DNA from: Intestinibacillus massiliensis
GTDB lineage: Bacteria; Bacillota; Clostridia; Oscillospirales; Butyricicoccaceae
Direction: 5' to 3'
Assembly (NCBI GenBank): GCA_029267335.1
Contig: JAJUJC010000002.1
Span: 62,001 to 126,000, forward strand
Length of the DNA stretch: 64,000 nucleotides
Shown: piece after piece, positions 1 to 64,000 of the stretch
How the letters are laid out: each line of letters opens with the position of its first letter
How positions within the stretch are numbered: the first letter of the stretch is position 1
Notes under the pieces: generated by a model
The model's database searches: none
Told to the model about the DNA's origin: nothing
Seen by the model: only the letters and a program-made list of their open reading frames with translations
Translations under genes and position numbers: made by a program

Positions 1-398
1 TGCGCGACGGCGGGCTGATCGACTTTCAGGGCAGCTACGAGGCGTTTTTGAACTACATGGAACGCGGCGGGCCGCTGCCCGCACCACAGGACGCACCCCC
101 GCCGCCCAAGCGTGCGGTGCCCACGCTCGACGACGTCCCGCGTCCGCCCGAAAAGAAAAAGCGCACGGGCGGCGCAAAGCCGCTGCAAAAGCAGCTTTCC
201 ACCCTGGAACGCGAGATTGCACAGCTGGAAACCCAGTCTGCCGACCTCGAGCAGCGCATGATCGACGCCGCGAGCGATTCCGGCAAGCTGCTCGAGCTGA
301 TGGCGGAAAAGGAAACCTGTGACGACACCCTCGCCGCCAAACTCGACGAGTGGGAAGCGGTGTCGCTCGCGCTCGACGAGTTGGAGAACGGCTCATGA
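1..398 (+). CDS. ABC-F family ATPase, C-terminal fragment (5' end outside window)
   Basis: The reading frame is open from base 3, so only the last ~131 residues are present. It begins with the segment RDGGLIDFQGSYEAFLNYME, which matches the end of the second nucleotide-binding domain of ABC-F proteins (the 'G.Y..Y' stretch). A Pro/Lys-rich linker and a predicted coiled coil (about the last 65 residues, rich in Glu/Leu) follow, typical of the ABC-F C-terminal domain. ABC-F proteins are soluble ATPases that usually act on the ribosome. Walker motifs lie outside the window, so the subtype (Uup, YfmR, antibiotic-resistance type) cannot be decided. The stop codon overlaps the next start (ATGA), suggesting translational coupling. 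Confidence 0.75.
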   Translation, partial: RDGGLIDFQGSYEAFLNYMERGGPLPAPQDAPPPPKRAVPTLDDVPRPPEKKKRTGGAKPLQKQLSTLEREIAQLETQSADLEQRMIDAASDSGKLLELMAEKETCDDTLAAKLDEWEAVSLALDELENGS

Positions 399-1153
399 CC
401 GAGCAGCGCTTGTGGAAGTGGCTTGCGATCGCGTTCGCCGTGTGCGGCGTGCCGCTGCTGCTCCCCTCGCCCTCGCGCTTCGGCGGTGTGTTCCTGTGCG
501 CGCTCGCGGCGTGCTGCGCCGCACAAGCTGCCGCCGTGACCGCCGCACCGCATAGCAGACGCGCGCACCTTGTCGCGTGGGTCGGGCGCGTGCTCTTTGG
601 CGCGTTTGTCGCGTCGTTCGTGCTCGTGCAGGGCGTGATCTTTGCCGGTATGCGGCCCGATGCACAGGCCGACCGCGCGGACGCCGTACTTGTGCTCGGC
701 GCGCGGGTCTATGCGCTCGACCGCCCGAGCGCGACGCTCGAAAAGCGGCTCGACACCGCGCTGGGCTATCTGCACGCGCATCCCGCTGCCGTTGCGGTGC
801 TGTGCGGCGGACAGGGGCCGAACGAACCCGTGACCGAAGCCGCCGCGATGTACGCCTACCTCGAAAAGCACGGCGCGGACACCACGCGCCTGCTGCTCGA
901 TGATGCCTCGAACAACACCATCCAAAATATCGCAAACGCCAAAGAACTGCTCACACAGCGTTTCCCGAACGGCTGCACGACTGCGGTCATCACGAGCGAT
1001 TTTCATCTCGCGCGTGCGCGGCGGCTCATGGTGCGCGCCGGACTCGACCCCTACGGGCTGCCCGCGCCCACCCCGTACCTCTATCAGCGTGTCGCGCTCC
1101 ATCTGCGCGAATACTGCTCGATCATGGGTTTGGTTCTGAGCGGGCGTTTTTAA
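395..1153 (+). CDS. YdcF/ElyC-type DUF218 membrane protein
   Basis: A 252-residue protein starting at the ATG that overlaps the previous stop (ATGA). Three hydrophobic segments fill the N-terminus (about residues 5-24, 28-50 and 62-85). A cytoplasmic or extracytoplasmic DUF218 domain follows, with ADAVLVLGARV near residue 92, the CGGQGPNEPVTEAAAM loop and DDASNNTIQNIANAK, both characteristic of the family. ElyC/SanA/YdcF proteins are linked to envelope integrity, but the reaction is not established. Coupled to the ABC-F gene upstream and followed 33 bp later by prfA. Family assignment is firm; the role is unknown. Confidence 0.85.
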   Translation: MTEQRLWKWLAIAFAVCGVPLLLPSPSRFGGVFLCALAACCAAQAAAVTAAPHSRRAHLVAWVGRVLFGAFVASFVLVQGVIFAGMRPDAQADRADAVLVLGARVYALDRPSATLEKRLDTALGYLHAHPAAVAVLCGGQGPNEPVTEAAAMYAYLEKHGADTTRLLLDDASNNTIQNIANAKELLTQRFPNGCTTAVITSDFHLARARRLMVRAGLDPYGLPAPTPYLYQRVALHLREYCSIMGLVLSGRF

Positions 1154-1186
1154 ACCTTTTTTCATTTAAAACAGGAGGCTTGCCCC

Positions 1187-2248
1187 ATGTTTGACAAACT
1201 TGACGCGCTTGAAACGCGCCTTTCCGAGCTGGAGAGCCGTATTTCCGCGCCCGATCTGTACGCCGATCCCGAAAACGCCGCCAAGCTGCTGCGCGAGCAG
1301 GGCGAGCTTGCGCCCATCGTCGAGGCGTACCGCGCCTACAAGCGGGCGCAGCGCACGATCGCCGACGCGACGGAAATGCTGTCCGACCCCGAGCTGCGCG
1401 AAATGGCGCAGGACGAGCTTGCCGCCGCCAAGGCGGACGAGGCGCGGCTCGAAGCCGAGCTCAAGCTGCTGCTGCTGCCGCGCGACCCGAACGACGGCAA
1501 AAACATCATCGTGGAGATCCGCGGCGGTGCGGGCGGCGAGGAAAGCGCGTTGTTCGCCGCGTCGCTCTATCGGATGTACTCGATGTACGCCGCCGCGCGC
1601 GGTTGGAACGTCGAGGTCATGAACGCAAATGAGACCGAGCTTGGCGGCTACAAGGAAATCATTTTTCAGGTGACGGGCGACAGCGTGTATTCGCGGCTCA
1701 AGTTCGAGTCCGGCGTGCACCGGGTGCAGCGCGTGCCCGAGACCGAGTCGCAGGGTCGCGTGCATACCTCGACCGCGACCGTCGCCGTGCTCCCCGAGGC
1801 GGAGGAGCTCGATTTCAAGATCGATCCGGGCGACCTGCGCGTCGATACGTTCCGCTCCTCGGGCGCGGGCGGTCAGCACATCAACAAAACCTCGTCCGCG
1901 ATCCGCATCACCCACCTGCCGACCGGCACGGTCGTCGAGTGTCAGGACGAACGCTCGCAGTTCAAAAACCGCGACAAGGCGATGCGCGTGCTGCGCACCC
2001 GTCTGTACGAAGCGGAAGTCAAAAAGCGCGACGACGCGATCGCCGCGGACCGCCGCAGTCAGGTCGGCACGGGCGACCGCTCCGAGCGCATCCGCACCTA
2101 TAATTTCCCGGAGAATCGCGTGTCCGATCACCGCATCGGGCTGACGCTCTACAAGCTCGACCGCTTCTTAAACGGCGATCTTGACGAGGTGCTCGATGCG
2201 CTCATTACCGCCGATACGGCGGAAAAGCTCAAGGCACAGGGGAATTGA
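1187..2248 (+). CDS. prfA: peptide chain release factor 1
   Basis: A 353-residue class I release factor that recognises UAA/UAG stop codons in the ribosomal A site and triggers peptidyl-tRNA hydrolysis. The catalytic GGQ is at residues 228-230 within SGAGGQHINKT. The N-terminal helical domain (residues 1-100) and the RF1-like region REMAQDEL...LLLPRDPNDGKN are present, and length equals the usual bacterial RF1. An AGGAGG ribosome-binding site precedes the ATG by 8 bases. No prmC gene is adjacent; in many bacteria it is. A strong intrinsic terminator follows directly. Confidence 0.97.
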   Translation: MFDKLDALETRLSELESRISAPDLYADPENAAKLLREQGELAPIVEAYRAYKRAQRTIADATEMLSDPELREMAQDELAAAKADEARLEAELKLLLLPRDPNDGKNIIVEIRGGAGGEESALFAASLYRMYSMYAAARGWNVEVMNANETELGGYKEIIFQVTGDSVYSRLKFESGVHRVQRVPETESQGRVHTSTATVAVLPEAEELDFKIDPGDLRVDTFRSSGAGGQHINKTSSAIRITHLPTGTVVECQDERSQFKNRDKAMRVLRTRLYEAEVKKRDDAIAADRRSQVGTGDRSERIRTYNFPENRVSDHRIGLTLYKLDRFLNGDLDEVLDALITADTAEKLKAQGN

Positions 2249-2253
2249 CCGCA

Positions 2254-2280
2254 AAAGCCGCCGCTTGTGGCGGCTTTTTT
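2254..2280 (+). terminator. intrinsic terminator after prfA
   Basis: A stem AAAGCCGCC / GGCGGCTTT closes a 6-base loop and runs into a T tract, six bases after the prfA stop codon. Confidence 0.9.
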
Positions 2281-2329
2281 GGCGCACACATAAAATTTAC
2301 ATGTGTACGGCTGAATTCGTGCACAGCTA

Positions 2330-2338
2330 TGCTATAAT
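2330..2338 (+). promoter_or_regulatory. extended -10 promoter for the Sua5-like gene
   Basis: TGC followed by TATAAT (2333-2338) forms an extended -10 element downstream of the prfA terminator and ~80 bases ahead of the next start. No good -35 is seen at 16-18 bases, which extended -10 promoters tolerate. Confidence 0.55.
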
Positions 2339-2419
2339 AAAGCTGTATCCTTGCATTCACCGTGCAAAGCAAGATACTGAATGTTATGATTTTTATTTTA
2401 ATTACAGGAAGTGTACCCT

Positions 2420-3445
2420 ATGGAAACCAAATTGCTCGATCCGGCGCTTGATCCCACCGCGCTGGCCCAGGCGGCGGCGCTGCTGCGCGCGGGCGAGGTC
2501 GTCGGCATCCCGACCGAAACGGTCTACGGTCTGGGCGCGAATGCGCTCGACGAGGATGCAGTCGGCAAGATCTTCGCCGCAAAGGGACGCCCGCAGGACA
2601 ACCCGCTCATCGTGCACATCGCGGATTTTGACGCGATCTACGCGCTATCGCCTGCCGTGCCCGACGCCGCGCGTGCGCTTGCGGAGCGGTTCTGGCCCGG
2701 CCCGCTGACCATCATCGTGCCCAAGAGCGACCGCGTCCCCGCGGCGACCTCGGGCGGACTGGACACGGTCGGCGTGCGGCTGCCCGCACATCCCATCGCG
2801 CGGGAGCTCATCCGGCTGGCGGGCGTACCCATCGCCGCCCCGAGCGCAAACACCTCCGGCCGCCCGTCGACGACGACCGCACAGCATGTTCTGCGCGATC
2901 TCACGGGCAAGATCCCCGCGGTGGTGGAGGGCGGTGCGTGCACGGTTGGCGTGGAGTCCACGGTCGTTTCGCTCGCGGGCGACACGCCCCGTCTGCTGCG
3001 TCCGGGCGGCGTGACGCTCGAGCAGCTGCGCGAGGTGCTCGGTGAAGTCGTCGTTGACCGCGCGCTGCGCGAAGCAATCGACGACAGTGAAAAAGTGTCC
3101 GCGCCCGGCATGAAATACCGTCACTACGCGCCCAAAGCGCCCGTGACCGTCGTGCGCGGTGCGCCCGACGCGACCGCCGCCTACATTCGCGCGCATGCCG
3201 ACGCACACACCGGCGTGCTGTGCTTTGACGAATACGCGGAGCAGTTTCACGGACTGACCGTGGAGACCTTCGGCAGCGCATGCGATCTCGCGGCGCAGGC
3301 GCAGCGTGTGTTCGACCGCCTGCGCGCGTTCGACGACACCGCCGTGACCGCCATCCTCGCCCAGTGCCCCGACGATACCGGGCTCGGGCTTGCGGTCGCA
3401 AACCGCATCAAAAAAGCGGCGGGATTCCACATCGTGGAGGTGTAA
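2420..3445 (+). CDS. L-threonylcarbamoyladenylate synthase (Sua5/TsaC family)
   Basis: A 341-residue protein with an N-terminal YrdC domain (about 15-205: PTETVYGLGANA, KGRPQDNPLIVHI, GVRLPAHP, STVVSL) and a C-terminal SUA5 domain (about 230-341) joined by the linker APGMKYRHYAPKAPV. It makes threonylcarbamoyl-AMP from threonine, bicarbonate and ATP for the t6A modification of ANN-decoding tRNAs. The ATG at 2420 is chosen because AGGAAG lies 8 bases upstream; an in-frame GTG at 2411 overlaps that SD. The two-domain length matches Sua5/YwlC rather than the short TsaC. Next comes coaE after a repeat-bearing gap. Confidence 0.93.
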   Translation: METKLLDPALDPTALAQAAALLRAGEVVGIPTETVYGLGANALDEDAVGKIFAAKGRPQDNPLIVHIADFDAIYALSPAVPDAARALAERFWPGPLTIIVPKSDRVPAATSGGLDTVGVRLPAHPIARELIRLAGVPIAAPSANTSGRPSTTTAQHVLRDLTGKIPAVVEGGACTVGVESTVVSLAGDTPRLLRPGGVTLEQLREVLGEVVVDRALREAIDDSEKVSAPGMKYRHYAPKAPVTVVRGAPDATAAYIRAHADAHTGVLCFDEYAEQFHGLTVETFGSACDLAAQAQRVFDRLRAFDDTAVTAILAQCPDDTGLGLAVANRIKKAAGFHIVEV

Positions 3446-3499
3446 CGGTGTAAAATCCGCGCTTAGATGGAACCTTCTCTATCACAATGCGATTTATCC

Positions 3500-3543
3500 T
3501 TTTGTCCCGCCCACAGGCGATAGTGCCCGCGCCGGCGAGGCGC
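3500..3543 (+). repeat. dispersed repeat, middle module (copy R1)
   Basis: The segment GTCCCGCCCACAGGCGATAG followed by TGCCCGCGCCGGCGAGGCGC matches the middle module of the larger copies at 39355 and 61391. It ends right at the ribosome-binding site of coaE. Confidence 0.6.
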
Positions 3544-3559
3544 ATAGGAGGAAGAAATT

Positions 3560-4144
3560 ATGGCAATCCTAGGCTTGACCGGCGGCAGCGGCACGGGCAA
3601 ATCGACCGTGGCGTCGCTGCTCGTCGCGCGGGGCGCGGGCTGGGTCGATGCGGACGCGGTGTATCACACCCTGTGCGTGTCATGTGAACCCATGCTCGCC
3701 GCACTCGCTCACGAATTCGGCGCGGTGCGCCGTCCGGATGGCGCGCTCGACCGCCCCGCCCTCGCCCGCATCGTGTTTTCCGACCCCGCCGCGCTGACAC
3801 GGCTGGGCGCACTCACCACCCCCTACATCCGCCGCGCCTCGCAGGACGCGCTGCACGCGCTGTCCGACCGTCCGCTCGTGCTGTATGATGCGCCCACCCT
3901 GTTTGAAAGCGGCGCGGACGACCTGTGTGACGATGTCATCGGCGTGCTCGCCCCCTATGACGTACGCGTGGCGCGCATCATCCTGCGCGACGGACTGACC
4001 GAAGCCGCCGCCCGCGCCCGCATCGATGCGCAGCCGCCCGACGACTTTTATCGCGCGCGCTGCCGCTATCTCATCGAAAACAACGACGGCTTGGACGCGC
4101 TGCGCCCGCTTGTCGACGCACTTTATGAACAAATCATCCGGTAA
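3560..4144 (+). CDS. coaE: dephospho-CoA kinase
   Basis: A 194-residue P-loop kinase that phosphorylates the ribose 3'-OH of dephospho-CoA, the last step of CoA biosynthesis. Walker A is GLTGGSGTGKST near residues 5-16; the DADAVYH segment and the RxxxQP-like stretch DAQPPDDFYRARCRYLIENN near the C-terminus fit the family, as does the length. An AGGAGG site stands 8 bases before the ATG. It sits between the Sua5-like gene and the M18 aminopeptidase (12-bp gap), probably co-transcribed with the latter. Confidence 0.93.
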   Translation: MAILGLTGGSGTGKSTVASLLVARGAGWVDADAVYHTLCVSCEPMLAALAHEFGAVRRPDGALDRPALARIVFSDPAALTRLGALTTPYIRRASQDALHALSDRPLVLYDAPTLFESGADDLCDDVIGVLAPYDVRVARIILRDGLTEAAARARIDAQPPDDFYRARCRYLIENNDGLDALRPLVDALYEQIIR

Positions 4145-4156
4145 AGGAGCTTTTTT

Positions 4157-5551
4157 ATGACTTCAGAACAACTGTTTTTTGACAAAAAATCCGGTTTTGA
4201 CCGTCTGACCGAGGACGATCGCGTCCGCATCGCCCCCTATGCCGAGGGCTATAAGGCGTTCCTCGACACTGCAAAAACCGAACGCGACGCGGTCGCAGAG
4301 CTCATTCGCATGGCAGAAGCCAAGGGTTTCCGTGCGTATGACCGCACGATGGCGCTGCATCCCGGCGACCGCGTGTATAAGGTCAACCGCGGCAAGGGGA
4401 TCGCCCTTGCCGTCATCGGTCAAAAGAGCCTTGCCGAGGGCATCCGTCTCGCCGCGGCGCACCTCGACGCGCCGCGTATCGACATCCGCACCGTGCCGCT
4501 CTATGAGGACGGCGGCATGGCATATTTTAAGACCCATTATTATGGCGGCATCAAGAAATACCAGTGGCTGGCGATCCCGCTTGAGCTGCGCGGTGTGGTC
4601 TGTGTGTGCGACAAGGGCGAGATCCGCAAGGTCGATGTGCACATCGGCGACAAGCCGGGCGACCCGAAGTTCGTCATCACCGACCTGCTCCCCCACCTCG
4701 CGTCCGACCAGATGAGCAAAAAGGTGACCGAGATCGTCAAGGGCGAGGATCTCAACCTGCTGCTCGCGCTCGAACCCAGCCGTACCGAGGACGAAAAGTG
4801 CAAGGACAAGGTCAAGCTTGCGGTCATGGAGTACCTGCACGCGGAATACGGCATGACCGAAGCGGATTTCCAGTCTGCCGAGCTGTGCGCCGTACCCGCA
4901 TGGAACGCGTGCGACATCGGCTTCGACCGCGCGTTCATCGGCGCATACGGACATGACGACCGCGTGTGCTCCTATCCCGCCGCGACTGCGCTGCTCGCGC
5001 TCGAAGACACGCCCGAGCACACCGCAATGGCGCTGCTCGTGGACAAGGAAGAGATCGGTTCGGACGGCGTGACGGGCATGCAGTCGCGCTTCTTCGATAC
5101 GCTGCTCGCGGATTTCTGCCGTGCAGAGGGCGTGCCGCCCGAAATCTGCTACGAAAGCTCAATGTGCCTGTCCGCTGACGTGTGCAACGCGTTCGACCCC
5201 AACTTCCCCGAGGTATCCGAGCGCCGCAACGACGCGCGCGCGGGCAGCGGTCTCGCGCTCATCAAGTACACGGGCGCGCGCGGCAAGTCGGGCACGTCAG
5301 ATGCGACCGCAGAGCTCATGGCGCGCATGCGCACGATCTTTGACGGCGCAGACGTCATCTGGCAGACCGGTCAGCTTGGCCGCGTGGATCAGGGCGGCGG
5401 CGGCACGGTCGCGATGTACCTCGCCAACCGCAACATCGACACGGTCGACGCGGGCGTGCCTGTGCTGTCCATGCACGCACCATTTGAGACCATTGCAAAA
5501 CTTGATCTGTATATGGCGCACAAGGGCTTTGGCGCGTTCTACCGTGCATAA
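4157..5551 (+). CDS. M18 family aminopeptidase
   Basis: A 464-residue zinc aminopeptidase of the M18 (aspartyl aminopeptidase/ApeB) family, removing N-terminal residues from peptides in the cytoplasm. Metal-site motifs are visible: AAHLDAPRID near residue 100, DKEEIGSDG near 297, and the C-terminal SMHAPFETIAKLDLYMAHKG with the last histidine ligand. The length equals that of clostridial M18 enzymes annotated as putative aminopeptidase 1. AAAGGAGC precedes the ATG, 12 bases after coaE. The gene ends at a bidirectional terminator facing the HAD phosphatase. Confidence 0.93.
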   Translation: MTSEQLFFDKKSGFDRLTEDDRVRIAPYAEGYKAFLDTAKTERDAVAELIRMAEAKGFRAYDRTMALHPGDRVYKVNRGKGIALAVIGQKSLAEGIRLAAAHLDAPRIDIRTVPLYEDGGMAYFKTHYYGGIKKYQWLAIPLELRGVVCVCDKGEIRKVDVHIGDKPGDPKFVITDLLPHLASDQMSKKVTEIVKGEDLNLLLALEPSRTEDEKCKDKVKLAVMEYLHAEYGMTEADFQSAELCAVPAWNACDIGFDRAFIGAYGHDDRVCSYPAATALLALEDTPEHTAMALLVDKEEIGSDGVTGMQSRFFDTLLADFCRAEGVPPEICYESSMCLSADVCNAFDPNFPEVSERRNDARAGSGLALIKYTGARGKSGTSDATAELMARMRTIFDGADVIWQTGQLGRVDQGGGGTVAMYLANRNIDTVDAGVPVLSMHAPFETIAKLDLYMAHKGFGAFYRA

Positions 5552-5569
5552 TCCCTGATAGAGACAAAG

Positions 5570-5604
5570 AAAATCCCTCGCAGCATGATGCTGTGAGGGA
5601 TTTT
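5570..5604. terminator. bidirectional intrinsic terminator
   Basis: Stem AAAATCCCTC-G-CAGC / GCTG-T-GAGGGATTTT with a short loop, flanked by A-rich and T-rich sides. It serves the M18 gene (+) and the convergent HAD phosphatase gene (-). Confidence 0.9.
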
Positions 5605-5641
5605 CTTGTCGTTTTTTGAACTAATTCGCAGAAAACATGTG

Positions 5642-7108
5642 TTATGCCGCCGGACGGACGAGCACCAGCTCTTCCTTGCCGAGCATACGGGACTTCTGCG
5701 TGGGCAGCAGCTCGCCCGTGTTATTGTCACGACCCTGCAGCACATAGCGCGGATTTGCCTGTCCAATCGTGTTCGCCGCTTCGACGGACACCTTCCAGAT
5801 CGGGTCGCTCGTCTTGCGGTAGCGGTTGAAGATAACGCCGAGCACCGTGTCGCTGAATTCGGTCATCATGTTGTAGTCGCCCGCGCTGTCGCCAAAGACC
5901 ATGAGCGGACCTGCGCCATTGTACTTGGGCGCGATGAAATTCTTGATGACCGTGGACTTGCCGGCCGCCTGTGTCTGCGCATATTTGCCCGCGGCGCCGA
6001 AATCATAGTTGTATTCCGGCAGATAGCGGCCGTTTGCGTCCTTCTTAAGCTGCATTGCGAAGATGTGATCCTCGGGCACGTTCAGACCGAAGAACGGATC
6101 GCGCGCCGCCGCACGGATGACGTCGATAAACGATGCGGATACCACATATACGTCGATGCCCGATGCCATGAGCTTGGTGTACAGATCGCGCAGCTCACTG
6201 GTGATGCGGATGCCGGTCAGATAACTTGCCGTGATCACGCCGGACTTGCCGGGCTGTGCCGCGGGCGAGGTCCACTTTTTCTCCGTCCATTCCGGATACG
6301 CCGACCAATACCGATGCGACGCATTTGCGAGGGCATAGACCTCGTCTGCGGTCATACCCGCGAACAGATACGTCACCCACGGATAGGAGACCGACGCGTC
6401 GAACGTATCGCCGACCGCAGAATACATGTAGCGCAGCTTTGCCGCGAAATCGTTATATGCGTTCGTCTTATGCACTTCCTCGAGCGTCATTTTGCCGCCC
6501 GCGTTAAAGCCGCTGTAGCCGTTATAAAGCACCTTATAGTCTGCGGTGATGTCGTTTGCGAGCATGTCGCTCGTGACTTCCTTGCCCGCGTCGTTCTTGC
6601 CCACTGCCTTGTTCATATCGGGGATCTGGGTCTTAAGCACGTTGTACATCTGGTCGGGCTTGATCTTGAATGCCAGATTCTCAATCTGATAGATGAGCAG
6701 CGCTTCCTCCACATCGTTGATCGCGGTCGTGTTGTCAAAATCGAATACGACATACTTGCCCGCGCCCGCGTTCTTGTCCATGACCGCCTGCATCGCCTCG
6801 CGGGTTTCCTTCGCCCAGTTGCCGGCCGCGAGCTTCTGCGCGCCGTCTACATAGGGCTTGGTGCTGTCGAGGGAAGCGGTGTTTGTCTTTTCGTCATAGG
6901 TGACGCTGATATTGAGCGCCTTTGCCAGATCACGCAGCTTAAAATAGTTGTTGTCGTTGACCTCATAGCCCTTGAGGGCGGCATCCTTGCCGTTGAGCAG
7001 GATCTTGGTCGTGGAATCCTTTGCAACGATGCCCGCCAGCGCAAGCGGTGTGCTCATACCCATCAGGAACGCGACGCCCAGCGCGAGCACTTTGCTTTTC
7101 AGTTTCAT
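5642..7108 (-). CDS. exported HAD-superfamily phosphatase with N-terminal stalk-like domain
   Basis: A 488-residue protein with a Sec signal peptide (KLKSKVLALGVAFLMGMSTPLALA), a copper-amine-oxidase-N/stalk-like segment at about 33-85 (KILLNGKDAALKGYEV, NYFKLRDLAKAL) and a large HAD domain. HAD motif I is DFDNT with D123 and D125; motif II lies in VYVVSASFIDVI, and motif IV is GDSAGDYNMM. The DxDNT followed by an acidic 'DVEEALL' stretch resembles secreted phosphorylcholine phosphatases, so a phosphomonoesterase acting outside the membrane is likely; the substrate is not shown. The stalk-like region may attach it to the envelope. Monocistronic, with its own promoter and terminator. Confidence 0.8.
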   Translation of the reverse strand: MKLKSKVLALGVAFLMGMSTPLALAGIVAKDSTTKILLNGKDAALKGYEVNDNNYFKLRDLAKALNISVTYDEKTNTASLDSTKPYVDGAQKLAAGNWAKETREAMQAVMDKNAGAGKYVVFDFDNTTAINDVEEALLIYQIENLAFKIKPDQMYNVLKTQIPDMNKAVGKNDAGKEVTSDMLANDITADYKVLYNGYSGFNAGGKMTLEEVHKTNAYNDFAAKLRYMYSAVGDTFDASVSYPWVTYLFAGMTADEVYALANASHRYWSAYPEWTEKKWTSPAAQPGKSGVITASYLTGIRITSELRDLYTKLMASGIDVYVVSASFIDVIRAAARDPFFGLNVPEDHIFAMQLKKDANGRYLPEYNYDFGAAGKYAQTQAAGKSTVIKNFIAPKYNGAGPLMVFGDSAGDYNMMTEFSDTVLGVIFNRYRKTSDPIWKVSVEAANTIGQANPRYVLQGRDNNTGELLPTQKSRMLGKEELVLVRPAA

Positions 7109-7184
7109 GTCAGCCTCCTTGTCTATCCGTTGTTTCTGCTTTGGGCGCGGAGCAATCTGCCCATTCCCCCGCTGCCTTATCGCA

Positions 7185-7214
7185 AGTATAGCATGGGCGC
7201 TCGTGCGTTTTCAA
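7185..7214 (-). promoter_or_regulatory. sigma-A-type promoter of the HAD phosphatase gene
   Basis: Minus strand -35 TTGAAA (7209-7214), 18-base spacer, -10 TATACT (7185-7190), about 77 bases before the start codon. Confidence 0.65.
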
Positions 7215-7319
7215 CAGTGCACAAAAGTTCTGACCAAGATTTTACATAGCGTACAAGTTCTTTGCACGCTCTTTGTGTAAATAGCTGTGATTTTTCTCCT
7301 ATTTTCCGACATAAATTGG

Positions 7320-7349
7320 TGAGCATGCTCAATTTTATGAGCATGCTCA
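7320..7349. repeat. tandem pair of TGAGCATGCTCA palindromes
   Basis: Two perfect 12-bp palindromes TGAGCATGCTCA at 7320-7331 and 7338-7349, centres 18 bp apart, in the gap between the symporter terminator and the HAD phosphatase promoter. The same palindrome recurs at 22724, 23141, 54947 and 54987. A dimeric protein-binding site is the simplest reading; no regulator is identified. Confidence 0.6.
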
Positions 7350-7357
7350 AACAAAAA

Positions 7358-7383
7358 CCGCCCTCACGCTGCCGTGAGGGCGG
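7358..7383 (-). terminator. intrinsic terminator of the NSS symporter gene
   Basis: Stem CCGCCCTCAC / GTGAGGGCGG with a 6-base loop; on the minus strand it runs into TTTTTGTTTG. Confidence 0.88.
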
Positions 7384-7401
7384 GGTTGGGAGATTCCTGT
7401 T

Positions 7402-8772
7402 TTAGGCGTGGAACTTCTGCCAATAGCCGACGACCCAGATGATGAGTACGATGACCGGCAGCACATAGGAAACATAGCCGCGCACCCACTTCGGAAAGCG
7501 CAGACCGCGTCCCTGATCGGCTTCCGCGGTGAAGTTTTCAAAGCCCCAGCCGCGTTTTGAGGTGCAAAACAGCAGATATACGAGCGAACCGAGCGGCAGC
7601 AGGTTGTTCGAGACGATGAAGTCCTCAAAGTCCTGAATGTTGCCAATGCCGGGAACGACCGCGCCGCTCCACACATTGAAGCCCAGTGCGCACGGCAGCG
7701 ACAGCACAATAATGAGCACCAGATTGATTGCGATCGCCTTTTTGCGCGTCCAGCCCCACATGTCGATGCCGAACGAGATGATGTTTTCAAATACCGCGAT
7801 GATGGTCGACATCGCCGCAAACGACATGAATACGAAGAACAGTGCGCCCCACAGTCTGCCGCCCGTCATCTCATTGAAAATGTTGGGAAGCGTGACGAAA
7901 ACGAGCGCCGGACCCTGTCCCGCGTCGACGCCGAACGCCGAGCACGCCGGGAAGATGATGAGACCTGCCATGAGCGCGACAAAGGTGTCGAGCAACATGA
8001 CATTGATCGCCTCGCCGGTCAGCGTGTGGTCACGGCCGACATAGCTGCCGAAGATCGCCATCGCGCCGATACCGAGCGACAGCGTGAAGAACGCCTGCCC
8101 CATCGCGGCGAAAATGACCTCGCCCGCGCCCGCCTTGACCATCTCATGGAAGTCGGGCTGCAAGTAAAAGCGCAGACCCTCCGCCGCGCCGGGCAGCGTG
8201 ACCGCACGGAACACGAGCACGAGCAGCAGCGCGAGCAGGCACACCATCATGACCTTGGTGATGCGCTCGACGCCCTTTTCCAGACCCTGTGCGCACACGC
8301 CGAAGCACAGCAGCGTGATGACGACCATCCAGAACACCTGCTCGCCCGGATTTGCGAGCATCGCATTGAACACACCGCCGACCGCATCGGGCGTCAGTCC
8401 GTGGAACTTGCCCGCCGCGAGCTTGACGAAATACGCAAGCATCCAGCCGCCGACCGTCGTGTAGAACATCATGAGCAAATAGTTGCCGAGCATCGCGCCG
8501 TAACTATAAAGATGCCACTTTGTCCCCTTCGGCTCGAGCACATGGAACGAGCGCGCCGCGCTCTTCTGGCTCGCACGTCCGACGGAAAATTCCATCACCA
8601 TGATCGGCAAACCGAGCACGACGAGAAAAAACAGATAAAACAGCACGAATGCCGCGCCGCCATATTTACCGGTGATATACGGGAAACGCCAGACGTTGCC
8701 CAAACCGATTGCACAGCCCGCCGAAATCAGGATAAAGCCCAATCGCGAACTGAAGGATTCTCTTTCTTTCAC
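7402..8772 (-). CDS. sodium-dependent amino-acid/tryptophan-type symporter (NSS/SNF family)
   Basis: A 456-residue integral membrane protein with about 11-12 hydrophobic segments. The N-terminal signature SAGCAIGLGNVWRFPYITG is the unwound TM1 of neurotransmitter:sodium symporters (LeuT, MhsT, TnaT), which binds substrate and Na+. These carriers import amino acids or related amines; specificity cannot be read from sequence. Bacterial NSS members commonly have 11 TMs and ~450 residues, as here. It is a single-gene unit: its own terminator lies downstream, and the TepA-like gene is separated by ~90 bp upstream. Confidence 0.9.
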   Translation of the reverse strand: MKERESFSSRLGFILISAGCAIGLGNVWRFPYITGKYGGAAFVLFYLFFLVVLGLPIMVMEFSVGRASQKSAARSFHVLEPKGTKWHLYSYGAMLGNYLLMMFYTTVGGWMLAYFVKLAAGKFHGLTPDAVGGVFNAMLANPGEQVFWMVVITLLCFGVCAQGLEKGVERITKVMMVCLLALLLVLVFRAVTLPGAAEGLRFYLQPDFHEMVKAGAGEVIFAAMGQAFFTLSLGIGAMAIFGSYVGRDHTLTGEAINVMLLDTFVALMAGLIIFPACSAFGVDAGQGPALVFVTLPNIFNEMTGGRLWGALFFVFMSFAAMSTIIAVFENIISFGIDMWGWTRKKAIAINLVLIIVLSLPCALGFNVWSGAVVPGIGNIQDFEDFIVSNNLLPLGSLVYLLFCTSKRGWGFENFTAEADQGRGLRFPKWVRGYVSYVLPVIVLIIWVVGYWQKFHA

Positions 8773-8859
8773 TTTGTGTGTTTCCCCCTTTTCATATGTC
8801 CCATACTTGCGCGTACATATGGTATTCTAGCATATTTACAGGGGTTTCACAATGCAAAT

Positions 8860-9579
8860 TTACGTTTTTGTTTGGTTTTCCTGCGTCTTTTCCGCGCGGC
8901 GTGCCGCGATCATATCATGCAGACAGCCAAGCGCGTCCGACAGCGAACCGACCGCATCGATCAGCCCGCAGTCGACCGCGCGTTCCGCGCCCACAATTGT
9001 GCCCACGTCGCCCGACAGCTCGCCGGTCTCCATCATCAGACGCAGCACGCCATCCTTTGTGATGTGCGAATGCGTCGTGATAAACCGCACGATGCGGTCT
9101 TGGATGCGCTGAAAATATTCGTAGGTCTGCGGGACGGCGATGACCATGCCGGTCATGCGCACGGGATGGATGGTCATCGCGGCGGACGGCGCGATAAAGC
9201 TGCGCTTGGATGCGACCGCGAGCGGCACGCCGATCGAGTGGCCCCCACCGAGCACGAGCGACACCGTGGGCTTTTGCATGCCCGCGATCAGCTCCGCGAT
9301 CGCAAGCCCGGCTTCCACATCGCCGCCGACCGTGTTGAGCAGCACGAGCAGGCCCTCGATCTCCTCGTCCTCCTCGACCGCGGTGATCTGCGGGATGATG
9401 TGCTCATACTTGGTCGTTTTGGTCTGCGCGGGCAGCTCCATGTGCCCTTCGACCTGTCCGATGATCGTGATGCAGTGGATGACGCCGCGCGACGAGCGCG
9501 CTGTGATCGATCCGGTCTGCGTGACCACGTCCTGCGCCTCGTTTTCCTGCTTTTCGTCCTTATTTTCGGTATTTTCCAT
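8860..9579 (-). CDS. TepA/ClpP-class serine protease
   Basis: A 239-residue member of the ClpP/crotonase fold, closest in look to TepA (translocation-enhancing protein, YmfB) of Bacilli. Serine nucleophile S115 sits in GGGHSIGVPL, histidine H138 in MTIHPVR, and the oxyanion region in LLNTVGGDVEAGLAIAE. The N-terminus (1-25) is acidic and low complexity. TepA-like enzymes degrade signal peptides or assist protein export; that role is inferred here. It stands alone between the symporter and the etf operon. In many genomes tepA is next to ftsK/spoIIIE, which is not the case here. Confidence 0.85.
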   Translation of the reverse strand: MENTENKDEKQENEAQDVVTQTGSITARSSRGVIHCITIIGQVEGHMELPAQTKTTKYEHIIPQITAVEEDEEIEGLLVLLNTVGGDVEAGLAIAELIAGMQKPTVSLVLGGGHSIGVPLAVASKRSFIAPSAAMTIHPVRMTGMVIAVPQTYEYFQRIQDRIVRFITTHSHITKDGVLRLMMETGELSGDVGTIVGAERAVDCGLIDAVGSLSDALGCLHDMIAARRAEKTQENQTKT

Positions 9580-9734
9580 AAATCTGAGCCTCCCTATTCT
9601 CTCATTCTATACCGTCATTTTGCCCGTACTTTGCGGCTTTATGCCCGCAGAAATACCTAGCAAAACTTTCCATATACAACAGGTAAACATAGAATGCCGC
9701 AATACGGTACTTTTAAAAAGGACATTACAAAGAG

Positions 9735-9763
9735 TTATCCACATTTCCACAGGCTTTTCCACA
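9735..9763 (+). promoter_or_regulatory. distal DnaA-box cluster
   Basis: One perfect box TTATCCACA (9735-9743), an overlapping ATTTCCACA (9743-9751) and TTTTCCACA (9755-9763), all in one orientation, in the gap between the etf operon terminator and the TepA-like gene. It lies ~20 kb from dnaA, so it may be a DnaA-titration or regulatory site rather than origin core. Confidence 0.6.
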
Positions 9764-9794
9764 GGCACTGTGCACAACAAAAAAACGACAAAAA

Positions 9795-9824
9795 GAACCC
9801 CCATCCGCAAGCGGATGGGGGTTC
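9795..9824 (-). terminator. terminator of the bcd-etfBA operon
   Basis: A 14-bp perfect stem GAACCCCCATCCGC / GCGGATGGGGGTTC with a 2-base loop; on the minus strand it is followed by a T-rich tract. Confidence 0.92.
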
Positions 9825-9839
9825 GAAATCTTGGGAGAT

Positions 9840-10952
9840 TTACTTAGCGTTCTTTGCAGCGCGGATTGCGTCGATCATCATCGGAACGACCTTGAACAGG
9901 TCGCCGCAGATGCCGTAATCGGCAGCGTCGAAGATCGGAGCCGTGTCCGCCTTGTTGACGGCGATGATGCACTCAGAATCCTGCATGCCCGCCCGGTGCT
10001 GGATCGCGCCCGAGATACCCAGAGCGATGTACAGCTTCGGATGAACGGTCTTGCCGGTCTGACCGACCTGATGGTCAGCAGTCAGCCAGCCCGCGTCGGT
10101 TGCCGCACGAGAGCCGCCGATGACGGAGCCTTCGAACTCAGCAGCCAGCTCTTGTGCCAGTGCCAGACCCTTGTCGACATCCTTGGAGATGCCACGGCCG
10201 ACGGAAACGACGACTTCAGCACCGGTCAGGTCGACCAGTTCCTTTGCTTCCTTGACGATCTCAACGACCTTGGTCTGAAGATCTGCGTCAGACAGGCTGA
10301 CTGCCAGCTTCTCGACCTTAACAGCGTTTGCCTTTGCCTCGTCGTACTCGCCCTTCTTGAGAACGCCCGGACGGACAGTTGCCATCTGGGGACGGAAGCG
10401 CGGGCAGATGATCGTTGCCATCAGGTGACCGCCGAATGCCGGACGGGTCATCTTAAGGTTGCGGTCAGAGCGGTCGAGCGCCGCGAGCTGCTCTGCCGGC
10501 AGCGTGGAAGCGTCTGCCAGGAATGCAGCATACTTCTCGACATCAACGTCGAGGTGGGTGCAGTCTGCGGTCAGACCGGTGTGCAGACGAGCTGCGCAGC
10601 GCGGGCCGAGGTCGCGGCCGATGTTGGTAGCCGCGATCAGCATGATCTCCGGCTTCTTGTCCATAACGACGTCGCAAATGACCTTTGCGTATGCGTCGGT
10701 GGTGTAGGTAGCGAGCTTTGCGTCTTCGCACAGGAAGACCTTGTCCGCGCCGTAAGCGCCGAGCTCCTTCGCGATGCCCTCGACGTTGTCGCCGAGCAGC
10801 AGCGCGCACAGCTCCTCGCCCAGATCGTCCGCCAGCTTGCGGCCTTCGGAGATCAGTTCGAGAACGGTCGGCTGCAGCGTGCCCTGACGCTGCTCACAGA
10901 AAACCCAAACGCCGTGAAAATCAGCGAGGTTGGTGTTGTTAAAATCAGCCAT
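9840..10952 (-). CDS. etfA: electron transfer flavoprotein, alpha subunit
   Basis: A 370-residue EtfA. The C-terminal FAD domain shows GRGISKDVDKG, VIGGSRAATDAGW, QVGQTGKTVHPKLYIALGISG and HRAGMQDSECIIAVNKD-like motifs typical of the family. With EtfB it passes electrons between an acyl-CoA dehydrogenase and ferredoxin or a membrane acceptor; in butyrate-producing Clostridia the Bcd-EtfAB complex bifurcates electrons from NADH to crotonyl-CoA and ferredoxin. The start at MADFNNTN is supported by AAAGGAG 8 bases upstream. Last gene of the operon acyl-CoA dehydrogenase-etfB-etfA. Confidence 0.96.
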   Translation of the reverse strand: MADFNNTNLADFHGVWVFCEQRQGTLQPTVLELISEGRKLADDLGEELCALLLGDNVEGIAKELGAYGADKVFLCEDAKLATYTTDAYAKVICDVVMDKKPEIMLIAATNIGRDLGPRCAARLHTGLTADCTHLDVDVEKYAAFLADASTLPAEQLAALDRSDRNLKMTRPAFGGHLMATIICPRFRPQMATVRPGVLKKGEYDEAKANAVKVEKLAVSLSDADLQTKVVEIVKEAKELVDLTGAEVVVSVGRGISKDVDKGLALAQELAAEFEGSVIGGSRAATDAGWLTADHQVGQTGKTVHPKLYIALGISGAIQHRAGMQDSECIIAVNKADTAPIFDAADYGICGDLFKVVPMMIDAIRAAKNAK

Positions 10953-10972
10953 TGTTAGAATTCTCCTTTCAA

Positions 10973-11773
10973 TTAGATGATGTGCTTCTTCAGCAGCGCA
11001 GCAGCGAGGGTATCGCAAGTCGCCTTGTCAGCGCCCTCGAGCATAACGCCCTTGCCCTTCTGCGGGGGAGTGAAGGACTTGAAGATATTGGTGGGAGAAC
11101 CCTTCAGGCCGATGGTGTCCAGCTCGATGAGCGGATCGTCCTTGAGTGCTTCGTAGTCCAGAACCGTGATCTCCTGCTCGAACGCCCAGAAGATACCGCC
11201 GACGGACATGTAACGAGGCTCGCCCAGCTCCTTGATGCAGGTCAGCAGGCACGGGGTCTGGGTCTCGATGGTCATGTAGCCATCCTCGAGCATACGCTTA
11301 ACGGTGACCTTGGTGCCGTCGACTTCGATGTCGGCAGCGTAGGAGACCTGCGGGATGCCGAGCTTCTCAGCGATCTGAGAACCGACCTGCGCGGTGTCGC
11401 CGTCGATTGCCTGACGGCCGCACAGTACCATGTCGTCCTTCTCGATGCCGATCTTCTTGATGGCAGCCGCAAGGATCTGGGAGGTTGCAAAAGTATCGGA
11501 ACCGCCGAACTCACGCGCGGAAACCAGAACTGCCTCGTCAGCGCCCATTGCGAGCAGCTCACGCAGCATGTCTGCTGCCGGGGGGGGGCCCATGGTGATG
11601 ACAACGACCTTTGCGCCGAGGTTGTCCTTCAGGGTCAGTGCGGCTTCGACCGCGTTCTTGTCGTCGGGGTTGATGATCGTCGCCATAGAGGCGCGGTCCA
11701 GGGTACCGTTCGGGTTAACTGCGACCTTACCGGACGTATCAGGAACCTGCTTTACGCATACAAAAACCTTCAT
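10973..11773 (-). CDS. etfB: electron transfer flavoprotein, beta subunit
   Basis: A 266-residue EtfB beginning MKVFVCVKQVPDT, a near-invariant start of the family. VITMGPPPAADMLRELLAMGADEAVLVS and CGRQAIDGDTAQVG match the nucleotide-binding (AMP or second FAD) region. It forms the heterodimer with EtfA encoded 20 bp downstream. A run of eight G (plus strand, near 11581) encodes the PPP of the conserved motif. Codon use is tight and SD sites are strong, in line with high expression. Confidence 0.96.
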   Translation of the reverse strand: MKVFVCVKQVPDTSGKVAVNPNGTLDRASMATIINPDDKNAVEAALTLKDNLGAKVVVITMGPPPAADMLRELLAMGADEAVLVSAREFGGSDTFATSQILAAAIKKIGIEKDDMVLCGRQAIDGDTAQVGSQIAEKLGIPQVSYAADIEVDGTKVTVKRMLEDGYMTIETQTPCLLTCIKELGEPRYMSVGGIFWAFEQEITVLDYEALKDDPLIELDTIGLKGSPTNIFKSFTPPQKGKGVMLEGADKATCDTLAAALLKKHII

Positions 11774-11794
11774 GATGTAGTACTTCCTCCTCTA

Positions 11795-12940
11795 TTACTT
11801 TCTCAGCAGTGCGCCGGCGATGACGATTCTCTGAACCTGAGACGTGCCTTCGTAGATCTCGGTGATCTTCGCGTCACGCATCATGCGCTCCATCGGATAC
11901 TCGCGGATGTAGCCGTAGCCACCGTGCAGCTGTACGCACTGGGTGGTAACTTCCATCGCGACTTCGGAAGCATAGAGCTTCGCCATAGCGGCTTCCTTCG
12001 AGAACGGGAGGCCGACGTCATGATTGAATGCAGCGCGGCGGATGAGCAGACGAGCAGCGTCGATCTTGACGTCCATGTCCGCGACCATCCACTGGAGGCC
12101 CTGGAATTTATCAATGGTCTTGCCGAACTGGACGCGCTCCTTCATGTACTTGATCGCCTGATCCAGTGCGCCCTGTGCGATACCGAGTGCCTGAGACGCG
12201 ATGCCGATACGGCCGCCGTCCAGGGTGGTCATCGCGATTCTGAAGCCGCCGTTTTCCTTGCCCAGCAGACGATCCGCCGGCAGAAGCATATCCTCAAAGA
12301 TCAGCTCAGCGGTCTGAGAGCCGCGGATACCCATCTTGTGCTCGATCTTGCCGATCTTGAAGCCCGGGTCATTCTTGTCCACGATGAACGCGGAAATGCC
12401 CTTGTTGCCCGCAGCCTTGTTCGTCATCGCGAAGATGATGTAAGTGTCTGCACGGCCGCCGCCGGTGATGAACACCTTGGAGCCGTTGATGAGCCAGGAG
12501 CCGTCCGCCTGCTTCTCAGCAATGGTCTGCTGTGCAGCGGAGTCGGTGCCTGCGTTAGGCTCGGTCAGGCCGAAAGCGCCCAGCTTCTGACCGGAAACCA
12601 GCGGGCGGAGCCACTTTTCCTTCTGCTCCTCGGTGCCGTATGCGTAGATCGGCCAAGCGCCGAGCGTTGCATGAGAAGAGATGATGCAACCGGTGGTGCC
12701 GCAGAACTTCGAGCACTCCTCGATGACGATCGAATAGCAGATGTAGTCGCCGCCCGAGCCGCCGTACTGCTTCGGGAACTGAATGCCCATCATGCCGTAC
12801 TTCATCAGCTTCTGTACGGTTTCCTCCGGATAACGCTCCTCTGCGTCGATCTCCGCAGCGATCGGCTCAACCTCGTTGATGGCGAATTCGCGCGCCAGCT
12901 TCTGGACCATTGCCTGCTGCTTTGTAAGCCTAAAATCCAT
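11795..12940 (-). CDS. bcd: acyl-CoA dehydrogenase, probably butyryl-CoA dehydrogenase
   Basis: A 381-residue flavin dehydrogenase. FAD/substrate motifs are clear: AFGLTEPNAGTDSA, VFITGGGRADTYIIFAMT, and the C-terminal ITEIYEGTSQVQRIVIAGALL, where the Glu of YEGTSQ is at the position of the catalytic base in short-chain enzymes. Linked with etfB and etfA in one operon under a consensus promoter, it most likely reduces crotonyl-CoA to butyryl-CoA. Crotonase, thiolase and hydroxybutyryl-CoA dehydrogenase are not in this window, so the butyrate role is inferred from the trio; chain length is not proven. Confidence 0.9.
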   Translation of the reverse strand: MDFRLTKQQAMVQKLAREFAINEVEPIAAEIDAEERYPEETVQKLMKYGMMGIQFPKQYGGSGGDYICYSIVIEECSKFCGTTGCIISSHATLGAWPIYAYGTEEQKEKWLRPLVSGQKLGAFGLTEPNAGTDSAAQQTIAEKQADGSWLINGSKVFITGGGRADTYIIFAMTNKAAGNKGISAFIVDKNDPGFKIGKIEHKMGIRGSQTAELIFEDMLLPADRLLGKENGGFRIAMTTLDGGRIGIASQALGIAQGALDQAIKYMKERVQFGKTIDKFQGLQWMVADMDVKIDAARLLIRRAAFNHDVGLPFSKEAAMAKLYASEVAMEVTTQCVQLHGGYGYIREYPMERMMRDAKITEIYEGTSQVQRIVIAGALLRK

Positions 12941-13058
12941 GCCAGTAAACCTCCCAAAAAAATGTAGTCGTGTTTTTCAATACAGACGCCTGCGCCGCTT
13001 CGCGGCTGTCCAAGCGCCCAAAGCAACCACACATGCTGTATTTATGACACACCTTACC

Positions 13059-13105
13059 TAATAGCATGCCTATTACTATTATATACGGCGCGCGCCATTT
13101 GTCAA
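13059..13105 (-). promoter_or_regulatory. consensus promoter and overlapping inverted repeat of the bcd-etfBA operon
   Basis: Minus strand -35 TTGACA (13100-13105), 16-base spacer and -10 TATAAT (13078-13083): a perfect sigma-A promoter. An inverted repeat TAATAG-N5-CTATTA (13059-13075) begins 2 bases after the -10 and covers the expected transcription start, the usual place for a repressor operator. The 5' leader is ~130 bases. Confidence 0.8.
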
Positions 13106-13296
13106 TCAATTAACGAACGAAATTCACCCAAAAACACAACTAATTTTGCTAAAATCAACCCATGTTTTGGCTAACCGTTTTACCATACCATACAAATGCT
13201 ACAAAAAATACCCCGTTGTTTGCTATCATATGCAATGCTTTTGGAGACACTTTGGCACAGTTTGTATTTTATTCATTTTCTTACCCAAAAGAAAGA
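13106..13296. other. AT-rich intergenic stretch without recognised features
   Basis: Between the operon promoter and the nadE terminator (the whole gap is 12941-13342) the sequence turns AT-rich. I see no gene, RNA or clear motif in it. Confidence 0.5.
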
Positions 13297-13323
13297 GCGT
13301 GCATCTGCCAGGCAGGTGCACGC
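13297..13323 (-). terminator. intrinsic terminator of nadE
   Basis: Stem GCGTGCATCTGCC / GGCAGGTGCACGC around a single base, with T-rich sequence beyond it on the minus strand. Its core CTGCCAGGCAG is shared with the terminator at 17501. Confidence 0.75.
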
Positions 13324-13342
13324 ATCGTATCTTTTATACTTT

Positions 13343-15265
13343 TTACAAGAGTTCAAGCTCGTGCATCCACAGCGTCGCGCACGCGTCCGAGGGCATGCGC
13401 CAATCGCCGCGCGGCGACAGCGTGATCGTGCCGACCTTGGGGCCGTCAGGCAGGCACGAACGCTTGAACTGCTGGCTGAAAAAGCGGCGGGTAAACGTTG
13501 TTAGCCACTTGAGGATGGTCTCGTCGTCATACGCGCCCGCAAAGGCGCGCAGCGCCACGCGATACAGCTTGCGCGGGCCGTAGCCGAAGCGCAGCATATA
13601 ATACAGGAAGAAATCGTGCAGCTCGTACGGGCCGACCAGCTCCTCGGTGCACTGGCTGATCTCACCGTCCTTGGGCGGCAGCAGCTCGGGCGAGACCGGC
13701 GTGTCGAGCACGTCGCGCAGCACCTCGGACAGCTCCCCTGTCGTGCGCTCCGCCTCATACGCGACGAGGAAGCGCACGAGCGTCTTGGGGATGGAGGCAT
13801 TGACGCCGTACATCGACATATGGTCGCCGTTGTAGGTCGCCCAGCCGAGCGCCAGCTCGGACAGATCGCCCGTGCCGACCACCAGACCGCCGTGCTTGTT
13901 CGCGAGGTTCATGAGCACCATGGTGCGCATACGCGCCTGCCCGTTTTCAAAGGTGACGGTCAACTCGTCCTTGGACTGCCCGATGTCGGCAAAGTGCTGA
14001 TCGACCGCTGCCTTGATGTCGACCGTCTGGAGCGTCACGCCGTACGCGTCCGCGAGCTTTTCCGCGTTGCCGCGCGTGCGCGCAGTCGTGCCGAAGCACG
14101 GCATGGTGACCGCAAGAATGTCCTCATGCTTTCTGCCGAGCAGGTCAAACGCATGCACGAGCACGATGAGCGCGAGCGTGGAATCCAGTCCACCCGACAG
14201 CCCGACGACCGCGGTCTTGGCGTTCGTGTGCGCAAGCCGCGTCGCGAGTCCGGTCGCCTGCAAGGTCAAAATCTCCTCGCAGCGCTCGATCAGCTTGGTG
14301 TGATCGGCGGGGACAAAGGGCGTGCGTGGGAACACGCGGTGCGCAAGGTCGCTCTCCTTGGGCGCAAGTGTAAATGCGACGCGTTCCCCGCCCTCGGCCA
14401 GTTCAAAGGTGTTCATGCGCTGCCGCTCGTGCAACAATCGCTGCAAATCGAGGTCGGCATACACGATGCCGCTCTCGAATCGACGGCTCTCCGCGAGCAG
14501 CGCGCCGTTTTCCGCGATCAGATCGTGCCCCGCGAACACGAGATCCTGTGTCGACTCCCCGAAGCCCGCATCCGCATAGACATAGCCGCATAGCAGCCGT
14601 CCGGACTGCTGCCGCACGAGATCGCGGCGATACGCCGCCTTGCCGATGATCTCATCGGACGCCGACAGGTTGACGACGAGCGTCGCGCCGCGCTGCGCAT
14701 GCACCGTCGAGGGCGGCGCAGGCACCCATAGATCCTCGCAGATCTCCACGCCGAGCGTGAGCTCCGGAATGGTCTCGCAGCAAAACAGCAGTTCGGGCGA
14801 CAGCGGCACGTCGACCACGATCGACCGGCTGCCGCGCAGCGTCACACTGCGCAGCGGCATGTCCTGACCGGACACAAAATGCCGCTGCTCATAGAATTCG
14901 GAATAATTCGGCAGATGCTGCTTGGGCACAAGCCCGAGCACCTCGCCGCCGCACAGCACTGCCGCGCAGTTGTACAGCTTGCCGTGGCTGCGCACGGGCA
15001 GACCAACGACCACGGCTGCCTCAAGCGACACGGTGGCGCGGCGCACATGATCGAGCGCGTCGACCGCGCCCGCGAGCAGCGTTTCCTGTAAAAACAGATC
15101 GCCGCAGGTGTAGCCCGTCAGGCACAGCTCGGGGAACACCACCACCGATGCACCGTGCGCCGCGGCATCCTGCGCCTGCTCTACGATGCGCGCGGCGTTA
15201 TAGCCGCAGTCCGCGACGTGCAGCGCGGGCGTCGCCGCCGCGACCTTGATAAATCCGTCCTTCAT
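13343..15265 (-). CDS. nadE: glutamine-dependent NAD(+) synthetase
   Basis: A 640-residue two-domain enzyme. The N-terminal nitrilase-like glutaminase has the triad glutamate in VVFPELCLTGYTC, lysine in VPKQHLPNYSEFYEQR and cysteine in GVEICEDLWVP. The C-terminal synthetase has the PP-loop GLSGGLDSTLAL and the NLSD/TYNGDHMSMYG segment. It amidates nicotinic acid adenine dinucleotide with glutamine as nitrogen donor. The start MKDGFIKVAAATP is preceded by AGGAGGTT at 7 bases; earlier in-frame codons lack an SD. Divergent from asnB, another glutamine-using enzyme. Confidence 0.95.
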   Translation of the reverse strand: MKDGFIKVAAATPALHVADCGYNAARIVEQAQDAAAHGASVVVFPELCLTGYTCGDLFLQETLLAGAVDALDHVRRATVSLEAAVVVGLPVRSHGKLYNCAAVLCGGEVLGLVPKQHLPNYSEFYEQRHFVSGQDMPLRSVTLRGSRSIVVDVPLSPELLFCCETIPELTLGVEICEDLWVPAPPSTVHAQRGATLVVNLSASDEIIGKAAYRRDLVRQQSGRLLCGYVYADAGFGESTQDLVFAGHDLIAENGALLAESRRFESGIVYADLDLQRLLHERQRMNTFELAEGGERVAFTLAPKESDLAHRVFPRTPFVPADHTKLIERCEEILTLQATGLATRLAHTNAKTAVVGLSGGLDSTLALIVLVHAFDLLGRKHEDILAVTMPCFGTTARTRGNAEKLADAYGVTLQTVDIKAAVDQHFADIGQSKDELTVTFENGQARMRTMVLMNLANKHGGLVVGTGDLSELALGWATYNGDHMSMYGVNASIPKTLVRFLVAYEAERTTGELSEVLRDVLDTPVSPELLPPKDGEISQCTEELVGPYELHDFFLYYMLRFGYGPRKLYRVALRAFAGAYDDETILKWLTTFTRRFFSQQFKRSCLPDGPKVGTITLSPRGDWRMPSDACATLWMHELELL

Positions 15266-15310
15266 AGCGGAGAACCTCCTAACATCTCCCCACCTACAGG
15301 GGATATATGA

Positions 15311-15318
15311 GTAGTATA
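15311..15318 (-). promoter_or_regulatory. extended -10 element of nadE
   Basis: On the minus strand TGG-TATACT, with -10 at 15313-15318, ~48 bases before the nadE start. No convincing -35 is seen. Confidence 0.45.
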
Positions 15319-15438
15319 CCACAAACGCACGAAAAAGTAAGCGTCCGGCGTGAAGAAGTCTGTCCGCGGGATATTCTTTCCCGCTCGCGCATAAAATAAC
15401 CCGAACGAGATGGTTTTACTACTTAGGAGGGCTTTTTT

Positions 15439-17268
15439 ATGTGCGGCATTGCGGGTTTTGTGGATTATGAGGAGGATGTGCGCGAACAGCGCACCGTCGC
15501 GGATGCGATGGCACGCGTGCTCACGCCGCGCGGGCCGGATGCGGGCGGACAGTGGTGCGACGAGGCCGCGATGCTCGTGCACCGACGTCTGATCGTGGTC
15601 GATCCAGCAGGCGGCGCACAGCCCATGTGCTCGCCGGATGGCAATGTCATTTTAATCTATAATGGTGAGTTATACAATACCGAGGACATCCGCCGCGAAT
15701 TGTACACGCTCGGGCACCGTTTTATCGGCACGTCGGACACCGAGGTGCTGCTGCATGCGTTTCTCGCGTGGGGCACGGACTGCCTGCCGCGGCTCAACGG
15801 CATCTATGCCTTTGCGGTGTGGGATGTACGCGCGCGTACGCTCACGCTTGTGCGTGACCGATTGGGCGTCAAGCCGCTGTTTTACACCCGCACGCCGGAC
15901 GGCATCGTATTCGGCTCGGAGCTCAAAGCGCTGCTGCGCCATCCCGCAGTCGCGCCGCGCATCACGCAGGACGGTCTGCGCTCGCTGCTGCTGCTCGGGC
16001 CGGCGCGCACGCCGGGCGACGGCATCTTCCGCAATGTACGCGAGCTGCTGCCCGCGCATTATGCGGTCCTCACGCCCGACGGCTTTACCGAGCGCCCCTA
16101 CTGGACGCTCGAAGCGCGCGAGCATCCGGACAACGAGGCGCAGACGATCGAGCACACGCGCTGGCTCGTCGAGGACGCGGCGCGGCGGCAGCTTGTGTCC
16201 GATGTGCCGCTATGCACCTTCCTGTCGGGCGGGCTGGACTCGTCCATCCTGTCCATGCTCGCGGCGCGCGAGTACGCGCAAACCGGCAAGGGGCCGCTGC
16301 ACACCTGGTCGGTCGATTATCAGGACAACGACAAGTATTTCACCCAGAGCGCGTTCCAGCCCAATCCCGACAGCGAATTCATTCAAACCATGGTCGACGC
16401 GATCGGCTCGGCGCATCATGAGGTCGTGCTCGACAACGCCGCGCTGTGCGCCGCGCTGCTGCCCGCGACCGACGCGCGCGACCTGCCCGGCATGGCGGAT
16501 GTGGATTCCTCGCTGCTGCTGTTCTGCGCGCAGGTCAAAAAGCAGTTTACGGTCTGCCAGTCCGGTGAGTGCGCCGATGAGCTGTTCGGCGGCTATCCGT
16601 GGTATCACCGCGAGGATATTTTGTTCGACGACACGTTCCCGTGGTCGCGCTCGGTCGGGCTGCGGCTCAGCCTGCTGCGCGAGGGCGTGGTCACGGATGC
16701 GGAGGAATACGTCCGCACCCGCTACCGCGCGACCTGCGACGCGGCATCCAAACTGGACAGCGACTCCCCCAAGGACGCGCGTATGCGCGAGATGTTCCTG
16801 CTCAATTTGCAATGGTTCATGGCAACGCTGCTCGACCGCAAGGATCGTATGTCGATGTATTCCGGTCTCGAGGTGCGCGTGCCCTTCTGCGACCACCGCA
16901 TCGTGGAATATGCGTACAACATGCCGTGGGCACTCAAGAGCCTGCACGGACGCGAAAAGGGCATCCTGCGCGAAGCCTTCGCGGACGCGCTGCCCGCCGT
17001 CATCGTGGAGCGCAAGAAATCGCCCTATCCCAAGACCTTCTCCCCGCTCTATACCGACCTGACCGCAAGCTATGTGCGCCAGATCCTGCGCGACGAGCAC
17101 TCCGTTGCAGCATCGCTGTTCGATCACACCGCACTCGAGGCGCTCATGGAACAGCCCGATGCGCTCGCTGAGCCGTGGTACGGACAGCTCATGCGCGGCC
17201 CGCAAATTTTCGCCTATCTCATCCAACTCGACCGTTGGTTCAAAAAATATCGCGTCGAACTGGTCTAA
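15439..17268 (+). CDS. asnB: asparagine synthase (glutamine-hydrolysing)
   Basis: A 609-residue class II glutamine amidotransferase. Cys2 (MCGIAGFVD) is the glutaminase nucleophile after Met removal; IYNGELYN and SDTEVLLHAF complete that domain. The synthetase domain carries the PP-loop FLSGGLDSSILS and later GECADELFGGYPWY and LEVRVPFCDHR. It makes asparagine from aspartate, ATP and glutamine. AGGAGGGC stands 9 bases before the ATG. AsnB of this length fits housekeeping asparagine synthesis; no peptidoglycan or lantibiotic genes nearby suggest another role. Confidence 0.95.
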   Translation: MCGIAGFVDYEEDVREQRTVADAMARVLTPRGPDAGGQWCDEAAMLVHRRLIVVDPAGGAQPMCSPDGNVILIYNGELYNTEDIRRELYTLGHRFIGTSDTEVLLHAFLAWGTDCLPRLNGIYAFAVWDVRARTLTLVRDRLGVKPLFYTRTPDGIVFGSELKALLRHPAVAPRITQDGLRSLLLLGPARTPGDGIFRNVRELLPAHYAVLTPDGFTERPYWTLEAREHPDNEAQTIEHTRWLVEDAARRQLVSDVPLCTFLSGGLDSSILSMLAAREYAQTGKGPLHTWSVDYQDNDKYFTQSAFQPNPDSEFIQTMVDAIGSAHHEVVLDNAALCAALLPATDARDLPGMADVDSSLLLFCAQVKKQFTVCQSGECADELFGGYPWYHREDILFDDTFPWSRSVGLRLSLLREGVVTDAEEYVRTRYRATCDAASKLDSDSPKDARMREMFLLNLQWFMATLLDRKDRMSMYSGLEVRVPFCDHRIVEYAYNMPWALKSLHGREKGILREAFADALPAVIVERKKSPYPKTFSPLYTDLTASYVRQILRDEHSVAASLFDHTALEALMEQPDALAEPWYGQLMRGPQIFAYLIQLDRWFKKYRVELV

Positions 17269-17335
17269 ATCACACCAAAAACGCCCCTTGCTTCCGTTTT
17301 CTTCAGACTTTGTCAGCAAATCGTAACCGATTCTT

Positions 17336-17529
17336 TAGAAAGTATTAAGATTTTTATGTTATTCTAACAACAACCAGCAAATAAACCATTCACTCCGGCA
17401 CGGCGATCTTTTCTAACGATGTCTCCGCAGACGGCACAAGCGGCACCGCCCTCAGGCTTAATATAGCACACATCCTCCACTAACAGGGATATGGGTTTGG
17501 AAGGCACACCTGCCAGGCAGGTGTGCCTT
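17336..17529 (+). ncRNA. possible short non-coding transcript
   Basis: After the asnB stop there is a promoter-like pair TAGAAA (17336-17341), 18 bases, then extended -10 TGT-TATTCT (17360-17365). From the predicted start near 17372 about 155 bases run to a strong hairpin at 17501-17529 with no reading frame carrying an SD. The hairpin is followed by TTCTGCGTGTTTTCC, a poor T tract. The region could equally be the asnB 3' UTR. No known RNA family is recognised. Confidence 0.3.
17501..17529 (+). terminator. intrinsic terminator-like hairpin after asnB
   Basis: A 14-bp perfect stem AAGGCACACCTGCC / GGCAGGTGTGCCTT around one base. A second, T-tailed hairpin follows 22 bases later. Confidence 0.7.
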
Positions 17530-17550
17530 CTGCGTGTTTTCCGGGTAAAG

Positions 17551-17582
17551 AAAAGGCAGTCACATTTTGTGACTGCCTTTTT
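17551..17582. terminator. bidirectional terminator between asnB and serS
   Basis: Stem AAAGGCAGTCAC / GTGACTGCCTTT with a short ATTTT loop, A-flanked on one side and T-flanked on the other. It can end both asnB transcription and the parA-parB-serS transcript. Confidence 0.85.
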
Positions 17583-17590
17583 GCCTAAAA

Positions 17591-17636
17591 TCCTCGTCCC
17601 GCGCGGCGCGCGACATTGCCCGCACCGGCGAGGTGC
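17591..17636 (+). repeat. dispersed repeat, middle module (copy R2)
   Basis: CCTCGTCCCGCGCGGCGCGC followed by GACATTGCCCGCACCGGCGAGG resembles the middle module of the copies at 39355 and 61391. It abuts the serS stop codon. Confidence 0.5.
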
Positions 17637-18920
17637 TTAGCGGATGGCTTCCTGACCGCCCATATACGGACGCAGCGCTTCCGGAATGCGCACCGAACCG
17701 TCCGCCTGCAGGTTGTTCTCGAGGAATGCGATCAGCATACGCGGGGGCGCAACGACCGTGTTATTGAGTGTGTGCGCAAAGTACAGCTCCTTGCTGTCCT
17801 TGCCGCGTACGCGGATACCCAGACGGCGCGCCTGTGCATCGCCGAGGTTGGAGCACGAACCAACTTCGAAATACTTTTTCTGGCGCGGGGACCATGCCTC
17901 TACGTCGCAGGACTTGACCTTCAGGTCTGCCAGATCACCCGAGCAGCACTCGAGCGTGCGCACCGGAATGTCGAGCGTGCGGAAGAAATCGACCGTGTTC
18001 TGCCACAGCTTTTCATACCACATGGGGCTTTCTTCGGGCTTACACACGACGACCATTTCCTGCTTTTCGAACTGATGGATGCGGTACACGCCGCGCTCCT
18101 CAATGCCGTGCGCGCCGACTTCCTTGCGGAAGCAGGGCGAATAGCTCGTCAGCGTCTGCGGCAGGGTCTCCTCCTCGTTGATCGTGTCGATGAACTTACC
18201 GATCATGGAGTGCTCCGAGGTGCCGATCAGATAGAGATCCTCGCCCTCGATCTTGTACATCATGTTCTCCATCTCCGCGAAGGACATAACGCCCGTCACA
18301 ACATCCGAACGGATCATGAACGGCGGGATATAATAGGTGAAGCCGCGGCCGATCATAAAGTCACGCGCATAGGACAGGATGGACGAATGCAGGCGCGCAA
18401 TGTCTCCCGCCAGATAGTAGAAGCCGTTGCCCGAGGTGCGGCGCGCGGAATCCAGGTCGATGCCCGAGAACTTCTCCATGATGTCGACGTGGTACGGAAT
18501 TTCATACTCCGGCACGACCGGCTCACCGAAACGCTCGATCTCGACGTTCTCAGAGTCGTCCTTGCCGATCGGCACCGACGGGTCAATGATGTTCGGAATG
18601 ACCATCATGCGCTGACGTACTTCCGCCGCGTAGGTCTTTTCGTCCTCTTCCAGCTGTGCCATTTCGTCCGCCATCGCCTTGACCTGCGCCTTGATGGTTT
18701 CCGCTTCTTCCTTCTGTCCCTTCGCCATCAGGCCGCCGATCTGCTTCGACAGCGTGTTGCGCTGGGAACGCAGTTCGTCGGCACGGGTGCGCGCCGCACG
18801 GAATTTCGCGTCCAGCTCGATGACCTCATCAACGAGCGGCAGCTTTGCGTCCTGGAACTTCTTCTTGATGTTCTCCTTGACGAGTTCCGGATTGGTTCGG
18901 ACGAGTTTGATGTCCAGCAT
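17637..18920 (-). CDS. serS: seryl-tRNA synthetase
   Basis: A 427-residue class II aminoacyl-tRNA synthetase. It starts MLDIKLVRTNPELVKENIKK, and residues ~30-105 form the long antiparallel coiled-coil arm that grips tRNA-Ser. Motif 2 (FRKEVGAHGIEERGVYRIHQFEKQEM) and motif 3 (GSCSNLGDAQARR; the last Arg binds ATP) are present. It lies 27 bp after a small membrane-protein gene and probably shares the parA-parB transcript, with the terminator at 17551 downstream. No T-box leader is seen, consistent with internal operon position. Confidence 0.97.
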   Translation of the reverse strand: MLDIKLVRTNPELVKENIKKKFQDAKLPLVDEVIELDAKFRAARTRADELRSQRNTLSKQIGGLMAKGQKEEAETIKAQVKAMADEMAQLEEDEKTYAAEVRQRMMVIPNIIDPSVPIGKDDSENVEIERFGEPVVPEYEIPYHVDIMEKFSGIDLDSARRTSGNGFYYLAGDIARLHSSILSYARDFMIGRGFTYYIPPFMIRSDVVTGVMSFAEMENMMYKIEGEDLYLIGTSEHSMIGKFIDTINEEETLPQTLTSYSPCFRKEVGAHGIEERGVYRIHQFEKQEMVVVCKPEESPMWYEKLWQNTVDFFRTLDIPVRTLECCSGDLADLKVKSCDVEAWSPRQKKYFEVGSCSNLGDAQARRLGIRVRGKDSKELYFAHTLNNTVVAPPRMLIAFLENNLQADGSVRIPEALRPYMGGQEAIR

Positions 18921-18947
18921 GTTTTATTCTCCTTTTATATCTTGTTT

Positions 18948-19541
18948 TTACTGGTTTGTCGGTGTAATCGTTGCCATGGTGTAGATCGCGTCGATGCCGA
19001 GCTGTGCGCACAGGTCGCGGAACTCCGCCGCGTTTTGTCCGAGCAGAATCTCGTCGTCGCCGTCGGGCGGCACGAGTTTGTCTACCCCATACTTTTCAAT
19101 CATCTTATTTGCCAGATCTTTCGCGCCGATCATATCCTGCGCGGCGACCATGCGGCGCACCTGCTGCAATGCATCGAGTGCGATATATCGTTCATTGAGC
19201 TGATTGACCGCGTCGACCATCTTCTCGCCTTCCTGCACGCCGAGCTGCGCGCGCACCGTTGCGATTGCGTCGCTCTGCACCGTAAGTTTCTTCTGCTGCT
19301 CCTCCAGTGTGGTCTGAAGCTGCTGAATCTGCTGCTGCGCACCCTGTGCGACCGTGGTCTGGGTCGTCACCTGATCCTGTAAGGACGCGAGCTGCTTGTT
19401 TGCACGCACCTGCGTCAGATAGCTCAGCAGGATGAGCACGAGCGCGACCGAAAACAACCCGATGATGTAGACGACCAGAAACCGCTTGGAATGCTTCTTG
19501 GCGCTTTCTGTTTCCTGCGCCTGCTTGTCTTGTTCTTCCAT
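18948..19541 (-). CDS. membrane-anchored coiled-coil protein of unknown function
   Basis: A 197-residue protein not recognised as a named family. The N-terminus is charged (MEEQDKQAQETESAKKHSKR), one membrane span follows (RFLVVYIIGLFSVALVLILLSYL, about 20-43), then a Gln/Glu-rich coiled coil (~50-105) and a C-terminal helical part with GAKDLANKMIEKYGVDKLVPPDGDDEILL. The likely topology is cytoplasmic N-terminus with the coiled coil outside. The start 11 bases after parB uses AAGGAGG; an adjacent ATG at 19544 is too close to it. Position right after parA-parB suggests a cell-cycle or envelope role, but this is only context. Confidence 0.75.
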   Translation of the reverse strand: MEEQDKQAQETESAKKHSKRFLVVYIIGLFSVALVLILLSYLTQVRANKQLASLQDQVTTQTTVAQGAQQQIQQLQTTLEEQQKKLTVQSDAIATVRAQLGVQEGEKMVDAVNQLNERYIALDALQQVRRMVAAQDMIGAKDLANKMIEKYGVDKLVPPDGDDEILLGQNAAEFRDLCAQLGIDAIYTMATITPTNQ

Positions 19542-19551
19542 CATTTCCTCC

Positions 19552-20424
19552 TTAGATCTGTACGCCACCGAGCGCATCGCTCAGCCGTTCGAGGTCTTCG
19601 TTGCCGTAAAATTCAAGGGACAGCATGCCGTGGGTCTTGCCGGTCTGGATGGTCACCCGCCGACCGAGCCGACTTTCCAGCTGCTTTTCCAGCTCCGCGA
19701 CGTAGTCGACCTGCGCCTGTGTCGGCTGCTCCTCCTCTTTTTGCTCCTTATTGAGCCGCTTGGCAAGGCTCTCCGCCTGCCGCACCGACAGCCCCTCCAT
19801 TTTTTTTGCCGCTTCTGGGCGCAGCGCTTCCTCCCGAATGGACAGCACCGCGCGCGCATGCCCGCCGGATAAGCGTCCCTCTGCGACCATTTGACGCGTG
19901 CCCTCGTCGAGCGCGAGCAGCCGCAGCGCATTTGCGACCGCGGGACGTGACTTGCCAACACGCTCCGCAACCTTATCCTGTGTCATGCCGAAGCCCTTCA
20001 TCAGCGATTCATAGCCCTCTGCTTCTTCGATCGGGTTTAAGTCCTGCCGTTGCAGGTTCTCAATCAGCGCAAGCTCCATGACCTGCTCGTCGGTCACATC
20101 CAGCACCATTGCGGGAATCTCGGTCAGTCCCGCGCCGCGCGCCGCACGCCAGCGACGCTCGCCTGCGATGATTTGAAAATATCCGTTTTCGGTTTTACGC
20201 ACTGTGATCGGCGTGACCACGCCGTGCTGCCGGATGCTCTCGGTCAGCTCCGCCATTGCGGCAGGGTCAAAAATTTTCCTCGGTTGGTCGCGGTTCGGTT
20301 CGATCAGTGTCATCGAGATCGTCGAGATGCCTGCGCCTTCACTCTCTTCCCGCGCCAGCTCCTCCCCGCCGAACAGGTCGGTCAGTCCCTTTCCAAGTCC
20401 ACTTCTGTGTACCGCTTTTGCCAT
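19552..20424 (-). CDS. parB: chromosome partitioning protein ParB (Spo0J)
   Basis: A 290-residue CTP-dependent DNA clamp that loads at parS and spreads to bring in ParA and SMC. The N-terminus AKAVHRSGLGKGLTDLFGG carries the Arg/Lys ParA-activating peptide; the CTP-binding box GERR is at 88-91; ENLQRQDLNPIEEAEGY and the HTH (about 148-175, TQDKVAERVGKSRPAVANALRLL) follow, then the C-terminal dimer domain. It is 12 bp after parA. The three parS sites upstream of parA are its probable loading points. Confidence 0.95.
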   Translation of the reverse strand: MAKAVHRSGLGKGLTDLFGGEELAREESEGAGISTISMTLIEPNRDQPRKIFDPAAMAELTESIRQHGVVTPITVRKTENGYFQIIAGERRWRAARGAGLTEIPAMVLDVTDEQVMELALIENLQRQDLNPIEEAEGYESLMKGFGMTQDKVAERVGKSRPAVANALRLLALDEGTRQMVAEGRLSGGHARAVLSIREEALRPEAAKKMEGLSVRQAESLAKRLNKEQKEEEQPTQAQVDYVAELEKQLESRLGRRVTIQTGKTHGMLSLEFYGNEDLERLSDALGGVQI

Positions 20425-20436
20425 TACGCACCGCCC

Positions 20437-21201
20437 TTACCCTTTATTCTTTTCCAAAAACTCCTCTGCCAGCCGCATATAAGCCTCTGCGCCGCGCGAA
20501 TATCGGTCATAAGCCGTGATGGGCTGCCCATGGCTCGGCGCCTCGGACAGGCGCACGTTGCGTGGCACAACCGTCGCATAAACTTGGCTTCCGAAGTGTT
20601 TTTTAACCTCTTCCACCACTTGAATCGACAGATTTGTGCGTCCATCAAACATGGTCAGCAGCACGCCCTCGAGGCGGATGCCCTTGTTGAGCGCCTTTTG
20701 CACCGTGCGCACGGTGCTCATGAGCTGCGTCAATCCCTCGAGCGCGTAGTACTCACACTGGAGCGGCACGAGGAAGCTGTCCGCCGCACACAGACAGTTG
20801 AGTGTGAGCAACCCGAGGGACGGCGGACAGTCGATGAGGATGTAATCATAGTCGTCGCGCACACGCTCGAGCACGGTGCGCAGGCGATATTCACGCTGCT
20901 CCATGCTGATGAGTGCAAGCTCCGCGCCCGCAAGGTTGACATTTGCGCCAATGAGATCGACCCATTTGGTTTTAATGATGCAGTCGTGCGGATCGAGGTC
21001 ATCCTCGACGAGCGCGTCGTAGATGCTGTATTCGAGCGAACGCGGATCCACGCCGAAGCCCGAGGTCGCGTTGCCCTGCGGGTCAAAGTCGCAGATCATA
21101 ATGCGCTTTCCCTGTTCGCTGAGCGCAGCCGCCAGATTGACCGCGGTAGTCGTTTTACCAACGCCGCCCTTCTGGTTTGCGAATGCGATGATTTTCGCCA
21201 T
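20437..21201 (-). CDS. parA: chromosome partitioning ATPase ParA (Soj)
   Basis: A 254-residue deviant Walker ATPase: AKIIAFANQKGGVGKTTTAVNLAAAL holds the P-loop with the signature lysine, and YDYILIDCPPSLGLLT is Walker B. It binds DNA non-specifically as an ATP dimer and is switched off by ParB; in Firmicutes it also tunes DnaA. The length and absence of an N-terminal HTH make it the chromosomal Soj type. It heads the parA-parB-(coiled-coil protein)-serS unit; its promoter is just downstream of the parS cluster. Confidence 0.95.
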   Translation of the reverse strand: MAKIIAFANQKGGVGKTTTAVNLAAALSEQGKRIMICDFDPQGNATSGFGVDPRSLEYSIYDALVEDDLDPHDCIIKTKWVDLIGANVNLAGAELALISMEQREYRLRTVLERVRDDYDYILIDCPPSLGLLTLNCLCAADSFLVPLQCEYYALEGLTQLMSTVRTVQKALNKGIRLEGVLLTMFDGRTNLSIQVVEEVKKHFGSQVYATVVPRNVRLSEAPSHGQPITAYDRYSRGAEAYMRLAEEFLEKNKG

Positions 21202-21275
21202 AGTCTCTCTCCCGTTCTGTTAGTGCAATGGGGGCATCCACGGATCATAATTGTTCCCTGCCCCAGTCCTTTTCT

Positions 21276-21303
21276 ATTATAGCACACATCGCGCGGGATT
21301 CAA
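21276..21303 (-). promoter_or_regulatory. parA operon promoter
   Basis: Minus strand -35 TTGAAT (21298-21303), 16-base spacer, extended -10 TGC-TATAAT (21276-21281), about 75 bases before parA. The nearest parS begins 13 bases upstream of the -35, so ParB spreading could repress it. Confidence 0.65.
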
Positions 21304-21316
21304 CAGCGAGGAAAAA

Positions 21317-21332
21317 TGTTTCATGTGAAACA
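21317..21332. promoter_or_regulatory. parS site 1 (variant)
   Basis: TGTTTCATGTGAAACA, a perfect palindrome with a single T for C change at the centre of the Bacillus parS consensus TGTTNCACGTGAAACA. Confidence 0.8.
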
Positions 21333-21363
21333 TTGTGATTTTGCGCAGTACTAAATAAAAAAA

Positions 21364-21379
21364 CGTTTCACGTGAAACA
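21364..21379. promoter_or_regulatory. parS site 2
   Basis: CGTTTCACGTGAAACA, identical to the consensus except the first base. Confidence 0.9.
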
Positions 21380-21401
21380 TTGCCGAGGGTCTCCCCTCTA
21401 G

Positions 21402-21417
21402 TGTTTCACGTGAAACG
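21402..21417. promoter_or_regulatory. parS site 3
   Basis: TGTTTCACGTGAAACG, identical to the consensus except the last base. It lies 15 bases from the noc stop codon. Confidence 0.9.
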
Positions 21418-21431
21418 TTTTTCATTCCTGC

Positions 21432-22235
21432 TTACTTGTGTACATTCGGGATGAGGATGCGCAGCATCAGCTCGCCATCCTGCTCCTCGCGCTCGATCTT
21501 TGCATCGACCCCGGCTTGCTGCATAACGCCGACCGCCTTGTCGACCGTGTTTAGGAAAAATCTTACATCCTTAATGAAGCGCGTGATGTGGCGCTCCTGC
21601 ACCTTGGTCTCCTGCTCGCTCAGCAGCTTGTCGATGTACTGTTCGCTGCGGCTGACATTCAACTCGTGGTCAATGATGTACTGCGTCGCGGCGAGCCGCC
21701 GCTCCTCATCCGGCAGGCGCAGCACGGAGCGCGCGTGCCGCTCGGTCAGATTGCCGTCGCGAATCAGCTGCATATTGCGCGGCGACAGCTTGAGCAGACG
21801 CAGCTTGTTCGCGACCGCGCTCTGCGTCTTACCGACGCGCCGCGCCGCCTCCTCCTGCGTCAGTCCGTGCAGCTCGATGAGACGCTTATAGCCCCATGCC
21901 TCCTCAAAAAAGTCCAGATCGCGGCGCTGTAGGTTTTCCACCAGTGCGATCGCGGAGCTTTGTTCCTCGTCCGCATTGATGACGATGCACGGCACCTCGC
22001 TCAGTCCCGCGGCACGGGATGCACGCAGGCGGCGCTCCCCCGCAATCAGCTCATACCCCGCATCGACCCGCCGCACGGTCAGCGGGTTGAGCACGCCGTA
22101 TTGCCGGATGCTGTCTGCAAGTCGGTCGATCGCCTCTTTGTCAAAATTTTTGCGCGGTTGGTACGGATTCCGGCTGATCGAGGCGATCTTGATCTTTCTG
22201 AGCGGCCGCACGGTATCCAGAAACGGGATTGGCAT
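21432..22235 (-). CDS. noc: ParB-family nucleoid occlusion protein Noc
   Basis: A 267-residue ParB paralogue. The N-terminus MPIPFLDTVRPLRKIKI is short and could form an amphipathic membrane-targeting helix as in Bacillus Noc. The CTP box GERR is at 66-69 and the HTH at about 126-150 (TQEEAARRVGKTQSAVANKLRLL). The gene order rsmG-noc-parA-parB equals B. subtilis, which supports Noc over a second Spo0J. Noc binds its own sites and blocks division over the nucleoid. Preference for Noc sites versus the adjacent parS sites cannot be settled by eye. Confidence 0.85.
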   Translation of the reverse strand: MPIPFLDTVRPLRKIKIASISRNPYQPRKNFDKEAIDRLADSIRQYGVLNPLTVRRVDAGYELIAGERRLRASRAAGLSEVPCIVINADEEQSSAIALVENLQRRDLDFFEEAWGYKRLIELHGLTQEEAARRVGKTQSAVANKLRLLKLSPRNMQLIRDGNLTERHARSVLRLPDEERRLAATQYIIDHELNVSRSEQYIDKLLSEQETKVQERHITRFIKDVRFFLNTVDKAVGVMQQAGVDAKIEREEQDGELMLRILIPNVHK

Positions 22236-22290
22236 GACGGTTCCTCCTCCAAGGTGTCAGTTTGGGGCGGTTTTGATTGCTCCCTGTAAC

Positions 22291-22318
22291 CAGAATACCA
22301 TTTTTAACCATTTTGTAA
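22291..22318 (-). promoter_or_regulatory. noc promoter
   Basis: Minus strand -35 TTTACA (22313-22318), 16-base spacer, extended -10 TGG-TATTCT (22291-22296), 56 bases before the noc start. Confidence 0.6.
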
Positions 22319-22407
22319 AGAACTTTCGCTCGCATTTCTCGACAGACCGAACGTAAAAATGACGGTAATGCCGCATTTCCGCATATTTTCCGCGTTTTAT
22401 TTGCATA

Positions 22408-22446
22408 AAATATTACAGGTTGTCAAGATGACAACGGGTAATATTT
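22408..22446 (-). terminator. long palindromic hairpin after rsmG
   Basis: Arms AAATATTAC-N2-GTTGTCA and TGACAAC-N2-GTAATATTT pair around an AGA loop with only the 2-base bulge unmatched. It lies 20 bases past the rsmG stop and, on the minus strand, ends in TTTTAT, so it fits an intrinsic terminator; a DNA-binding palindrome is the alternative. Confidence 0.7.
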
Positions 22447-22466
22447 CTTGGGAAACGCGCGGTGCT

Positions 22467-23177
22467 TCAGCGTGCCGCGAGCGGTGCGGCGCTGATTTTG
22501 GAAAAGCGGCGGGGATATTTTGCGGGCGTGGGCGCGGTCTTGCGGATGAGCACGAGCCGCTGCTGCACGCCGGTCAGCGGGATGTCGTAGTCGCGCACCT
22601 GCTCGACCGTACCCCCAAGCACGCGGATTGCATACGCCGCCTGCGCCAGCTCCTCGTCGCTGCCCGTGCTCTTCATCGCGGCAAAAACGCCGCCGACGCG
22701 CACAAACGGCAGACACAGCTCGCTGAGCATGCTCAGGTTTGCGACTGCGCGCGAGGTCGCAACATCGTAGCTTTCGCGATGCTGCAACGCATAGTCCTCC
22801 GCGCGCGCGTGCACCGCGACCGCGTTTGGTGCGGGCAGCGCGTCGATGCATTCCTGCAAAAACGCGATGCGCTTGCCGAGCGAATCGAGCAGTGTAAACT
22901 GTCCCTGCGGGTAGAGCAGGGCGAGCGGCATACCCGGAAAACCCGCGCCGCAGCCCACGTCGATCACGCGTTTTTCCGACAGATCAAGCGGCGCAAACGC
23001 GGCTGCGCAGTCTAAAAAGTGCTTTTCGACCACTTCTGTCTCATCTTTTGCGCCGGTCAGATTCATCACCTTATTTTTTTCGAGCAGCATGCCGCAGAAA
23101 TCCAGTAGCTTTTCCACAGCCTGTGGAGAAGTCTGTCGATTGAGCATGCTCAGCCCGCGTGTCAATGTGTCGTTCAT
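22467..23177 (-). CDS. rsmG: 16S rRNA (guanine(527)-N7)-methyltransferase
   Basis: A 236-residue GidB-type SAM methyltransferase. The SAM motif is [21 protein letters not shown], and [21 protein letters not shown] holds the conserved rRNA-binding RA. It methylates G527 of 16S rRNA. The start overlaps the mnmG stop by 4 bases (ATGA), the usual coupling. Two copies of TGAGCATGCTCA occur inside the gene, both reading as L-S-M-L residues, so there they may be coding coincidences. Confidence 0.95.
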
Positions 23178-25057
23178 GCTCTGCCCTCCTGTTCGCGCTG
23201 CTCCACATAGATCATGAGCGCGGTCATATCCGCGGGCGACACGCCGGAAATACGGCTCGCCTGTCCAAAATTGATGGGTCTGACCTGCCCGAGCTTTTGC
23301 CGCGCCTCAAGCCGCAGCGAGGGTACGGTCTGATAGTCGATGTCCTGCGGCAGCGCGCGCCCCTCCAGCTTGCGGAACTGCTCGACATCGCGCTGCTGCC
23401 GCTCAAGGTATCCCGCGTACTTTACGGAAATTTCCACCTGCTCGCGCTCGGCGTGGCACAGCGCGGGACGGTCGGGGTCGAACGCCGCAAGTGCATCGTA
23501 GCCCAGCTCGGGGCGGCGCAGCAGCTCAAGCAGCGATGCGCCCGATTTGAGCGGCGTGCTGTTCTGCATGCGCAAAAATGCCTGCACCTCCTCGCTCGGG
23601 CCGACCGTAACCGTGCCCAGCCGCGCGATTTCCGCTTCCACGCGCGCGTATTTTGCCGCAACACGTTCCCCGCGCGCCGCGTCGTTCAGTCCGACGCGTA
23701 CGCCGATGGGCACGAGCCGGCGGTCGGCATTATCCTGCCGCAGCAGCAACCGATATTCCGAGCGCGAGGTCATCATGCGGTACGGCTCGTTCGTGCCGCG
23801 CGTCACAAGGTCGTCGACGAGCGTACCGATGTAGCCGTCCGCGCGGTCGAGCACCATCGGCGGCTGCCCCTTGAGCTTGCGCGCGGCATTGATGCCCGCC
23901 ACCAGACCCTGCGCCGCCGCTTCCTCATAGCCCGACGAGCCGCAGAATTGCCCCGCGCCATACAGCCCTGCGACCTTTTTGGTCTCCAGGGTGGGCAGCA
24001 ATTCAAGCGGGTCGATCAGGTCATATTCGATCGCGTACGCAGGGCGCATGACCTCTGCGTGTTCCAGTCCCGTGACCGAGTGCAGCATCGCAAGCTGCAC
24101 GTCCTCGGGCATGGACGAGGAAAAACCCTGCACATACAGCTCCTCGGTGTCAAGTCCCATCGGCTCGATGAAAAGCTGATGGCGCGGCTTGTCCGCGAAG
24201 CGCACGACCTTATCCTCGATCGACGGGCAATAGCGCGGGCCGATGCCCTCAATCTTTCCTGAATAAATGGGCGACCGATCCAAATTTGCGCGGATGATCT
24301 CATGCGTTTTTGCAGTCGTGTAGGTCATGTGGCACACCGCGCGGTTGGGCGGCGCGCTCGCGGTCTCGAAGGAAAACGGGATGACGTCGTCCTCGCCCTC
24401 CTGCACCTCAAGCGCGGAAAAATCGACCGAGCGGCGGTTGACGCGCGCGGGTGTACCGGTCTTGAAGCGCAGCAGGTTCAGCCCGAGCGCGCGCAGACAG
24501 TCGGTCAGCTCGGTCGCGGCGAACATGCCGTCCGGCCCGCCCTCGCGGAAATGCTCCCCGATGATGATGCGTCCGCGCAGATAGGTACCGGAGCAGATAA
24601 TCGCCGCACGCACGCTGTACACCGCACCCATATGGGTCTCGACCGCGCAGACCGCGCCGTTTTCCGTGTGAATTTTCGTGATTTCCGCCTGTTTCAGAAA
24701 CACATGCTCCTGTTTTTCGAGCGCGTGCTTCATATACGCGCGATACGCAATGCGATCCGCCTGCGCGCGCAGCGAGTGCACCGCCGGCCCCTTGCCGCGG
24801 TTGAGCATGCGATACTGGATGCACGCCGCGTCCGCCGCCTTTGCCATTTCGCCGCCGAGCGCGTCGATCTCGCGCACCAGATGTCCCTTCGCGGTGCCGC
24901 CGATCGCGGGGTTGCACGGCATGTTGCCGACCGCGTCGAGGTTGATCGTGAAGCACAGCGTGCGCAGCCCGAGCCGCGCGCAGGCGAGCGCCGCTTCGAT
25001 GCCCGCATGCCCCGCGCCGATCACCGCCACATCATATTGTCCTGCGTCCCATGTCAA
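23174..25057 (-). CDS. mnmG: tRNA uridine-5-carboxymethylaminomethyl enzyme MnmG
   Basis: A 627-residue FAD protein that with MnmE makes cmnm5U34 in tRNA. The dinucleotide fold [23 protein letters not shown] begins at residue 8; [27 protein letters not shown] and PVYSGK-like segments fit the family. A TTG start at 25057 is chosen: it aligns with the B. subtilis start (M-x-x-x-AGQYD) and has AAAGGGG 9 bases upstream. A TTG at 25063 is too near the SD. A terminator and 320 bases separate it from mnmE, so it probably has its own promoter, unlike the tight mnmE-mnmG pair of Bacilli. Confidence 0.95.
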
Positions 25058-25146
25058 GCACAAGCACCCCTTTCGCGCGCTGAATTTTTTGTGTATTTTT
25101 CATCCATCATTTCTCGCTGAACCTATTGACATGATTACCCCCACCC

Positions 25147-25287
25147 TGTTGATAACTCTGTGTAAAATGGGGATAACTCTATATTTTCTTTGATTTTTGA
25201 AAACTAATCGTAATTTTTTTTATTTTTATACTCTATGGATTTCTATATTTAGTGTGCTCCACACGCCTTTCCACAGCATGTGGAAAG
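25147..25287. other. DnaA-box-like sites with AT-rich tract between mnmE and mnmG
   Basis: TGTTGATAA (25147-25155) and TGGGGATAA (25168-25176) are one-mismatch inverse DnaA boxes. An ~80-base AT-rich tract follows (25177-25255). Then a perfect inverted pair CTTTCCACA (25267-25275) and TGTGGAAAG (25279-25287) separated by 3 bases. This has the parts of an origin module: boxes flanking an AT-rich stretch. It is 6 kb from the dnaA-dnaN unwinding region. Otherwise this 320-base gap holds only the mnmE terminator. Confidence 0.5.
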
Positions 25288-25346
25288 TACGCGCACGCCC
25301 CCGCAGCCCCGCGGGACACTCACCGGCGCGCGGCAAATGGGCAAAA

Positions 25347-25373
25347 AGGGGAAGCGCGTGCGCTCCCCCTTTG
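25347..25373 (-). terminator. terminator of mnmE
   Basis: Imperfect stem AAGGGGAAGCGC / GCGCTCCCCCTT just after the mnmE stop codon; on the minus strand it is followed by TTTGCCC, so the T tail is short. Confidence 0.65.
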
Positions 25374-25377
25374 GCTG

Positions 25378-26742
25378 CTATTTACCGACGCAGAAGTTGG
25401 AAAAAATTCTGCCCACGACGTCCTGCGTGACGTTCTGACCGGTGACCTCGCCGAGCGCGGCGATCGCGCCCTCGGCGTCCATGACGACCGCGTCGGGGGT
25501 CATGCCGCACTGTGCCGCGAACAGCGCCGCTTCGCAGCGTTCCGCCGCGCGCGCCAGTGCCGCCGCCTGCCGTGCCGAGGTGATGATGCTGCCGTCATAG
25601 ACCGCGCCGTCCAGACCGACGAGCGCAGGGATCAGGTGGAGCAGCTCGTCCATTCCCTCGCCCGTGCGGGCGCTGACATGTACGATGTGCGAAAAATGCT
25701 TTTCCAGCCGCGCAAGCTCGAGCGACTGGGTCTTGTCGGATTTGTTGACGACTGCGATCGCGCGGCGGCCATGGCTGCGCGCGATGACCATGAGATCGTC
25801 GTCCGAAAAATCCTCCGCGCCGTCGAACACCGCGAGCAGCAGCATCGCGTCGTTAGCGCGCTGCAGCGCGCGTTCGATGCCGATCTTTTCGACCGGATCG
25901 TTGGTGTCGCGCAGACCGGCGGTATCGAGGATGCGCAGCAGCACAGGGCCGATGCGCACGGTCTCGTCGATGATGTCGCGGGTCGTGCCTGGCTGCTCGG
26001 TGACGATCGCGCGCTCCTCGCCCACGATCGCGTTGAGCAGTGAGGACTTGCCGACATTCGGACGGCCTAAGATCACGCAGGGCACGCCCTCCGCAATGAT
26101 GCGGCCGCGCTCGTAGCTTTCTGCAAGCTGATAGAGCGCACTCGCCGCCTTGTGCAGCGTTTCCTGCGCCTGTTCAAACAGAAACGGGTCGATCTCCTCG
26201 TCGGGAAAGTCGACGACCGCGTGAAAATGTGCGACGAGCTGCAGCAGTGCCTCGCGGGTGTGCTGCACGGTCGTGCCGACGCGACCCTCGATCTGGGCGA
26301 CTGCGTTGCGCGCCGCTTCGACCGTGCGCGCGGAAACCAGCTCCTGCACCGCTTCCGCGCCGGAAAGATCCATTTTACCGTTCAAAAAAGCGCGCTGGGT
26401 AAATTCGCCGGGAGCCGCCTGCCGTGCGCCGCGTGCGAACAGGGCGGAAAGCGCCTCGCTCAGCACGGCGGGCGCGCCGTGGCATTGGATTTCCGCCATG
26501 CACTCCCCCGTGTAGGAATGGGGCGCGCGGAACACCGCCGCAAAGCAGCAGTCGAGCAGATCGCCCGAGCGGTCATATAACTCGCCGAACACCAACCGAC
26601 CGGAGGAGGCGTCGCGCAGCGATTTGCCGCTTTTAGGGGCAAAAATCGCGGAAACGACGTCGATCGCGGCGTCTCCCGACACCCGCAGAATCCCGATGGG
26701 CCCGCCGGTCGCTGTAGCGATGGCGGCAATGGTGTCACTCAT
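25378..26742 (-). CDS. mnmE: tRNA modification GTPase MnmE
   Basis: A 454-residue potassium-dependent GTPase. The N-terminal tetrahydrofolate-binding domain begins SDTIAAIATATGGPIGILRVSG. The G domain sits around residues 220-375 (GRPNVGKSSLLNAI, TTRDIIDE, DTAGLR, NKSD). The C-terminal tail FCVGK ends in the family's C-[IVL]-GK motif. It works with MnmG on tRNA U34. Its start is 19 bases after the jag stop, consistent with one transcript from rpmH to mnmE. Confidence 0.97.
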   Translation of the reverse strand: MSDTIAAIATATGGPIGILRVSGDAAIDVVSAIFAPKSGKSLRDASSGRLVFGELYDRSGDLLDCCFAAVFRAPHSYTGECMAEIQCHGAPAVLSEALSALFARGARQAAPGEFTQRAFLNGKMDLSGAEAVQELVSARTVEAARNAVAQIEGRVGTTVQHTREALLQLVAHFHAVVDFPDEEIDPFLFEQAQETLHKAASALYQLAESYERGRIIAEGVPCVILGRPNVGKSSLLNAIVGEERAIVTEQPGTTRDIIDETVRIGPVLLRILDTAGLRDTNDPVEKIGIERALQRANDAMLLLAVFDGAEDFSDDDLMVIARSHGRRAIAVVNKSDKTQSLELARLEKHFSHIVHVSARTGEGMDELLHLIPALVGLDGAVYDGSIITSARQAAALARAAERCEAALFAAQCGMTPDAVVMDAEGAIAALGEVTGQNVTQDVVGRIFSNFCVGK

Positions 26743-26763
26743 GTTTTCATGACACCCCTTTTA

Positions 26764-27642
26764 ACGCGCGCGGTCGTCGCGGTGACGCGGCGCATAACCG
26801 CTGCGTCCGCCGGCGGGGCGACCTTCGGGCGCGATGACGACACGACGGCCCGGCTCGGTGCCGGTCGAATAGGTCGTCACGCCGCGGACATCCTGCAATG
26901 CCGCGTGGATAATGCGGCGCTCGTAGGGATTCATCGGCTCGAGCGTCATATTTTTGTGATATTTGAGCACTTTACTCGCCATTTTGTGCGCGAGACGCTG
27001 CAAGCTCTCTTCGCGCTTGGCGCGGTAGTTCTCGGTGTCGATCGTGATGCGGGTGTGATCGTCACGGTCGCGGTTTGCGACCAGGCTCGCGAGATACTGG
27101 ATCGCGTCGAGCGTGTCGCCACGGCGGCCGATGACCGGGCCCATGTCCGGACCGACGATCTCGATCATCACAGTGTCCTCCGTGGTCGAGTCGAGCACGA
27201 CCGCGTGACCCTCAACACCCAACTTTTCGAGCAGACCGTCGACAAAGCTGACCGCGTCGTGGCCGACCTGCGGAATGGCATCCTGTGCCAGCGGCGTGCC
27301 GGGCACATAGGGCGCACGGGGCGCCTGCTCTTCCTCGCGCGGCGCGCAGGGTGCGGGCTGCGCGCTCTCGCGCACGGGCTGTGCGGCGGGCTTGACCGGC
27401 GGTTCGACCGGTGCAGCGGGACGCACGGGCGCGGGCGGCGCGGGCTTTTTGACGGGCGCAGCATCCGGCGCTTCATAGGTCACGCGCACACGCGCAGGTG
27501 TTGCGCCAATGCCGAGAAAGCCCTTTTTGCCGTTATCGAGCACTTCTACCGATACCGAATCGCGGTCAAGACCGAGCTGAGCAAGTGCCGCGGCGATCGC
27601 GTCATCGCGTGTCGCGCCCTGCGTTTCGATGGATTTAAGCAT
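26764..27642 (-). CDS. jag: RNA-binding protein Jag (KhpB)
   Basis: A ~293-residue protein with an N-terminal Jag_N domain (about 1-55: KGFLGIGATPARVRVTYE), a long Pro/Ala-rich linker (~56-130), a KH domain (GPDMGPVIGRRGDTLDAIQYLASL) and a C-terminal R3H domain (MNPYERRIIHAAL...STGTEPGRRVVIAP). KhpB proteins bind many RNAs and influence cell elongation and division in Firmicutes; the original link is with the neighbouring YidC insertase. The linker is longer and more proline-rich than in Bacillus. It lies 14 bases after yidC. Confidence 0.95.
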
Positions 27643-27656
27643 CCTAAACGTCCCCC

Positions 27657-28649
27657 TTACTTCTTGTCTCTCTTTTTGCGGCTGGTGTTGGGATCGGGGC
27701 GTGTGCCCTCCTCCGCGATGCGCTGCATTTTTTCTTCGCGCGCCGCGCGCTTTTCCTCCTGCTCCTTCTGACGCATTTCAATATCCGTCAGCACAGGATG
27801 GCGCTTATTGAGGTACTTGGTCAGTGCATATTCCTGCACCGTGGTCAGAATGTTGTTCGTCACCCAGTAGATGCCGATGGACGCCGGGAACAGGAAGCCG
27901 AAATACACGCTCATGAGCGGCATCATATACAGCATGGTCTTCATCGTGCCCGCCGCCTGCGTTTTCTGCATCTTCTGCATGATGTAGCTCGACAGGAACG
28001 CGGTCAGACCGGACAGAAGCGGGATGAGCCACAGCACGGACGGCTGGCTGATGTGCGGCGTGAGCGACAGATCCAGCCCGAAGAAGTTAAAGTCGATCGG
28101 GATGAGCAGCTCCTTGATATTCTGGGACAGACCCATAATATCGTTCGAGAACACACCCGACGCATCGAGGAACTTGTTCAGCCCCTGCGCGATGTCAAGC
28201 TGATAGGTCGCGCTCTTGGCGGCGACCGTCGCAACGTCGATGCCGACCTTATTGCCGAGCAGCGCGATATCCGCCGTGCCCAGACCGATCATAAAGGTGA
28301 GCGGCTTTTGCACCGCATAATACAGACCCATCATGATGGGCAGCGTGATAAAGGTCGGCAGACAGCCGCTCATCGGGCTGACGCCTTCGCTCTCATAGAG
28401 CTTCTGCATCTCTTCGTTGAGCTTGACCTTATTATTCGCATATTTTTTCTGCAATTCCTGCAAACGCCCCTGCACCGCGTTCATCTTGAGCATGCTTTTT
28501 TTGCTCTTGTAGGACAGCGGGAACAGGATGATCTTTGCAAGCACCGCAAACAGGATGACGGCCAGACCGTAGGAGCCGACCATTTGATAGATCCACATCA
28601 GAATCAGACCGAAGGGTCGGACGATGATTAGACCGAAAATATCACCCAT
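27657..28649 (-). CDS. yidC: membrane protein insertase YidC/SpoIIIJ
   Basis: A 330-residue Oxa1/YidC insertase. Hydrophobic segments are seen near residues 5-50, 90-115, 200-225 and 235-270. The hallmark stretch SYKSKKSMLKMNAVQGRLQELQKKYANNKVKLNEEMQKLYESEGVSPMSGCLPTFITLPIMMGLYYAV is the charged cytoplasmic hairpin and the following TM. It inserts proteins into the membrane alone or with Sec. No lipoprotein cysteine is present at the N-terminus, unlike Bacillus YidC. The C-terminus is a basic KKRDKK tail that could touch the ribosome. Confidence 0.95.
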   Translation of the reverse strand: MGDIFGLIIVRPFGLILMWIYQMVGSYGLAVILFAVLAKIILFPLSYKSKKSMLKMNAVQGRLQELQKKYANNKVKLNEEMQKLYESEGVSPMSGCLPTFITLPIMMGLYYAVQKPLTFMIGLGTADIALLGNKVGIDVATVAAKSATYQLDIAQGLNKFLDASGVFSNDIMGLSQNIKELLIPIDFNFFGLDLSLTPHISQPSVLWLIPLLSGLTAFLSSYIMQKMQKTQAAGTMKTMLYMMPLMSVYFGFLFPASIGIYWVTNNILTTVQEYALTKYLNKRHPVLTDIEMRQKEQEEKRAAREEKMQRIAEEGTRPDPNTSRKKRDKK

Positions 28650-28676
28650 AAATTTCGTTCCTCCGATAAAATGTTG

Positions 28677-28889
28677 TTACGGGACCGGATCGTACGGCCC
28701 GCGTTTGGACAGCGGATGACAACGCAAAATACGCCTCAGCGCAAGCCAGCCGCCTTTTAGAAAGCCATATTTCTCAAGCGCCTCGACCGCATACTGCGAA
28801 CAGGTCGGTATGTAGCGGCAGCGCGGCGCCATCGAAGGCGAAATATGCTTCTGATAAAACCGGACGAGGCGAATTGCCAAGCGTTTCAT
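28677..28889 (-). CDS. yidD: membrane protein insertion efficiency factor YidD
   Basis: A 70-residue protein with the conserved pattern [31 protein letters not shown] and [15 protein letters not shown], including the three family cysteines. YidD assists YidC-dependent insertion at the membrane. It lies 3 bases downstream of rnpA and 27 bases upstream of yidC, the usual order. Confidence 0.95.
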
Positions 28890-28892
28890 GGT

Positions 28893-29249
28893 TTATTCCC
28901 CGCTTTTCTGCATGGATTTCCGCAAATTCAGCATATCTGCTGCTTTGAGCAGGGCGCGCTCCGCGTCCTGACATTTTGCGCCCGTCAGACGGGTGCGTGC
29001 GACCAGAACATAGTCCCAGCCCTCGGGCAGCTCGTGCTCGTGCAGGCGGTATGCCTCACGCAGCAGCCGCTTGCAGCGGTTGCGCACGACCGCGCCGCCG
29101 AGTTTGACGCCGACGGTCAGACCCAGACGGCGGTGCCCCAGCCGATTCTTCGCGGCATACAGCACGAGAAGTCCGGTCGGCGCGCTCTTTGCGCGGTGAT
29201 ACATTCTGCGAAAATCACGATTTTCCTTGATGGAAAAGGTTTCTTTCAT
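28893..29249 (-). CDS. rnpA: ribonuclease P protein component
   Basis: A 118-residue basic protein that binds the RNase P RNA for tRNA 5' maturation. The family motif is VRNRCKRLLREAYRLH, and the N-terminus KENRDFRRMYHRAKS matches the usual start region. In contrast to the tight rpmH-rnpA spacing of most Firmicutes, 284 bases separate the two genes here and contain DnaA-box sites. rnpB was not seen in the window. Confidence 0.95.
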   Translation of the reverse strand: MKETFSIKENRDFRRMYHRAKSAPTGLLVLYAAKNRLGHRRLGLTVGVKLGGAVVRNRCKRLLREAYRLHEHELPEGWDYVLVARTRLTGAKCQDAERALLKAADMLNLRKSMQKSGE

Positions 29250-29382
29250 GAAAAAATACTCCTATCAGGAGATGCAAGCGGCGCGCACGTTCCGGCGGTA
29301 CCCATTGCCGGCGCGTATGCCGCTCCTGCTGCCGCGGCGCAGGAAAATAGACCCCTGCGCGAAAAACGCAGAGTGCCGCGGC

Positions 29383-29463
29383 TTATCCACACGGTGTGGA
29401 CGACGTATCAAAAATGCGCTTTCTGTGGGTGTAGGCAGGGTTTTGTCCACAACTTGTGGATAA
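29383..29463. other. DnaA boxes between rnpA and rpmH
   Basis: A perfect TTATCCACA (29383-29391), TTGTCCACA (29443-29451, one mismatch) and a perfect inverse box TGTGGATAA (29455-29463). The last two face each other across 3 bases. This occupies the unusually long rpmH-rnpA gap (29250-29533) and would lie in the mRNA of the rpmH operon. It may be the upstream box cluster of a bipartite origin. Confidence 0.65.
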
Positions 29464-29533
29464 AACCGTGGAACACCGTGAAATTAAGACAAAAAATGGA
29501 CCGCTACCGCGATCCATCTTTGTGTCTTTACGA

Positions 29534-29668
29534 TTAGTGGGTCAGACGAGCTCTACCCTTCGCGCGGCGGCGGGCAAGAACCTTTCTACCGTTTGCGGTA
29601 GCCATTCTCTTGCGGAAGCCGTGAACCTTCGAGCGCTGACGCTTCTTGGGCTGATAAGTTCTCTTCAT
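29534..29668 (-). CDS. rpmH: 50S ribosomal protein L34
   Basis: A 44-residue protein [20 protein letters not shown]... ending [13 protein letters not shown], the standard L34 of the large ribosomal subunit. The start at MKRTYQ is preceded by GGAGGTGC. It is the first gene of the rpmH-rnpA-yidD-yidC-jag-mnmE unit and is transcribed away from dnaA. Confidence 0.97.
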
Positions 29669-29829
29669 GCGAAACGCACCTCCATTTCTCAAATATTTTG
29701 TGAAATCGGGCACCGGCACGTGTCCGCAACTGGGCGGGCGATGCCATCGGGCGCGTGCCGCTGCCCGTCCGATTTTCGGCGTGACCGAGCAGGATGGAAT
29801 TACACCATCTCCACTTTAAGTCAGCATCT

Positions 29830-29859
29830 ATTATATCGGAAAGCAAAGCCGCTTGTCAA
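29830..29859 (-). promoter_or_regulatory. rpmH operon promoter
   Basis: Minus strand -35 TTGACA (29854-29859), 18-base spacer, -10 TATAAT (29830-29835): both hexamers are perfect. A leader of ~155 bases precedes rpmH. Confidence 0.8.
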
Positions 29860-29962
29860 CCACAATTTCTAGGCTTTTTGCGCATTTTTCGTCCATATCT
29901 GGTTTCTTTTGCAAGAACGCCCCTTAAAATCATACATTTGTACGTTTTCCCGTCATTTTCCC

Positions 29963-29991
29963 TTGCGGGTCGCGCACTTCCGTGCTATTAT
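29963..29991 (+). promoter_or_regulatory. dnaA promoter
   Basis: -35 TTGCGG (29963-29968), 17-base spacer, -10 TATTAT (29986-29991), ~46 bases before the dnaA start. The rpmH-dnaA gap (29669-30037) has these two divergent promoters but no good DnaA box. Confidence 0.65.
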
Positions 29992-30037
29992 ATATTCTGA
30001 ATAGGACTCGGTAATGATAAAGGAGGGACGCACGGCT

Positions 30038-31339
30038 TTGAGCGCACAAAATGACATTCTGGCGATGGCGCTGGACCAGATGCAGAAAACGCAGGGGATC
30101 AATCCCGTATCGCTGACCGCGTGGTTTGACGACGCGACGGTCGTGGATTTTTCGGGCAACGTGCTGACGCTGCACACGCCGAACGATTTCAAGAAGGACA
30201 TCATCACGGAGCGGTTTCTCATTCCGCTGACGACCGCGCTGCGCGAACTGATGAGCAGTACAGACATCGAGGTCACGGTAACGACGGGGGAAATGGAAAA
30301 CGCGGGCGGGGTCAGCTATGGTCTGACGCCGGACGACGGCTACACCTTTGAGCAGTTCATCGTAGGCAATTCCAACAAATTCGCGCACGCAGCGGCGCTT
30401 TCGGTCGCGAAAAATCCCGCACAATATTATAACCCGCTGTTTATCTACGGTCAGTCCGGACTGGGCAAGACCCATCTTTTGTATGCCATCGCGGCGGTCA
30501 TCCGCAAAAATCATCCCTCCTACCGCATCATTTATGTCAAGGGCGAGGATTTCACAAACGAGCTGGTCAGCGCCATTCAAGAGGGCGACGTGCAGAATTT
30601 CCGTGGGAAATACCGCATGGCGGATCTGCTGCTCATTGACGATATTCAGTTCATTGCGGGCAAAGAGCGCACGCAGGAGGAATTTTTCCATACCTTCAAC
30701 GCGCTTTACGAGGCACACAAGCAGATCGTGCTCACCTCGGACCGCCCCCCGAAGGAGATCAACACCCTTGAGGATCGTATGAAGACCCGTTTTGAGTGGG
30801 GACTGCTCGCAGACATTCAGCCGCCGGATTACGAGACGCGCATGGCGATCACGCGCGCGAAGGCGGAAAAGCTCGGATTTGACCTTCCCGGCGATGTCGT
30901 GCAGGTCATCGCCAAGACGCTGCACTCGAACGTCCGTCAAATCGAGGGCACGATCAAAAAGATCCAAGCGCTGCACAATCTGCTTGGTCAGGAGATCAAC
31001 ACCGACCTTGCCAACCGAGCGATCGACGAGGTGCGCGGCTCGGACGAAGACCTGATCCCGACCCCGCCCAAGATCTTGCAGGCAGTCGCGAATTATTACA
31101 GCATTCCGGTCGAGCAGATCGTAGGCTCGCGCCGCTCCAAGGACACGGTGCAGCCGCGCCAGGTCGCGATGTATCTCGTGCGCGAGCTGACGAATTATTC
31201 CCTGCCCGAGATCGGCAAGGTTTTCTCGCGCGATCACACGACCGTGCTCCACTCCATCAACAAAATCGAGGACGAGCGCAAAAACTCCGCGGAAATGGAT
31301 GCCATCCTCAAAACCCTCATCTCCAATATCCAACCCTAG
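30038..31339 (+). CDS. dnaA: chromosomal replication initiator DnaA
   Basis: A 433-residue initiator ATPase. Domain I covers about 1-85 with a short linker; the AAA+ domain has Walker A GQSGLGKTHL (GKT at 143-145) and Walker B ADLLLIDDIQFI; the C-terminal domain ends with the box-binding signature FSRDHTTVLHSINKIEDE. A TTG at 30038 is the probable start because AAAGGAGGG (30019-30027) stands 10 bases upstream; the ATG at 30014 would place the SD inside the gene. It is transcribed toward the unwinding region in the dnaA-dnaN gap. Domain II is short, as in other Clostridia. Confidence 0.96.
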   Translation: MSAQNDILAMALDQMQKTQGINPVSLTAWFDDATVVDFSGNVLTLHTPNDFKKDIITERFLIPLTTALRELMSSTDIEVTVTTGEMENAGGVSYGLTPDDGYTFEQFIVGNSNKFAHAAALSVAKNPAQYYNPLFIYGQSGLGKTHLLYAIAAVIRKNHPSYRIIYVKGEDFTNELVSAIQEGDVQNFRGKYRMADLLLIDDIQFIAGKERTQEEFFHTFNALYEAHKQIVLTSDRPPKEINTLEDRMKTRFEWGLLADIQPPDYETRMAITRAKAEKLGFDLPGDVVQVIAKTLHSNVRQIEGTIKKIQALHNLLGQEINTDLANRAIDEVRGSDEDLIPTPPKILQAVANYYSIPVEQIVGSRRSKDTVQPRQVAMYLVRELTNYSLPEIGKVFSRDHTTVLHSINKIEDERKNSAEMDAILKTLISNIQP

Positions 31340-31416
31340 CGCCGCAGCGGCGCAGCCAAGTGTCCATTCCGGGCGCGTGAGCCGCGCTTGATCCGCAATC
31401 GGGACGGGGGACAATG
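31339..31416 (+). repeat. dispersed repeat, left hairpin module (copy R3)
   Basis: TGTCCATTCCGGGCGCGTGA and then GCAATCGGGACGGGGGAC match the left module of the copy at 39355 with several changes. It lies between the dnaA stop codon and the first DnaA box of oriC, preceded by GCGCCGCAGCGGCGC. Confidence 0.55.
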
Positions 31417-31428
31417 AGACACATCTCA

Positions 31429-31717
31429 TCTTCCACATTCCCTCGCCACCCTGTGCATTTTCCGCGCCGTTTTCTGCACAGAAGCCCTGTGGATTCCACA
31501 CCCCCTAACCTGTGGAAAACTTTCCTTCCCAATTTTCCGCCAAATTACGCCGGACTTTTCCACACCCCCCCGTGGACGCGCCAAAGCCCGACACATCAGG
31601 CTGCGCGGGACTTTTCCACAGTTTCCCCACTACTACGACTACTACTAAAAAAATAATCTATTTCTCTTTAAGATTCCCCGAGAAATTTCACAGCCTCCTG
31701 CCGTGCGCTGTGGATTC
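31429..31717 (+). other. oriC: replication origin oriC unwinding region
   Basis: The 399-base dnaA-dnaN gap holds several DnaA-box-like sites: TGTGGAAAA (31511-31519), TTTTCCACA (31556-31564 and 31612-31620) and weaker ones at 31429, 31488, 31492 and 31709. After the 31612 box come a short GC-rich GTTTCCCC, a DnaA-trio tract ACTACTACGACTACTACTA (31629-31647) and an AT-rich stretch (31647-31672). That order (box, GC-rich, trios, AT-rich) equals the basal unwinding system known from B. subtilis. Boxes are mostly one mismatch from TTATCCACA. Confidence 0.85.
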
Positions 31718-31738
31718 ACTAGAAAGGAAGCAAATCAC

Positions 31739-32851
31739 ATGAAATTCTCCTGCGAAAAATCGACCTTACTTGACGCGATCAACATTTCCTCGCGTGCGGT
31801 TTCGGGAAAGAGCGCAATGGCGCTGCTCGAAGGTCTGCTGCTGCGCGCAGGCGACCGCCTGACCCTGACCGGCTACGATCTGTCGCTCGGCATCCGCACG
31901 ACAGTCGACGCGGACGTCATCGAACCGGGAGAAGTTGTGCTCGGCGCGCGAATTTTAGGCGATATTATCCGCAAATTGCCCGATGATGTGGTTTACCTCG
32001 AGACCGACGACAAGCTGCTGACCACCATCAAGTGCGGCCGCTCGGTGTTCAACATCATCGCCTCCCCGGCAGATGATTTTCCTCAGCTTCCCGAGGTTTT
32101 GCAGGATTGCTCGATCTCTCTGCCCGAAAATGTACTGAAACGCGCAATTTCCCAAACAATTTTTGCCGTTTCCGACAACGAAAGCAAGCCCATCCACACC
32201 GGCGAGCTGTTCGAGGTGTCGGGCAGCAACCTCAACATCGTCGCAGTCGACGGCTATCGCGTGTCCATCCGCCGCGAAACGCTCGACGCGCCCGTGCTCG
32301 AGCCGCTGAAATTTGTCGTGCCCGGCTCGGCGCTGCGCGAACTCGAGCGGATTTTGGACGATTCCGACGGTTCGGTCGCCATTTATCCCGATGAAAAGCA
32401 TATTTTGTTCTCGGTGGGTGACACCGAACTGATTACCCGACTCATTGACGGCGAATTTCTCAACTATCGCGCTGCCATCCCCACCGACGCAGACTACCGC
32501 ATCCAGGCGGAGACGCGCGCGCTCATCACCGCGGTCGAGCGCGTTTCGCTCATCACGACGGAAAAACTCAAAAATCCTGTGCGTTTGGACTTTGACGGTG
32601 ACGTTTTGAAGCTGAGCTGCATCACCGCGATCGGCAAAAGCTACGACGAATGCACCTTTGACGGCGAGATCAGCAACCTCGAGATCGGCTTTAACAACCG
32701 TTATCTGCTCGACGCGCTGCGCGCCTGCAACGAAAACGAAAAAATCGCGCTCGCGTTCAAGGGCGCACTCAATCCGCTCGTCATCACCCCGCTCGAGGGC
32801 GACCGGTTCACCTATCTTGTGCTGCCTGTGAGGTTGAAAGCCAATGACTAA
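31739..32851 (+). CDS. dnaN: DNA polymerase III beta sliding clamp
   Basis: A 370-residue clamp subunit; the ring-shaped dimer tethers polymerase III to DNA. It begins MKFSCEKSTLLDAINISSRAVSGKS and has the internal three-domain pattern with AIGKSYDECTFDGE and a C-terminal YLVLPVRL, the hydrophobic-pocket end of the family. AAAGGAAG precedes the ATG by 8 bases. It overlaps the small yaaA gene by 8 bases, so the two are coupled. Confidence 0.97.
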   Translation: MKFSCEKSTLLDAINISSRAVSGKSAMALLEGLLLRAGDRLTLTGYDLSLGIRTTVDADVIEPGEVVLGARILGDIIRKLPDDVVYLETDDKLLTTIKCGRSVFNIIASPADDFPQLPEVLQDCSISLPENVLKRAISQTIFAVSDNESKPIHTGELFEVSGSNLNIVAVDGYRVSIRRETLDAPVLEPLKFVVPGSALRELERILDDSDGSVAIYPDEKHILFSVGDTELITRLIDGEFLNYRAAIPTDADYRIQAETRALITAVERVSLITTEKLKNPVRLDFDGDVLKLSCITAIGKSYDECTFDGEISNLEIGFNNRYLLDALRACNENEKIALAFKGALNPLVITPLEGDRFTYLVLPVRLKAND

Positions 32852-33050
32852 GTGCAAAATTTCGGGCGAATTCATCAAACTGGACGCCCTTTTGAAGTTC
32901 GCGTCGCTCGTGGGCACGGGCGGCGAAGCCAAACTGCGCATCGCGGAGGGCGAGGTTTCTGTCAACGGTGAAATTTGCAGGATGCGCGGAAAAAAGCTGC
33001 ATCCCGGCGACCGTATCACACTGGGTGACGACACCGTGGAAATTGAATAA
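32844..33050 (+). CDS. yaaA: S4-domain RNA-binding protein YaaA
   Basis: A 68-residue S4 domain protein: FIKLDALLKFASLVGTGGEAKLRIAEGEVSVNGEICRMRGKKLHPGD. This YaaA/RlbA family sits between dnaN and recF across Firmicutes and is associated with ribosome or RNA binding; the precise role is unclear. The ATG lies within the end of dnaN. A 93-base gap with two small inverted repeats follows before recF. Confidence 0.92.
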   Translation: MTKCKISGEFIKLDALLKFASLVGTGGEAKLRIAEGEVSVNGEICRMRGKKLHPGDRITLGDDTVEIE

Positions 33051-33066
33051 TTATACGAAACATGAA

Positions 33067-33122
33067 TATTTCCCGAAGTGTAGTAACCCCCGGGAAATAC
33101 CCAATGATGCAGGATTTCCTGC
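33067..33122. promoter_or_regulatory. inverted repeats between yaaA and recF
   Basis: TATTTCCCG (33067-33075) and CGGGAAATA (33091-33099) are perfect inverse copies separated by 15 bases; each is close to half of the Bacillus Noc-binding palindrome ATTTCCCGGGAAAT. A second small hairpin GCAGGA-TT-TCCTGC lies at 33109-33122. They may be an RNA stem-loop before recF or a protein site. Confidence 0.4.
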
Positions 33123-33143
33123 AAAACGGAGAGACGGGTCGGT

Positions 33144-34259
33144 ATGCAGCTTGAGCGCATAAAACTTCATAATTTCCGCAACTACGAAACGCAGTCGTTC
33201 GACTTCGGGGACGGGGTCAACCTCATCTGCGGCCGCAACGCGCAGGGCAAGACCAACCTGCTCGAGGCGGTGTGCGCGGTGTCGACAATGCGGCTGTTTC
33301 GCACGGGGCAGAAAAAAGACGGGCTGCGCTTCGGCTGCGATGATGCGGAGATCGAGGCGGCGTTTCGCGCGCAGGGGCGCGATTTCACGATGACCCTGCG
33401 GCTGCACCGCAGCAAGACCATGGAGATTTTGCGAAACGGCGTGCGCGTCAAGCGGCAGAGCGACGCGGCGGGATTGCTGCGCACGGTGCTCTTCTCGCCG
33501 GACGATCTCTATCTTGTGCGCGAGGGTGCGGCGGCGCGGCGGCGCTTTCTCGACACCGCGCTGTGTCAGCTTCGTCCGCGCTATGCCGCCGCGCTCGAGG
33601 AATACAACCGCCTGCTCGAGCATAAAACGCGTATTCTGCGCGACAGCGAGGAAAAGCCCGCGCTGCTCGATCTGCTCGACGACTTCACGCGGCGCATGTG
33701 CTCGTTCGGCGCACTCCTCGTGCAGCGGCGCGCGAAATTCGTGCGCGCACTCGCGCAGGAGGCGCGGCGCATCCATGCGGATATTGCGGGCGGCGGCGAG
33801 AACCTGTCCGTACGCTATCTCACGGTGTCGGGTATACAAGATCCCTTTGCCCCTCTCGAAACGCTCGCAGAAGGGCTGTACGCGCACGCGATGGCGCATC
33901 GGGGCGCGGAGCTTGCCGCGCGTTCGTGCCTGTCCGGCCCGCACAAGGACGATCTGCTGCTTGAGATCGACGGGCAGCGCGCTGCGTCGTTCGGCTCGCA
34001 GGGGCAGGTGCGCACCTGCGCGCTCGCGCTCAAGCTTGCCGAGCGCGAGCTGTTCTTCGCGGACTGCGGCGAGTACCCGATCCTGCTGCTCGACGACGTG
34101 CTCTCCGAGCTGGACGCGCGCCGGCAGGACTATGTGCTCGGCCGCATCGGCGGCGGTCAGGTGCTCATCACCTGCTGCGAGCCCGCGCTTGCGGAAAAAA
34201 TCGGGAGTGGAACGGTTTTCTATTTGGAAAACGGAAAAAGAATAGAAAATTTTTCATGA
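33144..34259 (+). CDS. recF: DNA repair and replication protein RecF
   Basis: A 371-residue SMC-like ATPase that binds single/double-strand junctions and helps load RecA at gaps. MQLERIKLHNFRNYETQSFDF is the classic start; Walker A is CGRNAQGKTNLLEAV, the ABC signature region holds LSGPHKDDLLLEIDG, and Walker B is PILLLDDVLSELDARRQ. The length is normal. An ACGGAGAGACGGG sequence provides a modest SD. Position dnaN-yaaA-recF is conserved. Confidence 0.96.
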   Translation: MQLERIKLHNFRNYETQSFDFGDGVNLICGRNAQGKTNLLEAVCAVSTMRLFRTGQKKDGLRFGCDDAEIEAAFRAQGRDFTMTLRLHRSKTMEILRNGVRVKRQSDAAGLLRTVLFSPDDLYLVREGAAARRRFLDTALCQLRPRYAAALEEYNRLLEHKTRILRDSEEKPALLDLLDDFTRRMCSFGALLVQRRAKFVRALAQEARRIHADIAGGGENLSVRYLTVSGIQDPFAPLETLAEGLYAHAMAHRGAELAARSCLSGPHKDDLLLEIDGQRAASFGSQGQVRTCALALKLAERELFFADCGEYPILLLDDVLSELDARRQDYVLGRIGGGQVLITCCEPALAEKIGSGTVFYLENGKRIENFS

Positions 34260-34339
34260 AAAACCACCACAAGTCACAAAAAATGTGCTATAATACAGGT
34301 AGAGTTTTTGTGCCGGACCGGTGCGGGAGGAGATAACCC

Positions 34340-34609
34340 ATGTATGTGCATCTGGGACAGGACTATATCGTGCCGGTGCGCTCCATTCTGGGCATTTTCG
34401 ACATGGACACCGCGACGCTCAGCCGCCATACCCGCGGCTTTATCGCGCGCATGGAGCGCGAGGGACGCGTCGTGTCGCTGTTCGACGATCTGCCGAAATC
34501 CGCCGTGCTGTGCGAGACCGCGCTCGGCGAGCGGCTCTACCTCTCCCAGATCTCCTCGGTCACGCTCGCGCAGCGTGTCGAGCGTGTGCGGGCGGGCGAA
34601 TTCATTTGA
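34340..34609 (+). CDS. remB: extracellular matrix regulator RemB (DUF370)
   Basis: An 89-residue DUF370 protein starting MYVHLGQDYIVPVRSILGIFDMD, with LFDDLPKSAVLC and LYLSQISS typical of the RemB/YaaB group between recF and gyrB. RemA/RemB relatives activate biofilm-matrix genes in B. subtilis; RemA is a DNA-binding protein, RemB's role is less clear. GGGAGGAG precedes the ATG by 8 bases. A hairpin with a T tail stands between this gene and gyrB. Confidence 0.9.
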   Translation: MYVHLGQDYIVPVRSILGIFDMDTATLSRHTRGFIARMEREGRVVSLFDDLPKSAVLCETALGERLYLSQISSVTLAQRVERVRAGEFI

Positions 34610-34650
34610 GGTTTTTTCATCAAAAAAGCGGCAAAACGGGGGCAATCAAC

Positions 34651-34684
34651 AGAGCGTCCTATGCGTTTTGGGCGCTCTTTTTTC
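34651..34684 (+). terminator. intrinsic terminator between remB and gyrB
   Basis: Stem AGAGCGTCC / GGGCGCTCT with a 10-base loop, followed by a T tract. Only 38 bases separate it from the gyrB start, so little room remains for a promoter. Confidence 0.75.
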
Positions 34685-34719
34685 GGTTTTAAGTCGGTTT
34701 ATTTATCGGAGGAAAGTGA

Positions 34720-36669
<1,950 letters not shown>

Positions 36670-36689
36670 AACGGGTCTTACAGCACCGT

Positions 36690-36723
36690 TTTTCAATAGC
36701 CCGCGTCCGCGAGGCGCTTCAGG
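36690..36723 (+). repeat. weak match to the dispersed repeat (copy R4)
   Basis: CAATAGCCCGCGTCCGCGAGGCGC resembles the end of copy R1 (TAGTGCCCGCGCCGGCGAGGCGC); each leads into the SD of the next gene. The match is short. Confidence 0.3.
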
Positions 36724-36732
36724 AGGCAGAGA

Positions 36733-39312
36733 ATGAGTCAAGAATACGAACAGCAGAAAATCCTACAGGTCGATCTCGAGCGCGAGATGAAGAAAAGCTA
36801 CATCGACTACGCGATGAGCGTCATCGTCGGCCGTGCGCTGCCCGATGTGCGCGACGGCTTGAAGCCCGTACACCGCCGCATCCTGTACGCGATGTACGAG
36901 GACGGTCTGACCTCGGATAAGCCCTATCGCAAATCCGCGACCACGGTCGGTAACGTGCTCGGTCGCTATCATCCGCACGGCGACGCGTCCGTCTATGACG
37001 CACTCGTGCGCATGGCGCAGCCCTTTTCGCTGCACTATCCGCTGATCGACGGCCACGGCAACTTCGGCTCGGTCGACGGCGACCCCCCGGCAGCTTACCG
37101 TTATACCGAGGCACGCATGGCAAAGATCGCAAACGCCATGCTCGCGGACATCAAGAAAAATACGGTCGATTTCGGCCCGAACTTCGACGAGGAGCTCAAA
37201 GAACCGCTCGTGCTCCCCTCGCGCTTCCCGAACCTGCTCGTCAACGGCTCGTCGGGCATCGCGGTCGGCATGGCGACCAATATCCCGCCGCATAACCTGA
37301 CCGAGGTCATCGACGGCGTGTGCTACGTCATCGACAACCCGGAAGCCGGACTGGACGAGATCTGCCAGTTCATCAAGGGGCCGGACTTCCCGACCGGCGG
37401 CACGATCATGGGGCGCTCCGGCATCCGCGCGGCGTATGCGACCGGCCGCGGCAAGATCAAGGTGCGCGCAAAGGCGGAGATCGTCGAGCTGGCGAACGGC
37501 AAAAGCCAGATCCTCATCACCGAGATCCCCTATATGGTCAATAAGGCGCGTCTGGTCGAGTCCATGGCGAATCTCGTCAAGGAAAAGCGCGTCGACGGCA
37601 TTACGAACATTCAGGACCACTCCTCGCGCGAGGGCATGCAGATCGTGGTCGACATCCGCCGCGACGCAAACGCGCAGGTTCTCCTGAATCAGCTCTATAC
37701 CTACACCCAGCTTGAGGACACCATTTCGATGATCCACATTGCCCTTGTGCCGACCGGCGCGGCGGGCAAGCTGCAGCCCAAGGTACTGTCGCTGCGTGAG
37801 ATCATCGACCACTATATCGGCTTCCAGAAGGACGTCGTTGCGCGCCGCACGCGGTTTGACCTGCAAAAGGCGCAGGATCGCGCGCACATCCTGGAGGGTC
37901 TCAAGGTCGCGACCGATAACATCGACCGCATCATCGCCATCATCCGCGCCTCCGCAAATGAGGCGATCGCCAAGGAGAATCTGCAAAAAGAGCCGTTTAT
38001 CGTCAATCAGATCGCACTTTTGGGCATTGTCGACGGCAAGGAGGACTTTGAGTTCCACCTGGACGAAGCACAGGCGCAGGCGATCGTCGATATGCGTCTG
38101 GGCCGTCTGTCCGGTCTGGAACGCGAAAAGATCGACAACGAATACAGCGATCTCGAGACCCGTATCGCGGGCTTTATGGAGATTCTGGAATCCGAGCACC
38201 GTCTGCTCGAGGTCGTCAAGGCGGAAATGCAGGAGATCAAGCAGAAGTACGGCGACGAGCGTCACACCGAGATCCAGAACGTCGCAGACGAGATCGACAT
38301 CGAGGATCTCATCGAGGAGCAGGACTGCGCGTATACGCTGACCCATTTCGGCTACATCAAGCGTCAGCCGACCTCGGCTTACCGCGCACAGCGCCGCGGC
38401 GGCCGCGGTGTGTCCGCAATGGCGACCCGCGAGGAGGACTTTGCGAAGTATCTCTTCACCGCGTCGACCCATGCGACGATTCTGTTCTTCTCCAACCTCG
38501 GCAAGGTCTATAAGCTCAAGGGCTATCAGATCCCCGAGACCGGCAGAAGTGCGAAGGGCATGAACCTCGTCAATCTCTTGGAGCTTGACCCCGAGGAGAA
38601 GATCACCGCGATGTTCCCCATCAAGGAATTTTCCGATGATAAATTCCTGTTCTTTGTCACAAAACAGGGCGTTGCCAAGCGCATCGTGCTGTCCGACCTG
38701 CAAAACATCCGCCGCGCGGGTCTGCGTGCGCTCAACCTCAATGAGGACGACGCGCTGGTCGACGTGCGCCTGACGGATGGCAACCAGAACATCCTGATCG
38801 CAACGCATGACGGCCGCGCCATCTGCTTCGACGAGACCGAAGTGCGGGCAATGGGTCGTACGGCGACCGGTGTGCGCGGTATCAAGCTTGCGGACGGCGA
38901 TTATGTCATCGGCGCGGGACGTGCGCGTCCCGATGCATTTGTGCTGACCATTACGGAAAACGGCTACGGCAAGCGTACGCCGGTCGAAGAATACACCGTC
39001 CATCATCGCGGCGGCGGCGGCATTATGCTGCACGGACTGACCGAAAAGACCGGCCCCATCGCGGGTCTGGCGGTCGTCGACAACGACAACGACGTCATGA
39101 TTATCACGGACGACGGCGTCATCATCCGCACCGCCTGCGAGGACATTCGCGTGTGCGGCCGTTCGTCGCAGGGCGTCATCACGATGCGCACCGGCGAGGA
39201 TGTGCGCGTCATTTCCATCGCCCGCACGGAAAAGGAAGAACCGGAACCCGGCGAACCTTCCGAAACCGAGGGGGCTGATGAAACTACGGGAGCACCCACA
39301 ACCGAAGAATAA
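36733..39312 (+). CDS. gyrA: DNA gyrase subunit A
   Basis: An 859-residue subunit that cuts and rejoins DNA. The catalytic tyrosine is Y124 in [10 protein letters not shown]. The quinolone-resistance region [19 protein letters not shown] has Ser and a Leu-Val context near residues 84-100 as in wild type. The GyrA-box QRRGGRG is at 553-559, and the C-terminal beta-pinwheel follows to an acidic, Glu/Pro-rich tail (about 830-859). The tail is longer than in many Firmicutes. gyrB-gyrA is the usual pair. Confidence 0.98.
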
Positions 39313-39316
39313 GAGA

Positions 39317-39352
39317 CAGCGCCCGTTCCGAACATCACAGGAGCGGGCGCTG
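39317..39352 (+). terminator. hairpin after gyrA
   Basis: Stem CAGCGCCCGTTCC / GGAGCGGGCGCTG directly after the gyrA stop; the T tail is nearly absent, so it may be a weak terminator or an mRNA 3' end stabiliser. Confidence 0.6.
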
Positions 39353-39354
39353 TT

Positions 39355-39537
39355 GCCGCTCACAGCGGCAGGTAATGTCGATTCCGGGCGGCTGAGCGCC
39401 GCTATTTCCGGAATCGGGACGAAGGACGCGGGGGACAGAGATTTTTTTCTCCGTCCCGTCCGCAGGCGACACTTCCCACCCCGGCGAGGGGCCGCTCAGC
39501 CGCCCGCCGTTGACACCTGGCTGTCCGGCTGCCGGAC
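39355..39537 (+). repeat. dispersed repeat, longest copy (R5)
   Basis: About 183 bases that fill the gyrA-glgA gap. The left part GCCGCTCACAGCGGCAGGTA is followed by a stem GATTCCGG (39380-39387) / CCGGAATC (39408-39415) around GGCGGCTGAGCGCCGC. A middle module CGTCCCGTCCGCAGGCGACA with CCCCGGCGAGG and a right part CTGTCCGGCTGCCGGAC follow. The left 76 bases match the copy at 57116 except where both stem arms change together. Confidence 0.8.
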
Positions 39538-39616
39538 AAGTTTTTCTTTTGATTTTGTAGGAAATGCGGTATACTAAACGCATAGGTTGTTTGTAAAATT
39601 AAGGAGGGCGTCTGCC

Positions 39617-41056
39617 GTGAAAAAGATCCTGTTTGTCGCATCCGAATGTGTACCGTTTGTCAAGACCGGTGGGCTTGCCGATGTGGTCGGTGCGCTGCCT
39701 GCCGCGCTCGATCGGGAGCAGTACGATGTGCGCGTGGTAATTCCGAACTATCGCTGCATCAAGCCGGAATATCGCGCAAAATTTCATCCTATCGCGCATT
39801 TTTATATGGATCTCGGCGGTCTCGGTGATGTTTACGTCGGCGTGATGGGGTATGAGCACGAGGGCGTGCGGTATTATTTCATTGATAACGAGCACTACTT
39901 CAGCGGGGAAAAACCGTATGGCGACCTGCAATGGGACATTGAAAAATTCTGCTTTTTCTCGAAGGCAGCACTTGCCATTCTGCCCGTTATCAACTTTCAT
40001 CCCGACATCATTCATTGTCATGACTGGCAGGCAGGTCTTGTGCCCGTCTATCTGCACACCCTGTTCAATCCCAATCCCTTCTTCCACGGTATCCGCACCG
40101 TGATGACCATTCATAATCTGCGCTTTCAGGGCGTGTGGGACATCGACACGATCGCGCACTATACCGGACTGCCGCAGGAGGTGTTTACGCCCGACCGACT
40201 GGAGTATCACCAGGACGCGAACATGCTTAAGGGCGGTCTGGTCTATGCCGACCGCATCACGACCGTATCGCGCACCTATGCCGAGGAGATCCGCGATCCG
40301 TTTTACGGCGAGGGGCTGGACGGTCTGCTGCGCGCCCGCGCGAATAGCCTGTCCGGTATTATAAACGGCGTGGATTACGCGTTTTACGACCCCGCGACAG
40401 ACAAAAAACTCCCGAAAAACTACACCGCGGAAACCGTGCGCGAGGGTAAGATCGCGTGTAAGACCGCTTTGCAGCAGGAGCTTGGGCTTGTGCCTGATCC
40501 CAACCGCATGATGATCGCGATGGTCACGCGCCTGACCGACCAAAAGGGTCTGGATTTGCTTGCGTGGATCATGGATACGCTGCTCGGCACACCGGTGCAG
40601 CTCGTCATCGTGGGTACGGGCGACGCGAAATACGAAAATATGATGCGGCATTATGAATGGCTGCATCAGGGGCAGGTTTCTGCAAATATTATGTTTGATG
40701 ACGGTCGTGCGCGCCGTATTTATGCCGCTGCCGATCTTATGCTCATGCCCTCACAGTTTGAGCCATGCGGTCTGACGCAGCTCATCTCTATGCATTATGG
40801 CACGCTGCCGCTCGTGCGCGAGACCGGCGGTCTGCGCGACACCGTGCAGCCTTATAACGAGTATGACGGCACGGGTACGGGCTTCTCCTTCACGCAATAC
40901 AACGCGGATGACATGCTGTATGTGCTGCTTTATGCGCAGAAGCTGTTTTATCACGACCGCGCGGCGTGGGATGCGATGGTGCAGCGCGCCATGCACGCGG
41001 ACTTTTCCTGGAATACCTCCGCGCGCGAATACGAAGCGCTCTACGAATCCCTCTAG
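39617..41056 (+). CDS. glgA: glycogen synthase (ADP-glucose type)
   Basis: A 479-residue GT5 glucosyltransferase that extends alpha-1,4-glucan from ADP-glucose. It starts at a GTG with GGAGGG 9 bases upstream. KTGGLADVVGALP near residue 15 is the ADP-glucose-binding loop; HCHDWQAGL, MVTRLTDQKGLD and PSQFEPCGLTQLISMHYGTLPLVRETGGLRDTV are the remaining GT5 motifs. No glgB, glgC, glgD or glgP is adjacent, so the other glycogen genes must lie elsewhere if the pathway is complete. Confidence 0.95.
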   Translation: MKKILFVASECVPFVKTGGLADVVGALPAALDREQYDVRVVIPNYRCIKPEYRAKFHPIAHFYMDLGGLGDVYVGVMGYEHEGVRYYFIDNEHYFSGEKPYGDLQWDIEKFCFFSKAALAILPVINFHPDIIHCHDWQAGLVPVYLHTLFNPNPFFHGIRTVMTIHNLRFQGVWDIDTIAHYTGLPQEVFTPDRLEYHQDANMLKGGLVYADRITTVSRTYAEEIRDPFYGEGLDGLLRARANSLSGIINGVDYAFYDPATDKKLPKNYTAETVREGKIACKTALQQELGLVPDPNRMMIAMVTRLTDQKGLDLLAWIMDTLLGTPVQLVIVGTGDAKYENMMRHYEWLHQGQVSANIMFDDGRARRIYAAADLMLMPSQFEPCGLTQLISMHYGTLPLVRETGGLRDTVQPYNEYDGTGTGFSFTQYNADDMLYVLLYAQKLFYHDRAAWDAMVQRAMHADFSWNTSAREYEALYESL

Positions 41057-41191
41057 CCATTTGCCGTCGCGGGGACTGCCGCGCACGGCACGAGACGAAG
41101 GACAAAACGGATTTTCTCCTGCTGCACCGCGGGATTTTTCACAAAAATGGTACTCTCCCTTCCCACACAAGGGACGGAAAGAAGGAATTGG

Positions 41192-42772
41192 ATGGAACAG
41201 ATCTACTATGGCGGCACGATTCTGACGCTGGATCACAAACGTCAGGTCGATGCGGTGCTCGTGCGCCACGGCAGAATCGCCGCGATCGGATCACCCGAGC
41301 TGCTGCACGCCTCCGCACCGAGCGCGGCGATGCGCAGTCTGGACGGGTGCACGCTGCTGCCATCGTTCATCGACCCGCACAGCCATTTATCCGCAGTCGC
41401 GAACTCGTTTTTGCAGGTACCGCTCGACGAAGCGGTATCGGTCGCGGAGATTCGCGATGCGCTGACCGACTTTGTGCGCCGCAGCCGCGTGCCTGCGGGT
41501 GCATGGGTCGTTGCCAAGGGCTATGATCACAATATGCTGCCCGGCGGGCGGCATATCACGCGGGATTTTCTCGACCATTGCCTGCCCGGGCATCCCGTCA
41601 TCGTGCAGCACCGCTCGGGGCATTCGGGCGTGTGCAACAGTCTGGCACTCAAAAAACTGGGTATCACGGTCTCGACGCCTGCGCCGCAGGGCGGTGTGAT
41701 CGGGCAGAAAAACGGGCGTTTGACCGGATTTTTGGAAGAGAACGCATTTATGACCTATATGAAGCGCGTCCCCATGCCCGATCTCAAGGCGATGCAGGCC
41801 GCATTCGACAAGGCGCAGACACTGTACGCCGCGCACGGCATCACGACCGTGCAGGACGGCATGGTCGTCGAGCAGATGCTGCCCATGTATCGCTATCTGT
41901 ACGAACAGCGTGCGCTGCGGCTCGATCTTGTGTCCTATCCGGATGCGGCGACGGTCGACCTGATGACCTCACTGTTTCCGCACAGCGTCGGGCAGTATGA
42001 CCGTCACATCCGCATCGGCGGCATCAAAACCTTCCTCGACGGCTCGCCGCAGGGACGCACCGCATGGATGCGCACGCCCTATCAGGACAGCGACGGTGAC
42101 TGCGGTTACGGCACGCTGTCCGACGAAGCGCTCGATGCGGTCATCGAAAAGGCGAAGGAGCACTCGATGCAGCTGCTCGCGCACTGCAACGGCGACGCGG
42201 CGGCGGCGCAATATCTTGCGGCGCTCACCCGCGCGGAGAGCACCTGCCCCACCCTGCGCGATTCCCGTCCGGTCATGATCCACGCGCAGCTGCTTGACCT
42301 CGATCAGTTTGCCGCGGTGCGCGCGACCGGCGTTATCCCGTCGTTTTTCGTGGCGCATGTCTACCATTGGGGCGATGTGCACCGTAAAAACTTCGGAGAA
42401 GCGCGCGCTGCGCGCATCAGTCCCGCCATGTCGGCATGGCGCGCGGGCATCCTGTTCACGTTCCATCAGGATGCGCCGGTCATTCCGCCCGATATGCTTG
42501 AAACACTGTGGTGCGCCACCTGCCGCACGACCAAAAGCGGCTTCGTGCTCGGGGAAAACGAGCGTCTGCCCGCAGAGGAAGCACTGTATGCGGTCACGAG
42601 GAACGCCGCGTACCAGTATTTCGAGGAGGAGACCAAGGGCGTCATTCGCGTGGGTGCGCGTGCGGATTTTGTCGTGCTCGACCGCGATCCCCTCGCCGTC
42701 CCGCCGGAGGAGCTGCGCACGCTGCGCGTGCTCGCGACGATCAAAGACGGTACAGTCGTGTATTCTCAGTAA
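41192..42772 (+). CDS. YtcJ-type metal-dependent amidohydrolase
   Basis: A 526-residue protein of the amidohydrolase-3 (YtcJ) group. The metal-site motif is PSFIDPHSHL near residue 60; the family's later stretches GGIKTFLDGSPQGRTAWM, AHCNGDAAAAQYL, MIHAQLLDLDQF and FHQDAPVIPPDML are present. These enzymes hydrolyse C-N bonds of varied substrates; the substrate here is unknown. The start MEQIYYGG has AAGGA 7 bases upstream; an earlier in-frame ATG at 41147 lacks an SD. It stands alone and ends at a strong terminator. Confidence 0.88.
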   Translation: MEQIYYGGTILTLDHKRQVDAVLVRHGRIAAIGSPELLHASAPSAAMRSLDGCTLLPSFIDPHSHLSAVANSFLQVPLDEAVSVAEIRDALTDFVRRSRVPAGAWVVAKGYDHNMLPGGRHITRDFLDHCLPGHPVIVQHRSGHSGVCNSLALKKLGITVSTPAPQGGVIGQKNGRLTGFLEENAFMTYMKRVPMPDLKAMQAAFDKAQTLYAAHGITTVQDGMVVEQMLPMYRYLYEQRALRLDLVSYPDAATVDLMTSLFPHSVGQYDRHIRIGGIKTFLDGSPQGRTAWMRTPYQDSDGDCGYGTLSDEALDAVIEKAKEHSMQLLAHCNGDAAAAQYLAALTRAESTCPTLRDSRPVMIHAQLLDLDQFAAVRATGVIPSFFVAHVYHWGDVHRKNFGEARAARISPAMSAWRAGILFTFHQDAPVIPPDMLETLWCATCRTTKSGFVLGENERLPAEEALYAVTRNAAYQYFEEETKGVIRVGARADFVVLDRDPLAVPPEELRTLRVLATIKDGTVVYSQ

Positions 42773-42783
42773 AAAAGATAACA

Positions 42784-42817
42784 AAAAAAAGCGTCATCCG
42801 ATCGGATGACGCTTTTT
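42784..42817. terminator. bidirectional terminator
   Basis: A 15-bp perfect stem AAAGCGTCATCCG / CGGATGACGCTTT with A and T tracts, between convergent genes for the amidohydrolase and the foldase. Confidence 0.92.
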
Positions 42818-42833
42818 TGGTTCGTGTGACAAA

Positions 42834-43979
42834 TCAGCTGGCAGCCTTGATGGTTGCGTCGGTCGCGGCAGTCTTTGCCTTGCCCGGGGCAATGATGCGG
42901 CCGGTGTCGCCCAGCTTTGCGGTCTCGGCGGCGTTGTCGACGGTGATCTTGTTCATCTCCGCGTCGACCGTCTCGACCTTCGCTGCGGTCGACCACTCCT
43001 GAAGCAGTGTGCTGAAGTCCTTGCCCGATGCGCCCTTGAGGATGGCTTCGCGGTAGGAATCCATCTTGCTCGCGTCGAGCGGCAGACGCTTGATGATGTG
43101 GTAGCCGAACTGGCTCTCGACGATGCCGGAGACCTCATTTTCCTTGAGCGCCTTCGCGCCGTTGTAGAACTCGTCGACCATCTCACCCTGGGTGAAGATA
43201 TAGCCGTCGGGCGAGCTGTCCATGCCCGGATCTTCGTTGTACTGCTTGATGAGCGCGTCAAAATCCTCGCCCGCGGCAGCCTTCTTCGCGATTTCCTCCG
43301 CGAGCGCCTTCTTCTGCGCCTTTTCCGCGTCGGTCAGCGCCTTGCCGTCCGCACCGGTGGTCTGAATGAGGATGTGCTTCGCCTGAATATAGTTATCGTT
43401 AAAGTACTTGGTCATTTCCTCGTCGGACGGCGTCAGCTTGCCGTTCGGACCGAAGTAATCGTTGTTAAGCGCCTTGGCATACGCGGAAATAATGAGGCTG
43501 TTATCGTACATCTGCTCGGTCATATCTTGCTGTGCGAGCGCGCTCTGGAAGGCTTCTTCGCCTCCAAGCTGATCGACGATCGAGCGCTTATAGTCGCGCA
43601 TTTCGTTCACATCCGCACGATTGAGCTTGAGACCGTCCTTTTGGAACTGCTGGAGCACAACGCGATACTGGGTCACCATATCCTTTGCGCTCGCGCGCAG
43701 CGAATCGACCATGCTCTCATCCTTCCACAGCGACTCGGTGTTTGCACCAAACTGTGCCATCTGGTTTTCGTAGCCGTTTTTCGCGCTCAGAAAATAAGAA
43801 GCATACTCGTTGGCATGCACCTGCTCGCCGTTCACGGTCATGACGACCGGTGTGCCGCCATCGTCAAAGCGGTAGGTGGGGATGGGATCGGCAACGACGA
43901 CCGCGCCGACGCACAATGCGGATACAACAGCCATACAAACGGCTGGAATGACCTTTTTATTCATACTTTTCTTAGACAC
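42834..43979 (-). CDS. exported parvulin-type peptidyl-prolyl isomerase (PrsA/SurA-like)
   Basis: A 381-residue protein with a signal peptide (KKVIPAVCMAVVSALCVGAVVVADP, cleavage near residue 31). No proper lipobox precedes the cysteine, so it looks secreted or tethered by the uncleaved peptide rather than a lipoprotein like Bacillus PrsA. A SurA_N-like helical part (50-190) is followed by a parvulin domain (~198-303): QAKHILIQT, EDFDALIKQYNEDPGM, GYIFTQGEMVDEFYNGAKALKENEVSGIVESQFGYHIIKRL. It assists folding of exported proteins outside the membrane. The C-terminal tail is Ala/Thr-rich. Confidence 0.88.
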   Translation of the reverse strand: MSKKSMNKKVIPAVCMAVVSALCVGAVVVADPIPTYRFDDGGTPVVMTVNGEQVHANEYASYFLSAKNGYENQMAQFGANTESLWKDESMVDSLRASAKDMVTQYRVVLQQFQKDGLKLNRADVNEMRDYKRSIVDQLGGEEAFQSALAQQDMTEQMYDNSLIISAYAKALNNDYFGPNGKLTPSDEEMTKYFNDNYIQAKHILIQTTGADGKALTDAEKAQKKALAEEIAKKAAAGEDFDALIKQYNEDPGMDSSPDGYIFTQGEMVDEFYNGAKALKENEVSGIVESQFGYHIIKRLPLDASKMDSYREAILKGASGKDFSTLLQEWSTAAKVETVDAEMNKITVDNAAETAKLGDTGRIIAPGKAKTAATDATIKAAS

Positions 43980-44000
43980 TCCCTTGTTAAAAATACGCTC

Positions 44001-44033
44001 TTACAGTATAACACTTCTCCTACTGTAACACAA
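44001..44033 (-). promoter_or_regulatory. foldase promoter with inverted repeat
   Basis: Minus strand -35 TTGTGT (44028-44033), 17-base spacer, -10 TATACT (44005-44010). A perfect 8-bp inverted repeat TTACAGTA (44001-44008) and TACTGTAA (44021-44028) overlaps both promoter hexamers. Confidence 0.5.
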
Positions 44034-44074
44034 TGCTATCCGTGGAAAAACACAAAACAGACACAAAACGCGCG

Positions 44075-44974
44075 TTATTTCTTGTGTGCGGTACGCTCCT
44101 TCAGCTCGCGCAGCGCATCGCTGAAGCGTGCGGAGACCGCGCTCGGGTTGCCGCGCAGCAGCTGCCGAGAAGCGCCGCGCACGCCCGCAAGTGATTTGTC
44201 GTAAGCGCTTTGCAATTCGTCAAGAGCGCCCTGCAATTTGTCGCGCGTGCCTGCGGCGGCTTCACTCAGGCGTTCACGGGTGTTCTGCGCTGCGGCAGAC
44301 AGCTTTTCGCGCGTATCGTCGGCTGCGGTCGACAGCTTTTCGCGCGTCTCCTCCGCAACGGTCGACAGCTTTTCGCGGGTCTCCTCGGCTGCGAGGGCGA
44401 TCTGCACGCGGGTCTCCTCCATCTGTGCGCGCAGACGGGTCAGCTCTTCGAGCACACGGGCAAGGTCGAGTGCGGTGCGCACCGCGTAGCCCACGTCCGC
44501 CGCAAAAACCACGGAAATCACCGTGGCGACGACGACGCCCGCGAGCGGGGGCAGCAGCGCGAGCATGTCCGCGATCGGCGGATGGATGAAGTGCACGAGC
44601 AACAGTGTGAGCACGCCCCATGCGATCGAGGATTGCAGGCAGATGCGTCCCTTATATTGAAACCGGTGGGACGAATAGTCCCAGTATTTTACCTTAAAAA
44701 TGGCTTCCATCGCCCAACCAACGCAGTATTCGAGCACAGTTGCCGTCACCATGCCCGCAAAAAACAGCACGACCGGCTGTTTTTGCAGCGGCAGCGCGAC
44801 GAACAAAAGCAGTACCGCGCCCGTGCCGTACAGCGGCAGCATGGGCCCGCGCACGAACCCGCGGTTGACAAAGTGCTTTTGCTGCGCGGATACGACCGTG
44901 GTCTCAAAGCACCAACCAAGAAAGCAGTAGCTATAAAAAATCAGCAGCCATTGCACCGCCGAATATTCATACAT
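44075..44974 (-). CDS. CmpB-type (PF06541-like) membrane protein with 11-residue repeats
   Basis: A 299-residue protein. The N-terminal ~175 residues hold about five membrane spans and the family pattern FLGWCFETTVVSAQQKHFVNRGFVRGPMLPLYG...VLEYCVGWAMEAIFKVKYWDYS, often labelled 'putative ABC transporter permease' though no ABC partner is known. The C-terminal part has five near-identical hendecads at 195-249 (consensus AAEETREKLST), a highly amphipathic, Thr/Glu/Lys-rich helix. Such 11-residue arrays wrap on membranes or form coiled coils. No ABC ATPase is adjacent. Function is unknown. Confidence 0.75.
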   Translation of the reverse strand: MYEYSAVQWLLIFYSYCFLGWCFETTVVSAQQKHFVNRGFVRGPMLPLYGTGAVLLLFVALPLQKQPVVLFFAGMVTATVLEYCVGWAMEAIFKVKYWDYSSHRFQYKGRICLQSSIAWGVLTLLLVHFIHPPIADMLALLPPLAGVVVATVISVVFAADVGYAVRTALDLARVLEELTRLRAQMEETRVQIALAAEETREKLSTVAEETREKLSTAADDTREKLSAAAQNTRERLSEAAAGTRDKLQGALDELQSAYDKSLAGVRGASRQLLRGNPSAVSARFSDALRELKERTAHKK

Positions 44975-45071
44975 GTCGATTCCTCCTATGAAAAAGTGAA
45001 TGCATTTCTATTATACACGCTTTTTGCGTGTCTTGCCAGTGCCTTACCGTGTCGATGAGGCACTGAAACAG

Positions 45072-45100
45072 TTGCTATTTTAGGGATTTAGGCGTATACT
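45072..45100 (+). promoter_or_regulatory. promoter of the Mrp/NifX-like operon
   Basis: -35 TTGCTA (45072-45077), 17-base spacer, -10 TATACT (45095-45100), 45 bases before the mrp start. Confidence 0.65.
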
Positions 45101-45145
45101 ACACCTATCCGGTATATGCCGAAAAACAAAGGAGTTGAAAACATC

Positions 45146-45979
45146 ATGGGCTGCACCCACAACTGTGAGTCCTGCTCTTCCGGCTGCCACGAGCCGCAGA
45201 GCTTACGCAAAGAACCCAATCCGCTGTCGACCATCCATAAGGTCATCGGCGTTGTTTCGGGCAAGGGCGGCGTCGGCAAATCGCTTGTCACGTCCATGCT
45301 CGCCTGCGGTCTTGCCGCGCGCGGCAAGCACACCGCCATCCTCGATGCGGACATCACCGGACCGTCCATCCCCAAGGCGTTCGGTCTGCACGAGCGCCTG
45401 ATGATGGGCGAAGGCGGCGTCATCCCCGCCAAGACCGGCAAATACGGCATCGACGTTGTGTCGATCAACCTCGTGCTCGAGCATGAGGACGATCCGGTCG
45501 TGTATCGCGGTCCCATCCTCGCGCAGACCGTCCATCAGTTTTGGCAGGACGTTGTGTGGCAGGATGTCGACTATATGTTCGTCGATATGCCTCCCGGCAC
45601 GGGCGACGTACCGCTGACCGTGTTCCAGTCCCTGCCGCTTGACGGCATCATCGTCATGACGTCCCCACAGGATCTCGTCAGCATGATCGTCGGCAAGGCG
45701 GTCAATATGGCGCGCATGATGGAGGTACCGATCGTCGGCGTCATCGAAAACTACAGCTATCTGGCATGTCCGGACTGCGGCAAGCACATTTCGGTCTTTG
45801 GCGAGAGCCATGTGGACGAAGCGGCGGCGCAGTACGACCTGCCCGTCCTCGCCAAGCTGCCGATCGACCCCGCGCTTGCGGCTGCGGTCGATGCCGGTGC
45901 GATCGAGGACGCCACCCTGCCCGAAGCGCTCGGCGGCGCGATGGATGCGCTCGAAGCGCTTTCCAAAAAGGAGTTCTGA
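45146..45979 (+). CDS. Mrp/NBP35-type Fe-S carrier ATPase
   Basis: A 277-residue P-loop ATPase: VVSGKGGVGKSLVTSMLA is the deviant Walker A. CPDCGKH near residue 210 is the conserved CxxC that holds a bridging 4Fe-4S cluster in the dimer. The N-terminus MGCTHNCESCSSGC is an extra Cys-rich motif as in NBP35-type members. It hands Fe-S clusters to apo-proteins. The start at 45146 follows AAAGGAG by 12 bases; an ATG at 45116 has no SD. It is followed after 5 bases by a NifX-like protein whose SD lies inside this gene. Confidence 0.93.
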   Translation: MGCTHNCESCSSGCHEPQSLRKEPNPLSTIHKVIGVVSGKGGVGKSLVTSMLACGLAARGKHTAILDADITGPSIPKAFGLHERLMMGEGGVIPAKTGKYGIDVVSINLVLEHEDDPVVYRGPILAQTVHQFWQDVVWQDVDYMFVDMPPGTGDVPLTVFQSLPLDGIIVMTSPQDLVSMIVGKAVNMARMMEVPIVGVIENYSYLACPDCGKHISVFGESHVDEAAAQYDLPVLAKLPIDPALAAAVDAGAIEDATLPEALGGAMDALEALSKKEF

Positions 45980-45984
45980 TTATC

Positions 45985-46431
45985 ATGCAAAAGATTGCAA
46001 TTCCGGTCAAAAACGGACAAATTGACCCCGATCTCGGTCGGGCGACTGCGTTTCTGCTCGTCACGGCGCAGGCGGGGCGCGAACTGTCGCGCGAGACCCT
46101 AGCCGCCCCCGGCGAGGGCAATGTATCGGTCGTCAACCTGCTCGCGGGCGTGGGCGCAACCGCGCTCATCTGCGGCGAACTTGGTCTTATGGCACGCTCG
46201 GCGTTCCAGATGATGGAGCTTGAGCTCATTCCGGGCTGTCTGGGCGATGCGGACGAGGCGGTCGCGACCTATCTGCGCGGCGAAGCACAGGGCGACCCGT
46301 CCATCCTGTCGGTCGAGATCCAGATGGACGAAAACGACCCCATGCAGTGCATGCACGACTGCGCGAAGTGCGGTGGCTGCGGCGATCCCGAGCTGCTCGA
46401 AAAGATTCGCAAAAACATCCCTGAAGTATAA
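45985..46431 (+). CDS. NifX/NifB-C-like iron-molybdenum cofactor-binding domain protein
   Basis: A 148-residue protein of the dinitrogenase iron-molybdenum cofactor family (PF02579): MQKIAIPVKNGQIDPDLGRATAFLLV, GVGATALICGELG. Such small proteins bind metal clusters. No nif genes are seen, so a housekeeping Fe-S role is likely. The C-terminus has CMHDCAKCGGCG, spaced nearly like the N-terminal cysteines of the upstream Mrp. Its SD AAAAAGGAG overlaps the mrp 3' end, implying coupling. Confidence 0.88.
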   Translation: MQKIAIPVKNGQIDPDLGRATAFLLVTAQAGRELSRETLAAPGEGNVSVVNLLAGVGATALICGELGLMARSAFQMMELELIPGCLGDADEAVATYLRGEAQGDPSILSVEIQMDENDPMQCMHDCAKCGGCGDPELLEKIRKNIPEV

Positions 46432-46434
46432 AAT

Positions 46435-46478
46435 AACAGCCGATATCTCCATGAAAAAGGGATACCGGCTGTTTTTTT
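46435..46478. terminator. bidirectional terminator
   Basis: Stem AACAGCCGATATC / GATACCGGCTGTT with one mismatch, followed by a T tract; it serves the NifX-like gene (+) and overlaps the 3' end of the SLH gene (-). Confidence 0.8.
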
Positions 46479-48042
46479 ATGCGATATGGAATCCGATATT
46501 GCCGTAATTGCCGCCGAGCATGAGGAAACGCAAAGACTGCGTGTCATCGAGCGGGAGGGCATAGGGCTGCGCGACGCTCGCCTCGATGACCTGCCAGCCC
46601 TGCTTGGGCGTGTAGAGCGCATACTTGCCCACGCCGGTGCGAACTGCGGGATCATCGGGACGAATATAGAGCGTTTTACCGCTTGTATTCGTGAAATCGA
46701 GGTTGTAGGTGGTCGCAAAGTTCCCGTTTAAAAAATAGGTGAAGTTCGCCGTGCCCATATCCTTCGCGGCGAGATCGTCGGTATAGCTCTGCGGATATTC
46801 CCCGGGATTGAGTTTCCAATGGCTCGGACGGTTGCCGCACAGCATAAAATTGCGCACCTTGGAGGCGTCGACCGTCGCGCGGCGTTCCGAGTATTTGAAC
46901 AGTCCGGCGGTGCGTCCCGCGGCATCATCCGTTCCGCGCGGCAGCTTGGCGAGGTATTCCGACGCCATATCCTGCTTGAGTGCAACGATTTTCATCGTCA
47001 GCCCTTCCGATGCGGTCGAAAGCTGATAGCGCGCGTTGATGAGACTGCCGCCCGGCACAGTCGTGGATACGATGAGCTTGGATTCGCCCTTGTCGACCGA
47101 TACGGTTTCGGGCTGCTGATCGGCATAAAAATGCATGTAGCAATCCGCAGATACGTCGATGGAATCCAGACCCACGCCGATGCCCTTGCGCACGACGGAC
47201 ACCTGCGCCGCAAGGTTGCCGCTGTTCGTCACGACGACGCCGACCTTCATCGGCTGATACGAACCCATGTAGTTCCAGTGATAAAATTCGATGTCGGTCG
47301 GCTGATCGACTTTTAATTCGGTCTGTGCGGTGTATAAGCCGCCGCGCTCAAATTTACGCGTGACAAAGCCCTCGGGGTTGTTGGAGTAGAGCATGGGCAC
47401 GCCCTCGGCAGTCATCGTGATGGGAGTCGGTGCTTGTGCCGCCGCATAGCTGCGCAGGCGCAGCATGGTCAGCACCGCCTGTTCGACAGTATAACGGCTC
47501 AAGGGGTCAAAGCGGTTTTGTCCCACCCCGCTCATCACGCCGCCGCGATAGCAGAATGTGACCGCTTCTTTTGCCCAGTCCGCGATGCTGTCGTCATCGC
47601 CAAAGGTATAGGGCGTGCGCTGATCGGCGTACGACGTCGGCAGCGCGACGGAATTCGTCATACGGTAGAGCATGGTCGCGGCTTCCTGCCGGGTAATCGG
47701 TGCGTCGGGCGCAAAGGTCGAGTCGGTTACACCGTTGACGACGCCGAGTACCTGCATGCGGCGCACCGCTTCCTCTGCGGTGTCGGTGAACGGGCTGTCG
47801 CCGGTCAGCGCGGCAAAGGTATAGCCCTGCGCGGTCAGCAGCTGTGTGCCGAGCGTGCAGAATTCCGCGCGCGTGATCGGGCGCTGCCAGTCGCTTTGCA
47901 GCGCATCGGGCACGAGGCGGTTGGAAAGCGCGGTTTGAATATCGTTCTGCGCCCAATTCGAAGGCATCGACGCAGCGAGCGCGCCTGCGCCCGACACCGT
48001 CATCCACGCGGCAAGACCCGCCGCGCAAAGTTGTTTTTTCAT
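46477..48042 (-). CDS. S-layer homology (SLH) domain protein
   Basis: A 521-residue exported protein: signal peptide MKKQLCAAGLAAWMTVSGAGALAAS, then three SLH-type repeats to about residue 195 (SNWAQNDIQTALSNRLVPD...ITRAEFC; FTDTAEEAVRRMQVLGVVNGVTDSTFAPDAPITRQEAATML; SIADWAKEAVTFCYRGGVMSGVGQNRFDPLSRYTVEQAVLTML). SLH domains bind secondary cell-wall polymers. The C-terminal ~320 residues show no recognised domain but look beta-rich. The start at 48042 is chosen because the signal peptide begins there with AGGGAGA upstream. Confidence 0.88.
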   Translation of the reverse strand: MKKQLCAAGLAAWMTVSGAGALAASMPSNWAQNDIQTALSNRLVPDALQSDWQRPITRAEFCTLGTQLLTAQGYTFAALTGDSPFTDTAEEAVRRMQVLGVVNGVTDSTFAPDAPITRQEAATMLYRMTNSVALPTSYADQRTPYTFGDDDSIADWAKEAVTFCYRGGVMSGVGQNRFDPLSRYTVEQAVLTMLRLRSYAAAQAPTPITMTAEGVPMLYSNNPEGFVTRKFERGGLYTAQTELKVDQPTDIEFYHWNYMGSYQPMKVGVVVTNSGNLAAQVSVVRKGIGVGLDSIDVSADCYMHFYADQQPETVSVDKGESKLIVSTTVPGGSLINARYQLSTASEGLTMKIVALKQDMASEYLAKLPRGTDDAAGRTAGLFKYSERRATVDASKVRNFMLCGNRPSHWKLNPGEYPQSYTDDLAAKDMGTANFTYFLNGNFATTYNLDFTNTSGKTLYIRPDDPAVRTGVGKYALYTPKQGWQVIEASVAQPYALPLDDTQSLRFLMLGGNYGNIGFHIA

Positions 48043-48134
48043 GCTGTTCCCAGTCTCCCTTACACAAAAGTACAGTGTTATTGTACCACGTTCAGACTGA
48101 AAACGTGTGAAAAATAAGAAAAGCTTAAGATTCT

Positions 48135-48208
48135 GCACCGCTCACAGTGGTGCGTAGTGTCAACGGCCCGGAATCGACATCCGGCTGTCCGGCCGCCGGA
48201 CTCCGCCG
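48135..48208 (+). repeat. dispersed repeat, short copy (R7)
   Basis: CCGCTCACAGTGGTGCGTAG with TGTCAACGGC is the left end of the family; it then jumps straight to CGGAATCGACAT and GGCTGTCCGGCCGCCGGAC, the right end, as if internally deleted. It overlaps the last ~16 codons of the LacI-type gene. Confidence 0.65.
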
Positions 48209-49254
48209 TGCGCCGCCGGTCGTTTGGAGTGCTCGACCATTTCGCGGGATACAATGCGCGTGCGTACATATTCCACATCGGAAGCGGGCGCTTTGCCGCG
48301 GCAGAACAATTCATAGAGCACGAGCACTGCGCGCTCGGCGAGCTTGGCAAATTCCTGGTCAATGACGAAATCCACGCGTCCGTCGAGCAGAAATTCCCGC
48401 GCCCACGGTGTCAAATCGTTGCAGACCACCGGAATGCGATGCGGCAGCTTTGCCTTGGAGAGCGCCGCCACACATGCGTCCACGCTCTCGGTCGCCATAT
48501 AGACCCCACGCAGCTTGGGGTTTTCCCGCGCGGCACGCAGCACACCGTCATAGGTCAGGTCATAGCGCTCGAGGCACTCAATGACCCGCGTGCGCGGCGC
48601 ATCCGTTCCCGCCTCGTCAAGCCGACGGCAAAAACCGTCCACCCGTCCGCGGTGTGTCGTGTATTCCACGTTTCCGGTCACAATGAGCACATCGCTCGCA
48701 GGCGGTACGAGCCGCAGCATCAGCCCGCCCGCCATGCGTCCCGTGCGTCCGTAATCCTGACAAATGTGACAAATGCGGCTGCTGCCCGTCACATCGGAAT
48801 CATAGGTGACGACCGAAATGCCGCGCGCGGTCAGGCGGTCGATCTCATCGCGAATGGCAGGCACATCACCCGCGTTTAAGATGAGTCCGCGCGCGCCGCG
48901 CGCAAGCAGCCGCTCGATGCACTCAAAATATTCGCGCGGCGTGCGTCCGTGCATTTCTTCGACCAGAATCTCGAAATCATCGCGGAAAATATTGCGCTGT
49001 GCGCGCTTGATGCCGCGGTGCATCTCGGTCACATAATACCGCAGATCCCAGTGCGCGAGCAAAAAGCCGATCGTGACCCGTCCGCCCGCCGCGCGCTTTG
49101 CCGTGGGCGTGCGGTAGCCGGAGCGCGCGATCGCCGCCTCGACCCGCGCGCGCACCTCGGGCGCGACCCCCGGGCGTTGGTTCACCACTCGATCGACCGT
49201 GCCGCGCGATACCCCACATTGATCCGCGATCGCCTGTGCCGTGACTTTCGCCAT
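48160..49254 (-). CDS. LacI-family transcriptional regulator
   Basis: A 364-residue repressor with an N-terminal LacI HTH (AKVTAQAIADQCGVSRGTVDRVVNQRPGVAPEVRARV, 2-40) and a periplasmic-binding-protein-like sensor domain (VTIGFLLAHWDLRYYVTEMHRGIKRA, ~62 onward; VTYDSDVTGS, GLILNAGD). It would bind a sugar or related ligand. AAAGGAGGCG precedes the ATG. Divergent to a Gfo/Idh/MocA dehydrogenase, its probable target. The last residues GVRRPDSRMSIPGR are encoded by repeat R7, and the TGA stop is formed by the repeat. Confidence 0.9.
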   Translation of the reverse strand: MAKVTAQAIADQCGVSRGTVDRVVNQRPGVAPEVRARVEAAIARSGYRTPTAKRAAGGRVTIGFLLAHWDLRYYVTEMHRGIKRAQRNIFRDDFEILVEEMHGRTPREYFECIERLLARGARGLILNAGDVPAIRDEIDRLTARGISVVTYDSDVTGSSRICHICQDYGRTGRMAGGLMLRLVPPASDVLIVTGNVEYTTHRGRVDGFCRRLDEAGTDAPRTRVIECLERYDLTYDGVLRAARENPKLRGVYMATESVDACVAALSKAKLPHRIPVVCNDLTPWAREFLLDGRVDFVIDQEFAKLAERAVLVLYELFCRGKAPASDVEYVRTRIVSREMVEHSKRPAAHGGVRRPDSRMSIPGR

Positions 49255-49458
49255 AAAAAACGCCTCCTTTATCACAATTTATTTCTGATTTCACTTTATC
49301 CTAACAGACCTGTGTGTGCTTTTCAAGGGCTGTGCGTGCATTTTTGGCGAAAAGCACATTGCACGGCACTTTTTACAAAAATAAAACGTGTTTTTTCAGC
49401 GATATGCATAAACAATTTTGGGTGTGGTTAGGCAGGAATACAAATTTCAAACTGCCCC
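49255..49458. other. divergent intergenic region of lacI-type regulator and dehydrogenase
   Basis: About 200 AT-richer bases ahead of the dehydrogenase promoter. An operator is expected here, but I see no convincing long palindrome. Confidence 0.4.
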
Positions 49459-49488
49459 TTGTTTTTGCGCTTGTGAAAGATTTATAAT
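49459..49488 (+). promoter_or_regulatory. promoter of the Gfo/Idh/MocA dehydrogenase gene
   Basis: -35 TTGTTT (49459-49464), 18-base spacer, perfect -10 TATAAT (49483-49488), 85 bases before the start. Confidence 0.6.
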
Positions 49489-49573
49489 AGAAACATACAC
49501 AGGAAACAACCCTATTTTGGGCTGTATATAGGCAAGAATGAGCCAATTTTTGAGCGAGAGGGAGAATGTAAAA

Positions 49574-50599
49574 ATGGGCAATCTTCGTATTGGCGTCGTC
49601 GGCTGTGGCCGTATCGGCAAGCTGCACATCAACAATCTGATCAACTCCGTTCCGGGCGTCGAGGTTATCGCCGCTGCGGACCCGATGCTGGACAAGTCCG
49701 GCGCGCGTGAGTGGCTTGCAGAGCGCAAGATCACCAACGTTTCTACCGATTTTATGGACGTTGTCAACAACAAGGACGTTGACGTTGTCTTCGTTTGCTC
49801 CTCCACCGACACGCATTGCGACGTTTCGATGGCGGCTGTCAAGGCTGGCAAGCACGTTTTCTGCGAGAAGCCGATCGATTATGATATCGACAAGATCAAG
49901 GCGCTGCTCGCACTGGTCGAAGAGAAGGGCGTAAAGTTCCAGGTAGGCTTTAACCGCCGCTTCGACCACAACCACAAGGCAGTCGCGGACGCTGTCAAGG
50001 ACGGCACGATCGGCGATCCCCACATCGTTATCGTTTCTTCCCGTGACCCTGAGCCCCCCCCGGCATCCTATGTCGCGGTTTCCGGCGGTATTTTCTATGA
50101 TATGATGATCCACGACTTCGACATGGTGCGCTACGTCACCGGTTCCGAGGCTGTTGAGATCTCCGCAGTCGGTTCCTGCCTCGTTAACCCGAAGCTGCAG
50201 GAAGAGTCCGGCATTCCGGACGTTGACACCGCTGTTGTCACCATGAAGATGGCAAACGGCTGCATCGCAGTCATCAACAACTCCCGTCAGGCAGTTTACG
50301 GCTACGACCAGCGCGTCGAGGCGTTCGGCTCCAAGGGTATGGCTTCCGACGCGAACGACCTGCTGAACAACACCACCATCATCACCAAGGATGGCGCGAA
50401 GAGCGAGAAGCCGCTGTGGTTCTTCCTCGAGCGTTACAACCAGGCGTTTGTCAATCAGGTCATCGAGTTCGTCAACGCGATCACCAAGGACATCGAGGTT
50501 CCGGTCGGCGCGATCGACGGTCTGCGTCCGGTTCTCATGGCAAAGGCTGCAACCGAGTCCTGCCGTAACGGCGGCGCTTGGATCAAGGTCGAGGCGTAA
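49574..50599 (+). CDS. Gfo/Idh/MocA-family dehydrogenase (inositol 2-dehydrogenase-like)
   Basis: A 341-residue NAD(P)-dependent oxidoreductase. The Rossmann motif is GVVGCGRIGKLH (8-19), and the catalytic-region CEKPIDYD (E98-K99-P100) is typical. GFNRRFDHNHKAV and YDMMIHDFDMVRYVTG match inositol/sugar dehydrogenases such as IolG, so oxidation of myo-inositol or a related polyol is likely but not proven. No other iol genes are present. Its codon use (more GTT, TCC, AAC) differs a little from neighbours and resembles the etf genes, suggesting high expression. The start follows GGGAG. Confidence 0.88.
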   Translation: MGNLRIGVVGCGRIGKLHINNLINSVPGVEVIAAADPMLDKSGAREWLAERKITNVSTDFMDVVNNKDVDVVFVCSSTDTHCDVSMAAVKAGKHVFCEKPIDYDIDKIKALLALVEEKGVKFQVGFNRRFDHNHKAVADAVKDGTIGDPHIVIVSSRDPEPPPASYVAVSGGIFYDMMIHDFDMVRYVTGSEAVEISAVGSCLVNPKLQEESGIPDVDTAVVTMKMANGCIAVINNSRQAVYGYDQRVEAFGSKGMASDANDLLNNTTIITKDGAKSEKPLWFFLERYNQAFVNQVIEFVNAITKDIEVPVGAIDGLRPVLMAKAATESCRNGGAWIKVEA

Positions 50600-50622
50600 T
50601 CTTTTCCCAAAAGCAAGCACCC

Positions 50623-50654
50623 AAGAGCGTGCCGCACCTGCGGCGCGCTCTTTT
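50623..50654 (+). terminator. terminator of the dehydrogenase gene
   Basis: Stem AAGAGCGTGCCGC / GCGGCGCGCTCTT (one wobble) with a 4-base loop, then TTC. Confidence 0.85.
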
Positions 50655-50726
50655 CTTTGCATTTTGTGCCGGGCTGTGGTAAAATAATCCGATAAGTTTT
50701 GTAAAGAGAAGGGGAGCAGGGGCTTC

Positions 50727-51587
50727 ATGTCATATGTTTATATCCTGCGTTGCGCGGACGGCACGCTGTACAGCGGTTGGACGAGTGATGTGACACGCCG
50801 TCTCGCGGCGCACAACGGCGGTACGGCGGGGGCAAAATATACGCGTGCACGCCGTCCGGTGACACTGGTGCACTGTGAAAAATGCGCAGACCAGTCCGAG
50901 GCAATGCGCCGTGAGGCGGCGCTCAAAAAGCTGACCCGTGCGGAAAAGGAAGCGCTCGTCGCGCACACCGCGCGCACCGAGGATGAATTTCTGACCGTGC
51001 TCGACGCGGCAAATCAGCCTTGCGGCACGCTGCCGCGTTCGCTTGTGCACGCATGCGGGCTGCGTCACCGCGTGGTGCATGTGCTCGTGTTTGAAACGCG
51101 GCGTCAAACCTGCGGCATTTGGCTGCAACAGCGCGGTTTTGACCGCCCTACCCTGCCCGGTTATTATGACTGGACGTCCACGGGCCATCTTGATCCGGGG
51201 GAAACGCCGGAGATCGGCGCGTGCCGCGAAGCGCGCGAGGAGATTGGGCTGGAGATTGCGCCGGAGGAGCTGGTCCCCGCAGGGGAGTTCCATTTTCAGG
51301 TGCAGCGGTCGCCCTCACATTTTGACGATGAGATCGCGACCGCATTCCTGTATTTTGCGCCGGAAACCCCCGCATTTGCCCCCGGAGAAGAGGTCGCGCG
51401 CGTGGTTTGGACGCCGTGCCGCGCCATTGCCGCATCGTTCCGCGAAGGGGTAGAACTGCCCATCACGCCCTTTGGCGGCGAGGAAAGCACCGCGCCGGGC
51501 GGGCGGCTGTCCCCCTCCCCGCGCGAATGGAACGCCATACATAAGTTGCTCAAACAACGAGAACAGATGCGTAAAGGCACAGTTTAA
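50727..51587 (+). CDS. GIY-YIG nuclease domain fused to a NUDIX hydrolase domain
   Basis: A 286-residue fusion. Residues 1-80 are a YazA-type GIY-YIG domain: YVYILRCADGTLYSGWT (3-19), AHNGGTAGAKYTRARRP. Residues ~85-286 are a NUDIX domain of the isopentenyl-diphosphate-isomerase-like subgroup: EFLTVLDAANQPCG, GLRHRVVHVLVF, with the full Nudix box G153-x5-E159-x7-R167-E168-x2-E171-E172-x-G174. NUDIX enzymes cleave nucleoside diphosphate-linked compounds; YazA-type GIY-YIG proteins are of uncertain role. No frameshift or internal SD is seen at the join. AGGGGAG precedes the ATG. Confidence 0.88.
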   Translation: MSYVYILRCADGTLYSGWTSDVTRRLAAHNGGTAGAKYTRARRPVTLVHCEKCADQSEAMRREAALKKLTRAEKEALVAHTARTEDEFLTVLDAANQPCGTLPRSLVHACGLRHRVVHVLVFETRRQTCGIWLQQRGFDRPTLPGYYDWTSTGHLDPGETPEIGACREAREEIGLEIAPEELVPAGEFHFQVQRSPSHFDDEIATAFLYFAPETPAFAPGEEVARVVWTPCRAIAASFREGVELPITPFGGEESTAPGGRLSPSPREWNAIHKLLKQREQMRKGTV

Positions 51588-51607
51588 GGACAGAAAAGGA
51601 GAAAAAT

Positions 51608-51892
51608 ATGGCAGAAAAAATCGTATTGGCTCTGATTTTGATCGCCCTTGCCCTTGCAGAGCTTGAGATCTCCAAGCTGCGTAAGCGTGTGCAGCGGCTG
51701 GAGCGGCGGCTCGACGCCCTCGCGCAGCGCACCGGCAATGAGCCGCTTGCATCATGCTGGGTGAGCAACGAGATGCGGGCGCGCCTGCTTGCGCTCAAGC
51801 AGCAGGGCAAGACCGTGGAAGCGGTTCGGGTGCTGCGCCGTCAGACCGAATTACCCTTGCTCGATGCCAAAGAAATGATTGATAATTTATAA
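51608..51892 (+). CDS. small membrane-anchored protein with L7/L12-like C-terminal motif
   Basis: A 94-residue protein, not a named family to me. Residues 5-20 are a membrane span (IVLALILIALALAELE), 21-45 a basic coiled coil (LRKRVQRLERRLDALAQR), and 58-94 (RARLLALKQQGKTVEAVRVLRRQTELPLLDAKEMIDNL) resembles the helix pair of the ribosomal L7/L12 C-terminal domain, which in L7/L12 contacts translation factors. AAAGGAG stands 8 bases before the ATG, 20 bases after the GIY-YIG/NUDIX gene, so they are probably one operon. Confidence 0.65.
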   Translation: MAEKIVLALILIALALAELEISKLRKRVQRLERRLDALAQRTGNEPLASCWVSNEMRARLLALKQQGKTVEAVRVLRRQTELPLLDAKEMIDNL

Positions 51893-51946
51893 GTTTACCT
51901 AAATTTTTCTCTGATTTCTCTGAATAAAACTGCAAATATCTGTGAA

Positions 51947-51977
51947 AAAAGCAGACGGTTTTGTGCCGTCTGCTTTT
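51947..51977. terminator. bidirectional terminator
   Basis: Stem AAAAGCAGACGG / CCGTCTGCTTTT with a 7-base loop between convergent genes. Confidence 0.9.
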
Positions 51978-52000
51978 GCATATCGTCGCCTCAAAAACGG

Positions 52001-52945
52001 TTATTTCTGCGGCAGAAACGCCGCTTCGCGGGCATAACGCGCCAAAACCGCACATTCTGCGTCGGTAAATCCTAAATCGCGCTGTAAAATGTCATATTCG
52101 TGCGCAAGCGTCGTGCCCGAGACCGTGCGGTTGTCCGTGCAGATCGCGATGTGCACACCTGCGTCGAACAGCCGGCGAATGGGATGCTCCGCGAGGGAGG
52201 ACACACAATGCGTTTGCACGTTGCTTGTCACACATTGCTCAAGCGTCACGCCGGTCTCGACCACACGGCGTACAACGGCGGGATCTTCGATCGCGCGCGT
52301 GCCGTGCCCAATGCGCCGCGCACCCAGATCGAGCGCCGCGGCAACGCTGTCTGCGCCGCACGCCTCGCCAGCGTGAATGGTGATTTGGACATCATTTTCC
52401 ACAGCTTGTGCAAAAATCCGCGCAAAGTCGGACAGCGGACGCGCACATTCCTGCCCCGCAAGGTCAAGACCGCACACACCCTGTCCGCGATAGCGCGCCG
52501 CAAGCGTCGCGGTTGCATCGTTCGCGCCCATGTCCGCGGTCGTCAGCATGCATAAGATCACGCCTGCCCGCGGCATGCGGCTGTCGCGCACGCCGTGCAG
52601 CACCGCGTCGATCGCACCCGCCTGCGGCAGTCCGCGCTGCCCATGCTGAAGCGGCGCAAAGCGCAATTCGGTATAGGTAAGCCCCTCGTCGGCAAGCTGT
52701 GCGAGCAGTGCGCGTGTTGCGCTATAGAGTGCATCCGCGGTTTGCAGCACGCTTACGGGCAGCGCAAAGCGCGTCAGATAGTCCGCAAGCGAGCGGCAAT
52801 CCGGAGAGACCGTGCAGTGCGGGCGCAACGCTTCGACGGTGTATGCAGGCAGCGCGATGCCCTGCTCCCGCGCGAGTGTGAGGATGGTTTCGACCGGCAG
52901 CGAGCCGTCTAAATGCAGATGCAGATCGCTTTTTGCAAAGGACAT
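52001..52945 (-). CDS. add: adenosine deaminase
   Basis: A 314-residue zinc deaminase. Metal ligands and active-site motifs are visible: KSDLHLHLDGSLP (H9, H11), ITIHAGEACGADSVAAAL, ARRIGHGTRA and ICTDNRTVSGTTL. It converts adenosine to inosine in purine salvage. It is slightly shorter than many Add proteins (330-350) and lacks part of the N-terminal helices, so a related aminodeoxy- or 6-aminopurine activity is possible. The next gene toward lower coordinates is convergent. Confidence 0.9.
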   Translation of the reverse strand: MSFAKSDLHLHLDGSLPVETILTLAREQGIALPAYTVEALRPHCTVSPDCRSLADYLTRFALPVSVLQTADALYSATRALLAQLADEGLTYTELRFAPLQHGQRGLPQAGAIDAVLHGVRDSRMPRAGVILCMLTTADMGANDATATLAARYRGQGVCGLDLAGQECARPLSDFARIFAQAVENDVQITIHAGEACGADSVAAALDLGARRIGHGTRAIEDPAVVRRVVETGVTLEQCVTSNVQTHCVSSLAEHPIRRLFDAGVHIAICTDNRTVSGTTLAHEYDILQRDLGFTDAECAVLARYAREAAFLPQK

Positions 52946-53029
52946 AAAAAACGCCTCCTTCTTTTGGCTGATTTCCTAAAACAGCGGAATATTTCACGCA
53001 GAATAACTGAAAATAGTAGAGAAAAATTG

Positions 53030-53302
53030 TCACTCATGCACGTTATCATGATCTTTCCAGTACCACCACTTGCATTTTTCCGGTTCGGGCTGCGCATGCT
53101 CGGCAAAATAGACTGCGCAGCGGTAGACATAGAGCACGCAGCGGTCGAGCACGCAACCGCGCCGCGCACAGTCTGCAGCATAGAGTGCTTCGGGGTCGGC
53201 GCCGCGCAAAGAAGCAACACTGTCGTATCCGAGTGCATGCAAATCGCCCTCGGTCGTCTTTCCTACGCCGGGAATCGTACGTAAATCGCTGCTGCTCATC
53301 AT
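53030..53302 (-). CDS. helix-hairpin-helix 'pathogenicity locus' (Cdd1-like) protein
   Basis: A 90-residue protein with a helix-hairpin-helix motif (LRTIPGVGKTTEGDLHALGYDSVASLRGADPEALY) and C-terminal EPEKCKWWYWKDHD, matching the Cdd1/PF11731 family of unknown function. The HhH suggests DNA binding. Its ATG overlaps the rsmI stop (ATGA), so it is coupled to rsmI. Confidence 0.8.
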   Translation of the reverse strand: MMSSSDLRTIPGVGKTTEGDLHALGYDSVASLRGADPEALYAADCARRGCVLDRCVLYVYRCAVYFAEHAQPEPEKCKWWYWKDHDNVHE

Positions 53303-54156
53303 AAATTACGATCTGCTTCTAGCAAAACCCGCTGATAGAGCGCGTTTTTTTTGACGCCGCAGCCTGCGGACGCCATTTTGACCGCGTCCTTGCACGTTTC
53401 CCCTGCCTCCATGCGGCGGCGGACTTCTTCAAGCGCACGCTCCATACGCGCGTCGTCGTCCTGCTCGGACGGCTCGTCCGCGCATCCCTCGACGATGAGC
53501 ACAAACTCGCCGCGCGGGTCGTGCTCCCCATAGTATTCCACCGCGCCACCCAGCGTGGTGCGCCGCGTTTCCTCGTGCAGCTTGGTCAGCTCGCGCGACA
53601 GGCTGACGCGCCGCGCGTCCCCAAACGCCGCTGCAAGATCGGCGAGCGTCGCGCGCAGCTTGTGCGGTGCTTCATAAAAGATCATCGTGCGTGTTTCGTG
53701 CGCAAGGGTCGTCAAATGCTCCCGACGCGTCTTTTTGTTGACGGACAGAAACCCCTCAAAGCACCACCGACCGGAGGGCAGACCGCTCGCAGCAAGCGCA
53801 CACACCGCGGCGCACGCGCCGGGCACGGGAATGCAGGGCACATCGTGCTCGGCGCACAGCGCAACCAGATCTTCGCCGGGATCGGACACCGCCGGCGTGC
53901 CTGCATCGGTCACGAGGGCACAGTTTTCGCCCGCAAGCAGGCGCGCAAGAATTTCCTCGCCGCGCTGCCTGCGGTTGTGTTCATAATAGCTGACCATGGG
54001 CTTGTGCAGGTCGAGATGCGCGAGTAGCTTCTGGCTGACGCGTGTATCCTCGGCGGCAATGAAGTCGACCGAGCCGAGTGTCGCCGCCGCGCGCGGTGAT
54101 AAATCGTTCAAATTGCCGATCGGTGTCGCGACCAAATAAAGCGTTCCTATACTCAT
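53299..54156 (-). CDS. rsmI: 16S rRNA (cytidine(1402)-2'-O)-methyltransferase
   Basis: A 285-residue SAM methyltransferase of the tetrapyrrole-methylase fold. LYLVATPIGNLNDLSPRAAATL is the hallmark N-terminus, and VTDAGTPAVSDPGEDLV the SAM-site loop. It methylates the ribose of C1402 in 16S rRNA. It lies 26 bases after a TrmN6-like gene, matching the yabB-yazA-rsmI cluster of B. subtilis except that the GIY-YIG gene is displaced to 50727. Confidence 0.96.
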   Translation of the reverse strand: MSIGTLYLVATPIGNLNDLSPRAAATLGSVDFIAAEDTRVSQKLLAHLDLHKPMVSYYEHNRRQRGEEILARLLAGENCALVTDAGTPAVSDPGEDLVALCAEHDVPCIPVPGACAAVCALAASGLPSGRWCFEGFLSVNKKTRREHLTTLAHETRTMIFYEAPHKLRATLADLAAAFGDARRVSLSRELTKLHEETRRTTLGGAVEYYGEHDPRGEFVLIVEGCADEPSEQDDDARMERALEEVRRRMEAGETCKDAVKMASAGCGVKKNALYQRVLLEADRNL

Positions 54157-54182
54157 CGTTATATTTCTCCAAATTATGATTC

Positions 54183-54911
54183 TTATCGGCCTCTCTCGAC
54201 CGGATTTTTCCCGTAAGCGTGTAAATAGTCTGCGGTGTACGCGCCGTCCGCATCACGCACGAGCAGCGGCGGCAGTACGAGCAGCCCTTCGCGACCGTCT
54301 TTCATCGCTTCGACGAGCACCGCGCTCGGCGCGTGCCCCGCGGTCTGCTGCACAAAGCGCAGCCGCTTGACGGTCAGCCCTGCCTGCGCGAGCGCGGCAA
54401 ACAGCGTGGCGAGCCGCTCCGGTCGGTACACGAGCGCGAACCTGCCCCGCTGCCGCAGCGCAAACGCCGCCGCCGCGCACAAACTGGCCAGCGTGTCCGC
54501 GCGCGCCTGCCGCGCGTGGGGCAGCGCACTGTGCGCTTTGCCCGCCGCAGGATCAAAATACGGCGGATTGCATACGACCGCGTCGAATGCGCCCGCGCGC
54601 AGCACCGTGTGCGCGTCGCGCGCGTCCGCCTGCACGACGGTCATGCGCGCTTCGAGCGCATTGAGCGCGATATTTTCCGCCGTCTGCGCGCATGCCGCCG
54701 GATCGAAATCGAGCGCGCACACGGTCGCCTCGCGGCTTTTGCCGAGCACGAGCAGCGCGAGCGTGCCCGCCCCACAGCCCAGATCGAGCACGCGCGCGCG
54801 GCGCGGAATGCGCGCGAAATCCGCGAGCAGCATGCTGTCCTGTCCGAGCGGAAACACGCCCGCGCCCACGCGCAGCCGCAGCCCGCCCGGCAGATATTCT
54901 TCGTGCGTCAT
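54183..54911 (-). CDS. TrmN6/YabB-type SAM-dependent methyltransferase
   Basis: A 242-residue N6-adenine methyltransferase: SAM motif VLDLGCGAGTLALLV (42-56) and catalytic NPPY (115-118). It resembles tRNA1(Val) A37-N6 methylase (TrmN6/YabB group). AGGAGG stands 8 bases before the ATG. A TGAGCATGCTCA palindrome pair lies 36-87 bases upstream, within and beside the probable promoter. Confidence 0.9.
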   Translation of the reverse strand: MTHEEYLPGGLRLRVGAGVFPLGQDSMLLADFARIPRRARVLDLGCGAGTLALLVLGKSREATVCALDFDPAACAQTAENIALNALEARMTVVQADARDAHTVLRAGAFDAVVCNPPYFDPAAGKAHSALPHARQARADTLASLCAAAAFALRQRGRFALVYRPERLATLFAALAQAGLTVKRLRFVQQTAGHAPSAVLVEAMKDGREGLLVLPPLLVRDADGAYTADYLHAYGKNPVERGR

Positions 54912-54945
54912 GTGTCCTCCTGTGTGTGCGGCCCGTCAAAACACA

Positions 54946-55000
54946 CTGAGCATGCTCAGAAAACCGCGCTTGTGATCAAACACGACTGAGCATGCTCAGT
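54946..55000. repeat. pair of TGAGCATGCTCA palindromes
   Basis: CTGAGCATGCTCAG (54946-54959) and ACTGAGCATGCTCAGT (54985-55000), centres 40 bp apart. The second fills the spacer of a minus-strand promoter-like pair TTGACT-N17-TTTGAT (54979-55007). The rest of this ~500-base gap (to 55280) shows no gene or clear motif. Confidence 0.6.
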
Positions 55001-55274
55001 CAATTTGCACACACAGGCATTGCTGCTGCGGCTGTTTTGCCCGGTTTTGGCAGAATCTTTGCTGTTTTTTATTATACCATAGATTCGGAGAAAAAACGGC
55101 TTTTTCCTGCCGTTTTCCGTCGGATTCTTTGGGAGATGCAGGCGGATGCGGCGCGGAACGTGCGACAACGCCGAAAAAGTGAAAAAATGCGTGAAATTTC
55201 CTGCGTTTTATCTTGCATTTATGTGGAAATGCGGGTAAAATAGGAAAATAGAAAGTATGCCCATTCCGGGTCTT

Positions 55275-55302
55275 TTGTCCATTCCTACAAAAAGAGTATA
55301 AA
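55275..55302 (+). promoter_or_regulatory. promoter of the nifS-iscU operon
   Basis: -35 TTGTCC (55275-55280), 16-base spacer, -10 TATAAA (55297-55302), ~107 bases before nifS. The spacer carries ATTCCTACAAAAAGAGTAT, similar in layout to Rrf2-family (IscR/CymR) sites. Confidence 0.45.
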
Positions 55303-55351
55303 ATATTCGGATTCCCGCATATTGCTTTCGTGCATTTTGAAGATTGAAATG

Positions 55352-55370
55352 TATACCCCGCAGGTGTATA
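55352..55370. promoter_or_regulatory. candidate Fe-S regulator operator upstream of nifS
   Basis: TATACCCCGCAGGTGTATA, an inverted repeat of 8-bp arms with one mismatch and 3-base centre, in the leader 39 bases before nifS. ATACC/GGTAT-type arms are usual for IscR-like regulators. Confidence 0.45.
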
Positions 55371-55408
55371 TTGAAGTTAGTAAAAGCCAACATAGGAGGC
55401 AATCAGTT

Positions 55409-56632
55409 ATGAAACCTTTGGTTTATGCAGATAATGCGGCGACAACGCCGATTTCCAAGAACGTATACAACGCCATGCAGCCGTGGCTGACCACGGGCTA
55501 CGGCAACCCGTCGAGCTGGATGTATGACACCGGCAAGCAGGCGGGCCGCGCCATGGACGAGGCGCGTGCACTCGTTGCCAAGGGCATCGGCTGCGACCCG
55601 TCCGAGATCATCTTCACGGGCGGCGGCTCGCAGGCGGACAACCTCGCCATCAAGGGCTTTATGGCGGGCGCGAGCGCCAAGGGCAGAAAGCACATCATCA
55701 CCTCGAAGATCGAGCACCATGCGGTGCTGTACACCTGCGAATATCTGGAATCGCAGGGCTATCGCGTCACTTATCTCGATGTCGACGCACAGGGTCATGT
55801 CGATCTCGACCAGCTGCGCCGCGAGATTTCCGAGGATACCGCCCTTGTTACCATCATGGCGGCGAACAACGAGATCGGCACGATCCAGCCGCTTGCAGAG
55901 ATCGCAAAGATCGCGCACGAAGCCGGTGCGGTGTTCCACACGGACGCGGTGCAGGCGGTCGGCCACATGGCGCTCGACGTGCGCGCGCTCGAGATTGACA
56001 TGCTCTCCCTGACTGCGCATAAGCTGCGCGGACCCAAGGGCATCGGCGCGCTGTATGTCAAGAAGGGCATTAAGCTCGTGCCGCTCGTGCACGGCGGCGG
56101 ACAGGAGCGCGGCATTATGTGCGGCACGGAGAACGTCGCGGGCATGGTCGGTCTGGGCGAAGCGGTACGCGATGCGACCGAGCGCCGCGAGGAGATCATG
56201 GCGTATGTACGCGGTCTGCGCGACCGTCTGGTCGAGGGCGTCATGAAGATCCCTTACACCCACTTTACCGGCGATCCGGTGAATCGTCTGCCGGGCACGG
56301 CGTCGTTCGTGTTCGAGGCGATCGAGGGCGAAGGTCTTATCATGCGTCTGAACGAGTACGGCATCTGCGGCTCGACCGGTTCGGCGTGCTCGACCGGCTC
56401 GCTCGACCCGTCCCATGTGCTCATGGCGATCGGTCTGCCGCATGAAATTGCGCATGGCAGCCTGCGTCTGACCCTCGGCGAGCAGAACACCGCGGAAGAG
56501 GTCGATTATATCATTGAAAAGCTGACCGAGGTCGTCGCAACGCTGCGTTCCATGAGCCCGGTTTGGGAGAACGGCGCGCCCAACCTGACCGCCGCGTCCG
56601 AGCTGACCGCACATACCCATCATCACCACTAA
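55409..56632 (+). CDS. cysteine desulfurase, NifS/IscS type
   Basis: A 407-residue PLP enzyme that takes sulfur from cysteine for Fe-S cluster assembly. The N-terminus VYADNAATTPIS, PLP lysine K205 in SLTAHKLRGPKGIG, and catalytic C327 in GSTGSACSTGS are present. The tail ends HTHHHH, a natural histidine cluster. TAGGAGG lies 9 bases before the ATG. iscU follows after 47 bases. This nifS-iscU pair with no iscR, sufBCD or hscAB nearby is common in Clostridia. Confidence 0.95.
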   Translation: MKPLVYADNAATTPISKNVYNAMQPWLTTGYGNPSSWMYDTGKQAGRAMDEARALVAKGIGCDPSEIIFTGGGSQADNLAIKGFMAGASAKGRKHIITSKIEHHAVLYTCEYLESQGYRVTYLDVDAQGHVDLDQLRREISEDTALVTIMAANNEIGTIQPLAEIAKIAHEAGAVFHTDAVQAVGHMALDVRALEIDMLSLTAHKLRGPKGIGALYVKKGIKLVPLVHGGGQERGIMCGTENVAGMVGLGEAVRDATERREEIMAYVRGLRDRLVEGVMKIPYTHFTGDPVNRLPGTASFVFEAIEGEGLIMRLNEYGICGSTGSACSTGSLDPSHVLMAIGLPHEIAHGSLRLTLGEQNTAEEVDYIIEKLTEVVATLRSMSPVWENGAPNLTAASELTAHTHHHH

Positions 56633-56679
56633 TTCAGTGTGTAAAACCCAACGGTTTATATAAAAAGGAGCATATTGAA

Positions 56680-57114
56680 ATGCAATACAGTGAAAAGGTA
56701 CTCGACCATTTCTCTCACCCCCGCAATGTGGGCGAGCTCGAGGACGCGAACGGCGTCGGTGAGGTCGGCAACGCCAAGTGCGGCGACATCATGAAGATTT
56801 ACCTCAAGGTATCGGACGACGGCATCATTGAGGACGTCAAGTTCAAGACCTTTGGCTGCGGCGCGGCGATCGCGACGAGCTCGATGGCGACCGAGATGGT
56901 CAAGGGCAAGACGCTTGAAGAAGCGCTCAAGCTGACCAACAAGGCGGTTGCGGAAGCGCTCGACGGTCTGCCGCCGGTCAAGATGCACTGCTCTGTCCTC
57001 GCGGAAGAAGCGCTGCGCAGCGCGATCGCGGACTACTACAAGCGTATGGGCAAGGACCCGCAGGAGATCCTCGGCTGTAGCTGCGACTGCGCAAACTGCG
57101 GCTGCGAACACTAA
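56680..57114 (+). CDS. iscU: Fe-S cluster scaffold protein IscU/NifU
   Basis: A 144-residue scaffold. The three ligand cysteines C34 (NAKCGD), C60 (TFGCGAAIATSS) and C104 (KMHCSVLAEEAL) are in place. The C-terminus adds GCSCDCANCGCEH, an extra Cys-rich tail not seen in E. coli IscU but frequent in clostridial NifU-type proteins. It receives sulfur from the desulfurase upstream. AAAAGGAG precedes the ATG by 9 bases. Confidence 0.94.
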   Translation: MQYSEKVLDHFSHPRNVGELEDANGVGEVGNAKCGDIMKIYLKVSDDGIIEDVKFKTFGCGAAIATSSMATEMVKGKTLEEALKLTNKAVAEALDGLPPVKMHCSVLAEEALRSAIADYYKRMGKDPQEILGCSCDCANCGCEH

Positions 57115-57115
57115 C

Positions 57116-57191
57116 GCCGCTCACAGCGGCAGGTAGTGTCAACGGCAGGCGGCTGAGCGCCGCTATTTCCGCCGTTGGGACGAGGGACGCG
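57116..57191 (+). repeat. dispersed repeat, left hairpin module (copy R8)
   Basis: GCCGCTCACAGCGGCAGGTA leads to a stem CAACGGC (57140-57146) / GCCGTTG (57171-57177) around GGCGGCTGAGCGCCGC, then GGGACGAGGGACGCGG. It matches R5 except that both stem arms differ together. It begins just after the iscU stop codon; weaker similarity may extend to 57260. Confidence 0.8.
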
Positions 57192-57277
57192 GTCGTGCGC
57201 GCATAAATCCCCCGCGCCGCGCGCGCCAGTACCCGCTCTGGTCCCGGGCATACTTCCCCAAAAAATTGCATACCATA

Positions 57278-57304
57278 GGGCAGATTGAAAAATCTGCCCT
57301 TTTG
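57278..57304 (+). terminator. terminator of the nifS-iscU operon
   Basis: Stem GGGCAGATT / AATCTGCCC with a 4-base loop, then TTTT. Confidence 0.88.
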
Positions 57305-57345
57305 GCGTATGCGCATCGCGTCTACGCATACGAATGGTGATTAAC

Positions 57346-60300
57346 ATGATAAAAATAACTGAAAGTATTACAAAGCTGCGCGCCTACCGCGAGGTCTATG
57401 ACGCGCTGCGGGCGCAAAACGGCGCGGTCGCAGCGGCGGGGCTGTCCCCCATCCACAAGGCGCATGTGCTTGCGGCGCTGCGTACCGAGACCTCGCGTCC
57501 GGTGTTCGTCATCACGGCGGACGAGCCGGCGGCGCAGCGGCTTGCGAGCGACCTGTCCGCGTTTTTGGAGCGTGAAACGCTGCGGCTGCCCTATCGCGAG
57601 CTGCTGTTCGTGCCTGCGGTCAGTGCGTCGCGCGGCGCGGAGCAGCAGCGCATGGCGGCGTTTTATCGCATGGGGCAGGGCGCGCCGGTTGTGGTCGCGT
57701 CCGCGGAAGCCGCGCTGCAAGCGTGCATCCCGCCGGACAAACTGGCGGACGCCGTGCTCACGCTCGAAACCGGCAAGGAATATGATCTGCGCGCGCTCGC
57801 CGACCGGCTGACGCGGGCGGGGTATTCGCGCGCCGTGCAGGTCGAGGGCGCGGGGCAGTTTGCGCTGCGCGGCGACCTGCTCGATCTCTATCCGCCGCAG
57901 GAGCGCGCGCCCGTGCGTGTCGAGTTCTTCGGGGACGAGGTCGACACGATGCATTATTTCGATGTCGGCACGCAGCGGCGCGGGGACGCGCTCGATACGC
58001 TACTGTGTCTGCCGTGCGCGGAGGCGCTCCCCCATCTGGCGCAGGGCGGCGCGGCGGGCTGCGCCGAAGTGCTTGAAAACCTGCTGAAAAGCCGCAAGAA
58101 AAAGCATCCTGACCTTGAAAAACATGTGAAAAATGACATTGAGCGGCTGCGTGACGACGGTACGCTGCCTGCCGGCGATAAATATCTGCCGCTGCTTTAC
58201 CCGCAAGGCGCGACCGCGCTCGATCATATGCCCGCGGACACGCTGTTTTGCATCGACGACACGCCGCGCGTGCGCGAGGCGGCGCAGGGCTTTGCGCTGC
58301 GGGTGCAGCAGGATGTCGAAGCGCTCGTCGAGCGCGGCGAGCTGTCGGGCGAAGTGCCGCTCGGATATGCATATAGTTTTGCACAGCTTGTGGAAAAGCT
58401 CGCGCCGCGCACGCCGCTGCTGCTCGATACCTTCCTGAGCACCGCACCCGGACTCGCGCTCGGCGCGGTCGTCAACTTCACGGCAAACCAGATGAACGCT
58501 TACGGCGGCAATCTCGACATGGCGGCGGCGGATATTTCGCTCTATGCCGGACAGGGGCGCAGCGTGGTCATGCTGTGCGGCAGCGCGCTGCGCTGTAAAA
58601 ATATGTATGAGACGCTGCGCGACGCGGGGGTCGCGTGCGCGGTCGCGGACGGTGTGCCGGTCGGCGGGCGCGTGAACATCATGGAGGGCGCGCTGTCGGC
58701 GGGCTTTGAGTATCCCGAAATCGGACTGGTCGTCATGACCGAGGGACAGGTGCTTGCGCGCCGCCGCGCACCTGTCAAGACCCGCAAAAAATCCGGCAGA
58801 GACCGCGTGCAGAGCTACACCGACCTTGTGCCCGGCGATCTGGTCGTGCACGAGCATCACGGTGTCGGCCGTTTTGTCGGCATGGAACGCGTGACGGTCG
58901 ACGGCGCGGCGCGCGATTTTGTTAAGATCGCGTTCGCGGGTACAGATTTCCTGTACGTCCCCGCGACGAACCTCGATCTGATCTCCAAATACATCGGCGG
59001 GGGCGGCGATCCGGAAAAAACGCGGCTCAATAAGCTCGGCGGTGCGGAATGGTCCAAGGCGCGCTCGCGTGCCAAGGCGGCAGCCCGGGAGCTTGCTGAG
59101 GGGCTCATCAAGCTGTACGCCGAGCGCGCGCAGCTGACCGGCTTCGCGTTTCCCGCGGACGACGACTGGCAGCGCGAGTTTGAGGACGCATTCCCCTACG
59201 ACGAGACCGACGATCAGCTCAAATGCATCGAGGAGATCAAGCGCGACATGCAGTCGCCCCGCCCGATGGAGCGTTTGCTGTGCGGCGACGTGGGCTTCGG
59301 CAAGACCGAGGTCGCGCTGCGCGCCATTATGAAGTGCGTGCTCGCGGGCAAGCAGGCGGCGATCCTCGTGCCCACCACCGTGCTCGCGCGGCAGCACTAT
59401 CTGACCTGTTTGGAGCGCTTCAAGGGCTATCCGATGCAGATCGAGCTGCTTTCGCGCTACAAAACGACCTCTGAGCAAAAAAAGATCCTCGAGAAACTGC
59501 GCATGGGCACGCTCGACCTCATCATCGGCACGCACAAGCTGTTCCGCAAGGACCTGAAATTCCGCGATCTCGGGCTGCTCGTCGTCGATGAGGAGCAGCG
59601 TTTCGGCGTGGGGCATAAGGAAAAGCTCAAGGAGCTGTCCAAGCAGGTCGATGTGCTCACGCTGTCGGCAACGCCCATCCCGCGCACGCTCGGCATGGCG
59701 CTGTCCGGCATCCGCGACATGTCGGTCATTGAGGAGCCGCCGCACGATCGTCATCCCGTGCAGACCTACGTCGTCGAGTATTCCGACGCGATCGTGGATG
59801 ACGCGATGCGGCGCGAGCTGTCGCGCGGCGGACAGGTCTATTATCTGCACAATCGCGTGGAAAGCATCGACCGCACGGCGGCGCGCATTCAGAAGGTGTT
59901 CCCCGACGCGCGCGTCGGCGTGGGACACGGCAAAATGAGCCAGCGCGAGCTGGGAAACGTCATGAGCGCGATGAGCGACGGCGAGATCGACATTCTCGTG
60001 TGCACGACCATCATCGAAACCGGCATCGACATCCCGAACGCGAACACGCTCATTGTCGAGGACGCGGACAATATGGGTCTGGCACAGCTTCATCAGCTGC
60101 GCGGGCGCGTCGGCCGCTCGAGCCGCCATGCGTTTGCCTATCTGACCTTCCGCCACGGCAAGGTGCTCAGCGAGATCGCGCAGAAGCGTCTGTCCGCGGT
60201 GCGCGAGTTCGCGGAGTTCGGTTCGGGCTTCAAGATCGCGATGCGCGACCTCGAGATCCGCGGCGCGGGCAATGTGCTCGGCCCGGAGCAGTCCGGCCAC

Positions 60301-60846
60301 ATGATGTCGGTCGGCTACGACCTCTATCTCAAGCTGCTGGAGGAAGCGGTCATTGAGGAGCAGGGCGGCACGCCGCAGCGCCGCGTGGAGACCGCTGCCG
60401 ATCTCACGGTATCCGCGAACATCCCCGACCGCTATGTGGCGGACGCGGGACAGCGTGTCGACCTCTACCGCCGCATCGCGCTCATCCGCGATGAGGAACA
60501 GCGCGCCGACCTGCTCGATGAGCTGATCGACCGCTTCGGAGAGCCGCCGGAGGAGACCGTCGCGCTGCTTGACATCGCGCTGCTGCGCGCATTGGCGAGT
60601 GCACAGGGCATTGTGGAGCTCAAGCAGAGCGAGGGACGGCTGCTGCTGACCTGGGAAAAGGCGGACTTCGCGCGGCTGAGCGCCCTGTGCGGCACGCCGG
60701 ACTATCGCGGGCGGCTGCTGCTCAACGTCGGTGCGCAGCCCTATGTGTCGCTGCGGCTCAATAAGGGCGAGACCGCGCTCGGCATGGCAAAAACACTGGT
60801 CACGCTTTATGCGGATACAGATACTGACAAACGTGAGGAGAAATGA
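57346..60846 (+). CDS. mfd: transcription-repair coupling factor
   Basis: A 1166-residue DNA translocase that removes stalled RNA polymerase and recruits UvrA. The N-terminal UvrB-like modules (1-350) are followed by the RNAP-interacting domain (LVPGDLVVHEHHGVGRFVGMERVT, ~480-550), RecG-like helicase motifs (GDVGFGKTEVALRA, VVDEEQRFGVGHKE, TIIETGIDIPNANT, QLRGRVGRSSR) and the C-terminal TRCF domain. The ATG at 57346 follows GGTGA; the ATG at 57334 has no SD. Length equals the Firmicute norm. Confidence 0.96.
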   Translation: MIKITESITKLRAYREVYDALRAQNGAVAAAGLSPIHKAHVLAALRTETSRPVFVITADEPAAQRLASDLSAFLERETLRLPYRELLFVPAVSASRGAEQQRMAAFYRMGQGAPVVVASAEAALQACIPPDKLADAVLTLETGKEYDLRALADRLTRAGYSRAVQVEGAGQFALRGDLLDLYPPQERAPVRVEFFGDEVDTMHYFDVGTQRRGDALDTLLCLPCAEALPHLAQGGAAGCAEVLENLLKSRKKKHPDLEKHVKNDIERLRDDGTLPAGDKYLPLLYPQGATALDHMPADTLFCIDDTPRVREAAQGFALRVQQDVEALVERGELSGEVPLGYAYSFAQLVEKLAPRTPLLLDTFLSTAPGLALGAVVNFTANQMNAYGGNLDMAAADISLYAGQGRSVVMLCGSALRCKNMYETLRDAGVACAVADGVPVGGRVNIMEGALSAGFEYPEIGLVVMTEGQVLARRRAPVKTRKKSGRDRVQSYTDLVPGDLVVHEHHGVGRFVGMERVTVDGAARDFVKIAFAGTDFLYVPATNLDLISKYIGGGGDPEKTRLNKLGGAEWSKARSRAKAAARELAEGLIKLYAERAQLTGFAFPADDDWQREFEDAFPYDETDDQLKCIEEIKRDMQSPRPMERLLCGDVGFGKTEVALRAIMKCVLAGKQAAILVPTTVLARQHYLTCLERFKGYPMQIELLSRYKTTSEQKKILEKLRMGTLDLIIGTHKLFRKDLKFRDLGLLVVDEEQRFGVGHKEKLKELSKQVDVLTLSATPIPRTLGMALSGIRDMSVIEEPPHDRHPVQTYVVEYSDAIVDDAMRRELSRGGQVYYLHNRVESIDRTAARIQKVFPDARVGVGHGKMSQRELGNVMSAMSDGEIDILVCTTIIETGIDIPNANTLIVEDADNMGLAQLHQLRGRVGRSSRHAFAYLTFRHGKVLSEIAQKRLSAVREFAEFGSGFKIAMRDLEIRGAGNVLGPEQSGHMMSVGYDLYLKLLEEAVIEEQGGTPQRRVETAADLTVSANIPDRYVADAGQRVDLYRRIALIRDEEQRADLLDELIDRFGEPPEETVALLDIALLRALASAQGIVELKQSEGRLLLTWEKADFARLSALCGTPDYRGRLLLNVGAQPYVSLRLNKGETALGMAKTLVTLYADTDTDKREEK

Positions 60847-60849
60847 ACG

Positions 60850-61344
60850 ATGTTTCGAAAAATGCGACGCTTTAAGCAGGAACTGAGCCGCGAGGATTGT
60901 GAAAAGCTGCTGTGCGCTGCGACCTCGGGCGTGCTCGCGGTCGATGGCGACGACGGCTACCCCTATGCCGTACCGCTCAACTATTATTATGAGGACGGCA
61001 CGCTGATTTTCCACACCGCGCAGGACGGGCACAAGATGGATGCGCTTGCGCGCAATCCCAAGGCGTCGTTTTGCGTCATCGCGCGCGACGATATTGTGCC
61101 GGAGAAGTACACGAGCTATTTTGAGAGCGTGATCGCGTTCGGGCATGTGCGTAAGATCGAGGAGCTGGACGAAAAGCGGATGTGGTTTGAAAAGCTCGCC
61201 GCGAAATATTCGCCCGACCAGGTCGAGGGTCGCGCGCACGAGGTCGAGCGCATGCTCAATATCGTGTGTTTGCTCGCGCTCGACATCGAGCATCTGTCGG
61301 GCAAGGAATCCATCGAACTCACGCGAAACCGCCCGCAGGCATAA
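60850..61344 (+). CDS. NimA-like pyridoxamine 5'-phosphate oxidase family protein
   Basis: A 164-residue split-barrel flavoprotein: MRRFKQELSREDCEKLLCAATSGVLAVDGDDGYPYAVPLNYYYEDGTLIFHTAQDGHKMDAL matches the NimA/PF12900 group, which binds FMN or haem and includes nitroimidazole-resistance proteins. A redox or detoxifying role is likely; drug resistance is not implied. It follows the mfd stop by 3 bases and probably shares its mRNA. Confidence 0.88.
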   Translation: MFRKMRRFKQELSREDCEKLLCAATSGVLAVDGDDGYPYAVPLNYYYEDGTLIFHTAQDGHKMDALARNPKASFCVIARDDIVPEKYTSYFESVIAFGHVRKIEELDEKRMWFEKLAAKYSPDQVEGRAHEVERMLNIVCLLALDIEHLSGKESIELTRNRPQA

Positions 61345-61347
61345 GAC

Positions 61348-61381
61348 AAAAGCCGCAAAGCACATGCTTTGCGGCTTTTTT
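61348..61381 (+). terminator. terminator after mfd and the flavoprotein gene
   Basis: Perfect stem AAAAGCCGCAAAGC / GCTTTGCGGCTTTT with a 4-base loop and T tract. Confidence 0.93.
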
Positions 61382-61390
61382 GTTCAGCGA

Positions 61391-61541
61391 CCGGACAGAC
61401 AAATGTCGATTCCGGGCGGACCCCTCGCCAGGGCGAGCATTGTCGCCTGCGGGCGGGACGAGAAAAAACTGAGCGCCCCGCATCCCCCGTGCCAACGGCG
61501 GAAATAGCGGCGCGCAGCCGCCCGCCGTTGACATCACCTGC
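61391..61541 (-). repeat. dispersed repeat, inverted copy (R9)
   Basis: Read on the minus strand it has the stem CAACGGC / GCCGTTG (61524-61530 and 61493-61499) around GGCGGCTGCGCGCCGC, then the middle module CTCGTCCCGCCCGCAGGCGA with CGCCCTGGCGAGG, and the right part CGGAATCGACATTTGTCTGT. Orientation is opposite to R5 and R8. It lies next to the stop codon of the stalk-domain gene. Confidence 0.78.
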
Positions 61542-61553
61542 CCCGGTGCGGGG

Positions 61554-62912
61554 CTAGGGGACGATGGTGCCCGTGGGGCGACGGGCGGGCGCGGCGGACG
61601 CGGGCGCGCTCGTTTCGGTCAGCGACGCGGTCAGGTGATAGCTTGCGCTCGCGATGTCGAGCGATGCGGTCATGCCCGCCGCATTGCGCGTGATCGTGTT
61701 CGACAGCACGGTCACGCCGTTTTGTGCCACGGTGTGCGTGCTCTTGGCAGCAGTGAACGCGCCTGCCGCGTCGGTCGTGAGCATCAGCGTGCGGGTGTCG
61801 GTCGCGCCGTCTGCTGTGGTCGCGGTCGCAGTCACGCCGATGCCGCCCTGGGCGGCGGTGAACGCGCTGTCGCGATAGGGCGCGCGCAGCGCGGTGAGCG
61901 CGGTCGTGAACGTTCCGACATTGTCGGCAGCGGCGTGCGTGATGCTGCTGCCCGCCGCTGCGCCGGTCGTGTACTGCGCAAAGCTGTGGCGCATAAGTCC
62001 GGTCAGTGCACTTTCGGTCAGCTTGCCGCCGGACAGCGCACGCAGCGCAGGGTCAAGCGGCAGACGCACCCATGCGCCGTTCGGCACGCCAAAATCGGTG
62101 AGCGGACCTTTGAGATAGAGTGCGCTGTCCGGACGGCTGATGACGCAGGAATACGTCGCGTTTTGCAGCTGTGAGAGCAGGTTTGCCACGCCCTCGGATA
62201 CCGCGTCGCTGTCCTGCGCGAGCGCGGAAGTCAGCGCGGCGATGTCGGTCGTAACCTGAATGTCAAGCGCCGCTGAGGTCGTATCGCGCGTGCCGGAATA
62301 GTTCACTTTCATAGGCACGGCGAAGTCGCCATTCGCCGCGTGCACCGTGTAGAGCACGCTCAGTGTGCCCGACACCGCGCGGCTGTCCGTGGGTGCGAGC
62401 AGCGCAAGATAGCGATCCATCACCGTGAAATCGTTCGTGTTCACCGCGCCGCGCTTTGCCGCATCCACGATGACCACCGTGCGCGCTGCGGCATCCCAAC
62501 CCACATTCGCGCCGAACGCCTGCGCCGCAAAGCGCACGGGCACATAGGTGCGCCCGTTTTCGAGGAAGCTCTTCGCGTCGGTCACGGCGGCGCGGGTCTC
62601 GCCCTGCTCGGTGACGGTCACGGTCTTTTGCCCGATGACAAGCTGCACGGCTGTGCCGTCCCGCGTCGCAGACACGGTCTGGGTTTTGGCGTCCCAGCCG
62701 ACCGTCGCGCCCATCGCCTCAAAGATCGCGCGCAGCGGCACATAGGTGCGTCCGCCGCGCAGCAGCGGCTGTCCCCCCGCTGCGGTAAATTGCAGCGCCG
62801 TGCCGTCGACCGTGACCGCGATTGTATTCGCGGCGAACGCGGCAGGCGCACTCATGCCGAGCAGCGCCGTACTCAAAAGCACGGCGAGCAGCCGCGAAAT
62901 CATCCTTTTCAT
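61554..62912 (-). CDS. exported stalk-domain (copper amine oxidase N-like) protein
   Basis: A 452-residue protein with signal peptide RMISRLLAVLLSTALLGMSAPAAFAAN and two stalk-domain repeats: GGRTYVPLRAIFEAMGATVGWDAKTQTVSA (~53-82) and NGRTYVPVRFAAQAFGANVGWDAAARTVVIVD (~122-153). The rest (155-440) is Ala/Thr-rich with no recognised domain. Stalk domains are common on the surface of Clostridia and may bind cell-wall sugars. A TTGGAAA-N5-TTTCCAA hairpin lies in its leader. Confidence 0.85.
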   Translation of the reverse strand: MKRMISRLLAVLLSTALLGMSAPAAFAANTIAVTVDGTALQFTAAGGQPLLRGGRTYVPLRAIFEAMGATVGWDAKTQTVSATRDGTAVQLVIGQKTVTVTEQGETRAAVTDAKSFLENGRTYVPVRFAAQAFGANVGWDAAARTVVIVDAAKRGAVNTNDFTVMDRYLALLAPTDSRAVSGTLSVLYTVHAANGDFAVPMKVNYSGTRDTTSAALDIQVTTDIAALTSALAQDSDAVSEGVANLLSQLQNATYSCVISRPDSALYLKGPLTDFGVPNGAWVRLPLDPALRALSGGKLTESALTGLMRHSFAQYTTGAAAGSSITHAAADNVGTFTTALTALRAPYRDSAFTAAQGGIGVTATATTADGATDTRTLMLTTDAAGAFTAAKSTHTVAQNGVTVLSNTITRNAAGMTASLDIASASYHLTASLTETSAPASAAPARRPTGTIVP

Positions 62913-62933
62913 ATGTTCCCACTCCTTATTCTT

Positions 62934-62952
62934 TTGGAAATACTCTTTCCAA
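62934..62952. promoter_or_regulatory. inverted repeat in the leader of the stalk-domain gene
   Basis: Perfect arms TTGGAAA (62934-62940) and TTTCCAA (62946-62952) separated by 5 bases, 22 bases before the start codon and next to the SD, so it may be an mRNA hairpin or operator. Confidence 0.4.
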
Positions 62953-63037
62953 TAAGACTATCACATCGGCACGCAAAGCACAATGCCCGCCTGTCGCCAA
63001 AACCTTCGTTTTTTCTTCACATAAGGTTCACAAACCG

Positions 63038-63190
63038 TTCACAACTGGGTCGTTTCGCGGTAGTATACTGAGTACATCAACAAGAGATTGTTGATAAAGA
63101 AGATATGTCGGTATCTTTTCGTTTCTCTTTACCCCCCTAAGTTTTATAAAAACAGCAAAGGACGTCCATCCCCCGGATGTCCTTTGCTGT
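63038..63190 (+). ncRNA. candidate orphan structured transcript
   Basis: -35 TTCACA (63038-63043), 17 bases, -10 TAGTAT (63061-63066). From a start near 63073 come a hairpin ATCAACAA-GAGA-TTGTTGAT (63076-63095) and a 16-bp stem at 63152-63190 whose arms ACAGCAAAGGAC.TCC pair around a 7-base loop. No gene with an SD lies inside. It could be a small RNA, or a regulated leader of the ZIP gene 190 bases on. No known RNA family is recognised. Confidence 0.4.
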
Positions 63191-63329
63191 GAACCCCCAC
63201 TTTTTTCTACCTTTTTTTCTCTTTTGACACCGCGTTTTCGGACGCAGGGCTGTTTTTCGGAACTACATCGAAAAGCAGCCCTTTTTTCTGCGCAAAAGAC
63301 GCGTAATTTCCCATAGGCGTACGGCGCAT

Positions 63330-63338
63330 AGTGTGCTA
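63330..63338 (+). promoter_or_regulatory. extended -10 element of the ZIP transporter gene
   Basis: TGC-TATACT ~46 bases before the start; no clear -35. Confidence 0.4.
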
Positions 63339-63383
63339 TACTCTCAGATAGGAAAACCGAAATTTAAAAAGGGAGGTGACACT

Positions 63384-64000
63384 ATGGATCATATGACAAC
63401 AGTTTTGATCGGTGTAGGGATTCCGCTGCTCGGTACGACGCTCGGCGCGGCGATGGTATTTCTTCTGAAAAACGAAATGCGCGAGGGCGTGCGCAAGGCG
63501 CTGCTCGGCTTTGCGTCGGGCGTGATGATCGCGGCGTCGGTCTGGTCGCTGCTCATCCCTGCGATTGATATGGACGAGGCGGCGGGCGGACGGGGCTGGC
63601 CCGCCGCACTCATCGGCTTTCTGCTCGGCATCGGCTTTTTGCTGCTGCTCGATACGGTCATCCCCCATTTGCACATGGACTCGGATAAGCCCGAGGGCAG
63701 ACCGAGCAAACTGGGCAAGTCGCTCATGCTCGTGCTTGCGGTGACGCTGCACAATCTGCCCGAGGGCATGGCGGTCGGCGTTGTGCTCGCAGGCGCGCTG
63801 TCGGGCAGCGCGGTCATCACGACGACGGGGGCGCTCGCGCTCGCGGTCGGCATCGCCATCCAGAATGTGCCCGAGGGTGCGATCATCTCCATGCCGCTCA
63901 TCGCAAACGGTCTGAGCCGTCGCCGCGCGTTCGGCTACGGCTTGGCGTCGGGTGTGGTCGAGCCGGTCGGTGCGCTGCTGACCATTGGGCTGACTGCGCT
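63384..64000 (+). CDS. ZIP-family metal transporter (3' end outside window)
   Basis: The first 205 residues of a ZIP-family permease that moves Zn2+ or other divalent ions into the cell. Hydrophobic segments alternate with a variable loop bearing LDTVIPHLHMDSDKPEGR, and the metal-path motif HNLPEGMAVGVVL (TM4) is followed by IQNVPEGAIISMPL (TM5). GGGAGGTGA precedes the ATG by 7 bases. The gene is open at base 64000. Confidence 0.9.
   Translation, partial: MDHMTTVLIGVGIPLLGTTLGAAMVFLLKNEMREGVRKALLGFASGVMIAASVWSLLIPAIDMDEAAGGRGWPAALIGFLLGIGFLLLLDTVIPHLHMDSDKPEGRPSKLGKSLMLVLAVTLHNLPEGMAVGVVLAGALSGSAVITTTGALALAVGIAIQNVPEGAIISMPLIANGLSRRRAFGYGLASGVVEPVGALLTIGLTA

Follow-up and report, generated by a model that had tools for sequence, protein, structure and literature searches.

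A mosaic family of hairpin repeats, often directly behind stop codons, on the dnaA contig of an Intestinibacillus genome

Whether the hairpin repeats of bacteria are passive or functional is an old question. In the sections cited here of the survey by Di Nocera et al. (2013, PMC3733652), CGTC-tagged REPs carry a CGTC tag, often changed to TGTC, followed by a short-loop hairpin; they form inverted dimers, lie near the 3' ends of ORFs and have no dedicated transposase, their stem starts with AT and their tail is CCA, and Firmicutes do not appear among the hosts listed there. The same survey describes most REP families as scattered over the whole genome and names a single family that is clustered instead (section 15). 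BIMEs and REPINs with RAYT combine inverted hairpin units in intergenic mosaics, according to the portions cited of PMC2817692 and PMC3116915. For E. coli, the cited part of PMC12306157 counts 4,072 predicted REPs, 446 of them no more than 15 nt from a stop codon, and states, from earlier work, that REPs so placed stall ribosomes.

We analyzed a window (the whole stretch of DNA under study, 64,000 nucleotides) in which a first-pass annotation had grouped segments at 3500, 17591, 31339, 39355, 48135, 57116 and 61391 into one family of intergenic hairpin repeats. The grouping holds: covariance models built from nine L units (R1) and five S units (R2) matched seven of the eight segments named there, whereas the eighth, 36690 (98.7 kb on contig C4), proposed as a weak member, reached 11.5 bits with R2 (E 1.4) without an R1 match and was dropped. 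Since six of the seven matched segments helped to build the models, the copy at 48137 (R1, E 0.03) is the only independent model match among them. When the 186-nt copy at 39355 was compared by BLAST with its own 2.2-Mb genome, eight matches were obtained (E 2.9e-93 to 3.5e-4), and repeat detection placed 31340, 39355 and 57116 in one direct family, with 61478-61554 as an inverted copy. The units of the window are as follows.

3493-3543, minus strand: S unit, antisense to both neighbours and upstream of coaE (R2 64.4 bits, R2 seed; R1 21.8 bits)
17586-17636, minus strand: S unit directly after the serS stop (gene 17637-18920, minus strand; R2 61.4 bits, R2 seed; R1 32.8 bits)
31339-31416, plus strand: L unit in the dnaA-dnaN gap, sharing the last base of the dnaA stop (R1 80.5 bits, R1 seed)
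39355-39431, plus strand: L unit of a composite, behind the gyrA terminator-like hairpin (R1 98.5 bits, R1 seed)
39443-39492, minus strand: inverted S unit of the 39355 composite (R2 64.9 bits, R2 seed)
39493-39537, minus strand: inverted half unit of the 39355 composite, with hairpin 1, linker, TGTC and the AACGGC arm only (read directly)
41056-41106, plus strand: degenerate, weak S unit from the last base of the glgA stop (R2 20.7 bits; E 0.0017 on C4, 0.012 in the whole genome)
48137-48201, strand not assigned: minimal composite, a plus half unit joined to a minus half unit (R1 22.3 bits, E 0.03)
57116-57192, plus strand: L unit 1 nt behind the stop of a nifU-like gene (56563-57114; R1 95.7 bits, R1 seed)
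61387-61417, plus strand: half unit with the GATTCCGG arm (BLAST match to the 48135 copy)
61420-61469, plus strand: S unit, inverted relative to the L unit at 61478-61554 (R2 67.8 bits, R2 seed)
61478-61554, minus strand: L unit sharing the last stop base of gene 61554-62912 (minus strand; R1 93 bits, R1 seed)

A unit begins with hairpin 1 (5-bp stem, 5-nt loop), which 5-7 nt of linker separate from TGTC; then come hairpin 2, which is long in L units but short in S units, and the tail GGGACGARGGAC. Both TGTC and the tail have variants among the units. Nine different 5' arms of hairpin 1 were found in 18 units; examples are GCCGC-TCACA-GCGGC, GCACC-TCGCC-GGTGC and GTCCG-GCAGC-CGGAC. In the alignments the tag reads TGTC in six and CGTC in one of the nine L units and TGTC in four of the five S units, and in some folds it partly pairs with GGGAC. 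Hairpin 2 of L units has an outer stem of class GATTCCGG, AACGGCGG or ACCGGCGG, which encloses GCGGC-TGAGC-GCCGC and an unpaired TATTT. Composite copies are made of inverted units in which opposite stem classes are combined, and three were found (39355, 48137 and 61391), the overall copy number being low: at 39355 and 61391 an L unit is accompanied by two inverted elements, an S unit and a half unit of the other stem class, and the one at 48137 comprises two joined half units. Near three units (window 39440-39465; C4 at about 54290 and 264020) we also observed terminator-like hairpins of the form GGGACRGA..TCYGTCCC, two of them followed by T; the hairpin at 39440 sits within the composite copy.

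Like REPs and BIMEs in general, these are dispersed, non-coding palindromic units, and inverted ones are combined in mosaics. With CGTC-tagged REPs, as described in the cited sections of PMC3733652, they share the unpaired CGTC/TGTC tag before a hairpin, the inverted units and the proximity to ORF 3' ends; they differ in having a second hairpin before the tag, few copies and a single contig. Among the nine L units, AT directly follows the tag in none and CCA directly follows the stem in none. Because stem start and tail do not match, the family is not filed under CGTC REPs, although these are the nearest described kind on the evidence of those sections. Unlike the BIMEs and REPINs of PMC2817692 and PMC3116915, in the portions cited, it has longer units, is not genome-wide and comes without a detected Y1/RAYT gene. 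The hairpin directly behind a stop codon is shared with E. coli REPs near stops, but nine of 15 loci stand at 0-1 nt here against 446 of 4,072 REPs within 15 nt there (PMC12306157, part cited). We conclude that the family works like a BIME, and claim no kinship to a named family.

The stems are those first annotated, GATTCCGG/CCGGAATC at 39355 and CAACGGC/GCCGTTG at 57116 and 61391, and the loop, described there as kept, is so except at one base in the 61391 copy, where TGCGC replaces TGAGC. That both arms change together was borne out in the nine aligned L units: 93.1% of cells were paired, compared with 77.8% in shuffles (0 of 500 as high), 10 of 21 pairs carried double changes, and the covariation score was 0.398, compared with 0.137 in shuffles (0 of 500) and at most 0.075 in slid controls. 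Both hairpins were recovered by an unconstrained consensus fold. Whole stems are exchanged between copies (for example, GATTCC by AACGGC), and pairing alone, not stem sequence, is conserved. Mispairs in L-unit stems and nine further hairpins 1 were four G-U and seven A-C, that is, without an excess of G-U. Folded as single-stranded DNA, three copies gave z values of -4.1 (39355), -2.6 (57116) and -3.0 (61478), and the remaining four of the seven copies tested folded no better than shuffles (z -0.65 to -1.27); the 183-nt composite folded as RNA gave z -4.9. Internal deletions between short repeats were read by eye, for example at 192 kb on C4. Within the window, Rfam yielded no matches at gathering scores and hence no known RNA family, and no tRNA or tmRNA was found.

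At nine of the 15 loci recognized on C4, the unit is in sense orientation and starts 0-1 nt after a stop codon, in some cases sharing the last stop base (C4 positions 54169, 60308, 79636 behind serS, 93339 behind dnaA, 103056 behind glgA, 119116 behind the nifU-like gene, 123554, 173693 and 192174 behind pflB); nine of 15 loci accordingly lie within the 15 nt of a stop used for translation-regulating REPs. At 119116 the ORF caller took the wrong strand, and the nifU-like gene is the ORF at window positions 56563-57114. The unit at 65543 is not in sense relative to its 5' neighbour. The first-pass statement that copies lie always between genes fails for the copy at 48137 and for three copies outside the window, which overlap ends of genes predicted by a simple ORF caller; the units overlapping gene ends, besides the one at 46286, are those at 144231, 263920 and 110201. 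At 46286, an in-frame TGG stands at the expected stop and the frame closes six codons later inside the unit, so that a methyltransferase-like ORF runs six codons into the repeat before TAG (C4:46283-46306). By the simple caller, the base before the stop is C in all nine stop-abutting genes, compared with 64 of 255 genes, and the stop is TAG in five of the nine, compared with 23 of 255. Despite this over-representation, the idea that the unit supplies the stop codon was rejected as a general rule, since the host proteins have their expected ends: the alignment of SerS with its genus-mate counterpart covers 427 of 427 residues, and profile coverage is 436/437 positions for DnaA, 477/477 for GlgA, 743/744 for PflB, 852/853 for a ClpB-like protein and 411/411 for a MacB/LolCE-like permease. 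From these full-length alignments, the stops look natural.

The genus mate compared was genome G001, in which the Intestinibacillus massiliensis sequence L077 (NZ_LT707052.1) is present without a single difference; the window therefore belongs to a species of the same genus. Between the stop of the nifU-like gene and the common terminator there are 163 nt in the window, with the L unit in between, compared with 26 nt in this genome, which also has no unit behind its dnaA or serS stops, and its 81-kb origin contig contains no repeats of the window's kind. Because the unit is absent from these comparable sites, it was probably inserted in the window's lineage. R1 matched the window's own genome alone among 60 relatives and 87 genomes of the family (E 0.01), and likewise in sets of 394 genomes of the order and 391 of the class (E 0.001); all four sets overlap and contain the window's own genome, and the filters applied were strict. 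Plasmid and phage collections gave no BLAST match at E 1e-5, and viral contigs contained no exact copy of a 21-mer of the L unit; one exact match to hairpin 1 lies in apparent coding sequence and was rejected as a relative. Conservation as a single-copy element in distant relatives, which the first-pass annotation had named as speaking against its proposal, was thus not found, and its description of a dispersed, lineage-specific, REP/BIME-like mosaic agrees with the further copies, the inverted composites and the three comparable genus-mate sites that are without a unit.

The 3' module of the S unit is more widely distributed. At E 0.01, R2 matched 12 of the 87 family genomes, namely the window's own, G026 and ten others; the 11 matches in these ten were judged by eye to be coding or unrelated and were not counted. 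In G026 there were eight R2 matches on eight contigs, which correspond to stacked-hairpin arrays ending in TCGCCTGCGGGCGGGACGRRGG, the 3' module of the S unit. Across 378 kb of this assembly, taken mostly from five contigs picked for their matches, we found 45 module matches, of which 38 are intergenic (21 sense and 17 antisense to the upstream gene), five lie within called ORFs and two have no upstream gene in the stretch. Their spread is uneven: contig C111 has eight within its first 60 kb and none in its last 97 kb, and two further short contigs have none; the G026 assembly is fragmented and rated 6% contaminated. The stretches L190-L207 (for example, L198-L201) and L166 of G026 appear as long GC-rich intergenic hairpin stacks of types GGGGCTCTGCCCC, AGAGGGGCTAGCCCCTCT and GTCCTGCGCGGAC, ending in TCGCCTGCGGGCGGGACG. 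The exact 18-mer of the module was also found in 16 stretches (L174-L189) on 13 IMG/VR contigs, most of which resemble similar mosaics and at least three of which (L177, L186 and L188) do not; four contexts lie closely behind a stop codon (L175, L181, L185 and L187). The IMG/VR arrays carry other hairpin types before the 18-nt module (CCTCAGTCAGC..GCTGACAGCTCCTTC and CCCTTCCCC..GGGGAAGG).

The TCGCCTGCGGGCGGGACG mosaics of G026 and IMG/VR thus share with the window family the S unit's 3' module, the stacked GC hairpins and, in several arrays including those of G026, a start directly behind a stop; they differ in being longer and more numerous, and in G026 they lack the L unit (R1 search) and show no orientation bias. 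As R2 was built from the window genome's own S units, what links the two is the common 3' module and, in some copies, hairpin 1. The common module points to a mosaic repeat family that extends beyond the window's own genome; our literature searches yielded no description of such a family.

A whole-genome search, as the first-pass annotation had suggested, returned further copies, and all 15 loci fall on one of the ten contigs, C4 (299 kb), which carries dnaA-dnaN and is presumed to hold the replication start (46286, 54169, 60308, 65543, 79636, 93339, 101355, 103056, which is weak, 110137, 119116, 123554, 144231, 173693, 192174 and 263920). R1 gave 14 matches below E 0.3, all on C4 (150 of 819 candidates scored), and a match at E 0.84 on C6 looks like coding sequence; R2 gave eight matches below E 0.02, all on C4 (150 of 1744 candidates scored), followed by three (E 0.035-0.115; one on C6, two on C4) that resemble coding sequence or are located within it. 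Among the candidates scored, nothing outside C4 fell below E 0.03. Because part of the candidates had been scored, both models were rerun on C4 and on stretches of other contigs: at E ≤ 0.01, C4 yielded 12 (R1) and eight (R2) matches, compared with none for either model in 375 kb (20 stretches) drawn from eight contigs besides C4 together with C5, where the best E values were 0.073 (R1) and 0.27 (R2). The genome-wide spread of REP/BIME units was therefore not seen, as judged with models seeded from C4, an assembly in ten pieces and 375 kb of the other contigs. TGTCGATTCCGG with one mismatch was also tried; it occurs at 35 genome sites (30 with loci), and on visual inspection the sites outside C4 resemble coding sequence.

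A scan for structure only (a GC-rich 5-bp hairpin starting from the last stop base to two bases further) gave seven of 255 genes on C4, six of them family units, compared with none of 322 genes elsewhere (19 stretches), none of 62 in the genus mate's origin contig and five of 297 in G026. If placement were uniform, the finding of all 14 stricter loci on C4 would have a P of about 7e-13, and on C4 itself 10 of these 14 lie within 50 kb of the dnaA-dnaN gap, compared with 4.7 expected (P 0.004). The cumulative GC-skew minimum of C4 is at 142 kb, not at dnaA, and DnaA-box-like sites (two mismatches allowed) are densest in the 90-95 kb bin; since GC skew does not mark the origin, it is placed by gene order and these sites only.

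The observations of the first-pass annotation are thus confirmed and its interpretation is partly supported; three findings go beyond it, namely the exact position behind stop codons, the restriction to the contig with dnaA and the wider spread of the 3' module. Confinement and exact placement are the surprising parts in a family that resembles known bacterial repeats. With about 15 sites, recognizable 5' junctions at stops, covarying stems, no RAYT found and one chromosomal region, it forms a compact test case for the old question, and if confinement holds in a closed genome, spread or function would be tied to chromosome position.

On balance, and with moderate confidence, we read the family as a non-coding REP/BIME-like mosaic hairpin repeat that was inserted in the window's lineage and multiplied there near the origin. 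Units would have entered by insertion and then multiplied through a copying process that may act on the hairpin as single-stranded DNA, its agent possibly being a hairpin-recognizing enzyme in trans that has since been lost or is of another type than those searched. Template switching that rewrites one arm from the other would explain the replacement of whole stems. Units may persist behind stops either because they do little harm there or because the process prefers such sites, and the upstream mRNA would be affected, if at all, only secondarily. Against this account, neutral persistence does not explain the exact stop-codon placement, four of the seven copies tested show no folding advantage over shuffles as single-stranded DNA, the evidence for insertion comes from one strain compared with a genus mate, and no transposase was obtained with the two profiles searched, PF01797 and PF01610. 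A RAYT/TnpA_REP gene in the same genome, as first proposed, was rejected: Y1_Tnp (PF01797) had no match in this assembly, which is rated 100% complete, and matched five of 14 genomes as a control; the ISL3-type profile PF01610, a poorly chosen search, also had none. With respect to the terminal inverted repeats of MITEs, inverted half units occur in the three composites only. No common target-site duplicate is readable at the 5' junctions compared; the 3' boundaries are unclear, and the empty sites come from the genus mate.

Alternatively, the unit may be a 3' UTR RNA whose hairpin, 0-1 nt past the stop, delays the ribosome at termination or shields the end of the mRNA, selection keeping stems and placement. 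The nine of 15 loci that abut stops in sense keep this idea alive, as does the ribosome stalling stated for E. coli REPs within 15 nt of a stop (PMC12306157, part cited, from earlier work). However, the same stops in the genus mate do without a unit, a functional need leaves detection on a single contig unexplained, and the related G026 arrays have 21 modules in sense and 17 in antisense. Moreover, whole-stem exchange and mispairs in which G-U does not exceed A-C lead us to prefer pairing kept at the DNA level, and we consider selection on a 3' UTR possible but unlikely.

It is somewhat more doubtful that spread is spatially gated, with sense insertion exactly behind stops only within reach of the origin, either because copying depends on the origin region (through single-stranded DNA linked to the origin, or through local hopping) or because a function in the origin domain retains the units.

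An account without any mobile process seems improbable: replication slippage and template switching would shape and perfect the hairpins, ectopic recombination would spread copies locally, and covariation would be a mutational by-product. Whole-stem exchange, internal deletions between short repeats (C4, 192 kb) and local clustering fit it, but template switching does not supply unrelated sites behind stops with a constant 5' boundary. Centromere-like sites of an origin domain are known from the RacA-bound sites of Bacillus subtilis. Units bound in this manner by a protein, as cruciforms or hairpins, would agree with the location of all 14 stricter loci on the contig that carries dnaA, 10 of them no more than 50 kb from the dnaA-dnaN gap; nevertheless, pairing and not stem sequence is conserved, stop placement and sense orientation would be unexpected, and the genus mate's origin contig has no units, which makes this quite improbable. 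Finally, that C4 or its assembly derives from a donor lineage with genome-wide repeats, confinement reflecting the transfer of a large segment or faulty assembly, is very improbable and was rejected on a weak test of composition and protein distance, because, although GC and GC3 of C4 are slightly above most stretches sampled elsewhere, the assembly is rated 100% complete with 0.22% contamination, dnaA and gyrAB lie on C4, tetranucleotide distances overlap, and the distance of C4 proteins to I. massiliensis is no greater than that of other proteins (median 77.5%, n = 29, compared with 69.2%, n = 7; too few to decide).

A minor observation concerns contig C1, where one stretch (L117, G000:C1:500001-520000) has a low GC content (45.5%), deviant tetranucleotides and little coding sequence according to the simple caller, and may be an island or a prophage.
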